Shown piece by piece: positions 1 to 64,000 of a stretch of DNA of 64,000 nt. Within the stretch, counting starts at the first letter, position 1. Each line of letters opens with the position of its first letter. Origin of the DNA: Casimicrobium huifangae (GTDB lineage: Bacteria; Pseudomonadota; Gammaproteobacteria; Burkholderiales; Casimicrobiaceae). Location of the stretch: positions 4,324,436 to 4,388,435 of the forward strand of contig NZ_CP041352.1 of NCBI RefSeq assembly GCF_009746125.1, in the 5' to 3' direction. Below the pieces are notes generated by a model that was given only the letters and a program-made list of their open reading frames with translations, made no database searches and was not told the origin of the DNA. The position numbers and the translations under genes were made by a program.

Positions 1-2
1 CC

Positions 3-833
3 GACCGACTCGGCATCACACAGCCCGCCGTCAGCAGCGCCTTGAAACGGCTGCGCGAAATCACCGGCGACGAACTGCTGGTGCGCACCCGCAACGGCAT
101 GACGCCCACCGAACGCGCGGAAGGCCTGCTTGGCCCCACCCGTGCCGCGCTCGACGCCATCGACAGCATCCTCGTGCAGGCCGAGCCCTTCGAGCCGGCG
201 AAGTCAAAGCGGGTCTTTGGCGTTGGTGCGCCTGACTACTTCGACGCCTTTTTCCTCTCCAACCTGATCGAACGCTTCCGTCGCGCGGTTCCCAATGGCC
301 GTCTGAACGTGCGGCCACTGTCGCTGGATGTGGATTTCGAGCGGCTGCTGGAAGAAGGTGAGCTGGACGTGGTGATCGGCAACTGGCCGCGCCCGCCGGA
401 ATATCTGCGCACTACGCCGCTGTTCGACGATGAAGTGGTCTGCATGGTCTCGGAGCGGCATCCGCTGGCAAAGAAAGAGGCCATCAGCGCCGACGACTAT
501 CTGGGTGCGCAACACCTGGCGCCGGTGCGCTATGCTGGTGGCGTGCGCGGTGCCATTGACGACCACCTGCACAAGCTTGGCGTGAAGCGCGACATCCGCG
601 TCTCGCTGCCGTACTTTCACGTGGCGCCCTACGTGCTGATTACGACCGATCTGATCTTCACCACCGGTCGCCGCTTCGCCGCACACTACGCCAAATTCCT
701 GCCGATCCGCATCCTGCCGGCGCCGTTGGACTTCCCGCCGCTGCGTTTCTATCAGCTCTGGCATGAGCGCACCCACACGGCGCCCGCCGCACGCTGGCTG
801 CGCGAACAGGTGGCTTCCGTGGCGACAGCCTGA
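3..833 (+). CDS. LysR-family transcriptional regulator, 5' end outside window
   Basis: The frame is open from the first bases, so the true start lies upstream. The visible part begins inside the winged helix-turn-helix, with GITQPAVSSALKRLRE as the recognition helix region. It is followed by a LysR substrate-binding domain with typical strands such as DVVIGNWPRP and FDDEVVCMV. A TTG inside the helix-turn-helix (position 42) is not a credible start. It is a cytoplasmic DNA-binding activator or repressor. It lies 120 bp upstream of an amino-acid ABC importer on the same strand, so it may regulate that uptake system, but this is inference from position. About 276 codons are present, close to full family length, so perhaps 20-30 residues are missing. 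Confidence 0.9.
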   Translation, partial: DRLGITQPAVSSALKRLREITGDELLVRTRNGMTPTERAEGLLGPTRAALDAIDSILVQAEPFEPAKSKRVFGVGAPDYFDAFFLSNLIERFRRAVPNGRLNVRPLSLDVDFERLLEEGELDVVIGNWPRPPEYLRTTPLFDDEVVCMVSERHPLAKKEAISADDYLGAQHLAPVRYAGGVRGAIDDHLHKLGVKRDIRVSLPYFHVAPYVLITTDLIFTTGRRFAAHYAKFLPIRILPAPLDFPPLRFYQLWHERTHTAPAARWLREQVASVATA

Positions 834-953
834 ACGCGACGTATCCTGCCGCTCGTTCAGACGGCAAGGGGAATGGGCTTTCCGGCACACCAATTGCTCA
901 CCCATCACCGACCGCGCTTTGATTGGCGCCCAATCTTGCAAAGAAAGTTCATC

Positions 954-1745
954 ATGAAGAGTTTTGCCCGCTGTCTGACCGTCGCGCTTGCCACCGTCGT
1001 CGCTGCTGGCGCGCCGGTAGCCCACGCCCAAACGGCCCTTGACGACATCCTCAAGGCAAAGGAAATCAAGATCGCCATCCCGACCGACTTTCCGCCCTAC
1101 GGCTTTGTTGGTACCGACCTCAAACCACAGGGGCTCGACATCGACATGGCGAATTACATTGGCGGCAAGCTCGGCGTGAAAGTTGAACTGGTCGTCGTCA
1201 CCAGCGCCAACCGCATCCCGTACCTGCAAACCAAAAAGGCCGATCTGGTGATCTCCACGCTCGGCAAGAACCCCGAGCGCGAGAAGGTGATTGACTTCAC
1301 CGCCGCGTATTCGCCGTTCTTCCAGGCCGTGTTTGGCCCGAAAAACGTGACCGTCAAGGGCGCGGCTGACCTTGCTGGCAAAAGCATCGGCGTCACCCGC
1401 GGCGCCATCGAGGACATGGAGCTGACCAAGATCGCCCCCAGCGGCGCCGACATCAAGCGCTTCGAGGACAACAACGCCACCGTCAGCGCCTTCGTCTCCG
1501 GCCAGACCGTGCTGATGGCGACCGGTGCCTCGGTCGCGGGCAACATGATGGCGCGTAACCCGAACCTCTCTGCCGAATACAAATTCGTACTGAAAGATTC
1601 GCCGAACTTCATCGGCGTCGCCAAGGGAGAAGACAAACTGCGCCTCAAGGTGAACGAGATCATCGCAGCCGCAAAAGCATCCGGCGACATCGACAAGATG
1701 GCGCAGAAATGGCTCGGGCGCCCGGCGGGGGAGTTGCCGAATTAG
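954..1745 (+). CDS. Amino-acid ABC transporter periplasmic binding protein
   Basis: Periplasmic solute-binding protein of family 3 (263 aa). It starts at the ATG at 954 behind AAAGAAAG. The upstream extension to 873 has no signal-like sequence and is rejected. Residues 1-26 form a signal peptide ending in AHA-QT. The mature protein carries the family-3 hallmarks: IAIPTDFPPYGFV near its N-terminus, then GLDIDMANYIGGKLGVK and the hinge segment IDFTAAYSPFF. It would capture a polar amino acid and deliver it to the two permeases encoded downstream. The ligand cannot be read from the sequence. It is followed by a 200-bp spacer holding a dispersed repeat, then the permease genes. Confidence 0.92.
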   Translation: MKSFARCLTVALATVVAAGAPVAHAQTALDDILKAKEIKIAIPTDFPPYGFVGTDLKPQGLDIDMANYIGGKLGVKVELVVVTSANRIPYLQTKKADLVISTLGKNPEREKVIDFTAAYSPFFQAVFGPKNVTVKGAADLAGKSIGVTRGAIEDMELTKIAPSGADIKRFEDNNATVSAFVSGQTVLMATGASVAGNMMARNPNLSAEYKFVLKDSPNFIGVAKGEDKLRLKVNEIIAAAKASGDIDKMAQKWLGRPAGELPN

Positions 1746-1761
1746 TCGCGCTTTGCGCGAC

Positions 1762-1926
1762 AGGACGAAAGACCAATGACGAATGACGAAACAGTGAGTG
1801 CCTACTTCGCGCCCTGTCGAAGGCTTTTTGCTTTGCTTCGCATGTCGACTACGCGATTGCTATACGTCACTCGTCCTTCGTCTTTCGTCCTTGTTTCACC
1901 GTCCTTCGTCATTCGTCTCTCGTCAT
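1762..1926. repeat. Dispersed GACGAATGACGAA inverted repeat, copy 1
   Basis: The spacer between the binding protein and the first permease holds a left arm at 1762-1790 (GACCAATGACGAATGACGAA). Oppositely oriented arms follow at 1865-1890 and 1900-1926 (TTCGTCATTCGTC and GTCACTCGTCCTTCGTC). Related sequences occur at 36661-36689 and 37531-37606, again in spacers. The 24-25 bp around CGTCACTCGTCCTTCGTC is identical at 1865-1889 and 37575-37599. The function is unknown. It is probably a REP-like family. Confidence 0.75.
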
Positions 1927-1948
1927 CCGCGCCAAAGGCGCGGCACCC

Positions 1949-2632
1949 ATGAAAATCGAACTCGACTTCCTCGCTGTCCTCGCGCAGTGGCCGCTGCTGG
2001 TCAAGGGTGTGGCGTGGACGCTTGGGTTGACGGCGCTTTCCGCCGTGCTCGGCGGCATCGTTGGCGTCGTCTGCGCATGGGCGCGTGCGTATGGCGCAAA
2101 GCCGCTGGCACGGATTGCCGCGACCTATGTGGAACTGGTGCGCAACACGCCGTTCATCGTGCAACTGTTCTTCGTGTTTTTTGGCCTGCCAGCGGCAGGC
2201 GTCAAGCTCACGCCAGAGATCGCCAGCATCATCGCGATGGTGGTCAACCTCGGCGCTTACGCCACCGAGATCGTGCGCGCCGGGCTGGATGCCACGCCGC
2301 GCGGGCAGTACGACGCGGCAAAGGCGCTCGGCCTCAATCGCCTGCAAATGTTCCGTCTGGTCGTGCTGCCGCCCGCGCTCGCCAAGGTGTGGCCCGCGAT
2401 GGTGTCGCAGATCATCATCGTGATGTTGGGCTCGGCCGTCTGTGGGCAAATCTCCACTGAGGAGTTGAGTTACGCCGCCAACCTGATCCAGAGCCGCAAC
2501 TTCCGTGCGTTCGAGAGCTTCATCATCGCCGGCGCGATCTATCTGCTGCTGGCGATTGCGGTGCGCCGCGTGCTGACCTGGGTCGGGCCGCGATTCCTGT
2601 TTGGTGCGTCGGCAAAGGCGGGGGCACGCTGA
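1949..2632 (+). CDS. Amino-acid ABC transporter permease 1
   Basis: Inner-membrane permease of the HisM/GlnP type (227 aa). It has about five hydrophobic segments, beginning with residues 9-45. Early it shows the family signature YVELVRNTPFIVQLFFVFFG. The cytoplasmic EAA loop is GAYATEIVRAGLDATPRGQY followed by DAAKALGLNRLQMFRLVVLP, which contacts the ATPase. It pairs with the second permease at 2708 as a heterodimer, served by the binding protein at 954. No ATP-binding subunit lies next to them within this window. Confidence 0.92.
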   Translation: MKIELDFLAVLAQWPLLVKGVAWTLGLTALSAVLGGIVGVVCAWARAYGAKPLARIAATYVELVRNTPFIVQLFFVFFGLPAAGVKLTPEIASIIAMVVNLGAYATEIVRAGLDATPRGQYDAAKALGLNRLQMFRLVVLPPALAKVWPAMVSQIIIVMLGSAVCGQISTEELSYAANLIQSRNFRAFESFIIAGAIYLLLAIAVRRVLTWVGPRFLFGASAKAGAR

Positions 2633-2647
2633 TGCTTTCCTATTGCC

Positions 2648-2674
2648 GTCATTCCCGCGAAGGCGGGAATCCAG
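2648..2674. repeat. REP-like GTCATTCCCG...GGCGGGAATCCAG element
   Basis: A 27-bp palindromic element in the 75-bp gap between the two permease genes. The arms ATTCCCGC and GCGGGAAT flank GAAG. Variants of the same sequence occur at 16973-17000 and, inverted, at 17048-17073. Such elements are widespread extragenic repeats in proteobacteria. Here it sits inside an operon and could form a hairpin in the mRNA. Confidence 0.8.
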
Positions 2675-2707
2675 ACCGTGTTCCGTCGAACGAAGCGAGC
2701 AGTCTCC

Positions 2708-3361
2708 ATGGTTGATTTCTCCATCTGGGACATCGTCCGTAACCTCCTCATGGCCACTCGCTGGACCATCGTGCTCTCGCTGGTGGCCTTCATCGGCGGC
2801 GGTGTCGTCGGCTTGCTGCTGCTCTACGCACGGGTGGGTGGCAACCGCATCGCGGACCTCGCTGTGCGTGGCTACGTGCAGGTGTTTCAGGGTACGCCGC
2901 TGCTGATCCAGCTCTTTCTCGCCTTCTTCGGTATCGCCGCGCTCGGCGTTCCGGTGTCACCGTGGATTGCCGCATCGGTCTGCCTGACGCTCTACTCCAG
3001 CGCCTATCTCGCCGAGATCTGGCGTGGCTGCGTTGACGCGGTACCGAAGGGCCAATGGGAGGCGGCGAAAAGCCTTGGTCTTTCGTTTGCGCAGCAACTG
3101 CGGCTGATCGTGCTGCCGCAGGCGGCGAAGATCGCGATTGCGCCCACGGTGGGCTTCATGGTGCAGGTGATCAAGGGCACGGCGCTCGCCTCAATCATTG
3201 GCTTTGTCGAGATCACCAAAACCGGCACGATGATCACCAATGTCACGTTCAAGCCGTTCCTCGTCTACAGCTTCGTCGCGCTGTTCTACTTTGCGCTCTG
3301 CTACCCGCTGTCATGGTGGAGCAAGTGGCTGGAGCTGCGGCTGGCGGTGGCGGGGCGGTAA
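2708..3361 (+). CDS. Amino-acid ABC transporter permease 2
   Basis: Second HisM/GlnP-type permease (217 aa), starting at the ATG that gives MVDFSIWDIV. The ATG at 2678 lies in the REP-derived spacer and is less likely. It carries YVQVFQGTPLLIQLFLAFFG and the EAA loop SAYLAEIWRGCVDAVPKGQW followed by EAAKSLGLSFAQQLRLIVLP. About five membrane segments are visible. It forms a heterodimeric channel with the permease at 1949. The cassette ends here without an ATPase gene. The next gene is an unrelated dehydrogenase after a 150-bp spacer. Confidence 0.92.
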   Translation: MVDFSIWDIVRNLLMATRWTIVLSLVAFIGGGVVGLLLLYARVGGNRIADLAVRGYVQVFQGTPLLIQLFLAFFGIAALGVPVSPWIAASVCLTLYSSAYLAEIWRGCVDAVPKGQWEAAKSLGLSFAQQLRLIVLPQAAKIAIAPTVGFMVQVIKGTALASIIGFVEITKTGTMITNVTFKPFLVYSFVALFYFALCYPLSWWSKWLELRLAVAGR

Positions 3362-3366
3362 TGTCT

Positions 3367-3404
3367 TCCCTCTCCCTTGAGGGGAGACGGCCAGGGAGAG
3401 GGTG
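3367..3404. repeat. Dispersed CCCTCTCCC/GGGAGAGGG repeat, copy 1
   Basis: Immediately downstream of the permease stop. The arm CCCTCTCCC (3368-3376) can pair with the following GGGAGA-type sequence, and a second GGGAGAGGGTGA follows. Nearly the same ~38 bp recurs at 11818-11855, with only a few differences. The remainder of the 150-bp spacer before ndh shows no other recognisable feature. Confidence 0.75.
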
Positions 3405-3512
3405 ATGGTGATGGTGGAATGCGGCAGACAGCCAACTTCCCGTTCGCCCTGAGCTTGTCGAAGGGTCTGATGAATCAAGGAACGGTCACCGCCCTGACAT
3501 AGACTTTCACCT

Positions 3513-4880
3513 ATGTCGAACGCCACATCCTCCCGCCCGAAAATCGTCATCATCGGCTGTGGTTTCGGTGGACTGGAAGCCGCGAAGGCGCTGCGTTCCG
3601 CAGCTGTTGAGATCACTCTGATCGACCGCACCAATCATCATCTGTTTCAGCCGCTGCTGTATCAGGTGGCGACGGCGGGGCTTTCCGCGCCTTCGATTGC
3701 GGCGCCAGCGCGCTTCCTGTTCCGCCGGCAGCGCAATGTGACGACGCTGCTCGGTGATGTGGTCGACATTGACGTTGCGCAGCGCGCCGTGGTGCTTGAG
3801 AACGGGGAGCGCGTGTCGTATGACCATCTGATCGTCGCCGCTGGCGCAACGCACAGCTATTTCGGCAACGATCAGTGGGCCACGCATGCACCGGGCCTCA
3901 AGACGCTGGAAGACGCGTTCGAGATTCGTCGTCGTGTGTTGCTCGCGTTCGAACATGCGGAGCGGAACGCCAATTCGACTGCGCCTGAAGCGAACACTGC
4001 CACGCGCGAGCCCTGGCTCACCTTCGCCGTGATCGGCGCCGGGCCAACGGGCGTCGAGATGGCCGGCACCTTGGCCGAAATCGCACGGCACACACTACCC
4101 GAGGAATTCAGGCGCATTGACTCACGCAGGGCGCGTGTACTGCTAGTGGAAGGCGGTGACCGTGTGCTGCAGGCGTTTCCGCCGGAGCTTTCAGCAAAAG
4201 CGAAGTCGCAGCTGGAAGCGCTAGGCGTTGAGGTGCTGCTCGCGCACAAGGTCACGCAGATCGACGATGAAGGCATCCGCGTCACCGTCAACGGCACCGA
4301 GCAGATGATCGCCTGCAAAACCGTGGTGTGGGCGGCAGGTGTCGCGGCATCGCCGCTGGGCCGGCTGCTCGCACGCGCTTGCGCCTTGCCCGAGGGTGCG
4401 GTGGATCGCGCTGGGCGCATTGCGGTCGAACCTGATCTCACCCTCGCGGGTCACGCGGAGATTTCCGTCATCGGCGATCTCGCGCTGGCCAAGAGTCACG
4501 AGAAAGACGGCAGCAGCAAACCCGTGCCCGGTGTCAGCCCCGGCGCCAAGCAGATGGGCCGCGTGGCCGCAAAGAACATCCTTGCGCGCGTCGGGGGGCG
4601 CGCGCCGCAGGCGTTCCGCTACATCGACTACGGCGCCCTCGCCACCATCGGCCGCAAGTCCGCCGTCGTCGATGTGCCGGTGCCGCTAGTCGGCCACCTG
4701 CGCTTCAGCGGCTATTTCGCGTGGCTGTTCTGGCTGTTCGTGCACGTCTACTTCTTGATCGGCTTCCGCAACCGCTTCGTCGTGCTGATGGACTGGGCGT
4801 GGTCGTACATGACGTTCAACCGCACGGCTCGGGTGGTGGCGGGGAATGAGGCGTTCGACAACAAAGCGTCAGCGCGGTAA
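3513..4880 (+). CDS. ndh: Type II NADH dehydrogenase (NAD(P)/FAD oxidoreductase)
   Basis: Membrane-associated, non-proton-pumping NADH:quinone oxidoreductase (455 aa). The FAD-binding Rossmann motif IIGCGFGG is at residues 13-20. The family segment HHLFQPLLYQVATAGLS follows at 42-58. The second nucleotide motif VIGAGPTGVEMAG at 173-185 binds NADH. A GVSPGAKQMG segment near residue 340 matches the conserved quinone/FAD region. A hydrophobic stretch at about 402-418 (YFAWLFWLFVHVYFLIGF region) would dock the protein on the inner membrane. It feeds electrons from NADH into the quinone pool. Its last ~67 bp are repeated downstream at 4971-5037, flanked by inverted repeats, so the present C-terminal tail may be a recombined version. 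Confidence 0.93.
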   Translation: MSNATSSRPKIVIIGCGFGGLEAAKALRSAAVEITLIDRTNHHLFQPLLYQVATAGLSAPSIAAPARFLFRRQRNVTTLLGDVVDIDVAQRAVVLENGERVSYDHLIVAAGATHSYFGNDQWATHAPGLKTLEDAFEIRRRVLLAFEHAERNANSTAPEANTATREPWLTFAVIGAGPTGVEMAGTLAEIARHTLPEEFRRIDSRRARVLLVEGGDRVLQAFPPELSAKAKSQLEALGVEVLLAHKVTQIDDEGIRVTVNGTEQMIACKTVVWAAGVAASPLGRLLARACALPEGAVDRAGRIAVEPDLTLAGHAEISVIGDLALAKSHEKDGSSKPVPGVSPGAKQMGRVAAKNILARVGGRAPQAFRYIDYGALATIGRKSAVVDVPVPLVGHLRFSGYFAWLFWLFVHVYFLIGFRNRFVVLMDWAWSYMTFNRTARVVAGNEAFDNKASAR

Positions 4881-4886
4881 TAGGCC

Positions 4887-4953
4887 GTAGGCTGGGTTGG
4901 AAACCCAGCATTGTTCGTCTCTGCGATGGTGCTGGGTTTTCAACCCAGCCTAC
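4887..4953. repeat. GTAGGCTGGGTT inverted repeat
   Basis: Two small hairpins are visible, each GCTGGGTT/AACCCAGC, at 4891-4909 and 4931-4949. In addition an outer 12-bp perfect inverted repeat pairs GTAGGCTGGGTT (4887-4898) with AACCCAGCCTAC (4942-4953). It lies directly after the ndh stop codon and before a second copy of the ndh 3' end. It is a REP-type palindromic element, possibly also acting as a transcription stop. Confidence 0.85.
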
Positions 4954-4969
4954 GCACTACGCGCTTGCG

Positions 4970-5062
4970 AACTGGGCATGGTCGTACATGACGTTCAACG
5001 GGACGGCGCGGGTGGTGGCGGGGAGTGAATCATTCGAACCGAAATCGGAGCGCAAACTGTAG
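4970..5062 (+). pseudogene. Duplicated 3' end of ndh (orphan tail)
   Basis: Positions 4971-5037 match the end of ndh (4792-4858) at 59 of 67 bases. The reading frame is preserved for 30 codons, beginning NWAWSYMTFNGTARVVAGSE and ending in a TAG at 5060-5062. There is no start codon or ribosome site, so it is not a gene. The differences are partly synonymous, which suggests divergence of a once functional tail. It probably marks loss of most of a tandem ndh paralogue, or an insertion of the palindrome at 4887-4953 with duplication. Confidence 0.8.
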
Positions 5063-5122
5063 GAGCGGCTCTGCCGCGACCAACGGGTTGTTCAACAAGG
5101 TCGCGGCAGCGCCGCTCCTACA
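5058..5122. repeat. TGTAGGAGCGGC REP palindrome
   Basis: Long, almost perfect inverted repeat. TGTAGGAGCGGC (5058-5069) pairs with GCCGCTCCTACA (5111-5122), and CTGCCGCGACC (5071-5081) with GGTCGCGGCAG (5099-5109). This GTAGGAGCGGC-type sequence is a well-known REP class in gammaproteobacteria and betaproteobacteria. The stop codon of the ndh tail fragment lies in its left arm and that of the GNAT gene in its right arm. It therefore sits exactly between convergent frames. Confidence 0.9.
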
Positions 5123-5663
5123 GACGCTGCCTGAAAATCGCCTGTGGCTCACCGAATTCGATGATTTCCTGCTCCATTCGGAATCCAAGGCGCGAGAGTA
5201 GCCGTCGCGACGGCAAATTCGCCGCCTGTGTCTTGGCGACCACTTCGTAGCCGTTGAACCTGTCGCGTATCTTCTCGACGACGGCCGATACCGACTCAGT
5301 CGCGTATCCATAACCCCACGCATCGACGTTGAACAGATAGGAAACCTCAAGTTCGAGCGGACGCACTTCTTCGAGAACAACGCATCCGATGATACGGTCG
5401 TTCCCGTACAAGCGAACTGCGCAGAGTTGTCCTGCCGCTACCCGCGAATCAACGCGGGCAAGCGCCTCATCTCTGCTGATCGATCCGCCAAGATATCGCC
5501 GCACATCCGCATCCGCCCAGATCGCAGCCAATGCCGGCATATCCGGACTCTTGGCCTTGCTGATCAGGAGTCGTGCGGTACGAAGTGCAAATTGGGTGTC
5601 GAAAATGGCGAATTCCGGAAATTCGTGCGGAGGCGATAATTCTGCTATGAACCCCGTCCACAC
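5118..5663 (-). CDS. GNAT-family N-acetyltransferase
   Basis: Acetyltransferase of the RimJ/RimL type (181 aa from the proposed start). [10 protein letters not shown] opens the domain. The acetyl-CoA region follows the strand [20 protein letters not shown] with [10 protein letters not shown], and [15 protein letters not shown] is the conserved C-terminal motif. The enzyme transfers acetyl from acetyl-CoA to an amine; its substrate is unknown. No ATG precedes the domain. The best start is a GTG at 5663, with GGAGG 11 nt upstream. That places the first 17 bases inside divergently transcribed purC (ATG at 5647). The stop codon lies inside a REP palindrome. Confidence 0.82.
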
Positions 5664-6552
5664 CTCCCAACTAACCTCCCTCCCACTTCTCGCGCGCGGC
5701 AAGGTGCGCGACAACTATGCGGTGGGCAGTGACCGCATCCTGATGGTGGCGTCGGATCGCATCAGTGCGTTCGATGTGATCATGGGTGAGCCGATCACGG
5801 GCAAGGGGGCGCTGCTGACGCAGATGGCGCTGTTCTGGTTCGACAAGCTGACCGGCATCGTGCCGAACCATCTGACCGGTGACGAGCCGGAAAGTGTGGT
5901 GACCGACGCCGAGCGCGCGCAGGTGGCCGGCCGCTCGATGCTGGTGAAGCGGCTGAAGCCGCTGCCGGTGGAGGCCGTGGTGCGCGGCTATCTTGCCGGG
6001 TCGGGCTGGGTGGAGTATCAGCAGTCGCAATCGGTGTGCGGCGTGCCGCTGCCGGCGGGGCTCAAGAACGCGAGCAAGCTGCCGGCGCCGATCTTCACGC
6101 CCGCGACCAAGGCCGAGATGGGCGAGCACGACGAGAACATCTCGTTCGCTCGCATGTGCGAGATCGTGGGCGAGCCGCTCGCGAAGCAGGTGCGCGAGGC
6201 CGCGATTGCGCTCTACACACGCGCCGCCGATTACGCGCTCACGCGCGGCATCATCATCGCCGACACCAAGTTTGAATTCGGCCTCGACGAGAACGGCACG
6301 CTGACGCTGATGGACGAAGTGCTGACGCCGGATTCATCGCGCTACTGGCCGGTGGAGGGCTACGAGGCCGCGTTTGCTGCGGGCAAAAATCCGCCGAGTT
6401 ACGACAAGCAGTTTCTGCGCGACTGGCTGGAGAGCGTGCGCATCGATGGCAAGCCCTGGGGCAAGAAGGCGCCAGCGCCGACCTTGCCACTCGAGGTGAT
6501 TGCGCAGACGGCGGCGAAGTATCAGGAAGCGTTTGACCGGTTGACGCGGTAG
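5647..6552 (+). CDS. purC: Phosphoribosylaminoimidazole-succinocarboxamide synthase
   Basis: SAICAR synthetase of purine biosynthesis (301 aa). It joins CAIR and aspartate with ATP hydrolysis in the cytoplasm. The start is the ATG giving MNPVHTSQL; the frame continues upstream to 5389 without homology. Visible motifs include [37 protein letters not shown] and [11 protein letters not shown], and the segment [14 protein letters not shown]. It is the long PurC form with an N-terminal extension typical of proteobacterial and yeast-like enzymes. It is a stand-alone gene. Its 5' end overlaps the divergent acetyltransferase gene and its 3' spacer holds a 117-bp dyad element. Confidence 0.96.
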
Positions 6553-6562
6553 CGCGTCGCTT

Positions 6563-6679
6563 CAGCTTTTTTGTGAAAGCCGCGTTCGCGTTGGGCTAAC
6601 TGGGGGTTTTTCAAGAAATCGACTTGGCGCCAAAATTGGCGTCGTGCCGCTTATGGCCGCCGATTCAGCAGAAAGCTAC
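6563..6679. repeat. 117-bp dyad element, copy E
   Basis: This element fills the gap between convergent purC and the glycosyltransferase gene. The left end CAGCTTTTTTGTGAAAGCC mirrors the right end TTCAGCAGAAAGCT. The central ATCGACTT (around 6620) lies at the midpoint. Left-arm GCC...GGGC and right-arm GCC/GGC segments can pair internally. The stop codon of the downstream minus-strand gene (6676-6678) lies inside its right end. See copies at 14247, 34618, 42769, 56988 and 60896. Confidence 0.75.
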
Positions 6680-8757
6680 TCACGGTGAGCGATTTGCTGG
6701 TCATGCAGCCAAGCGCGTAACGCAGGCACCGGCGCTGGATCGTTGAACAACGCTGACGCGCTGGCGGTGATCGCCGCACGCAGCCCGGCACGGAGGGCGC
6801 TATCCGTCAGTAGCCGCCGGGCGCGCAACACGTAGTCCGCAGCATCGGTAGCGAGCAGCGCCGAGGAAACGCGCTCTGGCAGGCAACGCAGCATCGCCAT
6901 CGTCTGCCGGCCGCGCATGAACTCGCCCGGCAGCGTGAGCACCGGCAGACCGACTGAGAGCGCATCCAGACTGGTGTTGCCGCCGGAAAAGCCAAAACTG
7001 TCGAGCGCGAGATCGCTGTGGGCGAGCACGGCGAGGAAGTCGGCGCGGCTGCGCTGCGGCAGGCGCAGCACGCGGCGCGCGATCTCGACGCCCAGCGGTG
7101 CGAAGTGATGCTGCAAATAGGCATCGAACACCCGCGAGCGGCTTGCGATCGGGCTGTCGAACACCAACAGCGTTGCCTCCGGTGACGCCACCAGAATCTC
7201 GCCCACCGTGCGTGTGAACTGCGGGCTCCACTTGAACGGCGATTGCGCGCAAATGGCCAGCGTGCCGGTGGCCGGCAATCCGAGCGCGGCACGCGACAAG
7301 GCCGAAGCGGCGGGTGGTGTCGGATAGCAGGTGCCCAACCCCGGCAGCAAATGCAGCCGCTCACGATAGTGCGTCACGGCGTCGGCAGGCTCCAGCGCGG
7401 CTGCGCTGACGAACACGTCAATCGTCGGCAATCCTGTCGTGACCGGATGCCCCCACATTGCGCACTGCAGCGGCGCCAGGCGCATCGCTGCGAGCTTTTC
7501 GATCAGCGGCTCCATGCCGATCTCGGGGTAAATCAGCACGTCAGGCGCATCGGCGGCAATGGCGCCAGCGATGGCCAGCAGGGCAGCATCGTCATCGGCG
7601 AAGTGCCGCAAGGTGGCACGACTCGCGACTTCATCGGTGAAGGCATCGCGATCGCCACAGGCGTAGACAAACACCTCGATGCGTCCGTCGGCAAGATCGG
7701 TGAAGAAGCGCTTGAAGTAGTGGCCCACCGTGCAGTCACGCAGGTGCTTCGAGGCGAAGGCCACGCGCAGCTTGTCACGCGGGACAGGTGGCGACAGGGA
7801 CGGCGGCGTCAGCGGCTGCATCAGCATTGCCAGCAAATCGCCACGTAGCGTTTGCAATGCACGGTCGTCGCGCCCGTGATAGGCGAGGCGGAATGCGGTG
7901 TGACGAACCAGCCCGGCGCGTTGCGGGTCGGTCAGTGTGGTCTGCGGCAACCGGTCAAGAATCGCCCGCAGACCACTGCCATAACGCTCACGCCACCGAT
8001 CTATCGCCGCATCGTCAGGGTACTGCTCCGGCACGACCAGCGCGGCATCGACGGCGTCGGCGTCGAGCGTCGCCTCTCGTGGCAGCGCTTCCAGCGCACG
8101 GGCCGGCGGCGCTTGCAGTTCGCGCCAGGCATCAAGTGGTGCCTCATCCACCAGCCGTCGCAGCCAGAGCCAGCGCGCAATGTTTGATTGTGGATGTCGC
8201 ACTGCCGTGTCACGCCCAAGCGTAAGCGCCTCCGCCACCGCGCCGGTATCCATCAGTGCGCGCGCCGTTGCCCTGGCGACATGCACGTCGGCACTGGCGT
8301 CGAGCGACGCCGCGCGGACCAGTTGCAGCGCACGTTGTTGCGACAGCGGCGTGGTGGCTGCGTCCCACAGGAAGCGCCAGAACGCCATCTGCTGTGGCAG
8401 CAGTTGCACCAGCGCCTCGAAGTGCGGAAACGCCTGCTCTGGCTGCTTGCGGTCGAGCGCGATGCGTCCGGCCAGCGCGCGCGTGGCTGGTTCCAGCGGT
8501 GGATAGCGCAGCGCGCGCTGGATGGCAGCATCGGCTGCCGTCAGGTCGCCACGCTGCGCCTGCGCGGCCGCCAGTGTGCGCTGCGCGGCTTGTGTGTTGC
8601 GTGTAGCAGCCGGGGCCGACTCGATCGCGCGGATGGCGGTGTCAACGTCACCGGTACGCAATGCCTGCAGCGCCCGATCAATGATCGCTGCGCTCACCGC
8701 GACCTCGCAATGGCGCAGTGAACGAGCAGGGGCGACAAAGCGACGGGCATGCGGCAT
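6676..8757 (-). CDS. TPR-containing O-GlcNAc-transferase-like glycosyltransferase (GT41)
   Basis: A protein of about 693 aa. The N-terminal third is alpha-helical TPR-like (for example AAQRTLAAAQAQRGDLTAAD). The C-terminal half resembles the SPINDLY/O-GlcNAc transferase catalytic domain. DKLRVAFASKHLRDCTVGHY opens it, followed by CAQSPFKWSPQFTRTVGEIL. The donor-site loop is DLALDSFGFSGGNTSLDALS with VGLPVLTLPGEFMRGRQTMA. Such bacterial enzymes transfer a sugar from a nucleotide donor to protein Ser/Thr/Asn residues. The target here is unknown. The start is uncertain: ATG at 8757 is used, but a GTG at 8697 (VSAAIIDRAL) would also fit. The gene is divergent from the potassium channel gene 39 bp away. 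Confidence 0.82.
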   Translation of the reverse strand: MPHARRFVAPARSLRHCEVAVSAAIIDRALQALRTGDVDTAIRAIESAPAATRNTQAAQRTLAAAQAQRGDLTAADAAIQRALRYPPLEPATRALAGRIALDRKQPEQAFPHFEALVQLLPQQMAFWRFLWDAATTPLSQQRALQLVRAASLDASADVHVARATARALMDTGAVAEALTLGRDTAVRHPQSNIARWLWLRRLVDEAPLDAWRELQAPPARALEALPREATLDADAVDAALVVPEQYPDDAAIDRWRERYGSGLRAILDRLPQTTLTDPQRAGLVRHTAFRLAYHGRDDRALQTLRGDLLAMLMQPLTPPSLSPPVPRDKLRVAFASKHLRDCTVGHYFKRFFTDLADGRIEVFVYACGDRDAFTDEVASRATLRHFADDDAALLAIAGAIAADAPDVLIYPEIGMEPLIEKLAAMRLAPLQCAMWGHPVTTGLPTIDVFVSAAALEPADAVTHYRERLHLLPGLGTCYPTPPAASALSRAALGLPATGTLAICAQSPFKWSPQFTRTVGEILVASPEATLLVFDSPIASRSRVFDAYLQHHFAPLGVEIARRVLRLPQRSRADFLAVLAHSDLALDSFGFSGGNTSLDALSVGLPVLTLPGEFMRGRQTMAMLRCLPERVSSALLATDAADYVLRARRLLTDSALRAGLRAAITASASALFNDPAPVPALRAWLHDQQIAHRE

Positions 8758-8796
8758 TTTGTCATTGCCGGGCAGTGGTGCCACAATCGCGCCGCC

Positions 8797-9825
8797 ATGA
8801 ACCCGAAGCGCCTGTCGCACTTTCTCAAGACGCTTTACTCGCAGGTCACCCGTCTGACCTGGTGGTCGCTGCTGGGTGCGTTCACACTGCACTACGCGGT
8901 CTCGGCCAGGCTGATGTGGCTGTTCGAGACTGGTGAGATCACGGAGATCGTCGCGTTTTTCTATTACTACATCACCACCGTCACCACGGTCGGTTATGGC
9001 GACATTTCGCCGAAGACCGTCAGCGGCCGGCTACTGGCGTCGCTCTGGATCATGCCGGGCGGCATCATCCTGTTCACCACCAGCATCACCAAGTTCGTTC
9101 ACTATCTTTCGATCCAATGGAGGCGCCGCATGTGTGGTGAAGCCGATTATTCCTACCTGGGCGGCCACATCGTCATCCTTGGCTGGCAGGGAATGCGCAC
9201 ACAACGCATGGTGGAAGAGATCATCCATGACATCGGGCGCGCCGAACGCGAGATCGTGGTCTGCTCGACCAAGGATATCGAGAACCCGATGCCAACACTG
9301 GTCAAGTTCGTCCGCGACACGGCACTGTCGGAGAAGCGCCTGCATGACCGGGCGGGTACAGCGGGCGCGGCGGTCATCATCGCGCTCGGGCATGATGACA
9401 ACGACACGCTGGCAGCAGCGCTGGCTGCGTCGGCCTACAACCGCGACGGGCATCTGGTGGCGCACTTCCAGCAACAGGCATTTGCCGATCTGCTGGTCGC
9501 TCATTGCCCGCGTGCGGAGGCAATGGTCAGTGCCGACACGGCGATGCTGGTGCGTGCCGCGCAGGACCCTGGCAGCTCCCGCGTGCATCACGATTTGCTG
9601 TCGGTGATGACCGGCAGCGCGCTATTCAGTCTGAAGATTCCGGACAACGCTGCGCTGACGACGTATGGCGAATTGATGAGCGACTACAAGCTGCGGCACA
9701 ACGCCACCGTGGTCGCCGTTGCCGATGACGCGCGTGGCAACGGCCTGTCGCTCAATGCGCCGGCCAGCAAACACGTTGGACCGGGGCAGGTGGTGTACTA
9801 CATCGCCGAGCGTCGCATCAGCTGA
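8797..9825 (+). CDS. Two-TM potassium channel with C-terminal RCK/TrkA-N domain
   Basis: Inner-membrane K+ channel subunit (342 aa). Hydrophobic segments at about 22-43 and 80-101 flank a pore loop with the selectivity filter TTVGYGD at residues 63-69. A cytoplasmic Rossmann-like RCK domain begins at HIVILGWQG (124-132). There the usual GxGxxG is altered, so nucleotide binding is doubtful. A later RCK-C-like part (YGELMSDYKLRHNATVVAV) follows. This architecture matches MthK/Kch-type ligand-gated channels controlling potassium flux and membrane potential. The start is the ATG giving MNPKRLSHFL; the earlier ATG at 8749 would add 16 unlikely residues. Confidence 0.9.
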   Translation: MNPKRLSHFLKTLYSQVTRLTWWSLLGAFTLHYAVSARLMWLFETGEITEIVAFFYYYITTVTTVGYGDISPKTVSGRLLASLWIMPGGIILFTTSITKFVHYLSIQWRRRMCGEADYSYLGGHIVILGWQGMRTQRMVEEIIHDIGRAEREIVVCSTKDIENPMPTLVKFVRDTALSEKRLHDRAGTAGAAVIIALGHDDNDTLAAALAASAYNRDGHLVAHFQQQAFADLLVAHCPRAEAMVSADTAMLVRAAQDPGSSRVHHDLLSVMTGSALFSLKIPDNAALTTYGELMSDYKLRHNATVVAVADDARGNGLSLNAPASKHVGPGQVVYYIAERRIS

Positions 9826-9846
9826 ACTGCGTGCGCTCAGCGCTGC

Positions 9847-11790
9847 CTACGCGGACTTTGATCGCTGATAGTTGAATGGACCGCCGGTGAACGGCGCAAA
9901 TCCGCAACCGAAGATCGCACCGGCATCGGCCAGGTCACTGTCAGTCACTACCCCTTCAGCCAGGGCTTTGTTCGCCTCGTTGAGCATCGGCGTGATCAGG
10001 CGCTCGGTGAGTCCTGCCGGCACCGCGCTGGCGCTGCCTTTCTGCGGCTTGCCGCTGACCCAGGTGTAGAAGCCCTTACCGGTCTTCTTGCCGAGTTCCT
10101 TCGCTTCGAGCTTCGCGGCGAGTTTCTTCGGCGCGTTCCTGAGCGCTTCTTCACCACCCACGACCTGACCCACTGCGGCGCAGACGTCGAGGCCGACCAC
10201 ATCAGCCAGTTCCACCGGCCCCATCGGCATGCCGAACGCGAGCGCGGCTTCGTCGAGTGTCTCGGGCGTGATGCCTTCGTCGAGGCAGCGCATCGCCTCG
10301 GTGAGGTAGGGCGCAAGAATGCGGTTAACCCAGAAGCCTGGCGCGCTCTTGCAGGCGAGCGGCAGCTTGTCGATCTGATCGACAAAGGCGGTGGCGTTAC
10401 GCGCCACGTCCGGATTGGTCTGTGCACCGCTGATGATCTCCACCAGCATCATCTGCGCGACCGGGTTGAAGAAGTGCACACCGACGAGGCGCGCCGGATT
10501 GGCAAGCGCCGTGGCAATCTGTTCGAGCGGGATTGATGACGTGTTGGTGGCGAGAATGGCGTCCGGGCGCGCTTTCGCCTCAAGTTCCGCGAACACCTTC
10601 TGCTTGACGCCGAGGTTCTCGACGATCGCCTCGATGATCACGTCGGCTTTCTTCGCGCCGTCGCCGGTCACGTCCGGCTGCAGACGGTCCATGGCGTCGC
10701 GGATTCGGCGTTCGTCGCGCAGGCGCTTCCTGTACATGTCGGCCGCACGCTTGATCGCGGGCGCGATACGGGCCGCATCGAGATCCTGCAGCGTGACAGT
10801 GATGCCGCGCAGTGCGCACCACGCAGCGATGTCACCGCCCATGACCCCGGCGCCGATCACGTGCACATGTTTTGCCTTGAAGTCGATACCCTTGGCCTGC
10901 GCCTTGAGCTTTTCACGCAGGCCGAACACGCGGATCAGGTTTTTCGCCGTGGAATGCGACAGCAGCGACTGCATCGAACAGGATTCGGTCGCCGCAGGTT
11001 TGTGCACATCACCGTTGTACTTCTGCCAGAGATCGATGATCGCGTACGGGGCCGGATAGTGCTCCGGGCGCGCACGCTTGGCGACCTGCTTCTTCGCCTG
11101 CGAGGCGACGTAGCCGCGCAGGAAGCCGTTGGTCATGAGGTTTTGTGCGAAGGGCAGGGTGCGCGGCGTCGGGGAGGCAGCGAGCACGCCGCTGGCCGTG
11201 TTCCACATGATGCGCGGCGGCACGGCTTCGTCGGCGAGGCCGAGCTTCTTTGCCTTCTTCGCGTCAACGGTCTTGCCAGAGAGCATCAGGTCAAACGCGG
11301 CCGGCGCGCCGACCAGTTGCGGCAGGCGTTTGACACCACCCCACGCCGGCAGGATGCCAAGCATCACTTCGGGCAGACCCATGCGCGTGCCGGGATCGTC
11401 GACCGCCACACGGTAGCGGCAGGCCATTGCCAACTCCAGGCCGCCACCCATGCAGAAGCCCTTGATCAGGGCAAGGGTCGGGTATTTCACGACCGCGAGG
11501 CGGTCGTAGAGGTCGTAGCCGGTGAGGATCAGTTTGGTCGCTGCGGCAACATCGTTGGTTTTGCCGATAGCCTCGAACTCCTGAATGTTGGCGCCGGCGA
11601 TGAAGCCGGAAGACTTCAGCGAATGGAACACCACACCCTTCGGCGGCTGCGCGTCAAATTCGTCAAGCAGCCTGGCCAGCTCGGCCAGCACCGGCGTGCC
11701 CATCGTGTTGACGTTGCTGCCTGCCACGTCGATGCCGACCCAGACGATGCCCTGCTCGTCGGTACGGAGTTTGAAGTTTTCGTAAGTCAT
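9847..11790 (-). CDS. fadJ: Fatty acid oxidation complex alpha subunit (enoyl-CoA hydratase/3-hydroxyacyl-CoA dehydrogenase)
   Basis: Bifunctional beta-oxidation enzyme (647 aa) starting MTYENFKLRT. The N-terminal crotonase domain has the oxyanion motif GFCMGGGLELA with Glu119, and Glu141 in GLPEVMLGILPAWGG, equivalent to the two catalytic glutamates of FadB/FadJ. The dehydrogenase domain starts at VHVIGAGVMGGDIAA (309-323), the NAD-binding loop, and continues with VGVHFFNPVAQMMLVEIISG, containing the catalytic His region. A duplicated C-terminal dehydrogenase dimerisation half follows. It hydrates and oxidises acyl-CoA intermediates together with the thiolase at 11935. It is the last gene of a TetR-thiolase-FadJ operon. 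Assignment as fadJ rather than fadB is by similarity only. Confidence 0.93.
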   Translation of the reverse strand: MTYENFKLRTDEQGIVWVGIDVAGSNVNTMGTPVLAELARLLDEFDAQPPKGVVFHSLKSSGFIAGANIQEFEAIGKTNDVAAATKLILTGYDLYDRLAVVKYPTLALIKGFCMGGGLELAMACRYRVAVDDPGTRMGLPEVMLGILPAWGGVKRLPQLVGAPAAFDLMLSGKTVDAKKAKKLGLADEAVPPRIMWNTASGVLAASPTPRTLPFAQNLMTNGFLRGYVASQAKKQVAKRARPEHYPAPYAIIDLWQKYNGDVHKPAATESCSMQSLLSHSTAKNLIRVFGLREKLKAQAKGIDFKAKHVHVIGAGVMGGDIAAWCALRGITVTLQDLDAARIAPAIKRAADMYRKRLRDERRIRDAMDRLQPDVTGDGAKKADVIIEAIVENLGVKQKVFAELEAKARPDAILATNTSSIPLEQIATALANPARLVGVHFFNPVAQMMLVEIISGAQTNPDVARNATAFVDQIDKLPLACKSAPGFWVNRILAPYLTEAMRCLDEGITPETLDEAALAFGMPMGPVELADVVGLDVCAAVGQVVGGEEALRNAPKKLAAKLEAKELGKKTGKGFYTWVSGKPQKGSASAVPAGLTERLITPMLNEANKALAEGVVTDSDLADAGAIFGCGFAPFTGGPFNYQRSKSA

Positions 11791-11817
11791 GTCAATTCCT
11801 GTGTGTCGCAGTTTTGC

Positions 11818-11855
11818 TCCCTCTCCCTTGAGGGGAGAGGGCCGGGGAGAGGGTG
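11818..11855. repeat. Dispersed CCCTCTCCC/GGGAGAGGG repeat, copy 2
   Basis: Lies between the thiolase and FadJ genes. CCCTCTCCC (11819-11827) pairs perfectly with GGGAGAGGG (11833-11841), followed by a second GGGAGAGGGTGA. It is nearly identical to 3367-3404. It could form a hairpin in the fad operon mRNA. Confidence 0.78.
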
Positions 11856-11908
11856 ACGGTTGATATCCCGCTCGCGCTGGCCATTTCGCCACCGCCCCCT
11901 CTCCCCTA

Positions 11909-11932
11909 CCCCTCCCCCACGAGGGGGAGGGG
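11909..11932 (-). repeat. Perfect 10-bp inverted repeat after the thiolase gene
   Basis: CCCCTCCCCC (11909-11918) and GGGGGAGGGG (11923-11932) form a perfect 10-bp stem with a 4-base loop, ending 2 bases from the thiolase stop codon (11935-11937). No T run follows on the minus strand, so it is more likely an mRNA-stabilising or attenuating hairpin, or a repeat, than a classical terminator. It separates thiolase from fadJ in the operon. Confidence 0.7.
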
Positions 11933-11934
11933 TT

Positions 11935-13233
11935 CTAGGCAGCCTCTACCAACATGGCGCCGCCCTGCCCGCCACCGATGCAAATGGTCGCGAGAGCGCG
12001 CTTGCCCCCGGTGCGCTTGAGAGTTTTGAGCGCATGCAGCACGATGCGGGCGCCGGAGGCGCCGACCGGGTGACCCAGCGCTACAGCGCCGCCGTCAACG
12101 TTGAGCTTGTTCATGTCGATCGAACCGAGCGCACCATCGAGGCCAAGCTCGTCCTTGCAGAACTTCTCATCCTCCCACGCGCGCTTGCACGCGAGCACCT
12201 GCGCCGCGAAGGCCTCGTTGATCTCGATGCTGTCGAGGTCGTTGAGGCCGAGCCCGTTGCGCTTGAGGATCGGCGTGGACGCGTACACCGGGCCGAGGCC
12301 CATCTGCGCCGGGTCGCAGCCCGCCCACTGCGTGTCGGTGATCTTGCCAAGCACGGAGAGGTTGTTCTTCTCTACAGCCGCCCTGGTCGCCAGCAGCAGC
12401 CATACGCCACCATCGGTGATCTGCGAGCTGTTGCCCGGCGTCACGTTGCCGTACTTCTTGTCGAAGAAGGGTTTGAGTTTGGCCAGTTTCTCGGGCGTCG
12501 AATCGCTGCGAGCACCGTCATCTGCTGCATAGACGTTGCCCTTGCCGTCAATCAGCGGCACCAGTTCGTCCTTGAAGCGGCCCTCCGCTTGCGCCGCCAG
12601 CACGCGCTTGTGGCTCTCGGCGGCGAATGCGTCCATCTCGGCGCGGGTGATGCCAAAGCGGAATGCGATGTTCTCGGCGGTCTGCCCCATCAGCAGGCCC
12701 ACCTTCGGATCGGTCAGGCCCTTCATCAACGCGATGACCGGCGACAGCAGCGCGGCAGGTGACAGTTTGGCAAAGGTACCAACCTTCTGGCCCATGGTGC
12801 GCGCACTGGCGAGTGCGGCGAACCAGAGCACCATCTTTTCACTGTAGAGCAGCGGCGCCCGCGAGAGGGCGTCAACGCCACCGGCGAGCACCAGTTCGCT
12901 GCGGCCCGCGAGCATGTTGTTGATCGCCGAGTCGAGCGCCTGCATGCCGCTGGCGCAGTTGCGCATCACCGTCCAGCCGGTCACCTTGTCACCACAACCG
13001 AGGCGCATGGCAACGTAGCGGCCAATGTTCACTTCATCCGGCGACGGGTTGGCGCAGCCGAGAATCACCTCGTCCAGCGCTTTGGGATCGACCGGTTGTC
13101 GCGCCAGCAGCGCACGACCGGCGGCGACGGCGAGGTCGGACGCGGAGAACGGCCCCGGCGCGTTCTTCGCCTTCAGGAACGGCGTTCGGGTGCCGTCAAC
13201 GACGTAAATGGGTTCACGAAGGGCGGATGCCAT
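11935..13233 (-). CDS. fadI: Acetyl-CoA C-acyltransferase (3-ketoacyl-CoA thiolase)
   Basis: Degradative thiolase (432 aa), the beta partner of the FadJ-like protein. It cleaves 3-ketoacyl-CoA with CoA into acetyl-CoA and a shortened acyl-CoA. The nucleophilic cysteine is Cys93 in NCASGMQALDSA. The acid-base set is completed by NEAFAAQVLA, GHPVGASGARI (His388) and CIGGGQGG (Cys418). The length of about 430 fits FadI-type (trifunctional-like) thiolases rather than the 390-residue FadA type. The start MASALREPIYVVDGTRTPF directly precedes the first core strand. It lies 33 bp downstream of the TetR gene and is very probably co-transcribed with it. Confidence 0.94.
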   Translation of the reverse strand: MASALREPIYVVDGTRTPFLKAKNAPGPFSASDLAVAAGRALLARQPVDPKALDEVILGCANPSPDEVNIGRYVAMRLGCGDKVTGWTVMRNCASGMQALDSAINNMLAGRSELVLAGGVDALSRAPLLYSEKMVLWFAALASARTMGQKVGTFAKLSPAALLSPVIALMKGLTDPKVGLLMGQTAENIAFRFGITRAEMDAFAAESHKRVLAAQAEGRFKDELVPLIDGKGNVYAADDGARSDSTPEKLAKLKPFFDKKYGNVTPGNSSQITDGGVWLLLATRAAVEKNNLSVLGKITDTQWAGCDPAQMGLGPVYASTPILKRNGLGLNDLDSIEINEAFAAQVLACKRAWEDEKFCKDELGLDGALGSIDMNKLNVDGGAVALGHPVGASGARIVLHALKTLKRTGGKRALATICIGGGQGGAMLVEAA

Positions 13234-13266
13234 GCTGAATCCTTGTCTGTGTTTCTTGAGTGTTGA

Positions 13267-14037
13267 TCACGCGAACGCGAGCACCGCGCGGATGGCACGG
13301 ACCTGGGCGTTCTGGTTCACGCGGGCGCGCAGGGAGCCGGCGAGGAAGGGTGCAAGGTGGGCGAGCACGGCTGCGTCTTCCTCCAGCGCGCCGTTGCTGG
13401 TGCTGGCGAGCGTGGTCATCAGTTTGCGCGCGTCTTCGCTGGCGAGTGTGGATGAAATGGCGTCGAGCACGAAGTGCAAGCGCATGGTGAGATCCTGTGG
13501 CGCCAGGTCCGGCAAGGCCTTGGCAAACGCCTGCACGAAGCGGGTGTCCTGCGCGGCATAGCGCTCGGCCAGCAGGTCACGCACGAAAGGCGACGGATCG
13601 GCGTAGGCGCGGCCGAGCAGTTTGAGGAAGTCACTGCCACCGCGCTCGGCGTCGCGCGCCAGTTGCAGGGCCGGCAGGAACATCACCGTGATCAGTTGCT
13701 CCACGCTGTGCGCAGCGTCGGCGCCGGCGGCTTCCAGTGCATCGAGCAGGCGCACGCGTTCGAGATTCAGCACGTCAAGGCGGGTGGTGAGCACCAGCGC
13801 GAACAGTTCCTCCTTGCTGCCAAAGTGATAGTTCACCGCGGCCAGGTTGACCGCCGCCTCGGTGGTGATGGCGCGCAGGCTGGTGGCGTCGTAGCCGTGC
13901 TGGATGAAGAGTTTTTCGGTGGCGGCGAGGATGCGCGTCTTGGTCGCGACGCGACCATCGTTGCGTGCCGCGCCGGTCTGCCGTTCGCGGATCTTCAGTG
14001 CCGGAAAGTTGCTATTCATCAGCATTTCGAACGCCAT
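13267..14037 (-). CDS. TetR-family regulator, PsrA-like, of the fatty acid oxidation operon
   Basis: Cytoplasmic repressor (256 aa). After a ~30-residue leader, the TetR DNA-binding domain runs from about 33 to 80 (TKTRILAATEKLFIQHGYDA). The helix-turn-helix is at 52-71 (TSLRAITTEAAVNLAAVNYH) and is closed by FGSKEELF. The helical ligand domain follows. AAGGGGG precedes the ATG at 14037. It is the first gene of an operon with thiolase and FadJ. Upstream lies CAAACAATTGTTTG, which fits the published PsrA operator pattern (G/C)AAAC-N2-4-GTTTG(C/G). This supports a PsrA-like regulator that senses long-chain acyl effectors and controls its own operon. The effector is inferred. Confidence 0.88.
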   Translation of the reverse strand: MAFEMLMNSNFPALKIRERQTGAARNDGRVATKTRILAATEKLFIQHGYDATSLRAITTEAAVNLAAVNYHFGSKEELFALVLTTRLDVLNLERVRLLDALEAAGADAAHSVEQLITVMFLPALQLARDAERGGSDFLKLLGRAYADPSPFVRDLLAERYAAQDTRFVQAFAKALPDLAPQDLTMRLHFVLDAISSTLASEDARKLMTTLASTSNGALEEDAAVLAHLAPFLAGSLRARVNQNAQVRAIRAVLAFA

Positions 14038-14119
14038 GGTGTCCCCCTTGTGACGTGATGCGTTACCAGTGTGTTGCGGGGTTGCCGGACGGCCAGCCAG
14101 TTCACCGGCCGCCGCTTGG

Positions 14120-14160
14120 GTTATCCGCGCTTTGAATCGATTGATTCAAACAATTGTTTG
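14120..14160 (-). promoter_or_regulatory. PsrA-type operator over a predicted promoter of the TetR-fad operon
   Basis: CAAACAATTGTTTG (14147-14160) is a perfect palindrome matching the known PsrA box. It is joined to a second perfect dyad, TTGAATCGATTGATTCAA (14132-14149). On the minus strand a candidate -35 TTGAAT (14149-14144) and -10 GATAAC (14125-14120), 18 bp apart, lie under these operators. A repressor here would block its own transcription. The rest of the 411-bp divergent spacer holds dyad element copy F (14247-14363) and no recognised gene. Confidence 0.65.
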
Positions 14161-14246
14161 ATTCTGCCTGAAAGTTTGGCGAGATTGCACGAAAAATCGA
14201 TAGAAAGGTGGCTCTAGTGGCCTGTCTGCGCTGCCGTTGAGACAAG

Positions 14247-14363
14247 CAGCTTTTTGATGAAATGGCGTCGGTACAGGGCAAAGAAGGGAGAAACGCTGGA
14301 AACCGACTTTTTGCATTTCCGGTTGCTGAGCCCAGATGGAATGCGGGTTTTACTGAATAGTTG
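14247..14363. repeat. 117-bp dyad element, copy F
   Basis: Located in the divergent spacer between the TetR operon and the histidine phosphatase gene. The left end CAGCTTTTTGATGAAA is close to consensus. The right end (GCGGGTTTTACTGAATAGTTG region) is degenerate. GAGCCCAGATGGAATGCGGG forms the right hairpin region. The core ACCGACTT (around 14304) sits at the exact midpoint. This is the most decayed copy apart from 42769. ATGs inside it (such as 14254) are not used as starts. Confidence 0.62.
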
Positions 14364-14448
14364 CCTCCGTATGCCCGGCCGAAATTTGTGGAGCCATCGG
14401 CTCCATGCGGGTGCCACAATGCGGCGTTCAGTCTGTCGTGGAGCGCCC

Positions 14449-15369
14449 ATGCACGCCGTTCTTTCGCTATCGAACCAATCTGTGCGCCACGCCACGGCCC
14501 ACCGGTTTTTGCTGGCGGCTTTTGCCGCCACGGGCCTGAGCGCCGGGCTTGCTGTCGGCATCGCCAGCGCGCAACCGGCGCCGACGCGCCCGGCCGCAAC
14601 CGCCGATGCAGTGACCGCCGCGCCGTGGACGCCGCCGCAACGACGCCGCATCTATCTGCTGCGGCACGGCGATGTGGTGTATTTCGACGCCCAGGGCAAG
14701 CCAGTGGCTGACCCGGATCTGGTGGTGCTCAGCGAGAAGGGCCGTGCACAGGCCGATGCGGCGGGCAAATACCTCGCCGCGCTGGGTGTGAAGAAGTTCG
14801 ACCGTGTGTACGCCAGCACGCTGCCGCGCACGCAGGAGACGGCCTCGCGCGTGCTCGCTGCCGCAGGCGTCGCCGGCGAACCGGCCAAGGTGGAGGCCTG
14901 GCGCGAAATGAAATCCGGCGGCACCAGCGGCATCGCAACGGCCGACCTGCCGCGTGCCTTCCTCGCGCTGACCGAGCCCAGGGTCGGCCCCGACGGTCGC
15001 TTTGGCAACGGCGAGACAGTGCGCGAAGTGCAGGAGCGGGTGCTGCCGAAGCTGCGCGAGCTGCAGGCCGACCCAAACTGGGACAGCGCGCTGCTGGTGC
15101 TGCATGGGCTGGTCAACAACGTCATCCTGTCGCACGCGCTCGGCGCCGGCAACGACTATTTCGGCCGCATTGAGCACAGCCCCGGCTGCATCAATGTGCT
15201 GGACGTGGGGCCGAACGACTGGGTGATCCGCGCCATCAATCTCTGCCCGGATGCCGGCAACTACGCCGACAGCGGAGCACCTTCCCGACTGAACACACTG
15301 GAGAAGCTGCTGGCAGGATCCTTACGCTCGCGCGCCCTGCAGGCGCAGCAACCAGCAAGGACTTGGTGA
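14449..15369 (+). CDS. Exported histidine phosphatase family protein
   Basis: Phosphoglycerate-mutase-like phosphohydrolase (306 aa) of the histidine phosphatase superfamily. A signal peptide runs to about residue 41 (ASAQ), so it acts in the periplasm. The catalytic motif is YLLRHGDVVY with the phospho-accepting His73. STLPRTQETA supplies the conserved Arg, and His219 lies in LLVLHGLVNN. The substrate is unknown; exported members act on phosphate esters. The start is the ATG preceded by GGAG; upstream in-frame ATGs lie within repeat F. It ends 3 bp before a convergent ABC binding-protein gene. Confidence 0.85.
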   Translation: MHAVLSLSNQSVRHATAHRFLLAAFAATGLSAGLAVGIASAQPAPTRPAATADAVTAAPWTPPQRRRIYLLRHGDVVYFDAQGKPVADPDLVVLSEKGRAQADAAGKYLAALGVKKFDRVYASTLPRTQETASRVLAAAGVAGEPAKVEAWREMKSGGTSGIATADLPRAFLALTEPRVGPDGRFGNGETVREVQERVLPKLRELQADPNWDSALLVLHGLVNNVILSHALGAGNDYFGRIEHSPGCINVLDVGPNDWVIRAINLCPDAGNYADSGAPSRLNTLEKLLAGSLRSRALQAQQPARTW

Positions 15370-15372
15370 CGG

Positions 15373-16938
15373 CTACTTCTCAGGCTTCACCATCAGCGCA
15401 TTGAACCGCCGCTCGGGCCGGTGGGTGACCTTCAGGCCTTTCTTCGCAGCGTAGTCGAAGATCGGGTAGAAAACCGGGATGAAGGCCTGATCCTCGATGG
15501 CCACCTCGATCGCCTTTTCCAGCCAGGCGCTGCGCTTGGTCTCGTCCATCTGCATCAGCGCCTCGCGTGCCAGCGCGTCGACCTTGCTGTTGCTGTAGCG
15601 GGTACGGTTGGCGGTGCCAGCGCCGATGGCCGGGTCCGGCGTCATGATCAGTGCTCGGATACCTGATCCGGCCTCCTCGGACCCGTATTGCGCGGCGAAC
15701 GCGCTGAAGTCCTGCTTGCTGGCGCGACCGAAGAACACGCTGCCCGGGATCGCCTCGACCTCGGCCTTGAGTCCAAGTTTGGTCCACATCTGGGCAATCG
15801 TTTGCGCGATGGCAGCATCGTTTGGATAGCGATCGTTGGTGGCGGTCAGCACGATGCGGAAGCCGTCGCTCCACCCGGCTTCTTTCAATAGCGCCTGCGC
15901 TTTGGCCAGATCGAAAGCGTCGGGCTTGAGCTTCTGGCTGGTCCCGGGATAGGTGGTGGGCACCAACTGCGAGGCCGGCACGGCACTGCCTTCCATCAGG
16001 CGCTCGGTAATGGCGTTGCGGTTGATCGCGAGTGACAGCGCCTTGCGCACACGCGAGTCTTTCAACGGATTTTTCGCGAGCGGCTTGCCGTCTTTCGCGG
16101 CCACGTTCGGCGAGACGTCGCGCGCCGAATCCAGCGCGATGTAGTGCACGAGGCCAGCCGGGCCCTTGCTGAGCGTGAAGCGCTTGTCGTTGCGCAGGCG
16201 CGGCAGGTCGGCAATCGCGGGCAGGTCGATAGCGTCGACCTCGCCGGTCAGCAGCGCCGCGACGCGGGTCGGGTCCTTGGCAATGACTTTTTCGGTGACT
16301 TTTGCCCAAGGCTGCTTGCCCGCCCAGTAGGCGTCGTTGCGCGTGAGCACGAGTCGGTCACCGTTCACCCATTCGCTGACCTTGTACGGTCCGGTGCCAA
16401 TTGCGGCCCTGGTCGAATTGAAATCCGCGGTCGTTGCGCTCCTGGCAATTTTCGCCGGCACGATCAGCACCCGCGACAGCTCGAACGCGAGCTTAGGGTT
16501 CGGCTGTTTCGTACGGATGACAAGCGTGTCATCTCCCTGCTTGCTGATGCTGGCAATGCCACGTACAAACTGCGCAAACGAGTTCGGCGAGTTCGGCACG
16601 TTGGGCACGCGTTCGTAGGTCGCTATCACATCGTCAGCGGTGAAGTCACTGCCGTCATGAAACTTCACGCCCTTGCGCAGTTTGAATTCCCACGTCGTGT
16701 CGTTGACAATCTTCCAGCTGGTTGCGAGCGCCGGTTGCAGCTTCTGGTTTTCATCGTTGCTGACCAGCGCCTCGTAGATCGTCGAGTGCGACGATCCGGT
16801 CGGGAAGGCGTTAAAGAAGTGCGGATCAAGCGTATTGAGCTCCAGTTTCGTGCCCAGCGTGAGAGTTTGTGCGCCGCTCCACGTCGACAGCACGCAGGAT
16901 AGAAACGCGAGCGCAGCAGCAACAAAACGAATACTCAT
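15373..16938 (-). CDS. Peptide ABC transporter substrate-binding protein (family 5)
   Basis: DppA/OppA-type periplasmic binding protein (521 aa). A signal peptide ends near residue 23 (WSGAQ). The conserved family-5 pieces are TWEFKLRKGVKFHDGSDFTA followed by DDVIATYERV, AIGTGPYKVSEW and DSRVRKALSLAINR. It would bind a peptide or peptide-like solute. No permease or ATPase gene is adjacent. The divergently transcribed neighbour is an M81 metallopeptidase, a family often found beside such transporters, so the two may handle the same oligopeptide substrate. The link is inferred from context. Confidence 0.9.
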   Translation of the reverse strand: MSIRFVAAALAFLSCVLSTWSGAQTLTLGTKLELNTLDPHFFNAFPTGSSHSTIYEALVSNDENQKLQPALATSWKIVNDTTWEFKLRKGVKFHDGSDFTADDVIATYERVPNVPNSPNSFAQFVRGIASISKQGDDTLVIRTKQPNPKLAFELSRVLIVPAKIARSATTADFNSTRAAIGTGPYKVSEWVNGDRLVLTRNDAYWAGKQPWAKVTEKVIAKDPTRVAALLTGEVDAIDLPAIADLPRLRNDKRFTLSKGPAGLVHYIALDSARDVSPNVAAKDGKPLAKNPLKDSRVRKALSLAINRNAITERLMEGSAVPASQLVPTTYPGTSQKLKPDAFDLAKAQALLKEAGWSDGFRIVLTATNDRYPNDAAIAQTIAQMWTKLGLKAEVEAIPGSVFFGRASKQDFSAFAAQYGSEEAGSGIRALIMTPDPAIGAGTANRTRYSNSKVDALAREALMQMDETKRSAWLEKAIEVAIEDQAFIPVFYPIFDYAAKKGLKVTHRPERRFNALMVKPEK

Positions 16939-16972
16939 AATCTACAAGTCCTGACCAATAAACCGATTTGAC

Positions 16973-17073
16973 GTCATTCTCGCCGCAGGCGGGAATCCAG
17001 CCGGTCACGGGGAACGCGGGGTACACCTCATGAGGAAACACCGACCACTGGATCCCCGCTTCGCGAGGATGAC
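16973..17073. repeat. Pair of inverted REP-like GGCGGGAATCCAG elements
   Basis: One copy at 16973-17000 (GTCATTCTCG...GGCGGGAATCCAG) and an inverted copy at 17048-17073 (CTGGATCCCCGCTTCG...GATGAC) face each other across 47 bp. They lie in the spacer between the divergent binding-protein and M81 peptidase genes. They are related to the single copy at 2648. Paired inverted REPs of this kind can be mobilised by RAYT transposases, but none is encoded in the window. Confidence 0.8.
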
Positions 17074-17099
17074 GGCAATAGGAAGCTACAGCATTCAAG

Positions 17100-18695
17100 A
17101 TGAACACCGAGCAAAAAATTCCACCTACCGCCAACCCACGTGTCGCCATCGGCAGTTTCATGCTCGAGTCGAATGCCCATTCCCCGGTCGCCACCCGCGA
17201 GGAGTTCGCGCAGAACGTACTGATTGAACCCAATGCGTTGCTGGCCGATCTTGCCAGCGAGCATCCACGCTCACCAGGCTGTCTGGCCGGTTTTCATAAC
17301 GAGATGCAGCGGACTGGCGCGTGGACACCAGTCCCAATGATCGCAGCGGCGGTGGGCGCCAGTGGCCCGGTCGATCAGGCGTGGTTTGATGCGATCATCG
17401 CCTCCACTGTCGCCTCGCTGCAAACTGCGCTCGCTGAGGGGCCGCTTGATGCGGTGTTCCTCTCGCTGCATGGTGCCGCCATAGCGACCGTCGAGCCCGA
17501 TCCCGACGGCGCAATGCTCGCGGCGGTGCGCGCCGTCGTGGGCGATGCTGTGCCTGTGCTGGCCACACTCGATCTGCACGGCAACGTATCCGCGGCCATG
17601 GTGCAGCATGCCGACTATCTTGCGGCCTACCTGACCAATCCGCATATCGACACGCACGAGCGTGGTGCCGAGTGTGCGCAGGCGTTGCGTGAGTCGCTGG
17701 CGAGCGGTCGCCGCTGGCATCGCGCGTTTGTGAAGCTGCCGTTCATTCCGCCATCAGTCACCCAGAACACCGAGCGCAAGCCGGGCGCGAGTACGCCGTA
17801 CGGCGACATCATTCACTACGGTCAATCACTATTGAATGACGACCTGCGTAACGTGAGCGTCCTGTCTGGCTTCACACTGGGCGATACGCCGAAAGCGGGC
17901 ATGAGCGTGATCGTGTGTGCACAGACGGCCGACGCTGCACGCGCCACCGCGAAGGAGGTTGCGACGCGCGCGTGGGCAGATCGCGCGCGCTACGTGCCGC
18001 GCTTGACTGCGCTCGCCGATGCGACGCAACGGGCACTTGCGGTTGCGCGCGATACAACGGCACCGGCGCTGCTGTTTGCCGATGTAGCTGACAACGCAGG
18101 CGGCGGCGGACGCGCCAATACCGTGTGGATCCTCAAGGCGTTTCACGAGGCTGGCGTCACCGGTTGCACGCTGGCGATTTTCTACGATCCGGCGCTGGCG
18201 GCCGAGGCGCATCAGCTGGGCGTCGGTACGCGCTTTCATGCGCGGTTCAATCGCGACGAAACGCACCCACTGTCGGGTCACTTCGAGGCAGAGGCGACCG
18301 TCGCGCAGTTGCACGACGGTGAATTCATCGGCCGTCGCGGTATTGCAGCTGGTCACGCCATCAGCCTTGGTCCTTGCGCCCGGTTGCGGGTCGGCGGTAT
18401 CGACGTGATCGTCGTCAGCGTCCGGCAACAGGCGAAAGACCCGGTGTTCATGGAAGCGCTCGGCGTCGATATCCGCCAGCAGCGATCGCTGATCATCAAG
18501 TCACGCGGCCACTTCCGCGCCTGGGCAGACGAGTTTTTCCCCGATGCGCAGATCGTCGAGGTTGACGTGCCGGGGCTCACCACACCCGTGCTGAAGAATG
18601 TGCCGTATCAGCATGTGCCACGGCCGATCTACCCGCTGGATGATGACTGGGGGTGGCAGGTGGGCGAGCCGGCGGTCTTTGCAGCTCGACAATGA
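17100..18695 (+). CDS. M81 family metallopeptidase (MlrC-like)
   Basis: Zinc metallopeptidase-like protein (531 aa) of the MlrC family, whose founding member hydrolyses linearised microcystin. RVAIGSFMLESNAHSP opens the N-terminal domain. The metal-binding core shows LHGAAI, DLHGNVSAAMV and NPHIDTHERG. The C-terminal domain begins at LLFADVADNAGGGGRANTVW, the family's second signature. No signal peptide is seen, so it is cytoplasmic. It is divergent from an oligopeptide-binding protein gene, consistent with breakdown of imported peptides. The natural substrate is unknown. A terminator belonging to the opposite strand follows directly. Confidence 0.9.
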   Translation: MNTEQKIPPTANPRVAIGSFMLESNAHSPVATREEFAQNVLIEPNALLADLASEHPRSPGCLAGFHNEMQRTGAWTPVPMIAAAVGASGPVDQAWFDAIIASTVASLQTALAEGPLDAVFLSLHGAAIATVEPDPDGAMLAAVRAVVGDAVPVLATLDLHGNVSAAMVQHADYLAAYLTNPHIDTHERGAECAQALRESLASGRRWHRAFVKLPFIPPSVTQNTERKPGASTPYGDIIHYGQSLLNDDLRNVSVLSGFTLGDTPKAGMSVIVCAQTADAARATAKEVATRAWADRARYVPRLTALADATQRALAVARDTTAPALLFADVADNAGGGGRANTVWILKAFHEAGVTGCTLAIFYDPALAAEAHQLGVGTRFHARFNRDETHPLSGHFEAEATVAQLHDGEFIGRRGIAAGHAISLGPCARLRVGGIDVIVVSVRQQAKDPVFMEALGVDIRQQRSLIIKSRGHFRAWADEFFPDAQIVEVDVPGLTTPVLKNVPYQHVPRPIYPLDDDWGWQVGEPAVFAARQ

Positions 18696-18716
18696 AAAAC
18701 GCCGCTGTCGCGGCGT
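18694..18716 (-). terminator. Rho-independent terminator of the tRNA gene
   Basis: On the minus strand the stem ACGCCGC/GCGGCGT (18716-18710 with 18705-18699, loop GACA) is followed by TTTTTC. It lies 8 bp after the tRNA 3' end. A perfect 7-bp GC-rich stem plus a T run gives a convincing terminator. Confidence 0.85.
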
Positions 18717-18724
18717 CTTGAATC

Positions 18725-18801
18725 TGGTGGCGCTTCAGGGACTCGAACCCCGGACCTGTGGATTATGATTCCATCGCTCTAACCGACTGAGCTAAAGCGC
18801 C
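18725..18801 (-). tRNA. tRNA with anticodon CAT, probably elongator tRNA-Met
   Basis: A 77-nt cloverleaf with encoded CCA. The acceptor GGCGCTT pairs perfectly with AAGCGCC. The D arm is GCTC...GAGC, the anticodon loop ATCATAA gives CAT, and the T arm has GTTCGAGTC. In the anticodon stem the outermost pair (27-43) is A.C rather than Watson-Crick; the other four pairs are intact. The CAT anticodon could also belong to a tRNA-Ile that is modified by TilS. The overall sequence looks more like the elongator methionine tRNA. It is not an initiator, since the 1-72 pair is formed. Confidence 0.9.
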
Positions 18802-18851
18802 GTTTCACCAGCGCAGCGCACTTTTGTGGCGCCTGCTTTGCGAAGCCTTGT

Positions 18852-18880
18852 ATTTTCGCCAATTTCGGCCTGCTTGTCAA
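18852..18880 (-). promoter_or_regulatory. Predicted sigma-70 promoter of the tRNA gene
   Basis: Minus-strand TTGACA (18880-18875) is a perfect -35. GAAAAT (18857-18852) is a 4/6 match to the -10 consensus, with 17-bp spacing. Transcription would start near 18845, about 45 nt before the mature tRNA 5' end. Confidence 0.55.
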
Positions 18881-18941
18881 AACGTGACCGGGCGCTGGCC
18901 ACCAGGGAATATCGGCCCCGCGCCCCAATTCGCTCAATCAA

Positions 18942-21900
18942 TCATTTGCCATGGCCAGCAATGCGCGAACGGATGCGCCTGCCAGCCAGGGTTGCGAGCG
19001 TCGCGAGCATAAGCACCAACAACGCGAGTGCGAGTGGCGACAAGGCCGGAATCACACGTGTATCGGCAACGAAGATAACCGTTGGATTGTTGCTGCCCAC
19101 CTGTCGCGGATCGTTGCTCAAGGCCGACGATTCGTTGCTGCCATTGCCATCGGCATCGAACGCAGCCGTTGCCTGATTGGAGACGGAAGCACCATTCGCG
19201 GCGGGCAGGATCGTCGCAGTGATGGTGATCGTTACCGACCCACCGGCCGGGATGGACCCGTTCCATGTGACCGTATTGGTCGGAACGCTTGCCACCGCTG
19301 TACCGCTGCTGGCAGTTGCGGAAATCAGCGCCAGCGTCGCTGGCAAGACATCGGTCAACTCGTTGCCAGGGTTGTCACCTTGCGGGCCGGGGCCAGCGTT
19401 GCCCAGGATGATCGTGTAAGTGACAGTGCTGCCCACCACAAAAGTACCCGACGCTGTTTTTGTGGCCGTCACTTGGGAACCAACCACGGTGTCGACGTCG
19501 GTGGCCGAGTTGTTGCCTGAGGTCGGGTCCGTGACGCCAGCGGGAGCGGCGACGGTCGCCGTATTGCTTATGTTGCCGATCGCTGTCGCCGACACAGCGC
19601 AAGTGGCGGTGAAGGTGACGCTGGCCCCGGCGGGCACATTGACGCTGCTGGCAATGTTGCCGCTGCCAGATGCAGGGCAGGTGCCGCCACCGGCGCCAAC
19701 GCAAGTCCAGGTGCAGGTAAGGGAAGCCGGGAAGGTGTCACTCACGGTGGCGCCGCTGGCGTTGCTGGGTCCGGCGTTGCTGGCGGTGATCGTGTAAGTC
19801 AGCGATCCGCCCGGTACGGCAGTAGTTACGCTGTCGGTCATGGTGATCGCGAGATCGGCGCTGCCGGCAAGTGCGTCTGTGTCAGTTGCAGCGTTGTTGG
19901 CGGGAGCGGGATCGCTCACACCACCCGGCGCGGCGACGGTTGCCGTGTTGCTCAGCGTGCCCGTGGCTGCTGCCGAAATTGCACAACTTGCCGTGTATGT
20001 CGCGCTGGCGCCAACCGGCAAATTAACGGTGTTGTTGATGTTGCCGGAGCCGTTGGCGGTACAGGTGCCGCCACCAGCGCCGACGCAGGTCCACGTACAG
20101 GTGAGACTTGCCGGGAACGTGTCGGCGACTGTCGCACCGGTCACGTTGCTCGGTCCGGCATTGCTGGCCGTGATCGTGTACGTGACAGAACCGCCAGGTG
20201 TTGCGGTTGTCACCCCATCGGTGATGGTGATTGCCAGATCAGCACTCGCCGACAAGGTATCGGTATCGGTTGCCGAGTTATTGGCGGGAGCGGGGTCGGT
20301 CACGCCGCCAGGGGCGGCGACGGTTGCCGTGTTGCTCAGCGTGCCTGTGGCCGCAGCAGAGATCGCACAGCTTGCTGTGTAGGTGACGCTACCACCGGCC
20401 GGCAGGTTAACAGTGCTGTTGATGTTGCCGGATCCGCTGGGCGTACAGGTGCCGCCACCGGCACCTACGCAAGTCCACGAGCAGGTGAGCGAGGCCGGGA
20501 ACGTATCCACCACCGTTGCACCAGTCGCGTTGCTCGGTCCGGCATTGCTCGCAGTAATGGTGTAAGTCACCGATCCGCCCGGCGTGGCCGTTGTCACTCC
20601 GTCAGTTTTGGTGATCGCCAGATCGGCGCTCGCAGCGAGCGTGTCGGTGTCAGTTGCCGAGTTGTTGCCCGGTGTTGGGTCAGTGACGCCGCCAGGCGCA
20701 GTCACTGTTGCGGTGTTGCTCAGTGTCCCGGTCGCGCTCGCCGAGATCGCGCAACTCGCGGTGTAAGTCACGCTGCCACCCACAGGCAGGTTCACGGTGT
20801 TGCTGATGTTGCCGGAGCCACTTGCAGTGCAAGTCCCTCCACCGGCACCGACACAGGTCCACGTGCACGTGAGGCTTGCCGGGAACGTGTCGGCCACAGT
20901 TGCACCGGGTGCGTTGCTCGGTCCATCGTTGCTCGCAGTGATGGTGTAGGTCACCGATCCGCCCGGCGTGGCCGTTGTCACGCCGTCAGTCACCGTGATC
21001 GCCAGATCAGCGCTGGCAGAGAGCGTGTCTGTATCGGTTGCCGAGTTGTTGCCCGGTGTTGGGTCAGTAACGCCGCCGGGCGCAGTCACTGTTGCGGTGT
21101 TGCTCAGCGTCCCTATCGCGCTCGCCATGATCGCGCAGCTCGCGGTGTAAGTCACGCTGCCACCCGCTGGCAAATTCACCGTGTTGCTGATGTTGCCGGA
21201 GCCGCTGGCGGTGCAGGTGCCACCGCCAGCGCCCACGCAGGTCCAGGTGCAGGTGAGACTCGCCGGGAAAGTATCGGCAACCGTCGCGCCAGTGACTCCG
21301 CTGGGGCCGGCGTTGCTGGCCGTGATGGTGTAGGTCACTGATCCACCCGGCGTTGCCGTCGTCACCCCATCAGTCACCGTGATTGCCAAATCAGCGCTTG
21401 CCGAGAGGGTGTCACTGTCAGTCGCGCTATTGTTTCCCGGTGTCGGGTCGGTGACACCACCAGGTGCAGCGACGGTCGCGGTATTGCTAAGCGTCCCGGT
21501 CGCACTCGCGGAGATAGTGCAGCTCGCCGTATGGGTCACGCTACCACCCGCCGGCAGATTGACTGTATCGCTGATGTTGCCTGAACCGCTGGCCGTGCAA
21601 ATGCCGCCGCCGGCGCCAACGCAGGTCCACGTGCAGGTGAGGCTCGCCGGGAATGTATCAGCGACTGTCGCGCCGGGCGCGTTGCTCGGGCCGGCGTTGC
21701 TGGCAGTGATGGTGTACGTGACCGAGCCGCCTGGCGTCGCAGTCGTCACGCCGTCCGTCTTGGTGATCGACAAATCGGCCTGCGGCGTCAGCGTGTCAGT
21801 ATCCGTCGCGCTGTTGTTCGCCGCATTGGGATCGCCGGCAATGGTGACGGTCGCGGTATTGCTCAACGTGCCAGTCGCGGCGGCAGAGATTGCACAAGCC

Positions 21901-24179
21901 GCGGTATAGGTGGTGCTGGCACCCGCTGGCAAATTGACGGTGTCGCTGATGTTGCCGGCGCCGCTGGCCGTGCAGGTGCCGCCGCCAGCGCCGACGCATG
22001 TCCAGGTACACGTCAGAACAGCCGGGAACGTATCCGCCACTGTAGCGCCAGTGGCTGCGACCGACGAAGCGTTGGACGCGGTGATGGTGTAGGTGACAGA
22101 TCCACCCGGCGTCGCCGTCGTGACGCCGTCTGTGACGGTGATGCCGAGATCAGCGGCTTGAACGCTAATGCAGCCGTTGGCCGTCACGCTTTGTCCATCG
22201 GGATTGGTGATCGTGACATTTTGCAAACCGGAGGCCAGCGCTGTGATGTTGAGCGTGACTTGGGTCGGTGAGTTGTAGGTGACGCTGTTGACGGTCGCGT
22301 TGGTGACCGTTGCACTGATGTGACTAAACGGCAATGCGGGTGGGGGCAAATTGGCGCCCGGATCGTAAAAACCGGAGCCTGCTGTCGATGTGGCATTGAT
22401 GACAACATTGCCGGTCGGACCGGTGAAAGTGATCGGACTGCCCGAGCAGGTCGGCGTCGCTGGTGGCCGTGAAAGCAGCTTGCCAACGCGGACTGCGTAG
22501 CTGTTCAACGCCTGGTTGTACTCCTGCACGGTGTAGATCGTCATGTCGTCAATCGGATCAACGACGGTGTAGGAGTAGTCACCCCAGCGGCGGCCGGAGC
22601 CGCCACCGGGATCCGCAGCCGGGTTGTAGTTGGACGTGGTGGTGCCAAAAGTGGTCGCTGCGGTGGTGGGCGGTGCGTCCATGGTGCCGAGCGTGTCACC
22701 GGCGAGGCGGCTGGCGTAGGCAGGGGTGGCCCCCACAACGCCCGCCATGCTGAAACCGACAACCGCATGGCCCTGTCCGCTAGCCGCAATTGACGGAATC
22801 CAGTATTGCCTGGCTGCCGCACGTGTGGCAGCGTTGTCGAACACAGTCCCGGACTGAACGAGGGTCGGCGTAGTGGTCAGGTTCTGCACCTCATACCAGC
22901 GGACAGCGTTGCGAGCCGCGGCTGCGGTGCTGGCGACGCCCGCAGCACTAACGCGAAAATTGTGCGCGGTCCACAAGCGCCCATTGCGAATCATCGCAGC
23001 GTACAGGCGGTCATCCAGGCTATCGAGATTGCCATTCGCGCCGCCAGTATTGCCGGCATGTTCTACACGGTTCGGAAACGTGGTGGTCGGCACCGTCATG
23101 CTGATGTTGGCAGAGATGGTGGGCGTGGCCGATCCGGGATTGCTGATCCGACGGAACATCAGGGTGCTGAACGTGGCGTTGTCAGGGCCGACGAAGTACC
23201 CTTCCGTGGCTGTGGCGTCGTAATTGTCGACACCCCTTGGTGCAAATGGCCCGGAGCCCGCACCACCCGACACCATATTCGCAAACATGGTCACTGTGAT
23301 AGGCCCGGCACCGAGAATCGATGACTTGCGAATGACGTAGCCGTTCGTGCCCTGGAAGGAGCCGGCATTGCTGAACATATTGCAGCCGACGTAGAGCGCG
23401 TTGACATCAACGCCCAGTGAAGGGTAGTCACAGAAATTGGTGCCGGGATCCGGATCGGCCTGAAACTGAAAGAACGACCAGATCGTGCTGCCGGAAATGG
23501 TGCCATTGTTGCTGACTGCAAGCAGCCAGCGGTTGGGCGCCGTGGTCGTACAGGTAGCGTTGGTGCACGGGATGTCGATGATGCTGATGTACCACCGCCC
23601 CGTAAAGCGGTCGTAGCGTATCTGTGGGTCGCTGGTGAAGTTGAGAACCACGGCGCCCGCGACCGGCGTCATGACCGACGCAAAGAACACGTTCGGATCG
23701 ACGTCGAGAACGCTGTCGGCAACGCCTGCCTTGGTGAACGATCGGATGCGACCATTGGTTGCCGCGATGAACTGCGTCGGGCCGACCGTCCCCATTGAGT
23801 CGGGCGGGAAGTTGCCTGTATCAGAAAGCGTCACTGCATCGAACGAGAGGCCGGTCGTATGCGATGCCTTCCTTACGTCGGACGCCTTGGGAATATCGCC
23901 GCCCGATATCCCCGAGGTTGCAGGCGCGGCAGGATTGTCCGGCAATTGGCTGCGATCTGGGTATTGCAGCCGGAGTACGGGCCTTGGTCCGGCGGGTGGG
24001 GTCACCGCAGCGCGTGCCATGATGCTGGCAGTGGTCTCAACCTGGCCTTTGCTGCCGGCGAGCGCCAAGCCAGGCGCATCAGCCGCAAACGCGGTTTCAC
24101 ACATCGCAGTAGCGGCTACACAGCAAACACTGACAATGATGCGAACGAAACTGCCGCACCGCTCAACAACGCGATTCAT
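18942..24179 (-). CDS. Large exported DUF11-repeat surface protein with IPTL-CTERM-like tail
   Basis: A protein of 1745 aa from the ATG at 24179, giving a signal peptide (MNRVVERCGSFVRIIVSVCC region, cut after AFA). Residues to about 620 form a unique domain with DSMGTVGPTQFIAATNG and WYISIIDIP, possibly a beta-propeller. Seven near-identical DUF11 (Ig-like) modules follow from about 675 to 1567, each with four cysteines in CTWTCVGAGGGTC and ASCAIS. Then comes one diverged DUF11 module. The end is PALSPLALALLVLMLATLAT plus an Arg-rich cluster, resembling the IPTL-CTERM sorting signal of betaproteobacteria (usual motif IPTLSEWG). It is probably surface-anchored or secreted for adhesion or as a matrix. 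The longer frame to 24311 lacks a signal and is rejected. Confidence 0.88.
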   Translation of the reverse strand: MNRVVERCGSFVRIIVSVCCVAATAMCETAFAADAPGLALAGSKGQVETTASIMARAAVTPPAGPRPVLRLQYPDRSQLPDNPAAPATSGISGGDIPKASDVRKASHTTGLSFDAVTLSDTGNFPPDSMGTVGPTQFIAATNGRIRSFTKAGVADSVLDVDPNVFFASVMTPVAGAVVLNFTSDPQIRYDRFTGRWYISIIDIPCTNATCTTTAPNRWLLAVSNNGTISGSTIWSFFQFQADPDPGTNFCDYPSLGVDVNALYVGCNMFSNAGSFQGTNGYVIRKSSILGAGPITVTMFANMVSGGAGSGPFAPRGVDNYDATATEGYFVGPDNATFSTLMFRRISNPGSATPTISANISMTVPTTTFPNRVEHAGNTGGANGNLDSLDDRLYAAMIRNGRLWTAHNFRVSAAGVASTAAAARNAVRWYEVQNLTTTPTLVQSGTVFDNAATRAAARQYWIPSIAASGQGHAVVGFSMAGVVGATPAYASRLAGDTLGTMDAPPTTAATTFGTTTSNYNPAADPGGGSGRRWGDYSYTVVDPIDDMTIYTVQEYNQALNSYAVRVGKLLSRPPATPTCSGSPITFTGPTGNVVINATSTAGSGFYDPGANLPPPALPFSHISATVTNATVNSVTYNSPTQVTLNITALASGLQNVTITNPDGQSVTANGCISVQAADLGITVTDGVTTATPGGSVTYTITASNASSVAATGATVADTFPAVLTCTWTCVGAGGGTCTASGAGNISDTVNLPAGASTTYTAACAISAAATGTLSNTATVTIAGDPNAANNSATDTDTLTPQADLSITKTDGVTTATPGGSVTYTITASNAGPSNAPGATVADTFPASLTCTWTCVGAGGGICTASGSGNISDTVNLPAGGSVTHTASCTISASATGTLSNTATVAAPGGVTDPTPGNNSATDSDTLSASADLAITVTDGVTTATPGGSVTYTITASNAGPSGVTGATVADTFPASLTCTWTCVGAGGGTCTASGSGNISNTVNLPAGGSVTYTASCAIMASAIGTLSNTATVTAPGGVTDPTPGNNSATDTDTLSASADLAITVTDGVTTATPGGSVTYTITASNDGPSNAPGATVADTFPASLTCTWTCVGAGGGTCTASGSGNISNTVNLPVGGSVTYTASCAISASATGTLSNTATVTAPGGVTDPTPGNNSATDTDTLAASADLAITKTDGVTTATPGGSVTYTITASNAGPSNATGATVVDTFPASLTCSWTCVGAGGGTCTPSGSGNINSTVNLPAGGSVTYTASCAISAAATGTLSNTATVAAPGGVTDPAPANNSATDTDTLSASADLAITITDGVTTATPGGSVTYTITASNAGPSNVTGATVADTFPASLTCTWTCVGAGGGTCTANGSGNINNTVNLPVGASATYTASCAISAAATGTLSNTATVAAPGGVSDPAPANNAATDTDALAGSADLAITMTDSVTTAVPGGSLTYTITASNAGPSNASGATVSDTFPASLTCTWTCVGAGGGTCPASGSGNIASSVNVPAGASVTFTATCAVSATAIGNISNTATVAAPAGVTDPTSGNNSATDVDTVVGSQVTATKTASGTFVVGSTVTYTIILGNAGPGPQGDNPGNELTDVLPATLALISATASSGTAVASVPTNTVTWNGSIPAGGSVTITITATILPAANGASVSNQATAAFDADGNGSNESSALSNDPRQVGSNNPTVIFVADTRVIPALSPLALALLVLMLATLATLAGRRIRSRIAGHGK
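19479..22154 (-). repeat. Seven tandem DUF11-encoding repeats, mostly 384 bp
   Basis: Units start on the minus strand at 22154 (375 bp), 21779, 21395, 21011, 20627, 20243 (five units of exactly 384 bp) and 19859 (381 bp, to 19479). Each encodes ADL-IT-TDGVTTATPGGSVT plus the rest of the module. The units remain very similar at DNA level, including long identical stretches, which indicates recent expansion or ongoing homogenisation. Copy number is likely to vary between strains and to be assembly-sensitive. Confidence 0.9.
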
Positions 24180-24341
24180 GGAGGCCCCCGGAGAAATTGA
24201 GCGTGCCGCGACTGCAGCGCGCACTAGGCTATTTACGAATGAGATTTTGGCACCGCACGCTGGAGAACGCCGACGCAGTTTCATTGCGACAACGACATCA
24301 GTGGGCATCATGCCAATGTCTTGAATTTCCCGCTCGCTGTG

Positions 24342-24863
24342 TCAATTGGCCGCAGCAGCCGCTGCCGCCACAAACTCGCGTCTCACCAGCTCAACGCGGG
24401 CGCGGTTGACGCCCAGATCGCTGCGCCCAAGCCGGGACGCAGAGCGGACGTGAATGACGTGCGCGACAGGGTCGATGCGCGCTTCGAAATCATCAACAAA
24501 GCGCATGGTTTTGGTTCGGCACTCGGCGTATAGATAAGTCGGTTCGACCCGGATCAGGGTCACGCCGCCCAGGCGCTGCAGCACGCCGCCGAGTCGTGCC
24601 ATCGCGACCGAGGAATCGCCGCTGTAGGTGATGGGCGCGACATACGCGGGATGTGCCGGGTCAATGCCTTCACTGACCACGCTGTTGGGCGTGCTTTTGG
24701 GCGGTGCTAGCTTGCCGTCGCGCACCCCCAGCGTGCCCGGTCTACCGCCAAACCAGCGCGAGTTCTCGCGACCGGCGAGGTTGACAAACATTATCCAGAG
24801 CATGAAAGCCGAGACCACCCCAAGCAGCAGCAATGCAGCGACGCGCAGCACAACCATCATCAT
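24342..24863 (-). CDS. DUF1499 family membrane-anchored protein
   Basis: A protein of 173 aa from the ATG at 24863. A single hydrophobic segment at residues 4-27 is followed by a DUF1499 domain. Characteristic pieces are NSVVSEGIDPAHPAYVAPI, YLYAECRTKTMRFVDDFEAR, and HVRSASRLGRSDLGVNRARV. The family has no established function. The start overlaps the HAD gene stop by 4 nt (ATGA), indicating translational coupling in a glpD-HAD-DUF1499 operon. The C-terminus ends in an alanine run. A 162-bp spacer with no recognised feature separates it from the large surface-protein gene. Confidence 0.85.
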   Translation of the reverse strand: MMMVVLRVAALLLLGVVSAFMLWIMFVNLAGRENSRWFGGRPGTLGVRDGKLAPPKSTPNSVVSEGIDPAHPAYVAPITYSGDSSVAMARLGGVLQRLGGVTLIRVEPTYLYAECRTKTMRFVDDFEARIDPVAHVIHVRSASRLGRSDLGVNRARVELVRREFVAAAAAAAN

Positions 24864-25687
24864 TGGACTCCGATGCGGCGGGCCGCGAGCAGGTGATTGG
24901 CAAACTCGACGAAGCCCGCACCGCAATCTCGTGAGCACAGCCATGCCGGCGCAACCGGAATTTTCGCCAGCGCCGTCTGCACATTGGCAACGCCCACCGA
25001 CAGCGGCACTGCAGCAAACAGGGAGGCATCGTTCGGGGAATCACCGATAAACGCCGCGCGCGCGTGCACATCGTCACGGCTGAGCCCAAACGCCTGCTGC
25101 ATCAACGGGTAGACGCCATCGGCCTTTTCGTTGGCTGGATAGTAGGCGTGAATGTGGATGCTGCTTACTGCGGTGAGGTAGCCCTCTGCGCGCATCAGCG
25201 TGACGATCTGTCCAACGATGTCGTCCGCCGCCCGCGGCACCTGCTCGGCATAGTCGATCGCGAGATCGGTGAGGCGATAGGGTTGATCAGCGCTCACCTT
25301 CACCTGCGGGAACCGCGTAGCGATCCGCGCGCCGAACTGCCGCAATTTTTCGATGTAACCCGTGCCGCGATGTTCCTCGTGAATCACACGCTGGATGGCG
25401 CGGCCACTTTCATGATCCTTCCACGAGATGACGCCACCGTTCTCGGTGACGCAGGCTTCGATGGGCCAGGTGGACAGCATGACATTGCCCCAACCCGAAG
25501 GGCGCCCGGTCACCGGTACGGCGGTGATTCCCGCATCGCGCAGCGCGAACAGCGTGGCATAGGTCTCGGCGTGCATCAGGCCGTGCGTGGTGAAGGTTTC
25601 GTCGACATCGAACAGCAGATAGTCGACGCGAGCGAGCGCCTGTTTGTCCAGCGTCGCGAGCGGTTGCAGGCGTGGCGTCGACGTCAT
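24860..25687 (-). CDS. HAD-superfamily hydrolase, IIB (Cof/MPGP-like) type
   Basis: Phosphatase-like protein (275 aa). The HAD motif I is LLFDVDETFTT, with nucleophile Asp27 and acid Asp29. Motif II is PVTGRPSG, and motif IV is FIGDSPNDASLF. The cap resembles the C2B cap of mannosyl-3-phosphoglycerate phosphatase and sucrose phosphatase relatives. It would hydrolyse a cytosolic phosphate ester. The 4-nt overlap with both glpD upstream and DUF1499 downstream suggests it acts with glycerol-3-phosphate metabolism, for example as a sugar-phosphate or glycerol-phosphate phosphatase, but the substrate is not shown by sequence. The ATG at 25687 is chosen because of the ATGA overlap. Confidence 0.82.
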   Translation of the reverse strand: MTSTPRLQPLATLDKQALARVDYLLFDVDETFTTHGLMHAETYATLFALRDAGITAVPVTGRPSGWGNVMLSTWPIEACVTENGGVISWKDHESGRAIQRVIHEEHRGTGYIEKLRQFGARIATRFPQVKVSADQPYRLTDLAIDYAEQVPRAADDIVGQIVTLMRAEGYLTAVSSIHIHAYYPANEKADGVYPLMQQAFGLSRDDVHARAAFIGDSPNDASLFAAVPLSVGVANVQTALAKIPVAPAWLCSRDCGAGFVEFANHLLAARRIGVQ

Positions 25688-27243
25688 TTCAACGCGGTCG
25701 CGATGGCCGCATGGATGCGTGGCAAGCTCTCGGCGCTCGCCAGCAGATTTGTCTTGGTGCGCCGCTGCAACATGGAATCGACAGAACGTGACCACTCATG
25801 GTCACGCAGATGCGGAATTTCGGCTTCGCTGAATGTGTCGTCAAATATCTCGCCGGTACCTTGGGCGATCACAGATTCTGCGGCGAGGCCATAACGATGC
25901 ATCAGGCGATTGGCGTACGCCGCAGTGAGTCCTCTGGATTGCAATGCTTGAGCGACATCCGCCAACGCGTCGGGCGTTGCGCCGGCTTGCAGCGGCGCAT
26001 GCGTCCACGATGCGCGGCTGGCATTGGGAAAGAATGGCAGCAGCTTTTCCAGCGCGTGTTCAGCGAGTTTGCGATAGGTGGTGATCTTGCCACCGTAGAT
26101 GTTTAGCAGCGGCGCACCCGGTGCACCGGCGCCCTGTGAATCCGCTTGGGCGTCGAGCTTCAGCGTGTAGTCGCGAGTGATCGCGGACGGGTTGTCGTCG
26201 CCGTCGTCGTAGAGCGGTCGCACACCGGCGTAGGTCGCAACGATGTCGTCCCGCGTGAGCGATTTGGCGAGGTAAGTGTTGGCGAGATCGAGCAGATACT
26301 GTGTTTCGTCGTCAGTGATCGCGGGCGTTTCGTATTCAGCGACGGGCACGTCGGTAGTGCCGATCAGCGAAAAGCGTTCAAAGTACGGGATGACGAAGAC
26401 GATGCGGCCGTCACTGTTCTGCAGAATGTAGGCGTGCGGCGATTCGTGCACGCGAGGCACGATGATGTGCGAGCCCTTGACGTGTTTGACCGTTTCCCTG
26501 GTCGTCGGCGTGTCGATGCTCGACAGCAACGCCTTGACCCAGGGACCGGAGGCGTTGACGATCGCGCGGGCGTGAACTGTCTCACATGCGCCAGTGGCCA
26601 CGTCCTCGATGGTTGCCTGCCAGATCGAACGTGCATTCGCGCCTTCTGGCGCCGGCACACGCTGCGCGCCTACGAAGCGCACACCGACCCGAACATCAGC
26701 GCCACGTGCCCTGGCGTCTTTCGCGTTCTCAACGACGAGGCGAGCGTCGTTGACCTGTGCGTCGGAGTAGACAAAGCCGTCGGTGAATTTCGCCTTGAGG
26801 CCGGCGCCCCAGTTTGACTCAGCGGTTTTCCGGAGATTCGCAGCGAATGACTTCGGCAGCGTCTGCTTCTGGCCGCTCCAGCCACCCAGCCGGTCGTAGA
26901 GAAACAGGCCGGCGCGGAGCATCCACTTCGGCCGCAGATGCGGCTCGTGTGGCAGTACGAATTGCAGGGGGCGGATCAGATGCGGGGCGACGCGCAGCAG
27001 CACCTCGCGCTCGGCCAGCGCTTCGCCAACGAGTCGGAATTCGTAGTTCTCCAGATAGCGCAGGCCACCATGGATGAGTTTCGACGACCACTGCGAGGTG
27101 TGCGCAGCTAGGTCGTCCTTCTCAACGAGGAGGACCGAAAGGCCGCGCCCAATCGCATCGCGCGCAATGCCGGCGCCGTTGATGCCACCGCCGATGACGA
27201 GGAGATCAACGGGGGCTTGCTGCGAGTAAGGTGCCGACTGCAT
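25684..27243 (-). CDS. glpD: Glycerol-3-phosphate dehydrogenase (aerobic, FAD-dependent)
   Basis: Membrane-associated flavoenzyme (519 aa) that oxidises glycerol-3-phosphate to dihydroxyacetone phosphate and passes electrons to quinone. It starts MQSAPYSQQAPVDLLVIGGG, with the FAD dinucleotide motif GGGINGAGIARDAIGRGL. Family motifs follow: SQWSSKLIHGGLRYLENYEF, VKHVKGSHIIVP, and GVRPLYDD near the substrate site. GGKITTYRKLAEHALEKL is the conserved C-terminal FAD-contacting stretch. The frame extends upstream to 27333 without homology. It is the first gene of a three-gene operon. Its upstream region abuts the terminator of the atp operon. Confidence 0.94.
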   Translation of the reverse strand: MQSAPYSQQAPVDLLVIGGGINGAGIARDAIGRGLSVLLVEKDDLAAHTSQWSSKLIHGGLRYLENYEFRLVGEALAEREVLLRVAPHLIRPLQFVLPHEPHLRPKWMLRAGLFLYDRLGGWSGQKQTLPKSFAANLRKTAESNWGAGLKAKFTDGFVYSDAQVNDARLVVENAKDARARGADVRVGVRFVGAQRVPAPEGANARSIWQATIEDVATGACETVHARAIVNASGPWVKALLSSIDTPTTRETVKHVKGSHIIVPRVHESPHAYILQNSDGRIVFVIPYFERFSLIGTTDVPVAEYETPAITDDETQYLLDLANTYLAKSLTRDDIVATYAGVRPLYDDGDDNPSAITRDYTLKLDAQADSQGAGAPGAPLLNIYGGKITTYRKLAEHALEKLLPFFPNASRASWTHAPLQAGATPDALADVAQALQSRGLTAAYANRLMHRYGLAAESVIAQGTGEIFDDTFSEAEIPHLRDHEWSRSVDSMLQRRTKTNLLASAESLPRIHAAIATALK

Positions 27244-27335
27244 ACCGCAATGGTAGCGAACGCTGGCGGCCCTACGCTGCAAGCGTGCCGTCATTCCACA
27301 ACCGCAAGCACAGGTAGTCGCCAGAATCGCCAAAG

Positions 27336-27362
27336 AAAAAGGCGACCGCAGTCGCCTCTTTT
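27336..27362 (-). terminator. Rho-independent terminator of the atp operon
   Basis: On the minus strand AGGCGAC (27357-27351), loop TGCG, GTCGCCT (27346-27340) form a perfect 7-bp stem followed by TTTTC. It lies about 20 bp after the atpC stop. The flanking T run on the other strand could make it bidirectional. Confidence 0.85.
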
Positions 27363-27378
27363 CGACCGTAGCGTTCGC

Positions 27379-27792
27379 TTACTTTCGGCGCAGCTTGCGG
27401 ATGGCCGCGAGTTGTGCCACGGCGGAAGCCAGTTCGGCCTGCGCGGCAGCGTAGTCAATCGCCGCATCCTTGTTGCGCAAGGACTCTTCGGCGCGTTGCT
27501 TGGCTTCGTTGGCCTTCGCTTCGTCAAGGTCGTGGCCGCGGATCGCGGTGTCGGCGAGTACCGTCACCACGTTCGGCTGCACTTCGAGGATGCCGCCGGC
27601 GACGAAGACGAACTCTTCGCTACCGTCGGCTTTCTCGATGCGCACAGCACCCGGCTTGATGCGCGTGATCAGCGGCGTGTGCTTGGGCAGGATGCCCAGC
27701 TCGCCCGATTCGCCTGGCAGCGCGACGAACTTCGCCTCGCCCGAGAAAATCGAGGCTTCCGCGCTGACGACGTCTACGTGGATGGTTGACAT
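27379..27792 (-). CDS. atpC: ATP synthase epsilon subunit
   Basis: Epsilon subunit of F1 (137 aa), part of the central stalk that links the gamma rotor to the c-ring and inhibits ATP hydrolysis. The N-terminal beta-sandwich reads [20 protein letters not shown], with [19 protein letters not shown] as its hallmark. The C-terminal two-helix domain ([14 protein letters not shown] onward) is inhibitory in relatives. It is the last gene of the operon, 9 bp after atpD, and a terminator follows. Confidence 0.95.
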
Positions 27793-27801
27793 CAGCTTCT
27801 C

Positions 27802-29253
<1,452 letters not shown>

Positions 29254-29256
29254 TCA

Positions 29257-30135
29257 TCAGACCGCGGCTGCGCCGCTGACGATCTCGGAGAGTTCTTTGG
29301 TAATGGCGGCCTGGCGTGCCTTGTTGTAGCTAAGCTGCAGCTCGGCGATCACATTTTTGGCATTGTCCGACGCGGCTTTCATCGCCACCATGCGCGCCGA
29401 CTGCTCGGACGCCATGTTCTCGGCAACGGCCTGATACACGAGGGCTTCCACGTAGCGGACCAGCAATTCGTCAACGACGGTTTGCGCATCCGGTTCGTAG
29501 ATGTAGTCCCAGCTGTAGGCGCGCTTCTCTTCGGCGCTCTGCTCGAGCTTGTCGGACGTAAGCGGCAGCAGTTGCTGCACCACGGCTTCCTGCTTCATGG
29601 TGTTGATGAACCGGGTGTATGCCAGATACACCGAATCCACTTCACCCTTTTCGTAGGCGTCGAGCTGCACCTTGACGGCGCCGATCAGCTTTTCGAGATG
29701 CGGCGTGTCACCCAGACCGATCACGTGCGACACCAGCGTGGCACCCATGCGGTTCATGAAACCGAAGCCCTTGTTGCCGATCGCCGTGACTTGCACCTTG
29801 TTGCCGGCCGCTTCCAGTTCCTTGAGCTTGGCGACCACCGCGCGAAGGATGTTGGTGTTGAGACCGCCGCACAAGCCCTTGTCGGTCGTCACCACGATCA
29901 TGCCGGCCTTGCTGCTGCCGCTGCGCTTGATCAGGAACGGATGACGGTACTCGGGATTGGCCTCGGACATGTGCGCCGCGATGTTGCGCACCTTGTCGGC
30001 GTACGGACGAGCCGCACGCATCCGCTCCTGCGCCTTGCGCATCTTGGATGCGGCGACCATTTCCATCGCCTTGGTGATCTTGCGCGTGTTTTGCACGCTC
30101 TTGATCTTGGTTCTAATCTCTTTTGAGCCAGCCAT
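29257..30135 (-). CDS. atpG: ATP synthase gamma subunit
   Basis: Central rotor shaft (292 aa). The terminal helices form the coiled coil inside the alpha3beta3 ring: the N-terminus is [20 protein letters not shown] and the C-terminus is [20 protein letters not shown] followed by [12 protein letters not shown]. The middle Rossmann-like domain carries [15 protein letters not shown]. It is located between atpA (34-bp gap) and atpD in the standard order. Confidence 0.96.
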
Positions 30136-30169
30136 TTTTTGCTTTCGCTGTTTTTACTTGGCGGGAGGA

Positions 30170-31711
30170 TTAGTAGGAACCGTTGGCTTTGAAGTCTTTC
30201 ACCGCAGCATGCAGCGCGGCTTCGTCGTCTTTCGAGAGATCCTTGGTGTCTTCGATGCGCTTGGTCAGGTCGGCGTACTTGGTCGCCATGTACTTGTGCA
30301 GCGCCTTCTCGGCAGCCAGTGCCTTGGCAACAGGCACGTCGTCGAAGTAGCCATTGTTGACGCCGAACAGCGTGAACGCCATTTCCGATACCGACAGCGG
30401 GGCGTATTGCGCCTGCTTCATGAGTTCGGTCACCAGACGGCCGCGCTCCAGCTGCTTGCGGGTCGCTTCGTCGAGGTCGGATGCGAACTGTGCGAAGGCC
30501 GCGAGTTCGCGGTATTGCGCGAGCGCGAGGCGCACGCCACCGCCAAGCTTCTTGATGATCTTGGTTTGAGCAGCACCGCCGACGCGAGACACCGAAATGC
30601 CGGCGTTGATCGCGGGACGGATACCGGCGTTGAACAGATCGGTCTCAAGGAAAATCTGGCCGTCGGTAATCGAGATCACGTTGGTCGGAACGAATGCCGA
30701 CACGTCGCCGGCTTGCGTTTCGATGACCGGCAGCGCGGTCAGCGAGCCGGTCTTGCCCTTGACGGCGCCCTTGGTGAACTTCTCGACGTAATCTTCATTT
30801 ACGCGAGCGGCGCGCTCGAGCAGGCGGCTGTGCAGATAGAACACGTCGCCCGGGAACGCTTCGCGGCCCGGCGGACGGCGCAACAGCAGCGAGATCTGAC
30901 GATAGGCCACGGCCTGTTTCGACAGATCGTCATAGACGATCAGCGAATCTTCACCACGATCACGGAAGTATTCGCCCATCGTGCAGCCGGCGTAAGCCGA
31001 CAGGTACTGCATCGCGGGAGAGTCCGACGCCGAGGCAGCGACCACGATCGTGTAGGCCATGGCGCCAGCTTCTTCGAGCTTGCGCACCACGTTGACGATG
31101 GTGGAGGCCTTTTGACCGATCGCGACGTAAACGCAGATCAGGTCCTTGCCCTTCTGGTTGATGATGGCGTCGATTGCGACGGCGGTCTTGCCGGTCTGAC
31201 GGTCCCCAATGATCAGTTCGCGCTGACCGCGGCCGACCGGCACCATCGAGTCGATCGACTTGAGGCCCGTTTGCACCGGCTGCGACACCGATTTACGTGC
31301 GATCACGCCCGGCGCGACCTTTTCGATCACGTCGGTTTCTTTCGCATTGATGGGGCCCTTGCCGTCGACCGGCTCGCCGAGCGCGTTGACCACGCGACCG
31401 ATCAGTTCGCGACCGACCGGCACCGACAGAATGCGACCCGTCGACTTGACGACGTCGCCTTCGGTGATGTGCTCGTAGGCACCCAGCACCACGGCGCCAA
31501 CCGAGTCACGCTCGAGGTTCAGCGCGAGGCCGAAGGTGTTGCCTGGGAATTCGAGCATTTCGCCCTGCATCACGTCGGCAAGACCATGCACGCGGCAGAT
31601 ACCGTCGGTCACCGAGACCACCGTGCCCTGGGTCCGCACTTCGCTGCCAACATCGAGGTTCGCGATCTTGGCCTTAATCAGTTCGCTGATTTCAGAAGGA
31701 TTCAAATTCAT
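30170..31711 (-). CDS. atpA: ATP synthase alpha subunit
   Basis: Regulatory nucleotide-binding F1 subunit (513 aa). The N-terminal beta-barrel is followed by the P-loop GDRQTGKT at residues 169-176. Conserved blocks include [40 protein letters not shown] and the arginine-finger stretch [19 protein letters not shown]. It forms alternating positions with beta subunits. Length matches the family. A 603-codon frame on the opposite strand overlaps it but is only a shadow of this coding sequence. Confidence 0.97.
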
Positions 31712-31747
31712 TGCTTACTCCAGCACGGAGGTCTGTTCTTTTGGTGG

Positions 31748-32284
31748 TTACGCCTTGATCTGGCGTGACATCTTGTTGAGTTGGCCGACGACGCTGCGAT
31801 CAATCACCTGATCGCCGACGAGGATGCGGGCGCCACCGAGCAGGCTGGCGTCAACTTCTTCGACCGTCTCGATCTGGCGACCGTAACGCTTGGCGAGTGC
31901 GCCCTTGAGCTCATCGCGCTGCTGATCGGTCAGCGGAAAGGCCGACACGATGGTGGCGCGGGCCACGTTGTCGTTGTCGCGTTTCAGCGCCTGGAAGTGC
32001 TCGTTGATCTGCGGCAGCAGTTTGACGCGATCAGCCTCAAGCAGCACTTTGACGAACTGCGTGGTGCCGGCATCGAGCTTGTCGCCGAGCACCGTGGTGA
32101 ATAGCGACTGCTTTTGCGTGGACGAGAGCTTCGGGTTGTCGACGGCGCCAGCGACCTTCGGGTCGGCGACGACGGCAGCCAGCAGGCTCATCGTCTCGGC
32201 CCACTTCGGCAGCGCGCCGCCGTCGCGGGCGAGCGCGAACGCGGCCTCGGCGTACGGGCGGGCGATGGTCGCGAGTTCAGCCAT
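31748..32284 (-). CDS. atpH: ATP synthase delta subunit
   Basis: Peripheral stalk subunit (178 aa) on top of F1 that connects alpha subunits to the b dimer. The N-terminus TIARPYAEAAFALAR is the typical delta/OSCP start. The conserved C-terminal motif is LLGGARILVGDQVIDRSVVG followed by QLNKMSR. The gene begins 2 bp after atpF ends. Confidence 0.95.
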   Translation of the reverse strand: MAELATIARPYAEAAFALARDGGALPKWAETMSLLAAVVADPKVAGAVDNPKLSSTQKQSLFTTVLGDKLDAGTTQFVKVLLEADRVKLLPQINEHFQALKRDNDNVARATIVSAFPLTDQQRDELKGALAKRYGRQIETVEEVDASLLGGARILVGDQVIDRSVVGQLNKMSRQIKA

Positions 32285-32286
32285 GG

Positions 32287-32757
32287 TTACAGCTCAGCCT
32301 TGAGTTGCGCCAGCAGATCGGAGTGGACCTGCGGATTGATTTCGCGCTTGAGGATGCGCTGCGCACCCGCCACCGCGAGATCAGCCACGCGGTCGCGCAG
32401 CTCTTCTTTGGCCTTGACCGACAGCTGCGCGATTTCGTCTGCAGCCATCTGCTTTTCACGCTCGCCGGCGGCCTTGGCGTCGGCTTTCGACGCTTCGATC
32501 GTCACGTTGCGCTGCTTTTCAGCCTGCGCGACGATGTCAGCCGCCTTGGCCTTGGCCTCCGCGATGAGCTTGTCGACTTCTTTCTGCGCAATGGCGAGCG
32601 AGGCTTTGCCTTTCTCGGCTTCGGCCAGACCATCAGCGATCTGGCGGCGGCGGCCTTCTACAGCGTCTGCCAGTGGCGGCAGCACAAACTTGTAGACGAC
32701 AAACAGAAAGATGAAAAAGCCGATGCCTTGCAGCAGGAGTGTCATGCCGAGATTCAT
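32287..32757 (-). CDS. atpF: ATP synthase b subunit
   Basis: Peripheral stalk subunit of Fo (156 aa). One N-terminal membrane helix (about residues 4-26, LGMTLLLQGIGFFIFLFVVY) is followed by a long charged coiled coil rich in A, E and K. The motif FVLPPLADAVEGRRRQIADG follows the helix as in E. coli AtpF. It dimerises and holds the F1 stator. It is placed between atpE and atpH. Confidence 0.95.
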   Translation of the reverse strand: MNLGMTLLLQGIGFFIFLFVVYKFVLPPLADAVEGRRRQIADGLAEAEKGKASLAIAQKEVDKLIAEAKAKAADIVAQAEKQRNVTIEASKADAKAAGEREKQMAADEIAQLSVKAKEELRDRVADLAVAGAQRILKREINPQVHSDLLAQLKAEL

Positions 32758-32793
32758 GCGGCGACTCCGTTCAAAAAGTTTGAGTGGCCGTGA

Positions 32794-33986
<1,193 letters not shown>

Positions 33987-34039
33987 TCAGGTCAGTATTG
34001 AGCAGGTTGAAGTAAGGCCGAAGCCGGACGTCTTGTTTC

Positions 34040-34423
34040 TTATTGTTTGCCGGCACCGGTGAGCAGAGTTGCCCGCCACGCCAGCAAAGTCACCAAAAAT
34101 GTCGCGAACATTGCTGGCACAACCAGCGCATCGTAGAACTTGAGAATTACACCGAGCTGAATGGCAATAAACACAAGCTTTACGAGTTCCGCCCGAAGCA
34201 GAGGCCAGAGCCCGGCACCGTTCGAGTGGCGTAAACCAAAGTTGGCCACGAACACAAAGATCAGCGAGGCGAAGACGTTAGTCAGCCCGCCCAGTGTGGC
34301 GGAGACGGCTCCATGCTCCCCCGAGATGAATCCTGCGATCACAGCGAATCCGACCGTGATCCCGAGCTGCAGATACAGCATCCGGGTGATGGTCGGGTTT
34401 TGCAGACTGATGTCGTTCAACAT
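34040..34423 (-). CDS. atpI: ATP synthase I subunit
   Basis: Small membrane protein (127 aa) with four predicted hydrophobic segments. It matches the AtpI/ATP synthase I family by position, size and its paired TM pattern (LGGLTNVFASLIFVFVANFG; VTLLAWRATLLTG). AtpI assists c-ring assembly in some bacteria and is not essential. The start is the ATG giving MLNDISLQNPTITRM; upstream in-frame codons extend into the promoter region. It is the first gene of the nine-gene atp operon. Confidence 0.85.
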   Translation of the reverse strand: MLNDISLQNPTITRMLYLQLGITVGFAVIAGFISGEHGAVSATLGGLTNVFASLIFVFVANFGLRHSNGAGLWPLLRAELVKLVFIAIQLGVILKFYDALVVPAMFATFLVTLLAWRATLLTGAGKQ

Positions 34424-34540
34424 GCGGCTGGACGATACGGGGGTTCCATGAAGGCCGCCGCGACAACGCTGCGACGACCGCTTCCTGTAGTTTCCTGTTG
34501 CCAGCGGCAGTTGCCTGACGCCAATCGAACAAAGCCCACA

Positions 34541-34595
34541 ATTATAGTCAGTTAGAAGACTTTTGTGCAACGCACAAACGGTCATTATTGACCGT
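34541..34595 (-). promoter_or_regulatory. Predicted atp operon promoter with overlapping palindromes
   Basis: On the minus strand -35 TTGCAC (34570-34565) and a perfect -10 TATAAT (34546-34541) are 18 bp apart, 118 bp upstream of atpI. The -35 overlaps a dyad TTGTGC/GCACAA (34563-34577). Next to it is the perfect palindrome ACGGTCATTATTGACCGT (34578-34595). These could be regulator sites for energy metabolism; no regulator is assigned. The remaining part of the 312-bp spacer is occupied by dyad element copy A. Confidence 0.72.
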
Positions 34596-34617
34596 CAAGC
34601 GGCACAGCACAGGCAAC

Positions 34618-34734
34618 ATCTTTCTGGCGAAACGCCCATTTAATCTGGGCGCGTAGCCAGAAACAATCATAAGTCGATAATTAGCTTTTTAGGCGCTACG
34701 CCCACAGCGAATGGGGGTTACAGCAAAAAAGCTG
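34618..34734. repeat. 117-bp dyad element, copy A
   Basis: One of the two clearest copies. The left arm has GCGAAACGCCC...CTGGGCG, the core ATAAGTCGATAA is centred at 34675.5, and the right arm has GCCCACAGCGAATGGGGGTT ending CAGCAAAAAAGCTG. The midpoint of the element (34676) coincides with the core. It fills the space between the atp promoter region and the stop codon (34736-34738) of the exporter ATPase gene, both on the minus strand. Confidence 0.8.
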
Positions 34735-34735
34735 C

Positions 34736-35893
34736 TCAGTTCCAGTGATGCGGCAGGCGGACCAACCCGAGCTCGCGCGAGTCGCCGGCGACCGTGAAGT
34801 CGCGTTCCACGGTGTCGTAGACGCGCATGCCTTCCGGGTCGAGCGCGTGAGCGCGCAGACGGTACGCGCCCGGCAGCAAGCGCCAATCGGAGAAAGTGAG
34901 CGCAAACTCAAAGTTGCCTGCAGCGGTTTCGTTCAGCACCGCGCCGTCGATTTCACTGGTGGTACCGTAGACCGGCGTGCCGTCAATGCGCACCACGCCC
35001 AGCGCCACATGTGGCCGCCGACCGTCGCGGCTTTTGAGGCTGCCATGCAGGCTGAGGCCGTCCGCATCGCAGCGTTCGATGGAGAGATCAGTCACCGCGT
35101 ATTGCCCCAGCGCAGCGGAATCCACTGCCGCCGCGTCAGTCTTGGCGTCGGCCTGCTTTGCCTCGTGAAACGCCTGATAAGCGATCGCCACCTCGTGGCT
35201 GGCGCCGATCATGCGCAGGCGGCCGTGGTCGAGCCACACTGCGCGCTGTGTCAGTTTTTTGACGTGATACAGCGAATGCGAGACCAGCAGCAGCGTGCCG
35301 CCGTCCGCGAGGTAACGCTCCATCCACGCAATGCATTTGTTCTGGAAGGACTCATCACCGACCGCGAGCACTTCGTCGGTGATCAGCAGGTCGGGCTTCA
35401 GCGCCGTCACCAGCGCGAAGCCCAGCCGCACCACCATACCGCTCGAATAGGTCTTGATCGGCGCGTCGATGTGCTCGCCGATGTCAGCGAAGGCGATGAT
35501 CTCGTCGAGTCGGGCGTCGAACGCCGCGCCGGTCAGCCCCTGCAGCGCAGCGGCGAGTTTGAGATTTTCGCGGCCGGTGTATTCGGGATGAAAGCCGGCG
35601 CCGAGCTCGAGCAGTGCGCCCACAGAGCCCACGCGGTCAGCGCGACCGGTCGTCGGTTGCAACACGCCGGCGATGATCTTCAGCAGCGTTGATTTGCCGG
35701 CGCCGTTTTCGCCCACCAGCGCCAGCGATTCGCCGCGACGCACCGTGAAATCGATGTCGGCAAGCGCGACGAAGCCGTCCGTCGCCGGCCGCGCCAGCAG
35801 CAGCCGCGCCAGTGCGGCCACGCCAGCCCCGTGACGCCCGATGCGCGGGTAGACCTTGCCAACGTGATGGATGCCGAGCAGGACTTCACTCAT
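34736..35893 (-). CDS. Polysaccharide ABC exporter ATP-binding protein (Wzt-like) with C-terminal sugar-binding domain
   Basis: Cytoplasmic ATPase (385 aa) of the O-antigen/teichoic acid exporter type. Walker A GENGAGKST is at residues 61-69, the signature is in YSSGMVVRLGFA, and Walker B is in PDLLITDEVLAVGD. LLELGAGFHPEYTGRENL is typical of Wzt/TagH/KpsT relatives. The extra C-terminal domain (about 260-385) resembles the Wzt carbohydrate-binding domain that recognises the glycan end. It partners with the permease at 35890, overlapping it by 4 nt. Glycosyltransferase genes for the polymer are not nearby, so the substrate is unknown. Confidence 0.9.
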   Translation of the reverse strand: MSEVLLGIHHVGKVYPRIGRHGAGVAALARLLLARPATDGFVALADIDFTVRRGESLALVGENGAGKSTLLKIIAGVLQPTTGRADRVGSVGALLELGAGFHPEYTGRENLKLAAALQGLTGAAFDARLDEIIAFADIGEHIDAPIKTYSSGMVVRLGFALVTALKPDLLITDEVLAVGDESFQNKCIAWMERYLADGGTLLLVSHSLYHVKKLTQRAVWLDHGRLRMIGASHEVAIAYQAFHEAKQADAKTDAAAVDSAALGQYAVTDLSIERCDADGLSLHGSLKSRDGRRPHVALGVVRIDGTPVYGTTSEIDGAVLNETAAGNFEFALTFSDWRLLPGAYRLRAHALDPEGMRVYDTVERDFTVAGDSRELGLVRLPHHWN

Positions 35894-36651
35894 AGGTAGT
35901 CATCCACATGCGGCGCCACGCGGCGGAAGAAGGCGTAACCCAGCAGCGCGACGAGCGCAGCGCCCGCCAGCAACCACGCGTCCGCCAATGCAGGGCCTGC
36001 GCCCGCGAGGTAGGTGTCATGCAGGCGCGCAATCGCATGCGTGAACGGATTGGCGAGCACCGCGTCGCGCCATGCCGCCGGGATCGAATCCAGTCCGTAC
36101 TGGATGCCGCAGACGAACGACAGCAGCATGAACAGCGGCCCCAGCATGCCTTCGACGTCACGCACCAGAACCTGCGCCGTCGAGACGACCCACGCCAGAC
36201 CGATCGCCGTGAGACCAAGCGCGAACCAAGTGGGCAGCGAGAACAAAATGCCGCTGAGGTGCACCGAAAAGCCGAGCAGCTTAAACAGCAGCACAATCAC
36301 CGTCAGCGCCAGCCAGTTCAGCGCGAAGGTCACCAGCACCACCGACAGCGGCACCCACGCCCGCGGCAACGCCGTCTTGGTAATCAGCGCAGACTGCGAA
36401 ATCAGCGCAGTGGCACTGCGGGTAACGCTCTCGGCAAACGCCAGCCAGGGCCACAGCCCGACGGCGAGGTAGGCAACAAAACTGTCGCCGTACTTTGCCG
36501 GCACCGGCGAGCGCATGAACAGCCCGAACACCAGCGCATAGACGCCCAGCGTCAACAGCGGCTGCGCCAGCCACCACACCGGCGACAGCACGCCGCCAAG
36601 AAAGCGATTCTTCAGCTCGCGTTCAACGAGGGCGCGGAAGAGGGGGTTCAT
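35890..36651 (-). CDS. Polysaccharide ABC-2 type exporter permease (Wzm-like)
   Basis: Inner-membrane permease (253 aa), six predicted helices. ELKNRFLGGVLSPVWWLAQP matches the conserved cytoplasmic N-terminal region of ABC-2 polysaccharide exporters. The helices include LTLGVYALVFGLFM and LVTFALNWLALTVIVLLFKL. The start is the ATG giving MNPLFRALVE; the longer frame begins within a dispersed repeat. It forms the export channel with the ATPase at 34736 for moving lipid-linked glycan to the periplasm. Confidence 0.9.
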   Translation of the reverse strand: MNPLFRALVERELKNRFLGGVLSPVWWLAQPLLTLGVYALVFGLFMRSPVPAKYGDSFVAYLAVGLWPWLAFAESVTRSATALISQSALITKTALPRAWVPLSVVLVTFALNWLALTVIVLLFKLLGFSVHLSGILFSLPTWFALGLTAIGLAWVVSTAQVLVRDVEGMLGPLFMLLSFVCGIQYGLDSIPAAWRDAVLANPFTHAIARLHDTYLAGAGPALADAWLLAGAALVALLGYAFFRRVAPHVDDYL

Positions 36652-36660
36652 CTGCGTCAA

Positions 36661-36689
36661 GGACGAATGACCAATGACGAATGACGAAA
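36661..36689. repeat. Dispersed GACGAATGACGAA repeat, copy 2
   Basis: In the 49-bp gap between the permease and phosphatase genes the sequence GACCAATGACGAATGACGAA (36668-36687) equals the left arm at 1771-1790 exactly. Only one orientation is present here. Confidence 0.8.
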
Positions 36690-36700
36690 ATGAACCGGCA

Positions 36701-37489
36701 TCACGCTGTCTCCAGCACCCGCAGCACTTCATCTGCCAACGCCCGATTCGCTGCAGCGACGATGGTGCCGTCGCTCGCCAGCGTCAGCGGCTGGCCAGAC
36801 CAGTCGAGGCAGACGCCGCCGGCCTCTTCGATCGGGTTGATGAGCGCGGCGAAGTCCACCGTCTTCAAACCCATCTCGACCACAAGATCAACGTGCCCCG
36901 AGGCAATCAGCGCGTAGTTGTAGCAATCGCCGCCGTAGTAAACGCCCTTGCAGGCCCGCTTCAGCCGCTCGAACGCGGCAGCACCGGCGCCGGTGAACTG
37001 GTCTGGCGTCGTCACCAGCACGATAGTCTCGGCGAGCGGTTTCACCTGCGCGTTCGCGCGCACAGGCTGCCCGTTGAACCACGACCCCGTGCCCTTGACA
37101 CCAGCCCAGCGTTCCTGCGTGATTGGCTGATCGATCACGCCCACCACCGGCACGCCGCAGTGCGTGAGCGCGATCAATGAGCCAAACTGCGGTTTGCCGC
37201 AAGTAAAGGCCTTGGTGCCGTCGATTGGGTCGATCACCCATACCCATTCAGCGCCGAGGTTGACGCTGTCGTGCTCCTCGCCGAGGATGCCGTGCGCCGG
37301 GTAGACAGCCGCAATCTCGTCGCGCAGCCGCTGTTCAATGGCCATGTCGGCCAGTGTCACCGGTGTGGCGTCCGGCTTGTCGATCGTGCCCAGGGTGGCG
37401 GCGTCGGAACGGAAGTAGTGCCGGGCAATGGGCCGCGCCAGCTCGGCAAGGCGTTCGGCAAAGGCCTTGAACTCGGAAAGGTCATTCAT
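36701..37489 (-). CDS. Inositol monophosphatase family protein, HisN-like
   Basis: Lithium-sensitive-type sugar phosphatase (262 aa) that hydrolyses phosphate monoesters with Mg2+. Metal ligands are in LGEEHDS (Glu71, Glu72) and VIDPIDGTKAF (Asp87, Asp90 region). The C-terminal Asp lies in KTVDFAALINPIEEAGG. The TKAF variant and overall look fit the histidinol-phosphate phosphatase (HisN) or 3'-nucleotidase branch. A role in histidine synthesis is possible but not proved, as no his genes are near. The start is the ATG at 37489; earlier codons lie in a repeat. Confidence 0.85.
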   Translation of the reverse strand: MNDLSEFKAFAERLAELARPIARHYFRSDAATLGTIDKPDATPVTLADMAIEQRLRDEIAAVYPAHGILGEEHDSVNLGAEWVWVIDPIDGTKAFTCGKPQFGSLIALTHCGVPVVGVIDQPITQERWAGVKGTGSWFNGQPVRANAQVKPLAETIVLVTTPDQFTGAGAAAFERLKRACKGVYYGGDCYNYALIASGHVDLVVEMGLKTVDFAALINPIEEAGGVCLDWSGQPLTLASDGTIVAAANRALADEVLRVLETA

Positions 37490-37530
37490 ATCGACTATGA
37501 TTTTCGTTGATTTGGGGCGCAGCGCGCCAT

Positions 37531-37606
37531 GACGATTGACCAATGACGAATGACGCAAGTCATTTCTCACTGATCGTCACTCGTCCTTCGTCTTTCGTCA
37601 TTTCCT
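37531..37606. repeat. Dispersed GACGAATGACGAA inverted repeat, copy 3
   Basis: The left arm ATTGACCAATGACGAATGAC (37536-37555) is followed by the inverted arm GTCACTCGTCCTTCGTCTTT (37576-37595). It lies in the divergent spacer between the phosphatase and the peroxiredoxin. It is the same family as 1762-1926; here the two arms are only about 20 bp apart. Confidence 0.8.
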
Positions 37607-37619
37607 GAAAGGAATACTC

Positions 37620-38129
37620 ATGACCATCAAGATTGGTGACTCGCTCCCCGCCGGCACTCTGGTTGAATCGATCGGCTACGACGACGGCAAGAACTGCCCG
37701 ATGCCGCCGCAGCCGGTGGACATTGCGGCCCTCTGCGCCGGCAAGAAAGTGGTCATCTTCGGCCTGCCGGGCGCGTTCACGCCCACCTGCTCGGGCTCGC
37801 ATGTGCCGGGCTACCTGAAGAATTTTGACGCGTTGAAAGCGAAAGGCGTCGACGCCATCGTCTGCATGGCGGTTAACGACGGTTTCGTGATGGGCGCCTG
37901 GGGCCGCTCGCAGAACGTCGGCGACAAGATCCGCATGCTGGGCGACGGCTCCGCCGCCTTCACCAAGGCACTCGGCCTCGAACTCGACCTTACCGCCAAG
38001 GGCATGGGTGTGCGCTGCCAGCGCTTCTCGCTGCTGGTCGAAAATGGTGTTGTGAAGCAGGTCAACGTCGAAGGCGTCGGCCCAGCCAACTGCTCCTTTG
38101 CGGAGAACATGCTGGCGCAGCTCGGCTAG
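37620..38129 (+). CDS. Peroxiredoxin, Prx5/AhpE-like (type II)
   Basis: Thiol peroxidase (169 aa) reducing H2O2 and organic peroxides. Peroxidatic Cys57 is in GLPGAFTPTCSGSH, the diagnostic Prx5 motif (PxxxTxxC). Other cysteines are at 82, 133 and 158; C158 (PANCSF) is a plausible resolving residue. AVNDGFVMGAWG and RMLGDGSAAFTKALGL are conserved Prx5 segments. It is cytoplasmic and unfused to glutaredoxin. A clear terminator follows, so it is monocistronic. Confidence 0.93.
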   Translation: MTIKIGDSLPAGTLVESIGYDDGKNCPMPPQPVDIAALCAGKKVVIFGLPGAFTPTCSGSHVPGYLKNFDALKAKGVDAIVCMAVNDGFVMGAWGRSQNVGDKIRMLGDGSAAFTKALGLELDLTAKGMGVRCQRFSLLVENGVVKQVNVEGVGPANCSFAENMLAQLG

Positions 38130-38148
38130 GCCACGAGTCACCCGCAAG

Positions 38149-38180
38149 GCCCGGCACGCGCCAGCGTCCCGGGCTTTTTT
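38149..38180 (+). terminator. Rho-independent terminator after peroxiredoxin
   Basis: GCCCGG (38149-38154) pairs with CCGGGC (38169-38174), followed by TTTTTT (38175-38180). It lies 20 bp after the peroxiredoxin stop codon. Confidence 0.85.
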
Positions 38181-38320
38181 CATATTTAGTTCTGGACAAG
38201 GCTTTAATCTAGGCTTTTGGTTCGTTACATCCTTTGCAATTCACGAACATCCGAGTGCCTAACAATTCTTCAAGTGATGATTGATCTACCCAGTGAACGC
38301 GCCAAGGCACGCATGAGCTG

Positions 38321-39796
38321 TTGCTCGCCGCAGCGGAAAGCCGTACGCTGGATTTCAAGCGCATTGGCAAAGGGCAGGCCACGCGAATGATGGAAACCGT
38401 CTGCGCCTTTGCCAACACCGACGGCGGCATCATCGCTATTGGCATCGGCGATGCGAAAGACCTGAAACCTGGGGCACCGCCGAGTGCACGGCTTTTCGGC
38501 ATCGAGGAAAACCCTGAAGCGTTTGACGATTTGCAGCGCGAAATCATGACGCGCTTTGAGCCCGCGATGGGCGGGCTGCGCTGGCTGCGCGTGCCTTGCA
38601 CGTTGCACAATGGGCAACCGGGCCATATCGTGATGCTGCGCGTGGAGAAGAGCGACAAAGTGCACTCCATCGTGGGCAAGGGCACATGGACGCGCATGGA
38701 TGCCAGCAACCGCGAGATGAGCGCCAGCGAGATTGGCGAGCTGCAGTACCAGCGCGGCACGCGCAGCGCCACCAGCGAGCCGATCGCCGTGGATTTGCGG
38801 CTGCTCGATACGCCCGCGTGGCGACTGTTTTTGCAGGGGCGCGGCTCATTGACCGGCAGCTTCGCCGAGCAACTGTTCAAGATCGGTTTGGCCAAAGAGG
38901 TGGGCGGCGAAATGGTTCCGCTGCGTGCAGCGGTGCTGCTTTTTGCAGAAGAACCAGGCAGCCTGCTCGCGGTGCACGACGCGCGGGCCGATGTGCGGGT
39001 GATGGTGTATGACGGCAAGGCGGTGCTCACCGGCGCCACACCAAACTTTCGCAAGCCACCGAGAACGGTGCGCGGCCCGCTTATCGAGCAGATCGACGCG
39101 ACGGTGGCACTGGTGCTCAACGAGATTGCACAGGGCGTCACGTTGTCTGGCAGTGGTTTTCGTGCCAAACACGCCTACCCGGAGCGGGTGGTGAAGGAGG
39201 CGGTTGTGAATGCCATCCTGCACCGCGACTATCGGCTGAATCGCGACATCTTCGTGCGCATCTTTGACGATCGTATTGAGGTGGAAAGCCCCGGCGTGTT
39301 CCCCGGCAACATTACCCCCGCCACCATTGGCCGCGCCGGAAGCAAGGCGCGCAACCCCTTGCTCGCGAAAAACCTGCGCGAGTTTCCGCTGCCGCCGAAC
39401 ATTGATGCGGGTGAGGGCGTAAAGATGATGTTCACCGAAATGGACGCTGCCGCGCTCTATCCACCTCAATACAGCGTGAGCACTGACGTGGCGGTCGAAA
39501 CTGTGACGCTGACACTGCTGAACGAGGAACGCCCGGCGGCCTGGGCTCAGGTGAGCGACTGGATTGACCGCAATGGCCCGATTGCCAACCGGCATTTGCG
39601 TGACATTGCGGGCGTGGACACGCTGGAGGCGTCACGCATGCTGCGCAATTGGGTGGCGCAACGCCTACTGGTGGCGCTACCAGCGGCATCGCGCCAGCAG
39701 GCGCGTTATACCAAACCACAAAAGCCGCCGACCGAGCCCGATTCATTATCAAACACGGTTGATAATGAATCGGGGAATTCTGAAAAGTCTTTGTAA
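38321..39796 (+). CDS. AlbA_2 / HATPase_c_4 / winged-helix putative regulator (COG2865-like)
   Basis: A protein of 491 aa from a TTG start. The AlbA_2 (Schlafen-type) domain opens with AESRTLDFKRIGKG and continues through FANTDGGIIAIGIGD. A GHKL-type ATPase-like part follows around 285-345: RVVKEAVVNAILHRDY and FDDRIEVESPGVFPGN. A likely winged helix lies at about 405-460, and the tail is polar. Relatives are annotated as transcriptional regulators or RecG-like and often occur in accessory regions. No ATG fits. The ATG at 38278 (MIDLPSERAK) is one frame off, so a 5' frameshift or a short native leader is possible. The last codons contain a perfect 16-bp palindrome. The next gene is DprA-like. 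Confidence 0.8.
   Translation: MLAAAESRTLDFKRIGKGQATRMMETVCAFANTDGGIIAIGIGDAKDLKPGAPPSARLFGIEENPEAFDDLQREIMTRFEPAMGGLRWLRVPCTLHNGQPGHIVMLRVEKSDKVHSIVGKGTWTRMDASNREMSASEIGELQYQRGTRSATSEPIAVDLRLLDTPAWRLFLQGRGSLTGSFAEQLFKIGLAKEVGGEMVPLRAAVLLFAEEPGSLLAVHDARADVRVMVYDGKAVLTGATPNFRKPPRTVRGPLIEQIDATVALVLNEIAQGVTLSGSGFRAKHAYPERVVKEAVVNAILHRDYRLNRDIFVRIFDDRIEVESPGVFPGNITPATIGRAGSKARNPLLAKNLREFPLPPNIDAGEGVKMMFTEMDAAALYPPQYSVSTDVAVETVTLTLLNEERPAAWAQVSDWIDRNGPIANRHLRDIAGVDTLEASRMLRNWVAQRLLVALPAASRQQARYTKPQKPPTEPDSLSNTVDNESGNSEKSL
39737..39774. repeat. Perfect 16-bp inverted repeat at the 3' end of the AlbA_2 gene
   Basis: CCCGATTCATTATCAA (39737-39752) is the exact reverse complement of TTGATAATGAATCGGG (39759-39774), with 6 bases between. 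It lies inside the coding sequence, 22 bp before the stop. No T run follows. It contains two inverted copies of TCATTATC, the motif repeated up to the next gene. Confidence 0.92.
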
Positions 39797-40006
39797 AACA
39801 ATTGGTTGCGATGCGGTTCATTATCCTGCCGGGGGCATGTTACGGCGGTAACATGCCCGCGACCTGAGCGACTACCGACCGCATGACGCGCATGCATGGT
39901 CGGCGGCGGGCTGGCAGCGTTAGTCATTATTGGCTCCGAAAAATAATGAATTCTCGCCTGGCCGATTCGTTCGATAAATCAAATAGTTAGCGCGCTACTC
40001 ATTATC
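39743..40006. promoter_or_regulatory. Cluster of six TCATTAT half-sites upstream of the DprA-like gene
   Basis: TCATTAT occurs at 39743, 39818, 39924 and 39999 on the plus strand and, inverted, at 39762-39768 and 39943-39949. The 39743/39761 and 39924/39942 pairs form dyads. The last copy lies 4 bases before the ATG at 40010. A 7-mer is not expected even once by chance in this length. The clustering suggests binding sites for a regulator, most simply the winged-helix protein encoded next to them. The 213-bp spacer has no other gene. Confidence 0.7.
39833..39858. repeat. Perfect 11-bp palindrome in the cassette spacer
   Basis: GGGCATGTTAC (39833-39843) and GTAACATGCCC (39848-39858) are exact inverted copies separated by GGCG. 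It lies 36 bp after the stop of the AlbA_2-type gene. It could be a hairpin ending that transcript, but no T run follows. Confidence 0.9.
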
Positions 40007-40009
40007 GAA

Positions 40010-40549
40010 ATGCTGGGTACAAACACAGTCATCTGGTCACTCGAGAAGGACTCGGTGCCGCTGCATGGGGTGGGTGACGCCGGTTTGCTCGCGCAGCCTT
40101 TGACCGCTTTTTTTGCGTCCCGCCGTTGCCCCGGCACGGCAATCCGGGCGGGCACCGACTGGGCGCTGGCGCGAGCACGTGCGGGGCGCGCGGTGGTGAG
40201 CGGCTTTCACTCGCCGCTGGAGCAATCGGTGTTGACGCTGCTATTGCAAGCCCGGTGCCCGGTGGTGGCGGTGATTGCACGCCCTCTGGCGAACGCGCGC
40301 CTTGGCGCCGGGTTCGATAGCGCGTGGCAGGCTGCTCTGGCGGAACAACGCATGGCGGTGGTGACATCACACACTGCCAGCCAGCGCCTGACCGAAACCC
40401 TCGCTGTAGAGCGCAACGACTTGGCCGCGCTGTTGGCAACGCGCATTGTCATTGCCCACGCCGAACCCGGCGGCACACTGGATGCGGCGCAAGCGCGCTG
40501 GCAGGCAGCCGGCAGCGCCGTTGAGTTGCTGACCACGCCTGCCGGATAA
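40010..40549 (+). CDS. Short DprA/SLOG-like Rossmann protein
   Basis: A protein of 179 aa resembling the Rossmann core of DprA/Smf. The order is: CPGTAIRAGTDWALARARAG, then RAVVSGFHSPLEQSVLTLLL (the SGF position corresponds to the DprA SGLA loop), then CPVVAVIARPL. It continues TLAVERNDLAALLATRIVIA and ends AEPGGTL, matching the RN and SGT-like end of the fold. It lacks the SAM and DML1 domains of full DprA (about 350 aa). Possible roles are DNA-end or nucleotide binding in DNA processing or defence. It directly follows the TCATTAT array and the AlbA_2-type gene, with which it probably forms a cassette. Confidence 0.62.
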   Translation: MLGTNTVIWSLEKDSVPLHGVGDAGLLAQPLTAFFASRRCPGTAIRAGTDWALARARAGRAVVSGFHSPLEQSVLTLLLQARCPVVAVIARPLANARLGAGFDSAWQAALAEQRMAVVTSHTASQRLTETLAVERNDLAALLATRIVIAHAEPGGTLDAAQARWQAAGSAVELLTTPAG

Positions 40550-40574
40550 TCAGCCGACCTACCAGAGACACCCC

Positions 40575-41006
40575 ATGCACAACACACCCGCCGCCGACGC
40601 CCCGCCGATTTCGCTGCCGACCGACAAGGAGGTGGCGCTGCGGGTGATCCCGATGCCCGCCGACGCCAACGCCAACGGTGACATCTTTGGCGGCTGGATC
40701 ATGTCGCAGGTGGACCTGGCGGGCAGCATTCCGGCGGTGCGCCGCGCCAAGGGCCGTATTGCCACGGTGGCGGTGAACCAGTTCATCTTCAAGCAGCCGG
40801 TGCAGATTGGCGACGTGGTGAGCTTCTACGCGTCGGTCAAGCGCGTGGGCCGCACCTCAGTGACGGTGGACGTGGAGGTGTATTCCGAGCGCAATCGCGG
40901 CACCACGGTCGTGAAAGTGACGGAAGCCGAGTTGACCTACGTGGCGATCGGTGCCGACCGCAAGCCGCGCGAGCTGCCCCCGGATAGTGCAACCGTGCTG
41001 GTGTAG
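40575..41006 (+). CDS. yciA: Acyl-CoA thioesterase, YciA family
   Basis: Hotdog-fold thioesterase (143 aa) hydrolysing short to medium acyl-CoA. PMPADANANGDIFGGWIMSQ with VDLAG is the YciA signature and holds the active-site Asp and Gly-Gly positions. VAVNQFIFKQPVQIGDVVSF follows as the second strand region. It is cytoplasmic and forms a hexamer in relatives. It lies 25 bp after the DprA-like gene on the same strand, so co-transcription is possible, although the function is housekeeping. Confidence 0.93.
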   Translation: MHNTPAADAPPISLPTDKEVALRVIPMPADANANGDIFGGWIMSQVDLAGSIPAVRRAKGRIATVAVNQFIFKQPVQIGDVVSFYASVKRVGRTSVTVDVEVYSERNRGTTVVKVTEAELTYVAIGADRKPRELPPDSATVLV

Positions 41007-41129
41007 CGCTGCTGATCGTCGCTGATTGCGATACCAGACGGCTCACGTCACAGCACCCGCCAGCACAACCGCCGCAAACCGGGCTTCGCCCCCTAGCCTT
41101 CGAATCGTCCTTTTCAACAGGAGATTCGC

Positions 41130-41789
41130 ATGTTCTTCTTTCTTCGTGCACTGCGGGCGCTGCTCGTCAGCGCAGCGCTGCTGGGCGCAGCTGCCGCCTG
41201 CGCTACTGCACCACAAACCCTTGCCGCCCTTGCACCGTCACTCGCCGTCGGTGACATTGTGTTCACCCGCATTCCGTTTGCGCCGTTCACCAAAATCACT
41301 GAGGTCACTGGCGGCTGGGCTAATCATGTTGGTGTCGTGATCGACATTTCGGGCGACGAGCCACTGATTGCGGAAAGCAAGGTGCCGCTGTCAAAGATCA
41401 CGCCGCTGTCGTCCTTCGTGCGGCGCTCGGATCATGGCCGCGTTGCCATGTTGCGACCAGCTACGCCGCTGAGCAGCGCACAGCAGGCACGTTTGCGCGT
41501 GGCCGTGGATGCCCGGTTGGGCCGCTTCTACGACACCGGGTTCAACCTCAGCTCCTCGCGGCAGTTCTGCTCGCGCTTTGTGCGCGAGGTGCTCGCTGAA
41601 GCCACCGGAACGGTCTATGGCGACGAGCAGCGCTTCGCAGACTTGCTTGCAAGCAATCCGCAGGCGGATCAGCGCTTCTGGCAGCTCTGGTTCTTCGGCA
41701 ACATTCCCTGGCAGCGCATTACCGTGACGCCGGAATCGATGCGTCGTGATCCACGCCTGCATGCGGTCTTCGACGGTCTGGTTCTATGA
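41130..41789 (+). CDS. Exported YiiX/YebB-like papain-fold (permuted NlpC/P60) hydrolase
   Basis: A protein of 219 aa with an N-terminal signal ending in GAAAACATAP. Cys24 gives a weak lipobox (AAAC), so it may be a lipoprotein. The circularly permuted papain-like fold is indicated by LAVGDIVFTRI, then His66 in GGWANHVGVVID, and Cys147 in SSSRQFCSRFVREV, giving a His-before-Cys order. Relatives (YiiX, YebB) are amidase or lipid-processing enzymes of the envelope. The substrate is unknown. A GGAG ribosome site precedes the ATG. Confidence 0.82.
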   Translation: MFFFLRALRALLVSAALLGAAAACATAPQTLAALAPSLAVGDIVFTRIPFAPFTKITEVTGGWANHVGVVIDISGDEPLIAESKVPLSKITPLSSFVRRSDHGRVAMLRPATPLSSAQQARLRVAVDARLGRFYDTGFNLSSSRQFCSRFVREVLAEATGTVYGDEQRFADLLASNPQADQRFWQLWFFGNIPWQRITVTPESMRRDPRLHAVFDGLVL

Positions 41790-41831
41790 TTGGCCGTCGC
41801 GCCAATACGACGTGAGGCTTGAGGAAGCAAA

Positions 41832-42743
41832 ATGCGCAGAAACCAGTGTGTGGGGCAAACAATCGCAATGCTCGTGGCGGGTTCGTTACTGGCTGCGGCG
41901 CACGCCGAAGACGTGAAGATCCCGGCGCCGCATATCGGCGAAGAGAAGACGCTGCGCGCACAGTGGTTCAAGCCATCGGCCGACGAGGCCACTGGCGCGG
42001 CGGCGATCCTGCTGCATGGCTGCGGTGGTCTCGGCGCCAATCGCAAGCTCAATGCGCGGCACGCGGCGGCGAAGGATTGGCTGCTGGAGCGTGGCATTGC
42101 CGTGGTATTCCCGGAAAGCTTCACCTCGCGCCGTTTTGAAGAAGTCTGCACGGTCAAAATGCAGGCCCGCACCATCCGCCAGATTGATCGCGTCGAGGAC
42201 GTGATAGCGGCGCATCGCTGGCTGCGCGAACGGCCCGGCGTGGACGCGAAGAAGATCGTGCTCTGGGGCTGGTCGCACGGCGGCTCAACGGTGCTCAACA
42301 CCATCACCCATAAATCCGCGACGCTTGATCGCCAGTCGGCTCCGGGTGACTTCAGCGACGACGTGAAGTTCGTCGAAGCGATTGCCTTCTATCCGGGCTG
42401 TTCGCCCTTTGCCAAAGACAACGCCCCGGCGAAGATTTCATCGCCGCTCACCATCCTGATGGGTGATGCCGACGACTGGACGCCGGCGCCGCCGTGCAGC
42501 GCATTCGCCGCGCGACTAAAGAACAACGAGCAGCCGGTCAGCATCACGCTCTACCCCGGTGCGTATCACGACTTCGACAACCCCGCCGGCAAGCTGCGCG
42601 TGCGCAGCGAAGTGCCCAACGGCGTCAATAAGGACAAGGGCGTCACCGTCGGCCCCGACCCGAAAGCGCGTGAGGATGCAATGGCGAAGATTGATGCACT
42701 GCTGCGCAAGCGCGGGCTCGCGCGCACGGTGACGTCGTCGTAA
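41832..42743 (+). CDS. Exported dienelactone-hydrolase-like alpha/beta hydrolase
   Basis: Alpha/beta-hydrolase (303 aa) with a signal peptide ending near AHA-ED (residue 25). The oxyanion region is ILLHGCGGLGANRK. The nucleophile is Ser148 in WGWSHGGST, followed by an acid in MGDADDWTP (Asp214 or Asp215) and His246 in YPGAYHDFDNP, giving a complete triad. Dienelactone hydrolases proper use Cys; Ser here suggests an esterase or peptidase-like activity in the periplasm. Substrate unknown. The gene ends before dyad element copy C. Confidence 0.87.
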   Translation: MRRNQCVGQTIAMLVAGSLLAAAHAEDVKIPAPHIGEEKTLRAQWFKPSADEATGAAAILLHGCGGLGANRKLNARHAAAKDWLLERGIAVVFPESFTSRRFEEVCTVKMQARTIRQIDRVEDVIAAHRWLRERPGVDAKKIVLWGWSHGGSTVLNTITHKSATLDRQSAPGDFSDDVKFVEAIAFYPGCSPFAKDNAPAKISSPLTILMGDADDWTPAPPCSAFAARLKNNEQPVSITLYPGAYHDFDNPAGKLRVRSEVPNGVNKDKGVTVGPDPKAREDAMAKIDALLRKRGLARTVTSS

Positions 42744-42768
42744 TTGTTGATTGTTGACGCAGGAGAAG

Positions 42769-42885
42769 CATCAACTTTTCGCCGAAAGCCCATCTACGTT
42801 GGGCTTGGCGGCCGAAAGTCACGCAAGTCGACTTTGCCAAAAATGTGCCGTCAAGCCCCATGTAGATCCGGCTTAGCACATATTG
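42769..42885. repeat. 117-bp dyad element, copy C
   Basis: Lies between convergent hydrolase and gatB genes and ends exactly at the base before the gatB stop codon. The left end is CATCAACTTTTCGCCGAAA, and its hairpin is AAGCCCATCTACGTTGGGCTT without the last base (42786-42806 region). The core CAAGTCGACTTTG is the most symmetrical of all copies (AAGTCGACTT, centred at 42829.5). The right arm is AAGCCCCATGTAGATCCGGC; the right end has decayed. Confidence 0.72.
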
Positions 42886-44331
42886 TTATATGCCGCTGCC
42901 AAGTTTCTTGCGCACGATCTCGTTGACCTGTGCCGGGTTCGCCTTGCCCTGGCTCGCCTTCATGACCATGCCGACGATGCTCATGAGTGCCTTTTCCTTG
43001 CCGGCCTTGAAGTCGGCAATCTGTGCGGCGCTTTTCGCCAGCACCTCATCGACGATTTTTTCGATGGCGCCGCTGTCGCTGATTTGGCGCAGGCCCTTCG
43101 CGTCGATGATGGCATCAACACTCGCTCCGTCACCTGACCACAGCGCCTCGAACACTGTCTTGGCTATCTTGTGGCTGATGGTTCCGTCGCTGATGCGGGC
43201 GACAAGGTTCGACAGACGCACGGCGTTAACCGGCGACTGCTCAATGGTCTTCTCTTCACGATTCAACGCAGCCGCAACCTCGCCAAGCATCCAGTTGGCC
43301 ACCAGCTTGGCATCCGCGCCGGCCTTGACCGCAGTCTCGAAGAAACTGGCGGTCGCACCGTCCTGTGAAAGCAGCGTCGCGTCGTATTTCGACAGGCCGT
43401 ACTCGCGGATGAAGCGATCGCACTTGGCCGCGGGCAGCTCGGGCAGCGCGGCCTTGATGCGCGCGAGGTCCTCGTCGCTGACGACCAGTGGCGGCAGGTC
43501 GGGGTCAGGGAAGTAGCGATAGTCCATCGCGTCTTCCTTGGTGCGCATCGCGCGCGTCTCGCCGGTGTCCGGGTTGAACAGCACCGTGGCCTGCACGATC
43601 TTCTTGCCGTCCTCGATCTGCTCGATCTGCCAACGCACCTCGTAGTCGATGGCCTGCTGCATGAACTTGAAGCTGTTCAGGTTCTTGATTTCGCGGCGGG
43701 TGCCGAACTCCTGCTGGCCGATCGGGCGCACCGAGACGTTGACGTCGCACCGGAACGAGCCTTCCTGCATGTTGCCGTCGCAGATGTCGAGATAGCGCAC
43801 GAGGTTGTGCAGCGTGCGCGCGTAGGCGATCGCCTCTTTGGCCGAGCGCATCACCGGCTCGGTCACGATCTCGAGCAGCGGCGTACCGGCGCGGTTGAGG
43901 TCAACCCCGGACTGGCCGTCGAACAAATCATGCACGCTCTTGCCGGCGTCTTCCTCGAGGTGGGCGCGGGTGAGCTCGATGAACTTGGTAGCGCCGTCGT
44001 CGAGCGTGATGGTGAGGCCACCGCCCTGCACGATCGGCGTCTCGAATTGCGAGATCTGATAGCCCTTCGGCAGGTCAGGGTAGAAGTAATTCTTGCGCGC
44101 CATGATCGAGCGCTGATTGATCTTCGCGCCGATGGCGAGGCCGAACTTCACAGCGCGCTCGACAGCACCACGGTTCATGACCGGCAAGGCGCCGGGCATG
44201 GCGAGGCCTACGACTCCAACCTGGGTGTTCGGCGCCGCACCAAAGGCGGTGCTGCAACCACAAAAAATCTTCGACGCCGTGGTCAACTGCACGTGCGTTT
44301 CAAGACCGATGACGATTTCCCACTGTGCCAT
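42886..44331 (-). CDS. gatB: Asp-tRNA(Asn)/Glu-tRNA(Gln) amidotransferase subunit B
   Basis: Subunit B (481 aa) of the GatCAB enzyme that converts misacylated Glu-tRNA(Gln) and Asp-tRNA(Asn) to the amidated forms using glutamine. [13 protein letters not shown] is the signature start, then the zinc-type pair C..C in [10 protein letters not shown] and the segment [20 protein letters not shown]. The C-terminal YqeY-like domain ends in KKLGSGI. Phosphorylation of the tRNA-bound acid occurs in this subunit. The start MAQWEIVIG is preferred over the longer frame, which overlaps gatA. It lies 8 bp after gatA. Confidence 0.96.
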
Positions 44332-44339
44332 GTTCGTGC

Positions 44340-45800
44340 TCAGATGGACGGATGGCGCTTGTGCCAGTCCGTCGCCAGTTGAAACTGATGCGCCGCGTTC
44401 AACATGCGCGCCTCGTCGAGATAGTTGCCGATGACGTGCATGCCCACGTGCTGACCGTTGTCGTCGGTGCCGCACGGATGGCTCATCGCCGGCTGTCCCG
44501 TAAGGTTGGCACAGATGGTGAAGATGTCGTTGAGGTACATCTTGACCGGATCATCGCTCTTGGCGCCGAACTGGAACGCGCTCTCGGGTGCCGTCGGGCC
44601 CATCACCAGGTCGCACACCTCGTAGGCGCGCTTGAAGTCCTCGGCGATCAGCCGGCGCAGCTTGCCGGCCTGCAGGTAGTAGGCGTCGTAGTAGCCGTGC
44701 GACAGCACATAGGTGCCGATCAGGATGCGGCGCTTCACCTCGGCGCCGAAGCCTTCGGCGCGGCTCTTCTTGTACATGTCGAGCAGGTCGTCGTACTGTT
44801 CGGCACGATGGCCGAAGCGCACGCCTTCGTAACGCGACAGATTGCTCGAGGCCTCAGCCGGGGCCACGACATAGTACGCGGGCACCGAGTACTTGACGTT
44901 GGGCAGCGAGATTTCGACCGTCGTCGCGCCGAGCTTGCGGTAGACGTCGAGCGCGGCGTCCACGGCCTTGGCAATATCGGGTGCCACGCCTTCGCCGAAG
45001 AATTCCTTGGGCAGGCCGATGCGCAGGCCGGCGAGCGGCTTGGCGAGATCGCGACTGTAGTCCTCGCGCGGGCGGTCGAGCGAAGTCGCATCATGCGGAT
45101 CAAAACCGGCCATCGCGTTGAGCAGCAGCGCGCAGTCTTCGGCGGTCTGGGCGAACGGGCCGGCCTGGTCAAGCGAGGACGCGAAGGCGATGATGCCGAA
45201 GCGCGAGCACACGCCGTAAGTCGGCTTGAGGCCCGTGAGATTGCAGAACATTGCCGGCTGCCGGATCGAGCCGCCGGTGTCGGTGCCGGTCGAGGCCGGG
45301 GCGAGGCCCGCCGCAACCGCCGCTGCCGACCCCCCCGACGAGCCACCCGGCACGCGCGACAGGTCCCAGGGGTTCTTGACAGTACCGAAGTACGAGGTCT
45401 CGTTGGACGAGCCCATCGCGAACTCGTCCATGTTGAGCTTGCCGAGCGTGACCATGCCGGCCGCAGCCATGTTGGCGACAACGGTCGAGGTGTAGGGCGC
45501 GACGAAGTTCTCCAGCATGCGCGAGCCGCAAGTGGTGCGCCAGCCGTCGATCAGGTAAATGTCCTTGTGCGCAATCGGCACGCCAAGCAGGGGCGCAGTA
45601 TCCCCGGACGTACGACGGGCGTCGGCCACCTTTGCCTCGGCCAGCGTCTTCTCGCGGTCAAGGGTGATGTAGGCGTTGAGCGTCGGATTCAGTACATCGG
45701 CGCGGGCCAGGTAGTGTTCGGCGAGTTCGACGGCACTGACCTTCTTTTCATCGAGGGCTCGCTTGGTCTCGGCAACAGTGGCAAAGGTGTTCCAGCTCAT
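44340..45800 (-). CDS. gatA: Asp-tRNA(Asn)/Glu-tRNA(Gln) amidotransferase subunit A
   Basis: Glutaminase subunit (486 aa), amidase-signature family. The catalytic triad is visible: Lys79 in PIAHKDIY, Ser154 in PGGSSGGSA and Ser178 in [11 protein letters not shown]. It releases ammonia from glutamine and channels it to GatB. The start is the ATG that overlaps the gatC stop by one base (TAATG). Standard length and content. Confidence 0.96.
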
Positions 45801-46087
45801 TACTCGATCACCCTGGGTACGAGGTAATAGCCGTCTGCAGCAGCCGGCGCGTTCTTCTGAAACTTGTCGCGCTGATTCACTTCGGTGACGACGTCGTCGC
45901 GCAGGCGCAGCACCATGTCGAGCCCGTGCGACATCGGCTCAACGCCGTGCGTATTGACGGACTGCATCTCGTCGATCAGTTTGAAGATGCCGGTGAGCTT
46001 GGCCTGCACGTCGGCCACGTCGACGGGGGTCACGGCAATGCGCGCGAGATGCGCGATCCGCTCAATGTCCTGGGTGGTGAGACTCAT
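45800..46087 (-). CDS. gatC: Asp-tRNA(Asn)/Glu-tRNA(Gln) amidotransferase subunit C
   Basis: Small belt subunit (95 aa) wrapping GatA and Gat[13 protein letters not shown] and GVEPMSH are typical, and [20 protein letters not shown] followed by YYLVPRVIE is the conserved C-terminus. It is the first gene of gatCAB. It faces the mreB operon across a 292-bp spacer, the classical betaproteobacterial arrangement. Confidence 0.95.
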
Positions 46088-47423
<1,336 letters not shown>

Positions 47424-47508
47424 GGTCTCTACGCGTGATGTTTGGCCACCCGCGCTTTGACAGAGCAAGCGTAGGTGGGCGACTCACGCCTGTTTTTCTG
47501 CAGGCAGT

Positions 47509-48423
47509 ATGCAAGGCCGCGTAACCTCGTTGCCCTCCGAGCCGCCGCGCTTTTTCAAGCGCGGTCCGAGCCCGATCGCGCGGCTCACATTCTTCGGCGT
47601 AATTTCGCTTGCGTTGATGTTCATCGATGCACGTTTCAAGACGCTGGAAACGGTACGCATGGCCATTGCCACCGTCGTGTACCCGGTGCAACAGGCCGCG
47701 CTGATACCTGGGCAGATTGCCACGAGTATTGGAGAATTCTTCGACACCCGCGCCGAGTTGCGTGAGGAAAACACCCGGCTCAAGGCCGATCTGCTGCAGG
47801 CGTCGCTCGCACAGCAGGCCCACGTCGCCGCCAGGCAGGAGTCGGAGCGCCTGCAAAAGCTGCTGCTGATGTCACAGGCGGCGAACATCAAGGCACAGGC
47901 CAGTCGGGTCGTTTATCTCGGGCGCGACCCGTTTTCGCAGAAGGCATTCGTCGAACGGCAAGTCACCCAGACGTTCGAACCGGGCTCGGCAGTCGTTGAT
48001 GAGCGGGGCCTTCTCGGGCAGTTGACCCGGGTTCATCCGCTGTTTGCTGAAATCACCCTGATCACCGAGAAGGATTTCGCGGTGCCGGTGAAGGTCGAGC
48101 GCACCGGCAACCGGGCCCTGCTGTACGGCCGTGGCCCCGGGCTCTCGCCCGAGCTCAGTTACGTTGCCAGCAATGTCGATGTCAAGGAGGGTGACATATT
48201 GCTCACCTCAAGCATCGACGGCCTCTATCCCGCCAACATTCGCGTCGCAACCATCGCCAGCGTGCAGCGCTCGGCGGAAAACCCGTTTGCCGTGATCAAG
48301 TGCACGCCAACCGCTGGTCTGCTCAGTGCTGACGCAGTGCTGGTCCTCGACAAACCGGCCGCACCACCGCCGCGCCCTGCCGCAGATGTCGCCAAAGAAG
48401 CGCCCAGCAAAAAACGCCGATGA
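47509..48423 (+). CDS. mreC: Rod shape-determining protein MreC
   Basis: Bitopic envelope protein (304 aa). After a short cytoplasmic tail, one membrane helix lies at about 24-42. A coiled coil runs from about 78 to 118 (AELREENTRLKADLLQASLA). The beta-rich periplasmic domain includes VVDERGLLGQLTRVHPLFAE and LLYGRGPGLSPEL. The C-terminal tail is Pro/Ala/Lys-rich. It dimerises and activates PBP2-RodA. It lies 85 bp after mreB and overlaps mreD by 4 nt. Confidence 0.95.
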   Translation: MQGRVTSLPSEPPRFFKRGPSPIARLTFFGVISLALMFIDARFKTLETVRMAIATVVYPVQQAALIPGQIATSIGEFFDTRAELREENTRLKADLLQASLAQQAHVAARQESERLQKLLLMSQAANIKAQASRVVYLGRDPFSQKAFVERQVTQTFEPGSAVVDERGLLGQLTRVHPLFAEITLITEKDFAVPVKVERTGNRALLYGRGPGLSPELSYVASNVDVKEGDILLTSSIDGLYPANIRVATIASVQRSAENPFAVIKCTPTAGLLSADAVLVLDKPAAPPPRPAADVAKEAPSKKRR

Positions 48424-48962
48424 GCTTCCTGCACCTGCCCGATTCTCCACTGTTCAAGATCGCCAAGCCGGAGGACATCCTGCTGGCGCCAAAGCCGTGG
48501 TTCGTCGCGCTGACGCTGGCGCTGGCCTTCACCGCCAACCTGCTGCCGTTATCCGGATTTGCGCTGGCAATGCGCCCCGACTTTTTCGCCCTGGTGCTGC
48601 TGTACTGGGCAATTCACCAGCCCCGCTGGATCGGGGTGGGCGTTGCCTGGGCTTGCGGCTTGCTGACCGATGTCGTAGAAGCCAATCTGTTTGGCCAGCA
48701 TGCGCTGGCATATGCAATTCTTGGTTTTGCCGCTGGATATTTTCATCGCCGGGTATTGCGCTTCCCGCTCTGGCAGCAGGCGCTGCATGTGCTTGGGCTG
48801 CTGCTGATCGCGCAGGCTGTCGTGCTGGTGCTGCGCTTGATGAGCGGCGCGTCGCTGCCGAGTGCAGCACTGGTACTGGGCAGCTTCAGCAGCGCGCTGA
48901 TCTGGCCAATCATTTCCGCATTGCTGCAGTGGCCGCAGCGTGTGCGCTCCCTGCTCGATTGA
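48420..48962 (+). CDS. mreD: Rod shape-determining protein MreD
   Basis: Inner-membrane protein (180 aa) with about five hydrophobic helices. FALAMRPDFFALVLLYWAIH and GVGVAWACGLLTDVVEANLF are family-conserved. AYAILGFAAGYFHRRVLRFP follows. It is the membrane partner of MreC in the elongation complex. The start overlaps the mreC stop (ATGA), and mrdA follows after 12 bp. Confidence 0.93.
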   Translation: MSFLHLPDSPLFKIAKPEDILLAPKPWFVALTLALAFTANLLPLSGFALAMRPDFFALVLLYWAIHQPRWIGVGVAWACGLLTDVVEANLFGQHALAYAILGFAAGYFHRRVLRFPLWQQALHVLGLLLIAQAVVLVLRLMSGASLPSAALVLGSFSSALIWPIISALLQWPQRVRSLLD

Positions 48963-48974
48963 GACCAACAAGTC

Positions 48975-50900
48975 ATGGCTGCCGAACTACGCAACTATGA
49001 TCAGGAAGTCTTCTGGTACCAGCGCCGGCTGACACTGGCCGCAATCCTTGTGGTGCTGTGCTTCCTCGGATTGCTGGGCCGTTTCTTCTACCTGCAGGTG
49101 GTGCAGTATCGCCATTTCGCGACACTCGCCGAGGCCAATCGCATTGATGTGCAGCCCGAGGCGCCGAATCGCGGCATCATTACTGACCGCAATGGGCTGG
49201 TGCTGGCGTCCAACTATTCGGCCTATACGCTCGAACTCAACCCCCAGAAGATCGCCGACGTTGACGCGGCCATCGACGAGGTGGGCAAGATCGTTGAAAT
49301 CTCGGCGCGCGACCGTCGCCGCTTCAAACGGCTCTACGAAGAATTCCGTACCAATGACAGTTTGCCGCTGAAGTCGCGGCTAAGTGATGAAGAGGTAGCG
49401 CGCGTCGCGGCCAACCGCTTCCGTCTGCCAGGCATTGAGATCAAGGCGCGGCTGTTCCGCCAATACCCGTTTGGCGAAGTTGCCTCGCACGTGATTGGCT
49501 ACATCGGACGCATCAGTCAGGGTGAGAAAGAACGCATCGAGGCGGCCGGGCTGACCGCCAACTACAAGGGCTCCGACTACATCGGCAAGGTGGGCATCGA
49601 GCTTTCCTACGAGAAAGAACTGCACGGCACGGCCGGCGCCACTGAAGTCGAGGTGGATGCCTCACGGCGCGTGGTTCGCACGCTGTCGCGCAAGCCTTCG
49701 CTGACGGGCAACAATCTGCAGCTGTCACTCGACATCAGGCTGCAGAAGATTGCTGAGGATGCCTTTGGCAGCAAGCGCGGCGCCCTGGTCGCCATCGAGC
49801 CGGCAACGGGCGATGTGCTCGCCTTCGTCAGCAAGCCGGGTTACGACCCCAACCTGTTTGTCGATGGCATCGACCCGCAAAACTGGGAGGCACTCAACAC
49901 CTCCGAGGACAAGCCTTTGCTCAACCGGCCCTTGCGCGGAGCGTACCCGCCCGGTTCGACCTACAAGCCGTTCATGGCGCTGATGGCGCAGGAGCTTGGC
50001 ATACGGACAGCGCAACAGGCGATCAGCGACCCCGGCTTCTTCCGGCTTGGCGGCGGCTATTGGCGCGATGACAAGGTGGGTGGTCACGGCGCCGTTGATC
50101 TGGTGAAGTCGATCGCGGTGTCCTGCGATACCTACTACTACCAGGTCGCTGCCGAGGCCGACATCGACGAGTGGGCGAAATTCATGAAGCCCTTCGGTTT
50201 CGGCCAGAAGACCGGCATCGATATTGACGGCGAGTTGCCCGGCATCCTGCCAACGCGCGAATGGAAGGCGAAGCGCTTCCCGAAAGATCCGAAGCTGCAC
50301 GTCGGCGATCAGGTTTCACTGGGCATCGGGCAGGGTTTCAATACCTTCACGCCGCTGCAGATGGCCTACGCCACCGCAATCCTTGCCAATCGCGGGGTGG
50401 CGTTCAAGCCGCATCTGGTGAAGCGGGTGCAGGACGCACGTACCGGCGAATCACGACTGACGCAGCCGGCCCCCTCCTACAGCATTCCACTCAAGGAGGC
50501 CCATGTCGACGCCGTTCTGCGCGGCCTCGCGGGTGTGGTGAAAGAGGGTACTGGTCGCACCGCGTTTCTGAATGCCAAATACACCAGCGGCGGCAAAACT
50601 GGCACAGCTCAGGTGTTTGGTCTGCGCGGCGGCGAATACAAAGCCTCCCAGATTGCGGAGCGACTGCGCGATCACGCCTGGTATATCGCGCTGGCACCGC
50701 TCGAAAAGCCGACAATCGCCCTGGTGGCTTTCGTTGAAAACGGCGGCTTTGGCGCGGAGGCAGCGGCGCCGATCGCGCGCAAGGTGATGGACGCCTACTT
50801 TGACGCATCGCTGCTGGAGGCGGCGCTGAAGCGCAACGTCGATCGCAGCGAACAAGTGGCGGCAGCCGCACAGGCAGCGGAAGTGAGGCGTGCACGATGA
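48975..50900 (+). CDS. mrdA: Peptidoglycan DD-transpeptidase PBP2
   Basis: Elongation-specific class B penicillin-binding protein (641 aa). One N-terminal membrane helix is at about 20-42. The pedestal carries EAPNRGIITDRNGLVLASN and the transpeptidase domain the SxxK motif STYK (Ser328, Lys331) in AYPPGSTYKPF. SCD occurs in VSCDTYYYQV, and KTGTAQ in the SGGKTGTAQV segment. It crosslinks side-wall peptidoglycan with RodA. A slightly extended C-terminal tail (ALKRNVDRSEQVAAAAQAAE) is present. It overlaps mrdB by 4 nt. Confidence 0.96.
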   Translation: MAAELRNYDQEVFWYQRRLTLAAILVVLCFLGLLGRFFYLQVVQYRHFATLAEANRIDVQPEAPNRGIITDRNGLVLASNYSAYTLELNPQKIADVDAAIDEVGKIVEISARDRRRFKRLYEEFRTNDSLPLKSRLSDEEVARVAANRFRLPGIEIKARLFRQYPFGEVASHVIGYIGRISQGEKERIEAAGLTANYKGSDYIGKVGIELSYEKELHGTAGATEVEVDASRRVVRTLSRKPSLTGNNLQLSLDIRLQKIAEDAFGSKRGALVAIEPATGDVLAFVSKPGYDPNLFVDGIDPQNWEALNTSEDKPLLNRPLRGAYPPGSTYKPFMALMAQELGIRTAQQAISDPGFFRLGGGYWRDDKVGGHGAVDLVKSIAVSCDTYYYQVAAEADIDEWAKFMKPFGFGQKTGIDIDGELPGILPTREWKAKRFPKDPKLHVGDQVSLGIGQGFNTFTPLQMAYATAILANRGVAFKPHLVKRVQDARTGESRLTQPAPSYSIPLKEAHVDAVLRGLAGVVKEGTGRTAFLNAKYTSGGKTGTAQVFGLRGGEYKASQIAERLRDHAWYIALAPLEKPTIALVAFVENGGFGAEAAAPIARKVMDAYFDASLLEAALKRNVDRSEQVAAAAQAAEVRRAR

Positions 50901-52000
50901 TGCAGCAACTGTGGTCCAAGTTGACTGATCATCTGGACCCCTTTCTATTCGCCATCGTTACCGCCATCGCGGCACTCGGTCTGCTGGTGCTGTTCAGCGC
51001 TGCCAACGAGACGATGGGGCGGGTCATTTCGCAATCACAGAAGGTGGTGATCGCGGTGGCCATCATGATTGTGATTGCCAATCTATCGCCGCAATTCATC
51101 GCGCGTTTTGCGGTGCCGCTGTACACCATTGGCATCGTGCTGCTGTTGGGCGTTGCCGTTGGCGGCGAAGTGGTGAAGGGCGCCCGTCGCTGGTTGAAAA
51201 TCCCCGGCGTCGGCAACATCCAGCCGTCGGAGATCATGAAGATTGCCTTGCCACTGATTCTCGCGTGGTACTTCGAGCGGCACGAAGGCAGCATGAACTG
51301 GCGCAACTTTGTGGTGGCCGCTTTGCTGGTAGCGCTGCCATTCGGTCTGGTGGTGCGTCAACCCGATCTGGGTACCGCGCTGCTGATCGGCGCATCCGGC
51401 TTTTTTGTGCTCTATCTGGCCGGTCTCGACTGGCGCATCATCGTCGGTGGCGCGCTGGTCGGTGGGCTCACGTTTTGGGGCGCGTGGGAGTTCAACTGGC
51501 TGCACGACTACCAGAAGGAACGTATCCTGACCGTGTTCAACCCCCAGCAGGACGCCCAGGACGCAGGTTGGCACACCACGCAGGCGGCGATCGCCATCGG
51601 CTCCGGCGGACTGCTCGGCAAGGGCTGGCTCAATGGCACGCAAACCCATCTGGAGTTTTTGCCGGAGAAGCACACCGACTTCATCTTCGCGGTGTATGGC
51701 GAAGAGTTCGGCCTGCTCGGCTGCGCGGTTCTGGTGTTGCTTTACCTGCTGATGATCGGCCGCTGCTTCCTGATCGCGGCCAACGCGTCCACCTTGTTCG
51801 GACGCCTGATGGCCGGCTCAATGACGCTGATGTTCTTCACCTATGCCTTCGTCAACATGGGCATGGTGACCGGCATGCTCCCCGTCGTCGGCGTACCATT
51901 GCCGTTCATGAGCTTCGGTGGCACGGCGCTGATGACATTGTTTATCGCAGTCGGTATCCTGATGAGTGTGCAAACCCATCGCAAGCTGGTGAATTCTTGA
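50897..52000 (+). CDS. mrdB: Peptidoglycan glycosyltransferase RodA
   Basis: SEDS-family polymerase (367 aa) with about ten membrane helices. Family blocks: KIPGVGNIQPSEIMKIALPL, LVVRQPDLGTALLIGASGFF with the catalytic Asp, GWLNGTQTHLEFLPEKHTDF, and GVPLPFMSFGGTALMTLF. It polymerises lipid II in the elongasome with PBP2. The start ATG lies within the mrdA stop overlap. Its stop codon TGA overlaps the TTG start of rlpA. Confidence 0.96.
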   Translation: MMQQLWSKLTDHLDPFLFAIVTAIAALGLLVLFSAANETMGRVISQSQKVVIAVAIMIVIANLSPQFIARFAVPLYTIGIVLLLGVAVGGEVVKGARRWLKIPGVGNIQPSEIMKIALPLILAWYFERHEGSMNWRNFVVAALLVALPFGLVVRQPDLGTALLIGASGFFVLYLAGLDWRIIVGGALVGGLTFWGAWEFNWLHDYQKERILTVFNPQQDAQDAGWHTTQAAIAIGSGGLLGKGWLNGTQTHLEFLPEKHTDFIFAVYGEEFGLLGCAVLVLLYLLMIGRCFLIAANASTLFGRLMAGSMTLMFFTYAFVNMGMVTGMLPVVGVPLPFMSFGGTALMTLFIAVGILMSVQTHRKLVNS

Positions 52001-52941
52001 CTCGCCATCGCGTCCTCATCGGCCTCGTCACTGGCGCGTTTGGCGCCGCCCTGTTGCTGGGACTGGGCGGCTGCGCCAGCAAGTCGCCTCCACGTGCCAC
52101 CACTGGCGCCAGCAAACCGTCAACACCTTCCGGAACCCGACCGGGTGCCTACTACAAGGACGACGGCCCGGCAGCAAACCTGCCCGCAGACATTGACCGG
52201 ATTCCCGATGCCGAACCGCGCGCGGAGCCCCTGCATCGCTTCGCCAATCGCCCCTACAACGTTTTCGGTGTTGACTACACGCCGCTGACAGCGCTGACTC
52301 CCCTTCGGCAACGCGGCGTTGCCTCGTGGTACGGCCGCAAGTTTCACGGGCAGAAGACCGCCATCGGCGAGGTCTACGACATGTTTGCGATGACCGCTGC
52401 GCATCCGACCGCGCCTTTGCCGAGCTACGCACGCGTCAGCAACCCGCGCAGCGGGCGCAGCGTGATCGTACGCATCAATGATCGCGGGCCGTTTCATCCG
52501 GGCCGTGTCGTTGATTTGTCCTACGCAGCGGCGCACCGCCTGGGTATCGCCCAGGGCGGCAGCGGCGAAGTTGACTTTGAGCTGTTGCTGCCGCCGTTTT
52601 CAGCGTCAGCGACATCAGCGGTGGCGATCAAGCCAGCCACTCCGGTCGAACCATCGCCGCCGTCAGAGCCCGCACCAATTGCAACCGGCCCAGCAGCCGC
52701 GGTGGCCGGTGAAGCTTTTTACGTGCAACTTGGCGCGTTTGGAAACTTTGCCAACGCTCAGGTGTTCCAACAGCGAATGAGCGCTGAACTCGCCACCACT
52801 CCCCGCGTACAGCAGATCGATGCGTTGTTCCGCGTCCGCCTCGGCCCCTTTGACAGCCGCGAAGCCGCTGTCATCGCACGTGACCGTGCGCAGGGCATAC
52901 TCGCCACCTCTCTCCCCATCATCAGCGGCAGCGTCCGATGA
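51997..52941 (+). CDS. rlpA: Septal ring lytic transglycosylase RlpA, lipoprotein
   Basis: Outer-membrane lipoprotein (314 aa). The start is the TTG overlapping the mrdB stop (TTGA). It gives MTRHRVLIGL and a signal with lipobox LGLGGC (Cys26). The double-psi beta-barrel domain lies at about 105-200: GVASWYGRKFHGQKTAIGEV, then VIVRINDRGPFHPGRVVDLS with its conserved Asp and Arg. A Pro-rich linker leads to a SPOR domain at about 240-312 (AFYVQLGAFGNFANAQVFQQ) that binds denuded septal glycan. An open frame extends upstream inside mrdB but has no coding support. It overlaps tolB by 4 nt. Confidence 0.92.
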   Translation: MTRHRVLIGLVTGAFGAALLLGLGGCASKSPPRATTGASKPSTPSGTRPGAYYKDDGPAANLPADIDRIPDAEPRAEPLHRFANRPYNVFGVDYTPLTALTPLRQRGVASWYGRKFHGQKTAIGEVYDMFAMTAAHPTAPLPSYARVSNPRSGRSVIVRINDRGPFHPGRVVDLSYAAAHRLGIAQGGSGEVDFELLLPPFSASATSAVAIKPATPVEPSPPSEPAPIATGPAAAVAGEAFYVQLGAFGNFANAQVFQQRMSAELATTPRVQQIDALFRVRLGPFDSREAAVIARDRAQGILATSLPIISGSVR

Positions 52942-54209
52942 CATCAAGATTCGCCCGTCTCCTCGCGCTCGCTGCGCTTTTTGTCGCCAGCAACACGCAC
53001 GCCCAATTGACCATCGACATCGTTGGCGTCGGTGCCCAGCAGATTCCCGTCGCCGTGGCCGGCTTCGCGGGCGCCGACCCCAACGCACAGCAAATGTCAT
53101 CGGTCATTGAAGCCGATCTCGGCCGCAGCGGCCTGATCAAGACCGTCAACAGCAATGGCTTGCCGCGCAGCGCCGAGCTTGCCGCTGTACCGTTCGCCGA
53201 TCTCAAGGCGCGAGGCGCGGACGCTGCTGTCATCGGGTCCGTGCAGCCGACCGGCAATGGCCAGTACAGCGTGAGCTTCCGGCTGGTTGATGTGCCCAAG
53301 CAGTCGCAGTTGACCGGCCTGGTGTTTGTGGTCGCCAGCAAGGATCTGCGTGCCACCGCCCACCGCATCGCCGATATCGTCTATGAGCAGTTGACCGGCG
53401 AGAAAGGCGTGTTCAGCACGCGGCTTGCCTATGTGTCGAAGTCGCCCGGCCGCTTTCAGTTGATCGTCTCCGACAGTGATGGCGCCAATTCGGTGGCCGT
53501 GGTCAATTCCACCGAGCCGATCATCTCGCCCGCGTGGTCGCCTGATGGCGGCCGGCTTGCCTATGTGTCGTTCGAAGGCCGCAAGCCGAGTGTTTACGTG
53601 CAAAACGTGGCCAATGGCGAACGCGCCCTGCTGGTACGCGCGTCCGGCAACCAGTCGGCACCGGCGTGGTCACCCGATGGTGGTCGTATCGTGTTCGCGT
53701 CGTCACAAGCCGGTGGTACCCAGCTCTTTCTTGCCAATGCCGACGGCAGCAACCTGCGCCGCCTGACCAACAGCGGCGCCATCGATACCGCGCCGAACTG
53801 GGCACCGGATGGCCGCATCTACTTCATGAGTGACCGCGGCGGCACACCGCAGATCTATCGCATGTCGCCGGATGGCGGCAATGCCGAGCGCGTAACCTTC
53901 GAAGGCAGCTACAACGCCAATCCGCGCGTCGCCGCCGATGGCAAGAGCATGGTCTTCGTGCGCCGCGACGGCGGTCGCGAGATGTTGGCCGTGCAGGATT
54001 TCGCCTCGCGCCAGGTGCAATTGCTGACCCAGGGGCCGGTGGACGAGTCACCCTCGTTCGCGCCCAACGGCAAGCTGATCGCCTACGCCTCGGTGTATAA
54101 CGGCAGGGGTGTGCTGGCCACGGTGTCGGCCGACGGTCGCGTCAAGCAGCGTCTGGGCGCGAGCAACGCCGATGTGCGCGAGCCGGCCTGGGGGCCGCTG
54201 CCACGATGA
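52938..54209 (+). CDS. tolB: Tol-Pal system protein TolB
   Basis: Periplasmic beta-propeller protein (423 aa). A signal peptide ends at about residue 22 (NTHAQ). The N-terminal domain includes VVIEADLGRSG-type sequence as SSVIEADLGRSGLIK. Repeated propeller strands follow: PAWSPDGGRLAYVSFEGR, APAWSPDGGRIVFASSQAGG, APNWAPDGRIYFMSDRGGTP, and PSFAPNGKLIAYAS. It links the TolQRA motor to Pal during outer-membrane constriction. The coupling to rlpA (ATGA overlap) and absence of tolQRA upstream are unusual. The usual tolB-pal-cpoB order follows. Confidence 0.95.
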   Translation: MTSRFARLLALAALFVASNTHAQLTIDIVGVGAQQIPVAVAGFAGADPNAQQMSSVIEADLGRSGLIKTVNSNGLPRSAELAAVPFADLKARGADAAVIGSVQPTGNGQYSVSFRLVDVPKQSQLTGLVFVVASKDLRATAHRIADIVYEQLTGEKGVFSTRLAYVSKSPGRFQLIVSDSDGANSVAVVNSTEPIISPAWSPDGGRLAYVSFEGRKPSVYVQNVANGERALLVRASGNQSAPAWSPDGGRIVFASSQAGGTQLFLANADGSNLRRLTNSGAIDTAPNWAPDGRIYFMSDRGGTPQIYRMSPDGGNAERVTFEGSYNANPRVAADGKSMVFVRRDGGREMLAVQDFASRQVQLLTQGPVDESPSFAPNGKLIAYASVYNGRGVLATVSADGRVKQRLGASNADVREPAWGPLPR

Positions 54210-54318
54210 TGGCAGGCCCGCACAACAATTTTCCGCAGCAAGCAGTTCGGTTCACCACGAATTACCTCGCCATGCTGACTGATCGCGAAACGGCCAGCAA
54301 ACAATGAAAGGGATGGCA

Positions 54319-54894
54319 ATGAAACAACTCTGGAAACTGGTTCTCGCAATCGCCACCGCCAGCATGCTGGCCGCGTGCTCATCAACGCCGGAGCAGGCAA
54401 CGCCGGTGGAAGACCGCAATGCGACAGCTGCAACGGGCGCCACGTCTGGGTCAAGCGGTACGTCCACCAGCGGCATGGGTAACCAGAGTGGGGCCAGCGG
54501 CAGCAACCTGCAGGGCAACAACATGAGCGGCAACCCGCTGAAAGACCCGCGCAGCCCGTTGTCACGCCGCGAAATCTTCTACGACTACGACAGCTTTGTG
54601 GTGAAGGACGAGTACAAACCGCTGCTGGAGGCCCACGCCGCTTATCTCAAGAGCAACCGCAACGCGCGCGTGACCGTCGAAGGCAACACCGACGAGCGCG
54701 GCAGCCGTGAATACAACCTCGCGCTCGGCCAGAAGCGCTCGGAGAGCGTCAAGCGCGTGCTGACGCTGCTCGGCGTCAATGAGGCGCAGATCGAGACGGT
54801 GAGCTTCGGCGAGGAGAAGCCGCGTAACCCGGCTTCCAGCGAAGCGGCGTGGTCCGAGAACCGCCGCTGCGACCTGCGTTACGCCGGGGAATAG
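54319..54894 (+). CDS. pal: Peptidoglycan-associated lipoprotein Pal
   Basis: Outer-membrane lipoprotein (191 aa). The lipobox is MLAAC, with Cys20. A Gly/Ser/Asn-rich linker (about 35-70) precedes the OmpA-like domain: FYDYDSFVVKDEYKPLLEA, then VTVEGNTDERGSREYNLALG with the diaminopimelate-contacting Asp and Arg. SENRRCDLRYAGE is the end. The chosen ATG (MKQLWKL) has AAAGGGA at good distance. An in-frame ATG 15 bp earlier (54304) would add MKGMA and lacks a ribosome site. It binds peptidoglycan and TolB. Located 109 bp after tolB. Confidence 0.94.
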   Translation: MKQLWKLVLAIATASMLAACSSTPEQATPVEDRNATAATGATSGSSGTSTSGMGNQSGASGSNLQGNNMSGNPLKDPRSPLSRREIFYDYDSFVVKDEYKPLLEAHAAYLKSNRNARVTVEGNTDERGSREYNLALGQKRSESVKRVLTLLGVNEAQIETVSFGEEKPRNPASSEAAWSENRRCDLRYAGE

Positions 54895-54897
54895 CCG

Positions 54898-55836
54898 ATG
54901 CCCTTGCTGCGTACTCCGCCCGCGCCGTTGTTCACCAAAAAGCTGCTGTCCGGCCCTGTAGCCGCGCTGGCCCTGACTCTCGCGGCCAGTGCCCAAGCCG
55001 GGTTGTTCGATGACGAGGAAGCGCGCAAGCAGATCCTGCAACTGCGCAATCAGATCGCCGAGACACAGCGCACGCTGGATCAGCGCGTGGCCGAGCTGGA
55101 GGCGCAGGCTCGCAACCGCAGCATCATTGATCTGTTCAATCAGGTAGAAACGCTGAAGGCGGAATTCGCCCGTCTGCGCGGCCAGATTGAGCTGCTGCAA
55201 AACGAGATGGAGAACACGCAGAAGCGGCAACGCGATCTCTACGTCGATCTCGATGGTCGCTTGCGCAAAGTGGAAACGCAGCTCGCCGCTGCGCAAACAG
55301 CGGCGCCCGCGCCCGCCGCGATGCCACCGGCGACCGTTGGCCCGACGGGCAGCACGCCGCCCGCCACGCCAGCCACCGGTGCTGGTGGTGCACCCGTGCC
55401 CGCTGCCAATGGCGATCCGTCTCGCAGCGTTCCGCCTGCGCCGGTGCAGCCGCCGACAGACCCGGTGGCCGAACAGCGTGCCTATGACCTCGGCCTTGAG
55501 CAGTTCCGCGCTGGCCGCTTTGGCGAGGCGATCGCGACGTTCCAGGCCTTCATCCGCAACTTCCCGCGCAGCACGCTGGTGCCATCGGCGCAATACTGGA
55601 TCGGCAATTCGCTCTACGCCACCCGTGACTATCGCGGCGCCATCGCGGCGCAACGCCAGTTGCTCTCCCAGCACCCGGACAGCGCCAAGGCGTCTGACGC
55701 GCTGCTCAACATCGCCACCGCGCAGTCCGACCTCGGCGAGCTGCAAGCCGCCCGCGCCAGCCTGCAAGAGGTAATCAGCAAATACCCGTCGTCGGAAGCG
55801 GCCACCAAGGCACGGCAACGGCTGGGCATGCGCTGA
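54898..55836 (+). CDS. cpoB: Cell division coordinator CpoB (YbgF)
   Basis: Periplasmic protein (312 aa) with a signal peptide to about residue 34 (AQAG). A coiled coil at about 40-125 (QILQLRNQIAETQRTLDQRV) mediates trimerisation. A Pro/Ala-rich linker (about 130-185) leads to a TPR domain from about 190 to 312: QRAYDLGLEQFRAGRFGEAI, SAQYWIGNSLYATRDYRGAI and LLNIATAQSDLGELQAARAS. CpoB couples Tol-Pal to PBP1B activity. It follows pal by 3 bp, as in other proteobacteria. Confidence 0.93.
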   Translation: MPLLRTPPAPLFTKKLLSGPVAALALTLAASAQAGLFDDEEARKQILQLRNQIAETQRTLDQRVAELEAQARNRSIIDLFNQVETLKAEFARLRGQIELLQNEMENTQKRQRDLYVDLDGRLRKVETQLAAAQTAAPAPAAMPPATVGPTGSTPPATPATGAGGAPVPAANGDPSRSVPPAPVQPPTDPVAEQRAYDLGLEQFRAGRFGEAIATFQAFIRNFPRSTLVPSAQYWIGNSLYATRDYRGAIAAQRQLLSQHPDSAKASDALLNIATAQSDLGELQAARASLQEVISKYPSSEAATKARQRLGMR

Positions 55837-55876
55837 GTGACGGCACTCCGACGTCGCGCGTCGTGATCAATCGGCC

Positions 55877-56959
55877 ATGACGAGCGGCCAGCGGGCCAAC
55901 AGCTTCGCCGCCCGCATCGTCGCCTGGCAACGCACGCACGGTCGCCACGACCTGCCGTGGCAGAACACCCGCGACGCCTATCGCATCTGGCTGTCCGAGA
56001 TCATGCTGCAGCAGACGCAGGTGACGACGGTGCTGCCGTACTACGAGCGCTTTCTTCAACGTTTCCCCGACGTGTTGTCGCTGGCTGCTGCAAGCGAAGA
56101 CGACGTACTCGCACTGTGGGCAGGGCTCGGCTACTACAGCCGCGCCCGCAACCTGCATCGTGCTGCGCAACAGGTAGTGACGCAGCACGGCGGGCGCTTC
56201 CCGGCCGACGTTGACGCGCTCGCCGCGCTGCCGGGTGTCGGCCGCAGTACCGCCGCAGCCATCGCGGCCTTTGCTTACGATGTAGTCGCGCCAATCCTCG
56301 ACGGCAACGTCAAACGCGTTCTTGCCCGGCATGCGGCGGTGGATGGCTTCCCCGGCGCTTCAACGGTCGAAAAGAAGCTCTGGCAGATCGCCAGTGAGCG
56401 GCTGCCTGCGCAGTCGGCCGACATCGTCGCCTATACGCAGGGGCTGATGGACCTCGGCGCCACCGTCTGCACGCGCGGTGATCCGCGCTGCGGTGGCTGC
56501 CCGGTGGCGGCTGATTGCGCTGCGCGCGAGCAGGGACGCACAGCCGAGTTGCCGACCGCGCGCCCGGCGAAAGCGTTGCCGGAACGGCGGCAGCGCTACC
56601 TGCTGCTTCGTCACAGTGACGATGTGTTGCTGGTCAAACGCCCGGCACCGGGCATCTGGGGCGGGCTGTGGTGCCTGCCGGAGATCGGCGATGATGAAAG
56701 CGCGCTGCCGGCTTTGTTGCGCAAACGCTTTGGCGTCAACCGCATCGGCGATACCCGGCAACTGCCGGACATCGTGCACACCTTCACCCACTTCCGCTTG
56801 ACGCTGGTGATCACCGAGGTCGCAGTTGCAGGCCGTACGCCGGTCGCACGGGACTCGGGAACAGTTTGGCTGGCGTTGGCAGACGCGAGCGGGGCGGCAC
56901 TGCCGAAGCCGATCAGCCGACTGCTGATATCGATGTCCGACGCCAAGCGCATCGCCTGA
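55877..56959 (+). CDS. mutY: Adenine DNA glycosylase MutY
   Basis: Base excision repair enzyme (360 aa) that removes adenine opposite 8-oxoguanine. The catalytic acid is in LSEIMLQQTQVTTVLPYYER. The helix-hairpin-helix is LAALPGVGRSTAAAIAAFAY, with the conserved Asp in APILDGNVKRVL. The iron-sulfur cluster cysteines follow C-x6-C-x2-C-x5-C in CTRGDPRCGGCPVAADC. The C-terminal NUDIX-like domain (about 225-360) reads the oxoG. It is 40 bp after cpoB and may be expressed with that operon. Confidence 0.95.
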   Translation: MTSGQRANSFAARIVAWQRTHGRHDLPWQNTRDAYRIWLSEIMLQQTQVTTVLPYYERFLQRFPDVLSLAAASEDDVLALWAGLGYYSRARNLHRAAQQVVTQHGGRFPADVDALAALPGVGRSTAAAIAAFAYDVVAPILDGNVKRVLARHAAVDGFPGASTVEKKLWQIASERLPAQSADIVAYTQGLMDLGATVCTRGDPRCGGCPVAADCAAREQGRTAELPTARPAKALPERRQRYLLLRHSDDVLLVKRPAPGIWGGLWCLPEIGDDESALPALLRKRFGVNRIGDTRQLPDIVHTFTHFRLTLVITEVAVAGRTPVARDSGTVWLALADASGAALPKPISRLLISMSDAKRIA

Positions 56960-56987
56960 TGGCGGTCACGGCGCGCTGGACCGTTAA

Positions 56988-57104
56988 CGACTTTTTACCA
57001 AGAACCGCATTTGAATTGGGCTCAATGCAGTAAACGCGCGTAAGTCGACATGAGGCGCTTTTACGCCTCCGGCCCAGACTAAATGGACTTTTCAGCGAAA
57101 AGCC
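56988..57104. repeat. 117-bp dyad element, copy D
   Basis: Lies between convergent mutY and the OmpA-like lipoprotein gene. The left end is CGACTTTTTACCAAGAA. The core TAAGTCGACA is centred at 57046.5, against the element midpoint of 57046. The right arm GGCCCAGACTAAATGGAC ends TTTTCAGCGAAAAGCC. A local GAGGCG/CGCCTC hairpin lies right of centre. The rest of the spacer is unremarkable. Confidence 0.75.
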
Positions 57105-57132
57105 ATTGATCCCGAACGAGACGCAGGCGCCG

Positions 57133-58452
57133 CTACGCGCCGCACGCGCCGATCTTGAACTCCACGCGCCGGTCCTGCAGATCGCTGAGGTCGTCGCTGC
57201 CGGTGCCAACCACGTTTTCGCGGAAGCCCATGCCGGTGGCCTTGACCCGGGTGACCAGATCCGGCGTCGCCGATTCCAGCCGCCATTTGATGTTCTGCGC
57301 CCGCGCCAGACTGAGACGCTCGTTTACCGGCTCCGGCCCCGAACGGCTGGTGTGGCCAATGACATTGAGACAGCGGTCGGTCTTGGCCAGCTTGCTGGCG
57401 ATCTGTCGCAGCCAGATCGGATACGGCCCGCTCACCTGCTTGTCGGCCCAGAAATCCGTCTTGCCGGGCTGGAACAGCAGCTTGACCGCGAGCTTGTTGT
57501 TGGCGATGCCGTTGTCGACGATGTGGCCGAACGCTTTCTCGGCATCCGCCCGCTTGCCGAGCTTCCAGTTGGCGAGATAGAGCCCGCTGTGCACGCGGAG
57601 CTGATCGCCGGCAGCTGAGCGCACGGCGCGGCCATAGAGATCCAGCGCGCGGCGGAAATCGCGCTTTTCGTAGGCGAGGATCGCGTCCGACACCAGCGTG
57701 GCAGCGTCGATACGCTCGCGATAAACAGGATCAATCGGGTCGCCGAGCTTGGTGCCCTGGCAGGTCTTGATGTAGGCATCGACCGCCGCGTCCTTCACCC
57801 ACACCGGGGTGTCGGCAAAGTAGGGTGTTGGCGTCGTGTTGATGCCTTCCGGGATCGCCCGGGCGACGCTCTTGGCGACGATCTTGTCGGCGGCCAGATC
57901 GGCCAGCGCGAAGCAGATGCGATAGGCCTGCGGCACCCCCACGGTGGTGTTGTCGAGCTGGATGCCGGTGAAGGTGCCGACCAGCACGATGGGCGCTTTC
58001 GCCACGTTGGCCGAGGAGAACTCGCGCACTTCGAAGGCCGGGAACTGCTCGCGCACGATCTCACGCAGCCGCTTTTCAATGTGCCGGCTGGCGACATTCT
58101 GCTGGCCGCTGACGGCATCCACCAGCGGGTCAATCACCACCACGCGCGGTCTGGCGACGTTGGCGCTGGCGTTCTTGAACAGCGTCGTCGCCGCGTTGAC
58201 GATGGCCGTCTCGAACGCAACCGGGGTGGGCGGCGCAGGCGGCGCTACGGGCGCTGGTGCGGGCGCCGGTGCCGGCGGTGGTGGCACGACGGCGACCGGC
58301 GGCGGTGCATGGTCAACCGTTGGCGGCGGCGTGCTGGCGCAGCCGGACAGGGCGAGCAGGGCAGACGCCAGCAGCGCCAGCGGCAGGGCAGACGCAGTCG
58401 GCCCAATAGCCGTGGCCGCGCCTTGTTGTGAAGGCAGTTTGTACTTCGTCAT
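57133..58452 (-). CDS. OmpA-domain lipoprotein with a Pro-rich linker
   Basis: Lipoprotein (439 aa). The signal ends with lipobox ALSGC (Cys38). A Pro/Ala-rich linker (about 41-75) is followed by an N-terminal domain (VVVIDPLVDAVSGQQNVASR; FSSANVAKAPIVLVGTFTGI) that resembles FlgO/CsgG-like folds. A TPR-like part (AILAYEKRDFRRALDLYGRA) follows. The C-terminal OmpA-like peptidoglycan-binding domain has CLNVIGHTSRSGPEPVNERL followed by SLARAQNI. It is encoded downstream of a Ser/Thr kinase with a 4-nt overlap, so the two are translationally coupled. Function unknown; possibly an envelope component controlled by or reporting to the kinase. Confidence 0.85.
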   Translation of the reverse strand: MTKYKLPSQQGAATAIGPTASALPLALLASALLALSGCASTPPPTVDHAPPPVAVVPPPPAPAPAPAPVAPPAPPTPVAFETAIVNAATTLFKNASANVARPRVVVIDPLVDAVSGQQNVASRHIEKRLREIVREQFPAFEVREFSSANVAKAPIVLVGTFTGIQLDNTTVGVPQAYRICFALADLAADKIVAKSVARAIPEGINTTPTPYFADTPVWVKDAAVDAYIKTCQGTKLGDPIDPVYRERIDAATLVSDAILAYEKRDFRRALDLYGRAVRSAAGDQLRVHSGLYLANWKLGKRADAEKAFGHIVDNGIANNKLAVKLLFQPGKTDFWADKQVSGPYPIWLRQIASKLAKTDRCLNVIGHTSRSGPEPVNERLSLARAQNIKWRLESATPDLVTRVKATGMGFRENVVGTGSDDLSDLQDRRVEFKIGACGA

Positions 58453-60230
58453 CGACAGTTCTCCTTCAAAAAGCGTTGTTCGTCATCGCTCAGCGGGTTG
58501 CCCAACTGGAAGGTCTCCAGCAGGGTGCTGCATCGCACCGGGCGGCGCATGACCGCGCGGTCGGAGGCGAACTCGTCGTCCTCTGTGGTTTCAGTCGGGC
58601 GCCGGGTGCGCGGGTTCCGGCTGTCCTTTCGCGGGTCAACCGCCGGGTCCTTGCTGCTGTCAGTCCGCAGGTCGGTGGTTTTGCCATCGGGTCGCGCGGC
58701 TGTCGCTTTCGCCAGGTCTGCCGCCTTGTCACCCGCCTTGTCGGCGGCTTTCGCGGGCGGCGGCTCGGTTGTCGGTCTGGATACCGGCGGCGTTACCACT
58801 GGCTCGGCTCTGGTTTCGGTCTTCGTTTCGTCCTTCGCTTCCGGCTTCGGTTCGCTGACCGGGGCAATCGGCGGTGTTGCTGGTAAAGACGTTTTCGTGC
58901 TGGCCGACGCGTCATCGGCCGGGACTGCGGCCGGCGCAATGACGGGCGGCACCGCGACTGCCGGCCGCGTCATCTTCCACGCGGCGCCCGCGATCAGCGC
59001 GACTGATACCGCAGCGATCGCCAGCCACACGCCACGTCTGCCACCGGACCCCGCAGGCTCATAGGCCGGCGTCGGTGACGACGGCGCTCCACTGGCGGTG
59101 GTCGGCCGACGCGGCATGACCACGGTGCGGTCATCGTCGATGGCCTCGGCAGCGGCCATCTCGCGCATCAATTGCATCTGGGCGACGGACTGCGCAGCGG
59201 CTTCGGGTGCAACGTTGTCCGGCGACCGCGGCAGTGTCGGCGGCGGCATCCTTACAAAGTCGGTGGCGAGCGATGGCGCGGTTGCCGGCGGCGTGGCTGG
59301 CAGCGGTGCCACCGTCACCGGCGCCGGCGCATCCAGCGGCAATGGCGCAGCGGCCTCGTTCCAGCCGAACAGCTCGACAAACTCGGCGATGCTCTGCGGA
59401 CGGTTCTCCGGCTTCACCGCCAGCGCTGCCTCCATCGCATCCAGCCAGCGCTCGGGCAGCCGCCCGTAGAAGCGCTCGCGCGGACGCGGCATCGAGTCCT
59501 TCAGGATGCGGCTGATCGCCGTCGGTGGCGGTTCGCCGCACAGGGCATAGTGCATGACCCCGGCCAGCGCATAGATGTCGGTCCACGGGCCCTGCTTGAG
59601 GTCGCCGTCGCCGTATTGCTCGATCGGCGCGTAACCCGGCTTCAGGATCGCGGTGAACACCTGGGTGCCCTCGATCGCCTTGCGCGCCGCGCCGAAGTCG
59701 AGCAGTACCGGCGCCTGACCATCGCTGAGCAGGATATTGTCCGGCGCCACGTCACGGTGATAACAGTGCGCTGCGTGCAGCAGGTCCAGCGTTTCGCACA
59801 ACGGCACCAGCAGCGCCTGCATGGCCGCTTCGTCAAGCTGCCAGGCGCCGCTCTTCACTGCGTCCTTGAGCGTCAGTCCGTCGTACAGACGCATGGCCAG
59901 ATAGGCCGTGCCGCGCTCCTCCCAGCAGCGATAGACGCGCACCAGCGCCGGGTGATCGAACTGCGCCAGCAGCTTGCCCTCGTTGGTGAAGCTGACGATG
60001 CCGGTGCTGAAGGTGTCCTTCTCGCGCGACACCGGCTGCACGGTGCCGTCGCGCCCGCGTTGCGCGAAGGCGGCGGGGAAATATTCCTTGATCGCCACGG
60101 TGCGGCCGAGCGCTTCGTCCATCGCCTTGTAGACGATCGAAAACCCGCCGGTGCCGATCACTGACCCGATCGTGTAATCAAGGATGCGCGTGCCGGGGGC
60201 AAGCGCGTGTGGGTTGGCGTCGGAAGACAC
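58449..60230 (-). CDS. Membrane Ser/Thr protein kinase (Hanks type)
   Basis: Kinase of 593 aa. The Gly loop GTGGFSIVYKA precedes Lys48 in VAIKEYF; Glu84 fits the alphaC glutamate. The catalytic loop is HRDVAPDN (Asp160), and the Mg motif is DFGAAR (Asp178). GYAPIEQYGDGDLKQGPWTD follows as the activation/P+1 region, so all key residues are present. DDDRTVVMPRRP at 365-376 is a Thr-containing linker like those bound by FHA domains. A single membrane helix lies at 401-418. The external part is a low-complexity Pro/Lys/Thr-rich region ending in a small Cys-containing motif (RCSTLLETFQLGNPLSDDEQ). It would phosphorylate cytoplasmic proteins in response to an envelope signal. Confidence 0.9.
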   Translation of the reverse strand: MSSDANPHALAPGTRILDYTIGSVIGTGGFSIVYKAMDEALGRTVAIKEYFPAAFAQRGRDGTVQPVSREKDTFSTGIVSFTNEGKLLAQFDHPALVRVYRCWEERGTAYLAMRLYDGLTLKDAVKSGAWQLDEAAMQALLVPLCETLDLLHAAHCYHRDVAPDNILLSDGQAPVLLDFGAARKAIEGTQVFTAILKPGYAPIEQYGDGDLKQGPWTDIYALAGVMHYALCGEPPPTAISRILKDSMPRPRERFYGRLPERWLDAMEAALAVKPENRPQSIAEFVELFGWNEAAAPLPLDAPAPVTVAPLPATPPATAPSLATDFVRMPPPTLPRSPDNVAPEAAAQSVAQMQLMREMAAAEAIDDDRTVVMPRRPTTASGAPSSPTPAYEPAGSGGRRGVWLAIAAVSVALIAGAAWKMTRPAVAVPPVIAPAAVPADDASASTKTSLPATPPIAPVSEPKPEAKDETKTETRAEPVVTPPVSRPTTEPPPAKAADKAGDKAADLAKATAARPDGKTTDLRTDSSKDPAVDPRKDSRNPRTRRPTETTEDDEFASDRAVMRRPVRCSTLLETFQLGNPLSDDEQRFLKENCR

Positions 60231-60443
60231 GGGTAGAGGTCGTGGTTTGCTCTATGCCAGGCGGGTCTTGGAGTTTAGCCGCAAGGGCAGGCAACGCTAT
60301 GCAATTGGCATGGCTGGCATGAAGATACGGCATTTTCCGTATTTACCTGTCTGTCACATGCAGCGTGTGGTGACGCGCAGCACGCCGGTCACTGCCGCGC
60401 GTCATCTCAATCAGCATTTCGCGGGAATCTGCTGCCCTGAGCG

Positions 60444-60815
60444 TCACCCGAAACGGCGATCAAGCGCCCACGCCAGCGCGCCGCCGATGCCGTACATGAA
60501 CAGATCCATCACACTGAAGGTGTTGCCCAGCAGCACGTACATCACGCTGCCTTTGGCGAAGCCCAGGCGCTCGGCGAGATGCACGTACTGCGACGCCTCG
60601 ACGGCGAAGCCGATTGCTACGGCCAACAGCGCAGTCTTGGGCATGGACCAAAGCGTGATCGCCCGCAGCAGTGCATAGACGAACATCACCGCCAGAACAT
60701 CGCCAACACTGCCACGGACAAATTCCCCGCCAATCCAGCGCAACGCGATGGCAACCTCCACCGCGAAGAGAGCGAGAGCGATCAGCGCATAGTGGCGTTT
60801 GCCGGGCATTGACAT
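60444..60815 (-). CDS. DUF2809 family small membrane protein
   Basis: A protein of about 123 aa, with about four hydrophobic segments (YALIALALFAVEVAIALRWI; GDVLAVMFVYALLRAITLWS; MYVLLGNTFSVMDLFMYGIG). VRGSVGDVLAVMFVYALLR and EASQYV match DUF2809, a VanZ-like family of unknown function. Two ATGs compete: 60815 (MSMPGKRHY) and 60809, the latter with GAGG at better distance. An upstream frame to 60893 is not supported. It is monocistronic, flanked by the kinase promoter spacer (60231-60443), which contains only a small hairpin ATACGG/CCGTAT at 60325-60342. Confidence 0.75.
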   Translation of the reverse strand: MSMPGKRHYALIALALFAVEVAIALRWIGGEFVRGSVGDVLAVMFVYALLRAITLWSMPKTALLAVAIGFAVEASQYVHLAERLGFAKGSVMYVLLGNTFSVMDLFMYGIGGALAWALDRRFG

Positions 60816-60895
60816 TGCCTCGAGTGTGGTGCGAAGCCCGGATGCTACGCGGCGCGTAGCCGGGTAGTTCGTTGTGCTTTCTACCCGTCGCAATA

Positions 60896-61015
60896 CATCA
60901 GCTTTTTGCTCAAAGCCCTGTTACAAAAGGGCTGATATGTATTTTTGGCTGATAGTCGATAAACAGTGTTTTGCGGTGTCTAGCCCTGTTTGGATAGGGG
61001 TTTCAGCAAAAAGAT
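60896..61015. repeat. ~120-bp dyad element, copy B
   Basis: Among the best preserved. The left end is CATCAGCTTTTTGCTCAAAG, with a perfect hairpin AGCCCT/AGGGCT (60914-60933). The core ATAGTCGATAA is centred at 60957.5. The right arm has TAGCCCTGTTTGGATAGGGG, ending TTTCAGCAAAAAGATG. It lies in the 330-bp divergent spacer between the DUF2809 gene and the YeeE-like transporter. The remaining 130 bp before the transporter shows no clear promoter. Confidence 0.8.
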
Positions 61016-61144
61016 GTTCTGATTCTGCTGCCGTATTGGGCACTGCAGAGTGCGATTCCGGCAGACGTTCACTTTCGCAGGCAACTGCAGTCCGCCGATA
61101 ATGTCGTCCGCCCCTGCTTTCTGCGCCCCGCGAGCCTGCCTGCC

Positions 61145-62248
61145 ATGTCTGCCACCGATCTCGTCTCCATCCAGCACAGCGCCGCCCTCTGGGCCTTTCT
61201 GCTCTCCGTCGTGTTCGGCGCCGTGGCCCAGCGCAGCAACTACTGCACGATGGGCGCGATTTCCGACGTCACCAATTTCGGCGACTGGACGCGCGCGCGC
61301 ATGGCGCTGGCCTCGGTGGGTGTGGCCATCATCGGTGTCGCCTGGCTGAAGTGGTCAGGCATGGTGGATATGGGTAAATCGTTCTACGTGGCGCCCAAGC
61401 TGATCTGGCTGTCGCACATCGTGGGTGGGCTGACTTTCGGCTTTGGCATGACGCTGGCGTCGGGCTGCGGCAGCAAGACGCTGCTGCGGGTTGGTGCCGG
61501 CAGCCTGCGGGCGCTGGTAACGCTGCTGGTGATGGGCGTCTTCGCGTGGTTCACGCTGCGCGGCATCCTTGCGGTATTTCGCGTTGCCACGCTCGACGCC
61601 GTCGCGGTGACCTTGCCCACTACCCAGGACATCCCGTCTCTACTCGGGCTCAGCGGCGTCGCGGCGGCGGCATTTGCTGCCGTGGTCGGCGCTGCGCTGG
61701 TCGCCTTTGCGCTCGCCGGCCGCGAGTTTCGCGCTGACAAGTGGAACTGGCTTGGCGGTCTGGTCGTCGGCTTGATGGTAGTGGCCGGCTGGTATGTCAG
61801 CGGCCGCATCGGCTTCGTGGCCGAACACCCGGAAACGCTTGAGGCGGCGTGGGTCAGCACCAATTCGGGCCGCCCGGAATCGCTGACCTTCACCGCGCCG
61901 CCAGCCTACCTGCTCGAACTGCTCGGTTTCTGGAGCGACAAGAGCAAATTTGTCACCTTCGGGATCGCCAGCGTTCTCGGCGTGATCGCCGGTGCCTGCG
62001 TGATGGCGCTTGCAACCAAAACTTTCCGCTGGGAGGGTTTCGCGTCGACCGAAGATTTGGCCAATCACCTGGCCGGCGCCGCACTGATGGGCTTTGGCGG
62101 CGTGCTGGCGCTGGGCTGCACCGTCGGACAGGGGCTCTCCGGCATGAGCACGCTCGCCGTCGGCTCGCTGCTGACGCTGATCGCCATCGTGATCGGCTGT
62201 CGGCTCGCGCTCCGGTATCAACTGTGGCGGCTTGATCAAATCGGGTGA
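61145..62248 (+). CDS. YeeE/YedE family sulfur-compound transporter (TsuA-like)
   Basis: Inner-membrane protein (367 aa) with about nine or ten hydrophobic helices and an internal duplication of the YeeE fold. Conserved cysteines include Cys34 in RSNYCTMGA, Cys108 in GMTLASGCGSKTLLRVG and Cys325 in LALGCTVGQGLSG. In TsuA these positions pass thiosulfate through the channel. It would import thiosulfate or a related sulfur species. No TusA-like partner gene is adjacent. It stands alone downstream of dyad element B. Confidence 0.88.
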   Translation: MSATDLVSIQHSAALWAFLLSVVFGAVAQRSNYCTMGAISDVTNFGDWTRARMALASVGVAIIGVAWLKWSGMVDMGKSFYVAPKLIWLSHIVGGLTFGFGMTLASGCGSKTLLRVGAGSLRALVTLLVMGVFAWFTLRGILAVFRVATLDAVAVTLPTTQDIPSLLGLSGVAAAAFAAVVGAALVAFALAGREFRADKWNWLGGLVVGLMVVAGWYVSGRIGFVAEHPETLEAAWVSTNSGRPESLTFTAPPAYLLELLGFWSDKSKFVTFGIASVLGVIAGACVMALATKTFRWEGFASTEDLANHLAGAALMGFGGVLALGCTVGQGLSGMSTLAVGSLLTLIAIVIGCRLALRYQLWRLDQIG

Positions 62249-62349
62249 TCGGGCCGCCGCCTGATCGGCCTGACAATTGGCAATCTTGTTGATCCAGCAC
62301 CAGCTCGCCACGGCCAGATGGGCTAAAGTGACGACATCAGGAGGTTGCC

Positions 62350-62952
62350 ATGACGCGTTTTGTTCGTGCTCCCGGTTCTCCGTCGCAGTGGTCGATTCTG
62401 CGTGCCGCCGCTGCGGTGATCGCCCTGTTGCTGGCGTCTGCATCGCTGGCGCAGGAGGCTTTCACCACCAAGCCGGTCAACGTGCGGGCCGGACCCGACC
62501 GCGGCTACCCGCTGGTTGTCTGGTTGCCCGCCGGCACTGCGGTGTACGTCAACGGCTGCCTGAGCGATTACCGCTGGTGCGATGTCACCGCCGGACCTGA
62601 CCGTGGCTGGGTATTTGCGCGCAACCTGCAGTACAGCTATCAGGGACAACCTGTCACCATCTACGGCAACGGCGCGCAGCTTGCCCTGCCGATTGTCAGC
62701 TTCATTCTCGGCAGCTACTGGAACGATTACTACCGCGACCGGCCCTGGTATCGCAGCCAGAATCAGTGGAACACGTGGCGCCCCGGCAACCGACCGCCAC
62801 CGGGCTGGCGTCCACCGCCGCAACCGCCGCGCCCGCCGGTCGTACGTCCGCAGCCACCAAGGCCGCCTGTGGTGCGTCCGCCCCGGCCACCAGTGGTTCA
62901 GCCACAACCGCCAAGACCGCCGCGACCGATCCCGATGCCAAAGCCGCAGTAG
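62350..62952 (+). CDS. Exported SH3-domain protein with Pro/Arg-rich tail, paralogue 1
   Basis: A protein of 200 aa with a signal peptide ending near residue 35 (SLAQ). The bacterial SH3 domain (about 37-95) reads VNVRAGPDRGYPLVVWLPAG and ends in CDVTAGPDRGWVFARNLQY. A middle segment has SYWNDYYRDRPWYRSQN. The tail is built from repeats of PPRPPVVRPQ. Probably periplasmic and cell-wall associated. It has AGGAGG just upstream of the ATG. It is a diverged duplicate of the next gene. Confidence 0.85.
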   Translation: MTRFVRAPGSPSQWSILRAAAAVIALLLASASLAQEAFTTKPVNVRAGPDRGYPLVVWLPAGTAVYVNGCLSDYRWCDVTAGPDRGWVFARNLQYSYQGQPVTIYGNGAQLALPIVSFILGSYWNDYYRDRPWYRSQNQWNTWRPGNRPPPGWRPPPQPPRPPVVRPQPPRPPVVRPPRPPVVQPQPPRPPRPIPMPKPQ

Positions 62953-63138
62953 CCCGGCTGAGGCAGCGGTCTGCTGCAAGACATACGCATCATCGACACG
63001 CGGGTCAACGGCAGGTCGCTGGCAGGCGTTGGCCATAGGCTGATCGCGCGTGATGCCGCGATTCGGCCCTGGCGTGGCACATTGCGGTCCGCCATCACGT
63101 CCATCAGTAGAGTGCTTCGAAACACCCAAGGAGAAGTC

Positions 63139-63843
63139 ATGCAAACGCCCACCTTTGCCTTTGTCGCCCAACTGGCGCGCCGCGCCGGTTTTGCGCTGCT
63201 GCCGGTGATCGTCGCCAGCGCATCGCTGACACTGGCGGCAACTGCGGAAGCGCAGCAGGCCTATGTCTCGGCTCGAACCAATCTGCGCGCCGGTCCCGAC
63301 CGTGGCTACCCCGCAGTAGCATGGCTTGGCACCGGCACCTCGGTATATGTGCACGGCTGCGTCAGCGGCTACTACTGGTGTGATGTATCGAGCGGCTCCG
63401 TGCGCGGCTGGGCCAATGCCCGCCACCTGCAGTACTACTACCAGAGCCGGCGTGTGCCCATCTACGGTGTGGGCGCCCGCTATGGTTTCCCGGTTGTGGG
63501 CTACGCGGCCAGCTCCTACTGGGACAGCTACTACCGCGACCGCCCCTGGTATGGTGATCGCCATCGCTGGGACGGCTGGCGCCCAGGTTACGCGCCACCG
63601 GCCTATGCGGCACCGGCACCACGTCCGCATTACGTCGCGCCGCAGCCACGTGTGTACAACAACCCGCCGCCCGTGCACGTTGCGCCGCAGCCCAGGCCGC
63701 ACTACAACTCACCGTCCTATGTGGCGCCGCCGCAGCATCGCGAGCGTCAGCGGGTAACCGAGCAGGCGCCGCGCCAGCCGCAGCAGCACCAGCAGCGCGC
63801 CATGCCGCCGGCACATCAGCCGGGGAACAGTTTCCGCCCGTAG
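63139..63843 (+). CDS. Exported SH3-domain protein with Pro/His-rich tail, paralogue 2
   Basis: A protein of 234 aa with a signal peptide to about residue 38 (AEA-QQ). The SH3 domain has TNLRAGPDRGYPAVAWLGTG and WCDVSSGSVRGWANARHLQY. The middle part SYWDSYYRDRPWYGDRHRWD corresponds to the same region in paralogue 1. The tail is rich in Pro, Tyr, His and Gln (APQPRPHYNSPSYVAPP). Starts at the ATG behind AAGGAG; the ATG at 63082 is less likely. Probably envelope-located, binding peptidoglycan or metal; function unknown. Confidence 0.85.
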   Translation: MQTPTFAFVAQLARRAGFALLPVIVASASLTLAATAEAQQAYVSARTNLRAGPDRGYPAVAWLGTGTSVYVHGCVSGYYWCDVSSGSVRGWANARHLQYYYQSRRVPIYGVGARYGFPVVGYAASSYWDSYYRDRPWYGDRHRWDGWRPGYAPPAYAAPAPRPHYVAPQPRVYNNPPPVHVAPQPRPHYNSPSYVAPPQHRERQRVTEQAPRQPQQHQQRAMPPAHQPGNSFRP

Positions 63844-63912
63844 AGGTCATTGGTGGCGTCCATTCGATGAAATTAGCCATTTAGTTGCGCATTCCCTGTG
63901 CAAAATGGCCGG

Positions 63913-64000
63913 ATGCAAAACGCCACCACGCCTGCCTTCGACATTTCTGCCAAGACGCATAACCCAAACGCTGGGCTGCGTGGCAACTACGCCCGGATGG
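63913..64000 (+). CDS. Start of an unidentified gene, 3' part outside window
   Basis: An ATG at 63913 opens a frame that stays open to the end of the window (29 codons, MQNATTPAFDISAKTHNPNA then GLRGNYARM). There is no strong ribosome site. The sequence is too short to name a family. It could also be a random open frame. Confidence 0.4.
   Translation, partial: MQNATTPAFDISAKTHNPNAGLRGNYARM

Follow-up and report, generated by a model that had tools for sequence, protein, structure and literature searches.

Correia/NEMIS and RUP elements are MITEs of fixed length, found between genes and with inverted ends, while matS (read by MatP), parS (read by ParB) and KOPS are dispersed dyad or oriented sites of about 8–16 bp that proteins read as DNA. 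The ERIC or IRU repeats of enterobacteria are reported as 127-bp intergenic units (PMC2759123), and REP and REPIN palindromes are reported to carry a GTAG or CGTC tag at one end (PMC3733652). The family described here, from Casimicrobium huifangae, belongs broadly among such dispersed palindromic intergenic repeats, and fails the features of REP/REPIN sequences and of recently active MITEs that were tested. It resembles ERIC/IRU in length, in being near-palindromic and intergenic and in its many copies, a likeness of size and plan only; it differs in that its copies are about 54% alike, evenly spaced and kept in place, with a box that changes between species. With REP, BIME and REPIN sequences it shares short dyads in inverted pairs, a location downstream of genes and hundreds of copies; it differs from them in its single fixed 121-bp architecture and in lacking a GTAG or CGTC tag, an associated RAYT and, in this genome, near-identical copies. 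Its centre is as conserved as its ends and no active copies were seen, unlike Correia/NEMIS and RUP. From matS, parS and KOPS it is set apart by its 121 bp, its several hundred copies, their even spacing of about 11 kb and a species-specific sequence. In the part of the literature that our search covered, we recognised no description of this element or of such even spacing, nor of recognition boxes being rewritten between species of one genus.

A first-pass annotation of the window, i.e., the whole 64-kb stretch of DNA analysed, had reported six such elements in spacers between genes, and all six were located where it had placed them. Our profile model, R1, is a sequence-only model trained on 29 copies, the six of the window (that at 60896 is entry L001 of the training set) and 23 from elsewhere in the genome. 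In the window, R1 matches all six on the + strand with E-values of 1.6e-16 or better and finds zero further copies. Each is matched on the − strand as well (4.3e-12 or better), as expected, since the element is a dyad. Copy 1 (6562–6677, + strand, 62.3 bits with R1) has a SAICAR-synthetase gene on one side and, on the other, a convergent gene for a glycosyltransferase-41-domain protein (this and the following gene assignments are from Pfam), and the same spacer of the nearest species, G011, holds an element of 28.6 bits. Copy 2 (14246–14364, +, 58.6 bits) adjoins a gene for a TetR-family regulator and also has its counterpart in the same G011 spacer. At copy 3 (34615–34735, +, 64.1 bits), between ATP-synthase-I-like and ABC-transporter genes that are both on the − strand, a blastn match to G011 (89%) runs across, with the element proper 65% identical; the element is present in G001 too. 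Copy 4 (42769–42888, +) scores 56.1 bits over 42770–42881 and was extended in alignment A2. It is flanked by convergent dienelactone-hydrolase-like and gatB-like genes, and the same spacer contains elements in G011 and G013, a weak one in G001 (24 bits) and a variant in G012. In the G012 spacer 3' of the gatB-like gene (L138), a terminator-like AACGGCGCCCCGGCGCCGTTTTTTT is found near the variant element, the two coexisting. Copy 5 (56986–57106, +, 64.7 bits), between convergent HhH-GPD/NUDIX (MutY-like) and OmpA-domain genes, has same-spacer elements in G011 and G015 and a partial match in G013. Copy 6 (60896–61018, +), the best match of the window with 80.2 bits, is upstream of a sulphur-transport gene; G011 has no intact element at the equivalent place, where one arm-like remnant is visible by eye.

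The first-pass annotation had also proposed a profile search of the genome and its relatives, and this did reveal further copies; the family amounts to about 355–400 copies per genome. A census of 40 evenly placed 20-kb samples and the window, 864 kb in all, gave 78 distinct copies, 71 of them full, or by density around 400 per genome. The strict pattern CTTTTN{48,51}TCGAN{48,51}AAAAG has 123 matches in the genome and none when reversed; with 27 of the 78 sampled copies carrying it, the estimate is about 355 copies. The looser pattern CTTTN{49,52}TCGAN{49,52}AAAG, carried by 42 of the 78, matches 195 times and three times when reversed, leading to an estimate of 357 after subtraction of the control. 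In the genus, R1 matches with E ≤ 0.01 are present in 15 of the 16 other genomes, all except G016, and in none of the 23 genomes searched that share the family or order but not the genus. Counts with the looser pattern are 143–254 in each of G001, G003, G005, G007, G011, G012 and G015, 136 in G013 and 69 in G004; the controls of these genomes are 0–6. In G002, G006, G008, G009, G010, G014 and G016 they are 4–16 versus controls of 1–15, with G002 below its control (9 versus 15); these seven low counts reflect a shifted consensus, as seen for G006 and G010, or few copies. Among 300 genomes of the order, six of them of the genus, the strict pattern exceeded three matches only in the source genome (123) and in G008 (5), with controls reaching 4. 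A 20-base pattern of the element matched six times in named genomes, in unrelated taxa, which we take as chance.

Merging of overlapping and opposite-strand hits reduced 274 hits to 105 distinct copies, of which the 98 full ones were aligned by anchoring on the core. The element is about 121 bp long and is made up of two inverted arms of about 60 bp around a TCGA core, the four letters of which are each present in 94–99% of the 98 copies, a figure favoured by the anchoring. The terminal inverted repeats described in the first-pass annotation are borne out: the arms are symmetric, conservation stops sharply at about ±61 and the length is near-fixed. From the outside inwards, the arm contains a T-tract (TTTT at −55 to −52), an A-tract (−46 to −44), a GGGC box at −29 to −26 that is near-invariant in this species, a step at −14 and −13 that is almost exclusively A or T in about equal frequency, and a core half (AAGTC), the core as a whole reading AAAGTC|GACTTT. 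Information per column varies from about 0 to 1.9 bits, with blocks of 1–1.9 bits beside columns near 0; 42 of 120 columns reach at least 0.8 bit, and the centre is conserved as strongly as the ends. Pairwise identity of the 98 copies averages 54%, with a maximum of 69%, and the elements have a lower GC content than their flanks. IHF-like sites at the ends were considered: at one offset, 23 of 196 arms matched with no more than one mismatch, and the total was 36 versus 12 in shuffles. They leave the family unexplained. Adjoining one element (L024, about 1545–1610) is a separate inverted motif, TTTGGTTTTAATACCAAATGTCA..TGACATTTGGTACGATTACCAAA, which looks operator-like by eye.

Each arm had also been thought to hold a GCCC/GGGC hairpin. 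The inner GGGC of the left arm is indeed almost invariant, with 1.9 bits at two positions, but the outer half is degenerate (0.1–0.8 bit) and the two halves do not covary in register. As to pairing overall, the fraction of paired cells in the 29 copies is 60.5%, identical to the shuffled value of 60.5% (256 of 500 shuffles pair equally well), and pairing over the full dyad in the 98 copies is 48.3% versus 47.4%, with 92 of 1000 permutations as high. Residual signals are present at dyad positions 6–25 (z 2.2, 15 of 1000 permutations), at the variable positions (z 2.0, 24 of 1000), in an off-register test (z 4.3 for the left arm, 0 of 300, and z 2.1 for the right) and in a local-dyad test of G006 (z 2.7). 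Within a copy, the two arms moreover resemble each other 1–3% more than permuted arms do, in each of four species (z 1.44, 2.25, 1.68 and 1.86), in a comparison leaving out 2 of 23 G013 and 4 of 16 G006 copies that were duplicates or had an unclear core. These signals probably reflect local base composition, with room for a small pairing constraint. The dyad is a property of the DNA sequence, and base pairing is not its main constraint. Covariation across the centre of AAA/TTT tracts at ±13/14 was considered and rejected, the combinations being TT/TT in 25, AA/TT in 23, TT/AA in 16 and AA/AA in 9 of the 98 copies.

With genes called by a simple custom caller, and copies placed by their midpoint with a 30-bp tolerance, 75 of the 78 census copies could be placed (three are at sample edges) and none has its midpoint inside a gene. 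Tandem spacers hold 39, convergent spacers 22 and divergent spacers 14, and copies lie closer to gene 3' ends (median 26 bp) than to 5' ends (median 110 bp). When spacers shorter than 100 bp (element included) are set aside, occupancy is 22 of 55 for convergent, 38 of 209 for tandem and 14 of 94 for divergent spacers; in the 40 samples, with the element length subtracted, there are 19 copies for 96 convergent, 12 for 101 divergent and 38 for 465 tandem spacers.

A contiguous stretch of 201 kb contains 18 copies, 13 with a flank that can be aligned to G011 and five without. For 11 of the 13, G011 has an element in the same spacer, orthology being assigned by position alone and three of the 11 pairs being anchored on one flank. 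At one of the other two an arm-like remnant is visible by eye, at the other synteny ends, and neither is a clean empty site. Comparisons with fewer sites gave 1 of 3 in G015, 1 of 2 in G013 with a partial match at the other, and 2 of 3 in G001, one of them weak. In the G011 comparison, columns above 1.2 bits are 89.5% identical in orthologues versus 89.1% in non-orthologues, columns below 0.25 bit 31.5% versus 29.3%, and fourfold sites 65%; flank identity is 22–38% on the left, i.e., near-random, and 41–49% on the right, which is partly coding. The position and some 40 columns thus appear to be under selection, since 11 of 13 copies recur despite randomised variable columns and largely randomised flanks, and purifying selection on the DNA pattern at each place is the simplest reading. 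Repeated insertion into preferred spacers is a possible source of shared positions, but recurrence at 11 of 13 exceeds the occupancy of convergent spacers (22 of 55). Change may instead be faster inside the element than outside: orthologues differ as paralogues do at the low-information columns while fourfold sites are 65% identical, and the right flanks are better kept than the variable columns. We set such hypermutation aside because the adjoining DNA is likewise near-random to the left of the elements and, in part, to their right.

Between species, the outer tract, the A/T step and a CG-containing core are kept, and boxes and cores otherwise shift. The arm consensus is CTTTT..TGAAA.CC.CATT.GAA..GGGCTT with core AAAGTC in this species (98 copies), GCTTTTT......A.CGAC....G.A.GG.GGTT with core AAGTC in G012 (17 copies), CTTTTT.C.GAAA.CCGCATCCA.AACGGGCTTGGAG with core AAAGTC in G013 (21 copies) and CTTTTT...T.AA.GCCCAATTTAATTGGGC with core ATTTATC in G006 (12 copies), while G010, inspected by eye, has a TTCGAA-like core and GCC..GGC boxes. 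The box thus reads GGGC in this species, CGAC..GG..GTT in G012 and GCATCC..CGGGC in G013. The 21 G013 copies are closer to each other than those of this genome (mean identity 59%, best 78%), so the family may be younger there.

Along the chromosome, copies follow each other at a mean interval of about 11–12 kb, an evenness that was noticed first and tested afterwards. In the 40 separate 20-kb samples (69 spacer-assigned of 72 copies), the variance-to-mean ratio is 0.39 versus 0.94 ± 0.21 under a spacer-weighted null, in which spacers are drawn according to their class and length (fraction 0.00055). Gaps in the contiguous 201 kb, of which 20 kb are shared with one sample, have a coefficient of variation of 0.50 versus 0.95 for a uniform null (p 0.0012); the G011 stretch gives 0.42 (p 0.0018), but is largely orthologous and hence not independent. 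Short stretches by themselves are not significant (p 0.28 for G015, 0.057 for G001). The first 2.3 Mb contain 100 pattern copies, which have an index of 0.66 in 20-kb bins (p 0.0006) and a gap coefficient of variation of 0.82 (p 0.021), and only one of their 99 gaps is shorter than 3 kb versus 12 expected; the blocks between samples give an index of 0.62 (p 0.0036). On G012 contigs that carry five copies or more, none of 39 gaps is below 3 kb, where 5.1 would be expected (p 0.005); this test used 49 pattern copies among the 50 + positions listed of 176, a match on contig C7 that by eye is not element-like being excluded. Placement on the chromosome is non-random, being under-dispersed in three partly overlapping analyses of this genome and in one of G012. 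Inside a sample, no two of the 71 strong copies are less than 3 kb apart. Two of the seven weak copies, both in L094 (16098–16150 and 17015–17070), have a strong copy at a distance of 2.4 and 3.3 kb, a hint, suggestive only, that redundant close neighbours decay. Alternatively, the spacing could go back to an old, extinct transposon with target immunity, which is the main rival account of it, or to the loss of copies lying close together.

That this evenness merely follows from the positions of intergenic spacers or from sampling is very improbable. Elements do need spacers, with as a rule one per spacer at most, and the genes were called by a simple custom caller, but the null that already accounts for spacer class and length stays at 0.94 where 0.39 is observed, and the effect repeats in other stretches and in G012. 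Nor do we favour an element acting in RNA, as a stabiliser or terminator of convergent transcripts in the form of a 3'-UTR hairpin or cloverleaf, an explanation to which we give a low probability. Copies directly past stop codons and the enrichment in convergent spacers would suit such a role. Single RNA folds of three of the six window copies are clearly better than shuffles (z −3.6, −5.7 and −4.2); the other three are not (z −0.5, 0.4 and −1.5). To the eye, the boxes form local palindromes in G006, in G010 and in many of the G012 copies, as a hairpin model would also predict, and there are the weak residual pairing signals. Against this, pairing equals that of shuffles in the 29 copies and hardly exceeds it in the 98, so that the structured regulatory repeat considered in the first-pass annotation, if taken in the RNA sense, is not supported, covariation of paired columns being negligible. 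Its remark that no described family was recognised holds for RNA families: at gathering score, Rfam finds only a tRNA in the window, and among 14 loci it gives five matches with E ≤ 1, none overlapping an element. Intrinsic terminators are not replaced by the element either; a separate one, called with a crude custom finder, is present at 10 of 76 element-bearing gene ends versus 28 of 373 element-free ends, and identity of the element with an intrinsic terminator was rejected on these counts.

The elements do form a dispersed family of many copies that have internal dyad symmetry. As for the MITE offered as an alternative in the first-pass annotation, there is no support for an active one, since no pair of copies is more than 69% identical and no transposase is tied to them. 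Near-identical, i.e., recent, copies were not found among the 98 of this genome (maximum 69%) or the 21 of G013 (78%), no autonomous partner was seen, no transposase domain was found by Pfam in 10 window proteins near copies, and none was recognised by eye in the proteins near half copies at three loci. Half or degenerate copies include L079:11069–11130 and L083:8152–8212; an autonomous element derived from half copies was considered and does not explain the family. The copies may instead descend from an ancient MITE family, immobile for a long time, with a transposase that recognised the entire 121-bp dyad; target immunity would have left the even spacing, and survival between genes would have left copies past stop codons. 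We regard this as unlikely, yet worth serious weight: sharp ends, near-fixed length, intergenic bias, confinement to one genus among those searched, half copies, the scarcity of gaps below 3 kb and the greater likeness of G013 copies all fit it. Dead copies should, however, decay evenly, yet columns span about 0 to 1.9 bits, and in orthologues the conserved ones are 89.5% identical with low-information columns at the non-orthologue level; a MITE conserved only in its TIRs would not have a centre that matches the ends in conservation, and this genome has neither a pair above 69% nor an autonomous copy that we could see. Mobilisation as a REPIN or BIME-type repeat by a RAYT (IS200/IS605-like Y1) transposase, or a role analogous to a gyrase-binding BIME, is quite improbable. 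The family is high-copy, intergenic and built of an inverted pair of short dyads, and Y1_Tnp matches are present in 15 of 17 genomes of the genus, G016, itself without an R1 match, having none. However, G008 carries elements without a Y1_Tnp match, GTAG or CGTC occurs at no fixed place and in at most 5 of 98 copies, near-identical copies are missing from this genome, and an element flanks just one of 30 Y1_Tnp loci (out of the 44 matches listed, and with the model of this genome's own type applied to all species). This sole case is a partial element in G001 (L207:1264–1341), next to the strongest Y1 match of the genus (131 bits).

The comparisons show that the element is old, is preserved in its sequence and not in base pairs, stays in its spacer, lies mostly close behind gene ends and is spaced with more than random evenness. 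From this we give about an even chance to the reading that it works in cis, as double-stranded DNA, as the site of a putative multimeric protein of drifting specificity, perhaps marking chromosome domains of about 11 kb; the protein, its species-specific recognition and the domain role are inferred. A dedicated multimeric DNA-binding protein with two-fold symmetry would occupy the site, with minor-groove contacts predicted at the A/T-only step and major-groove contacts at the boxes and the core. Its specificity would drift from one species to the next and pull the boxes of many sites along with it. The array of occupied sites would divide the chromosome into domains of about 11 kb, the step of this scheme with the least support, and the sites might serve, for instance, to anchor the chromosome or to block supercoils at places where genes are least disturbed. 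The proposal in full, that an evenly spaced array of several hundred putatively protein-bound dyads sets such domains in one genus, with recognition rewritten in each species alongside a fast-evolving protein, is considerably less probable and is offered tentatively. To our knowledge, whether topological domains of about 10 kb in bacteria have sequence-defined boundaries is an open question; several hundred recognisable sites, about one every 11 kb in conserved spacers, make it directly testable in this genus. If true, the coordinated drift of the sites would be a bacterial case of binding specificity co-evolving with genome-wide targets. Supercoils in E. coli have been reported to diffuse in domains of about 10 kb (PMC3420936); the agreement with our spacing may serve as a lead, not as evidence.

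Two further observations concern other sequences. In the window, a single open reading frame of 1789 amino acids (18942–24311, − strand) adjoins a tRNA gene (18728–18801) and has no long DNA match in G011, where the stretch is about 7 kb longer. In G120, of another genus in the same order, contigs C4, C5 and C15 carry a different dispersed repeat, GGGATTTCTGCGGCATC..GACGTCGAAATCC, a chance find of the strict pattern.
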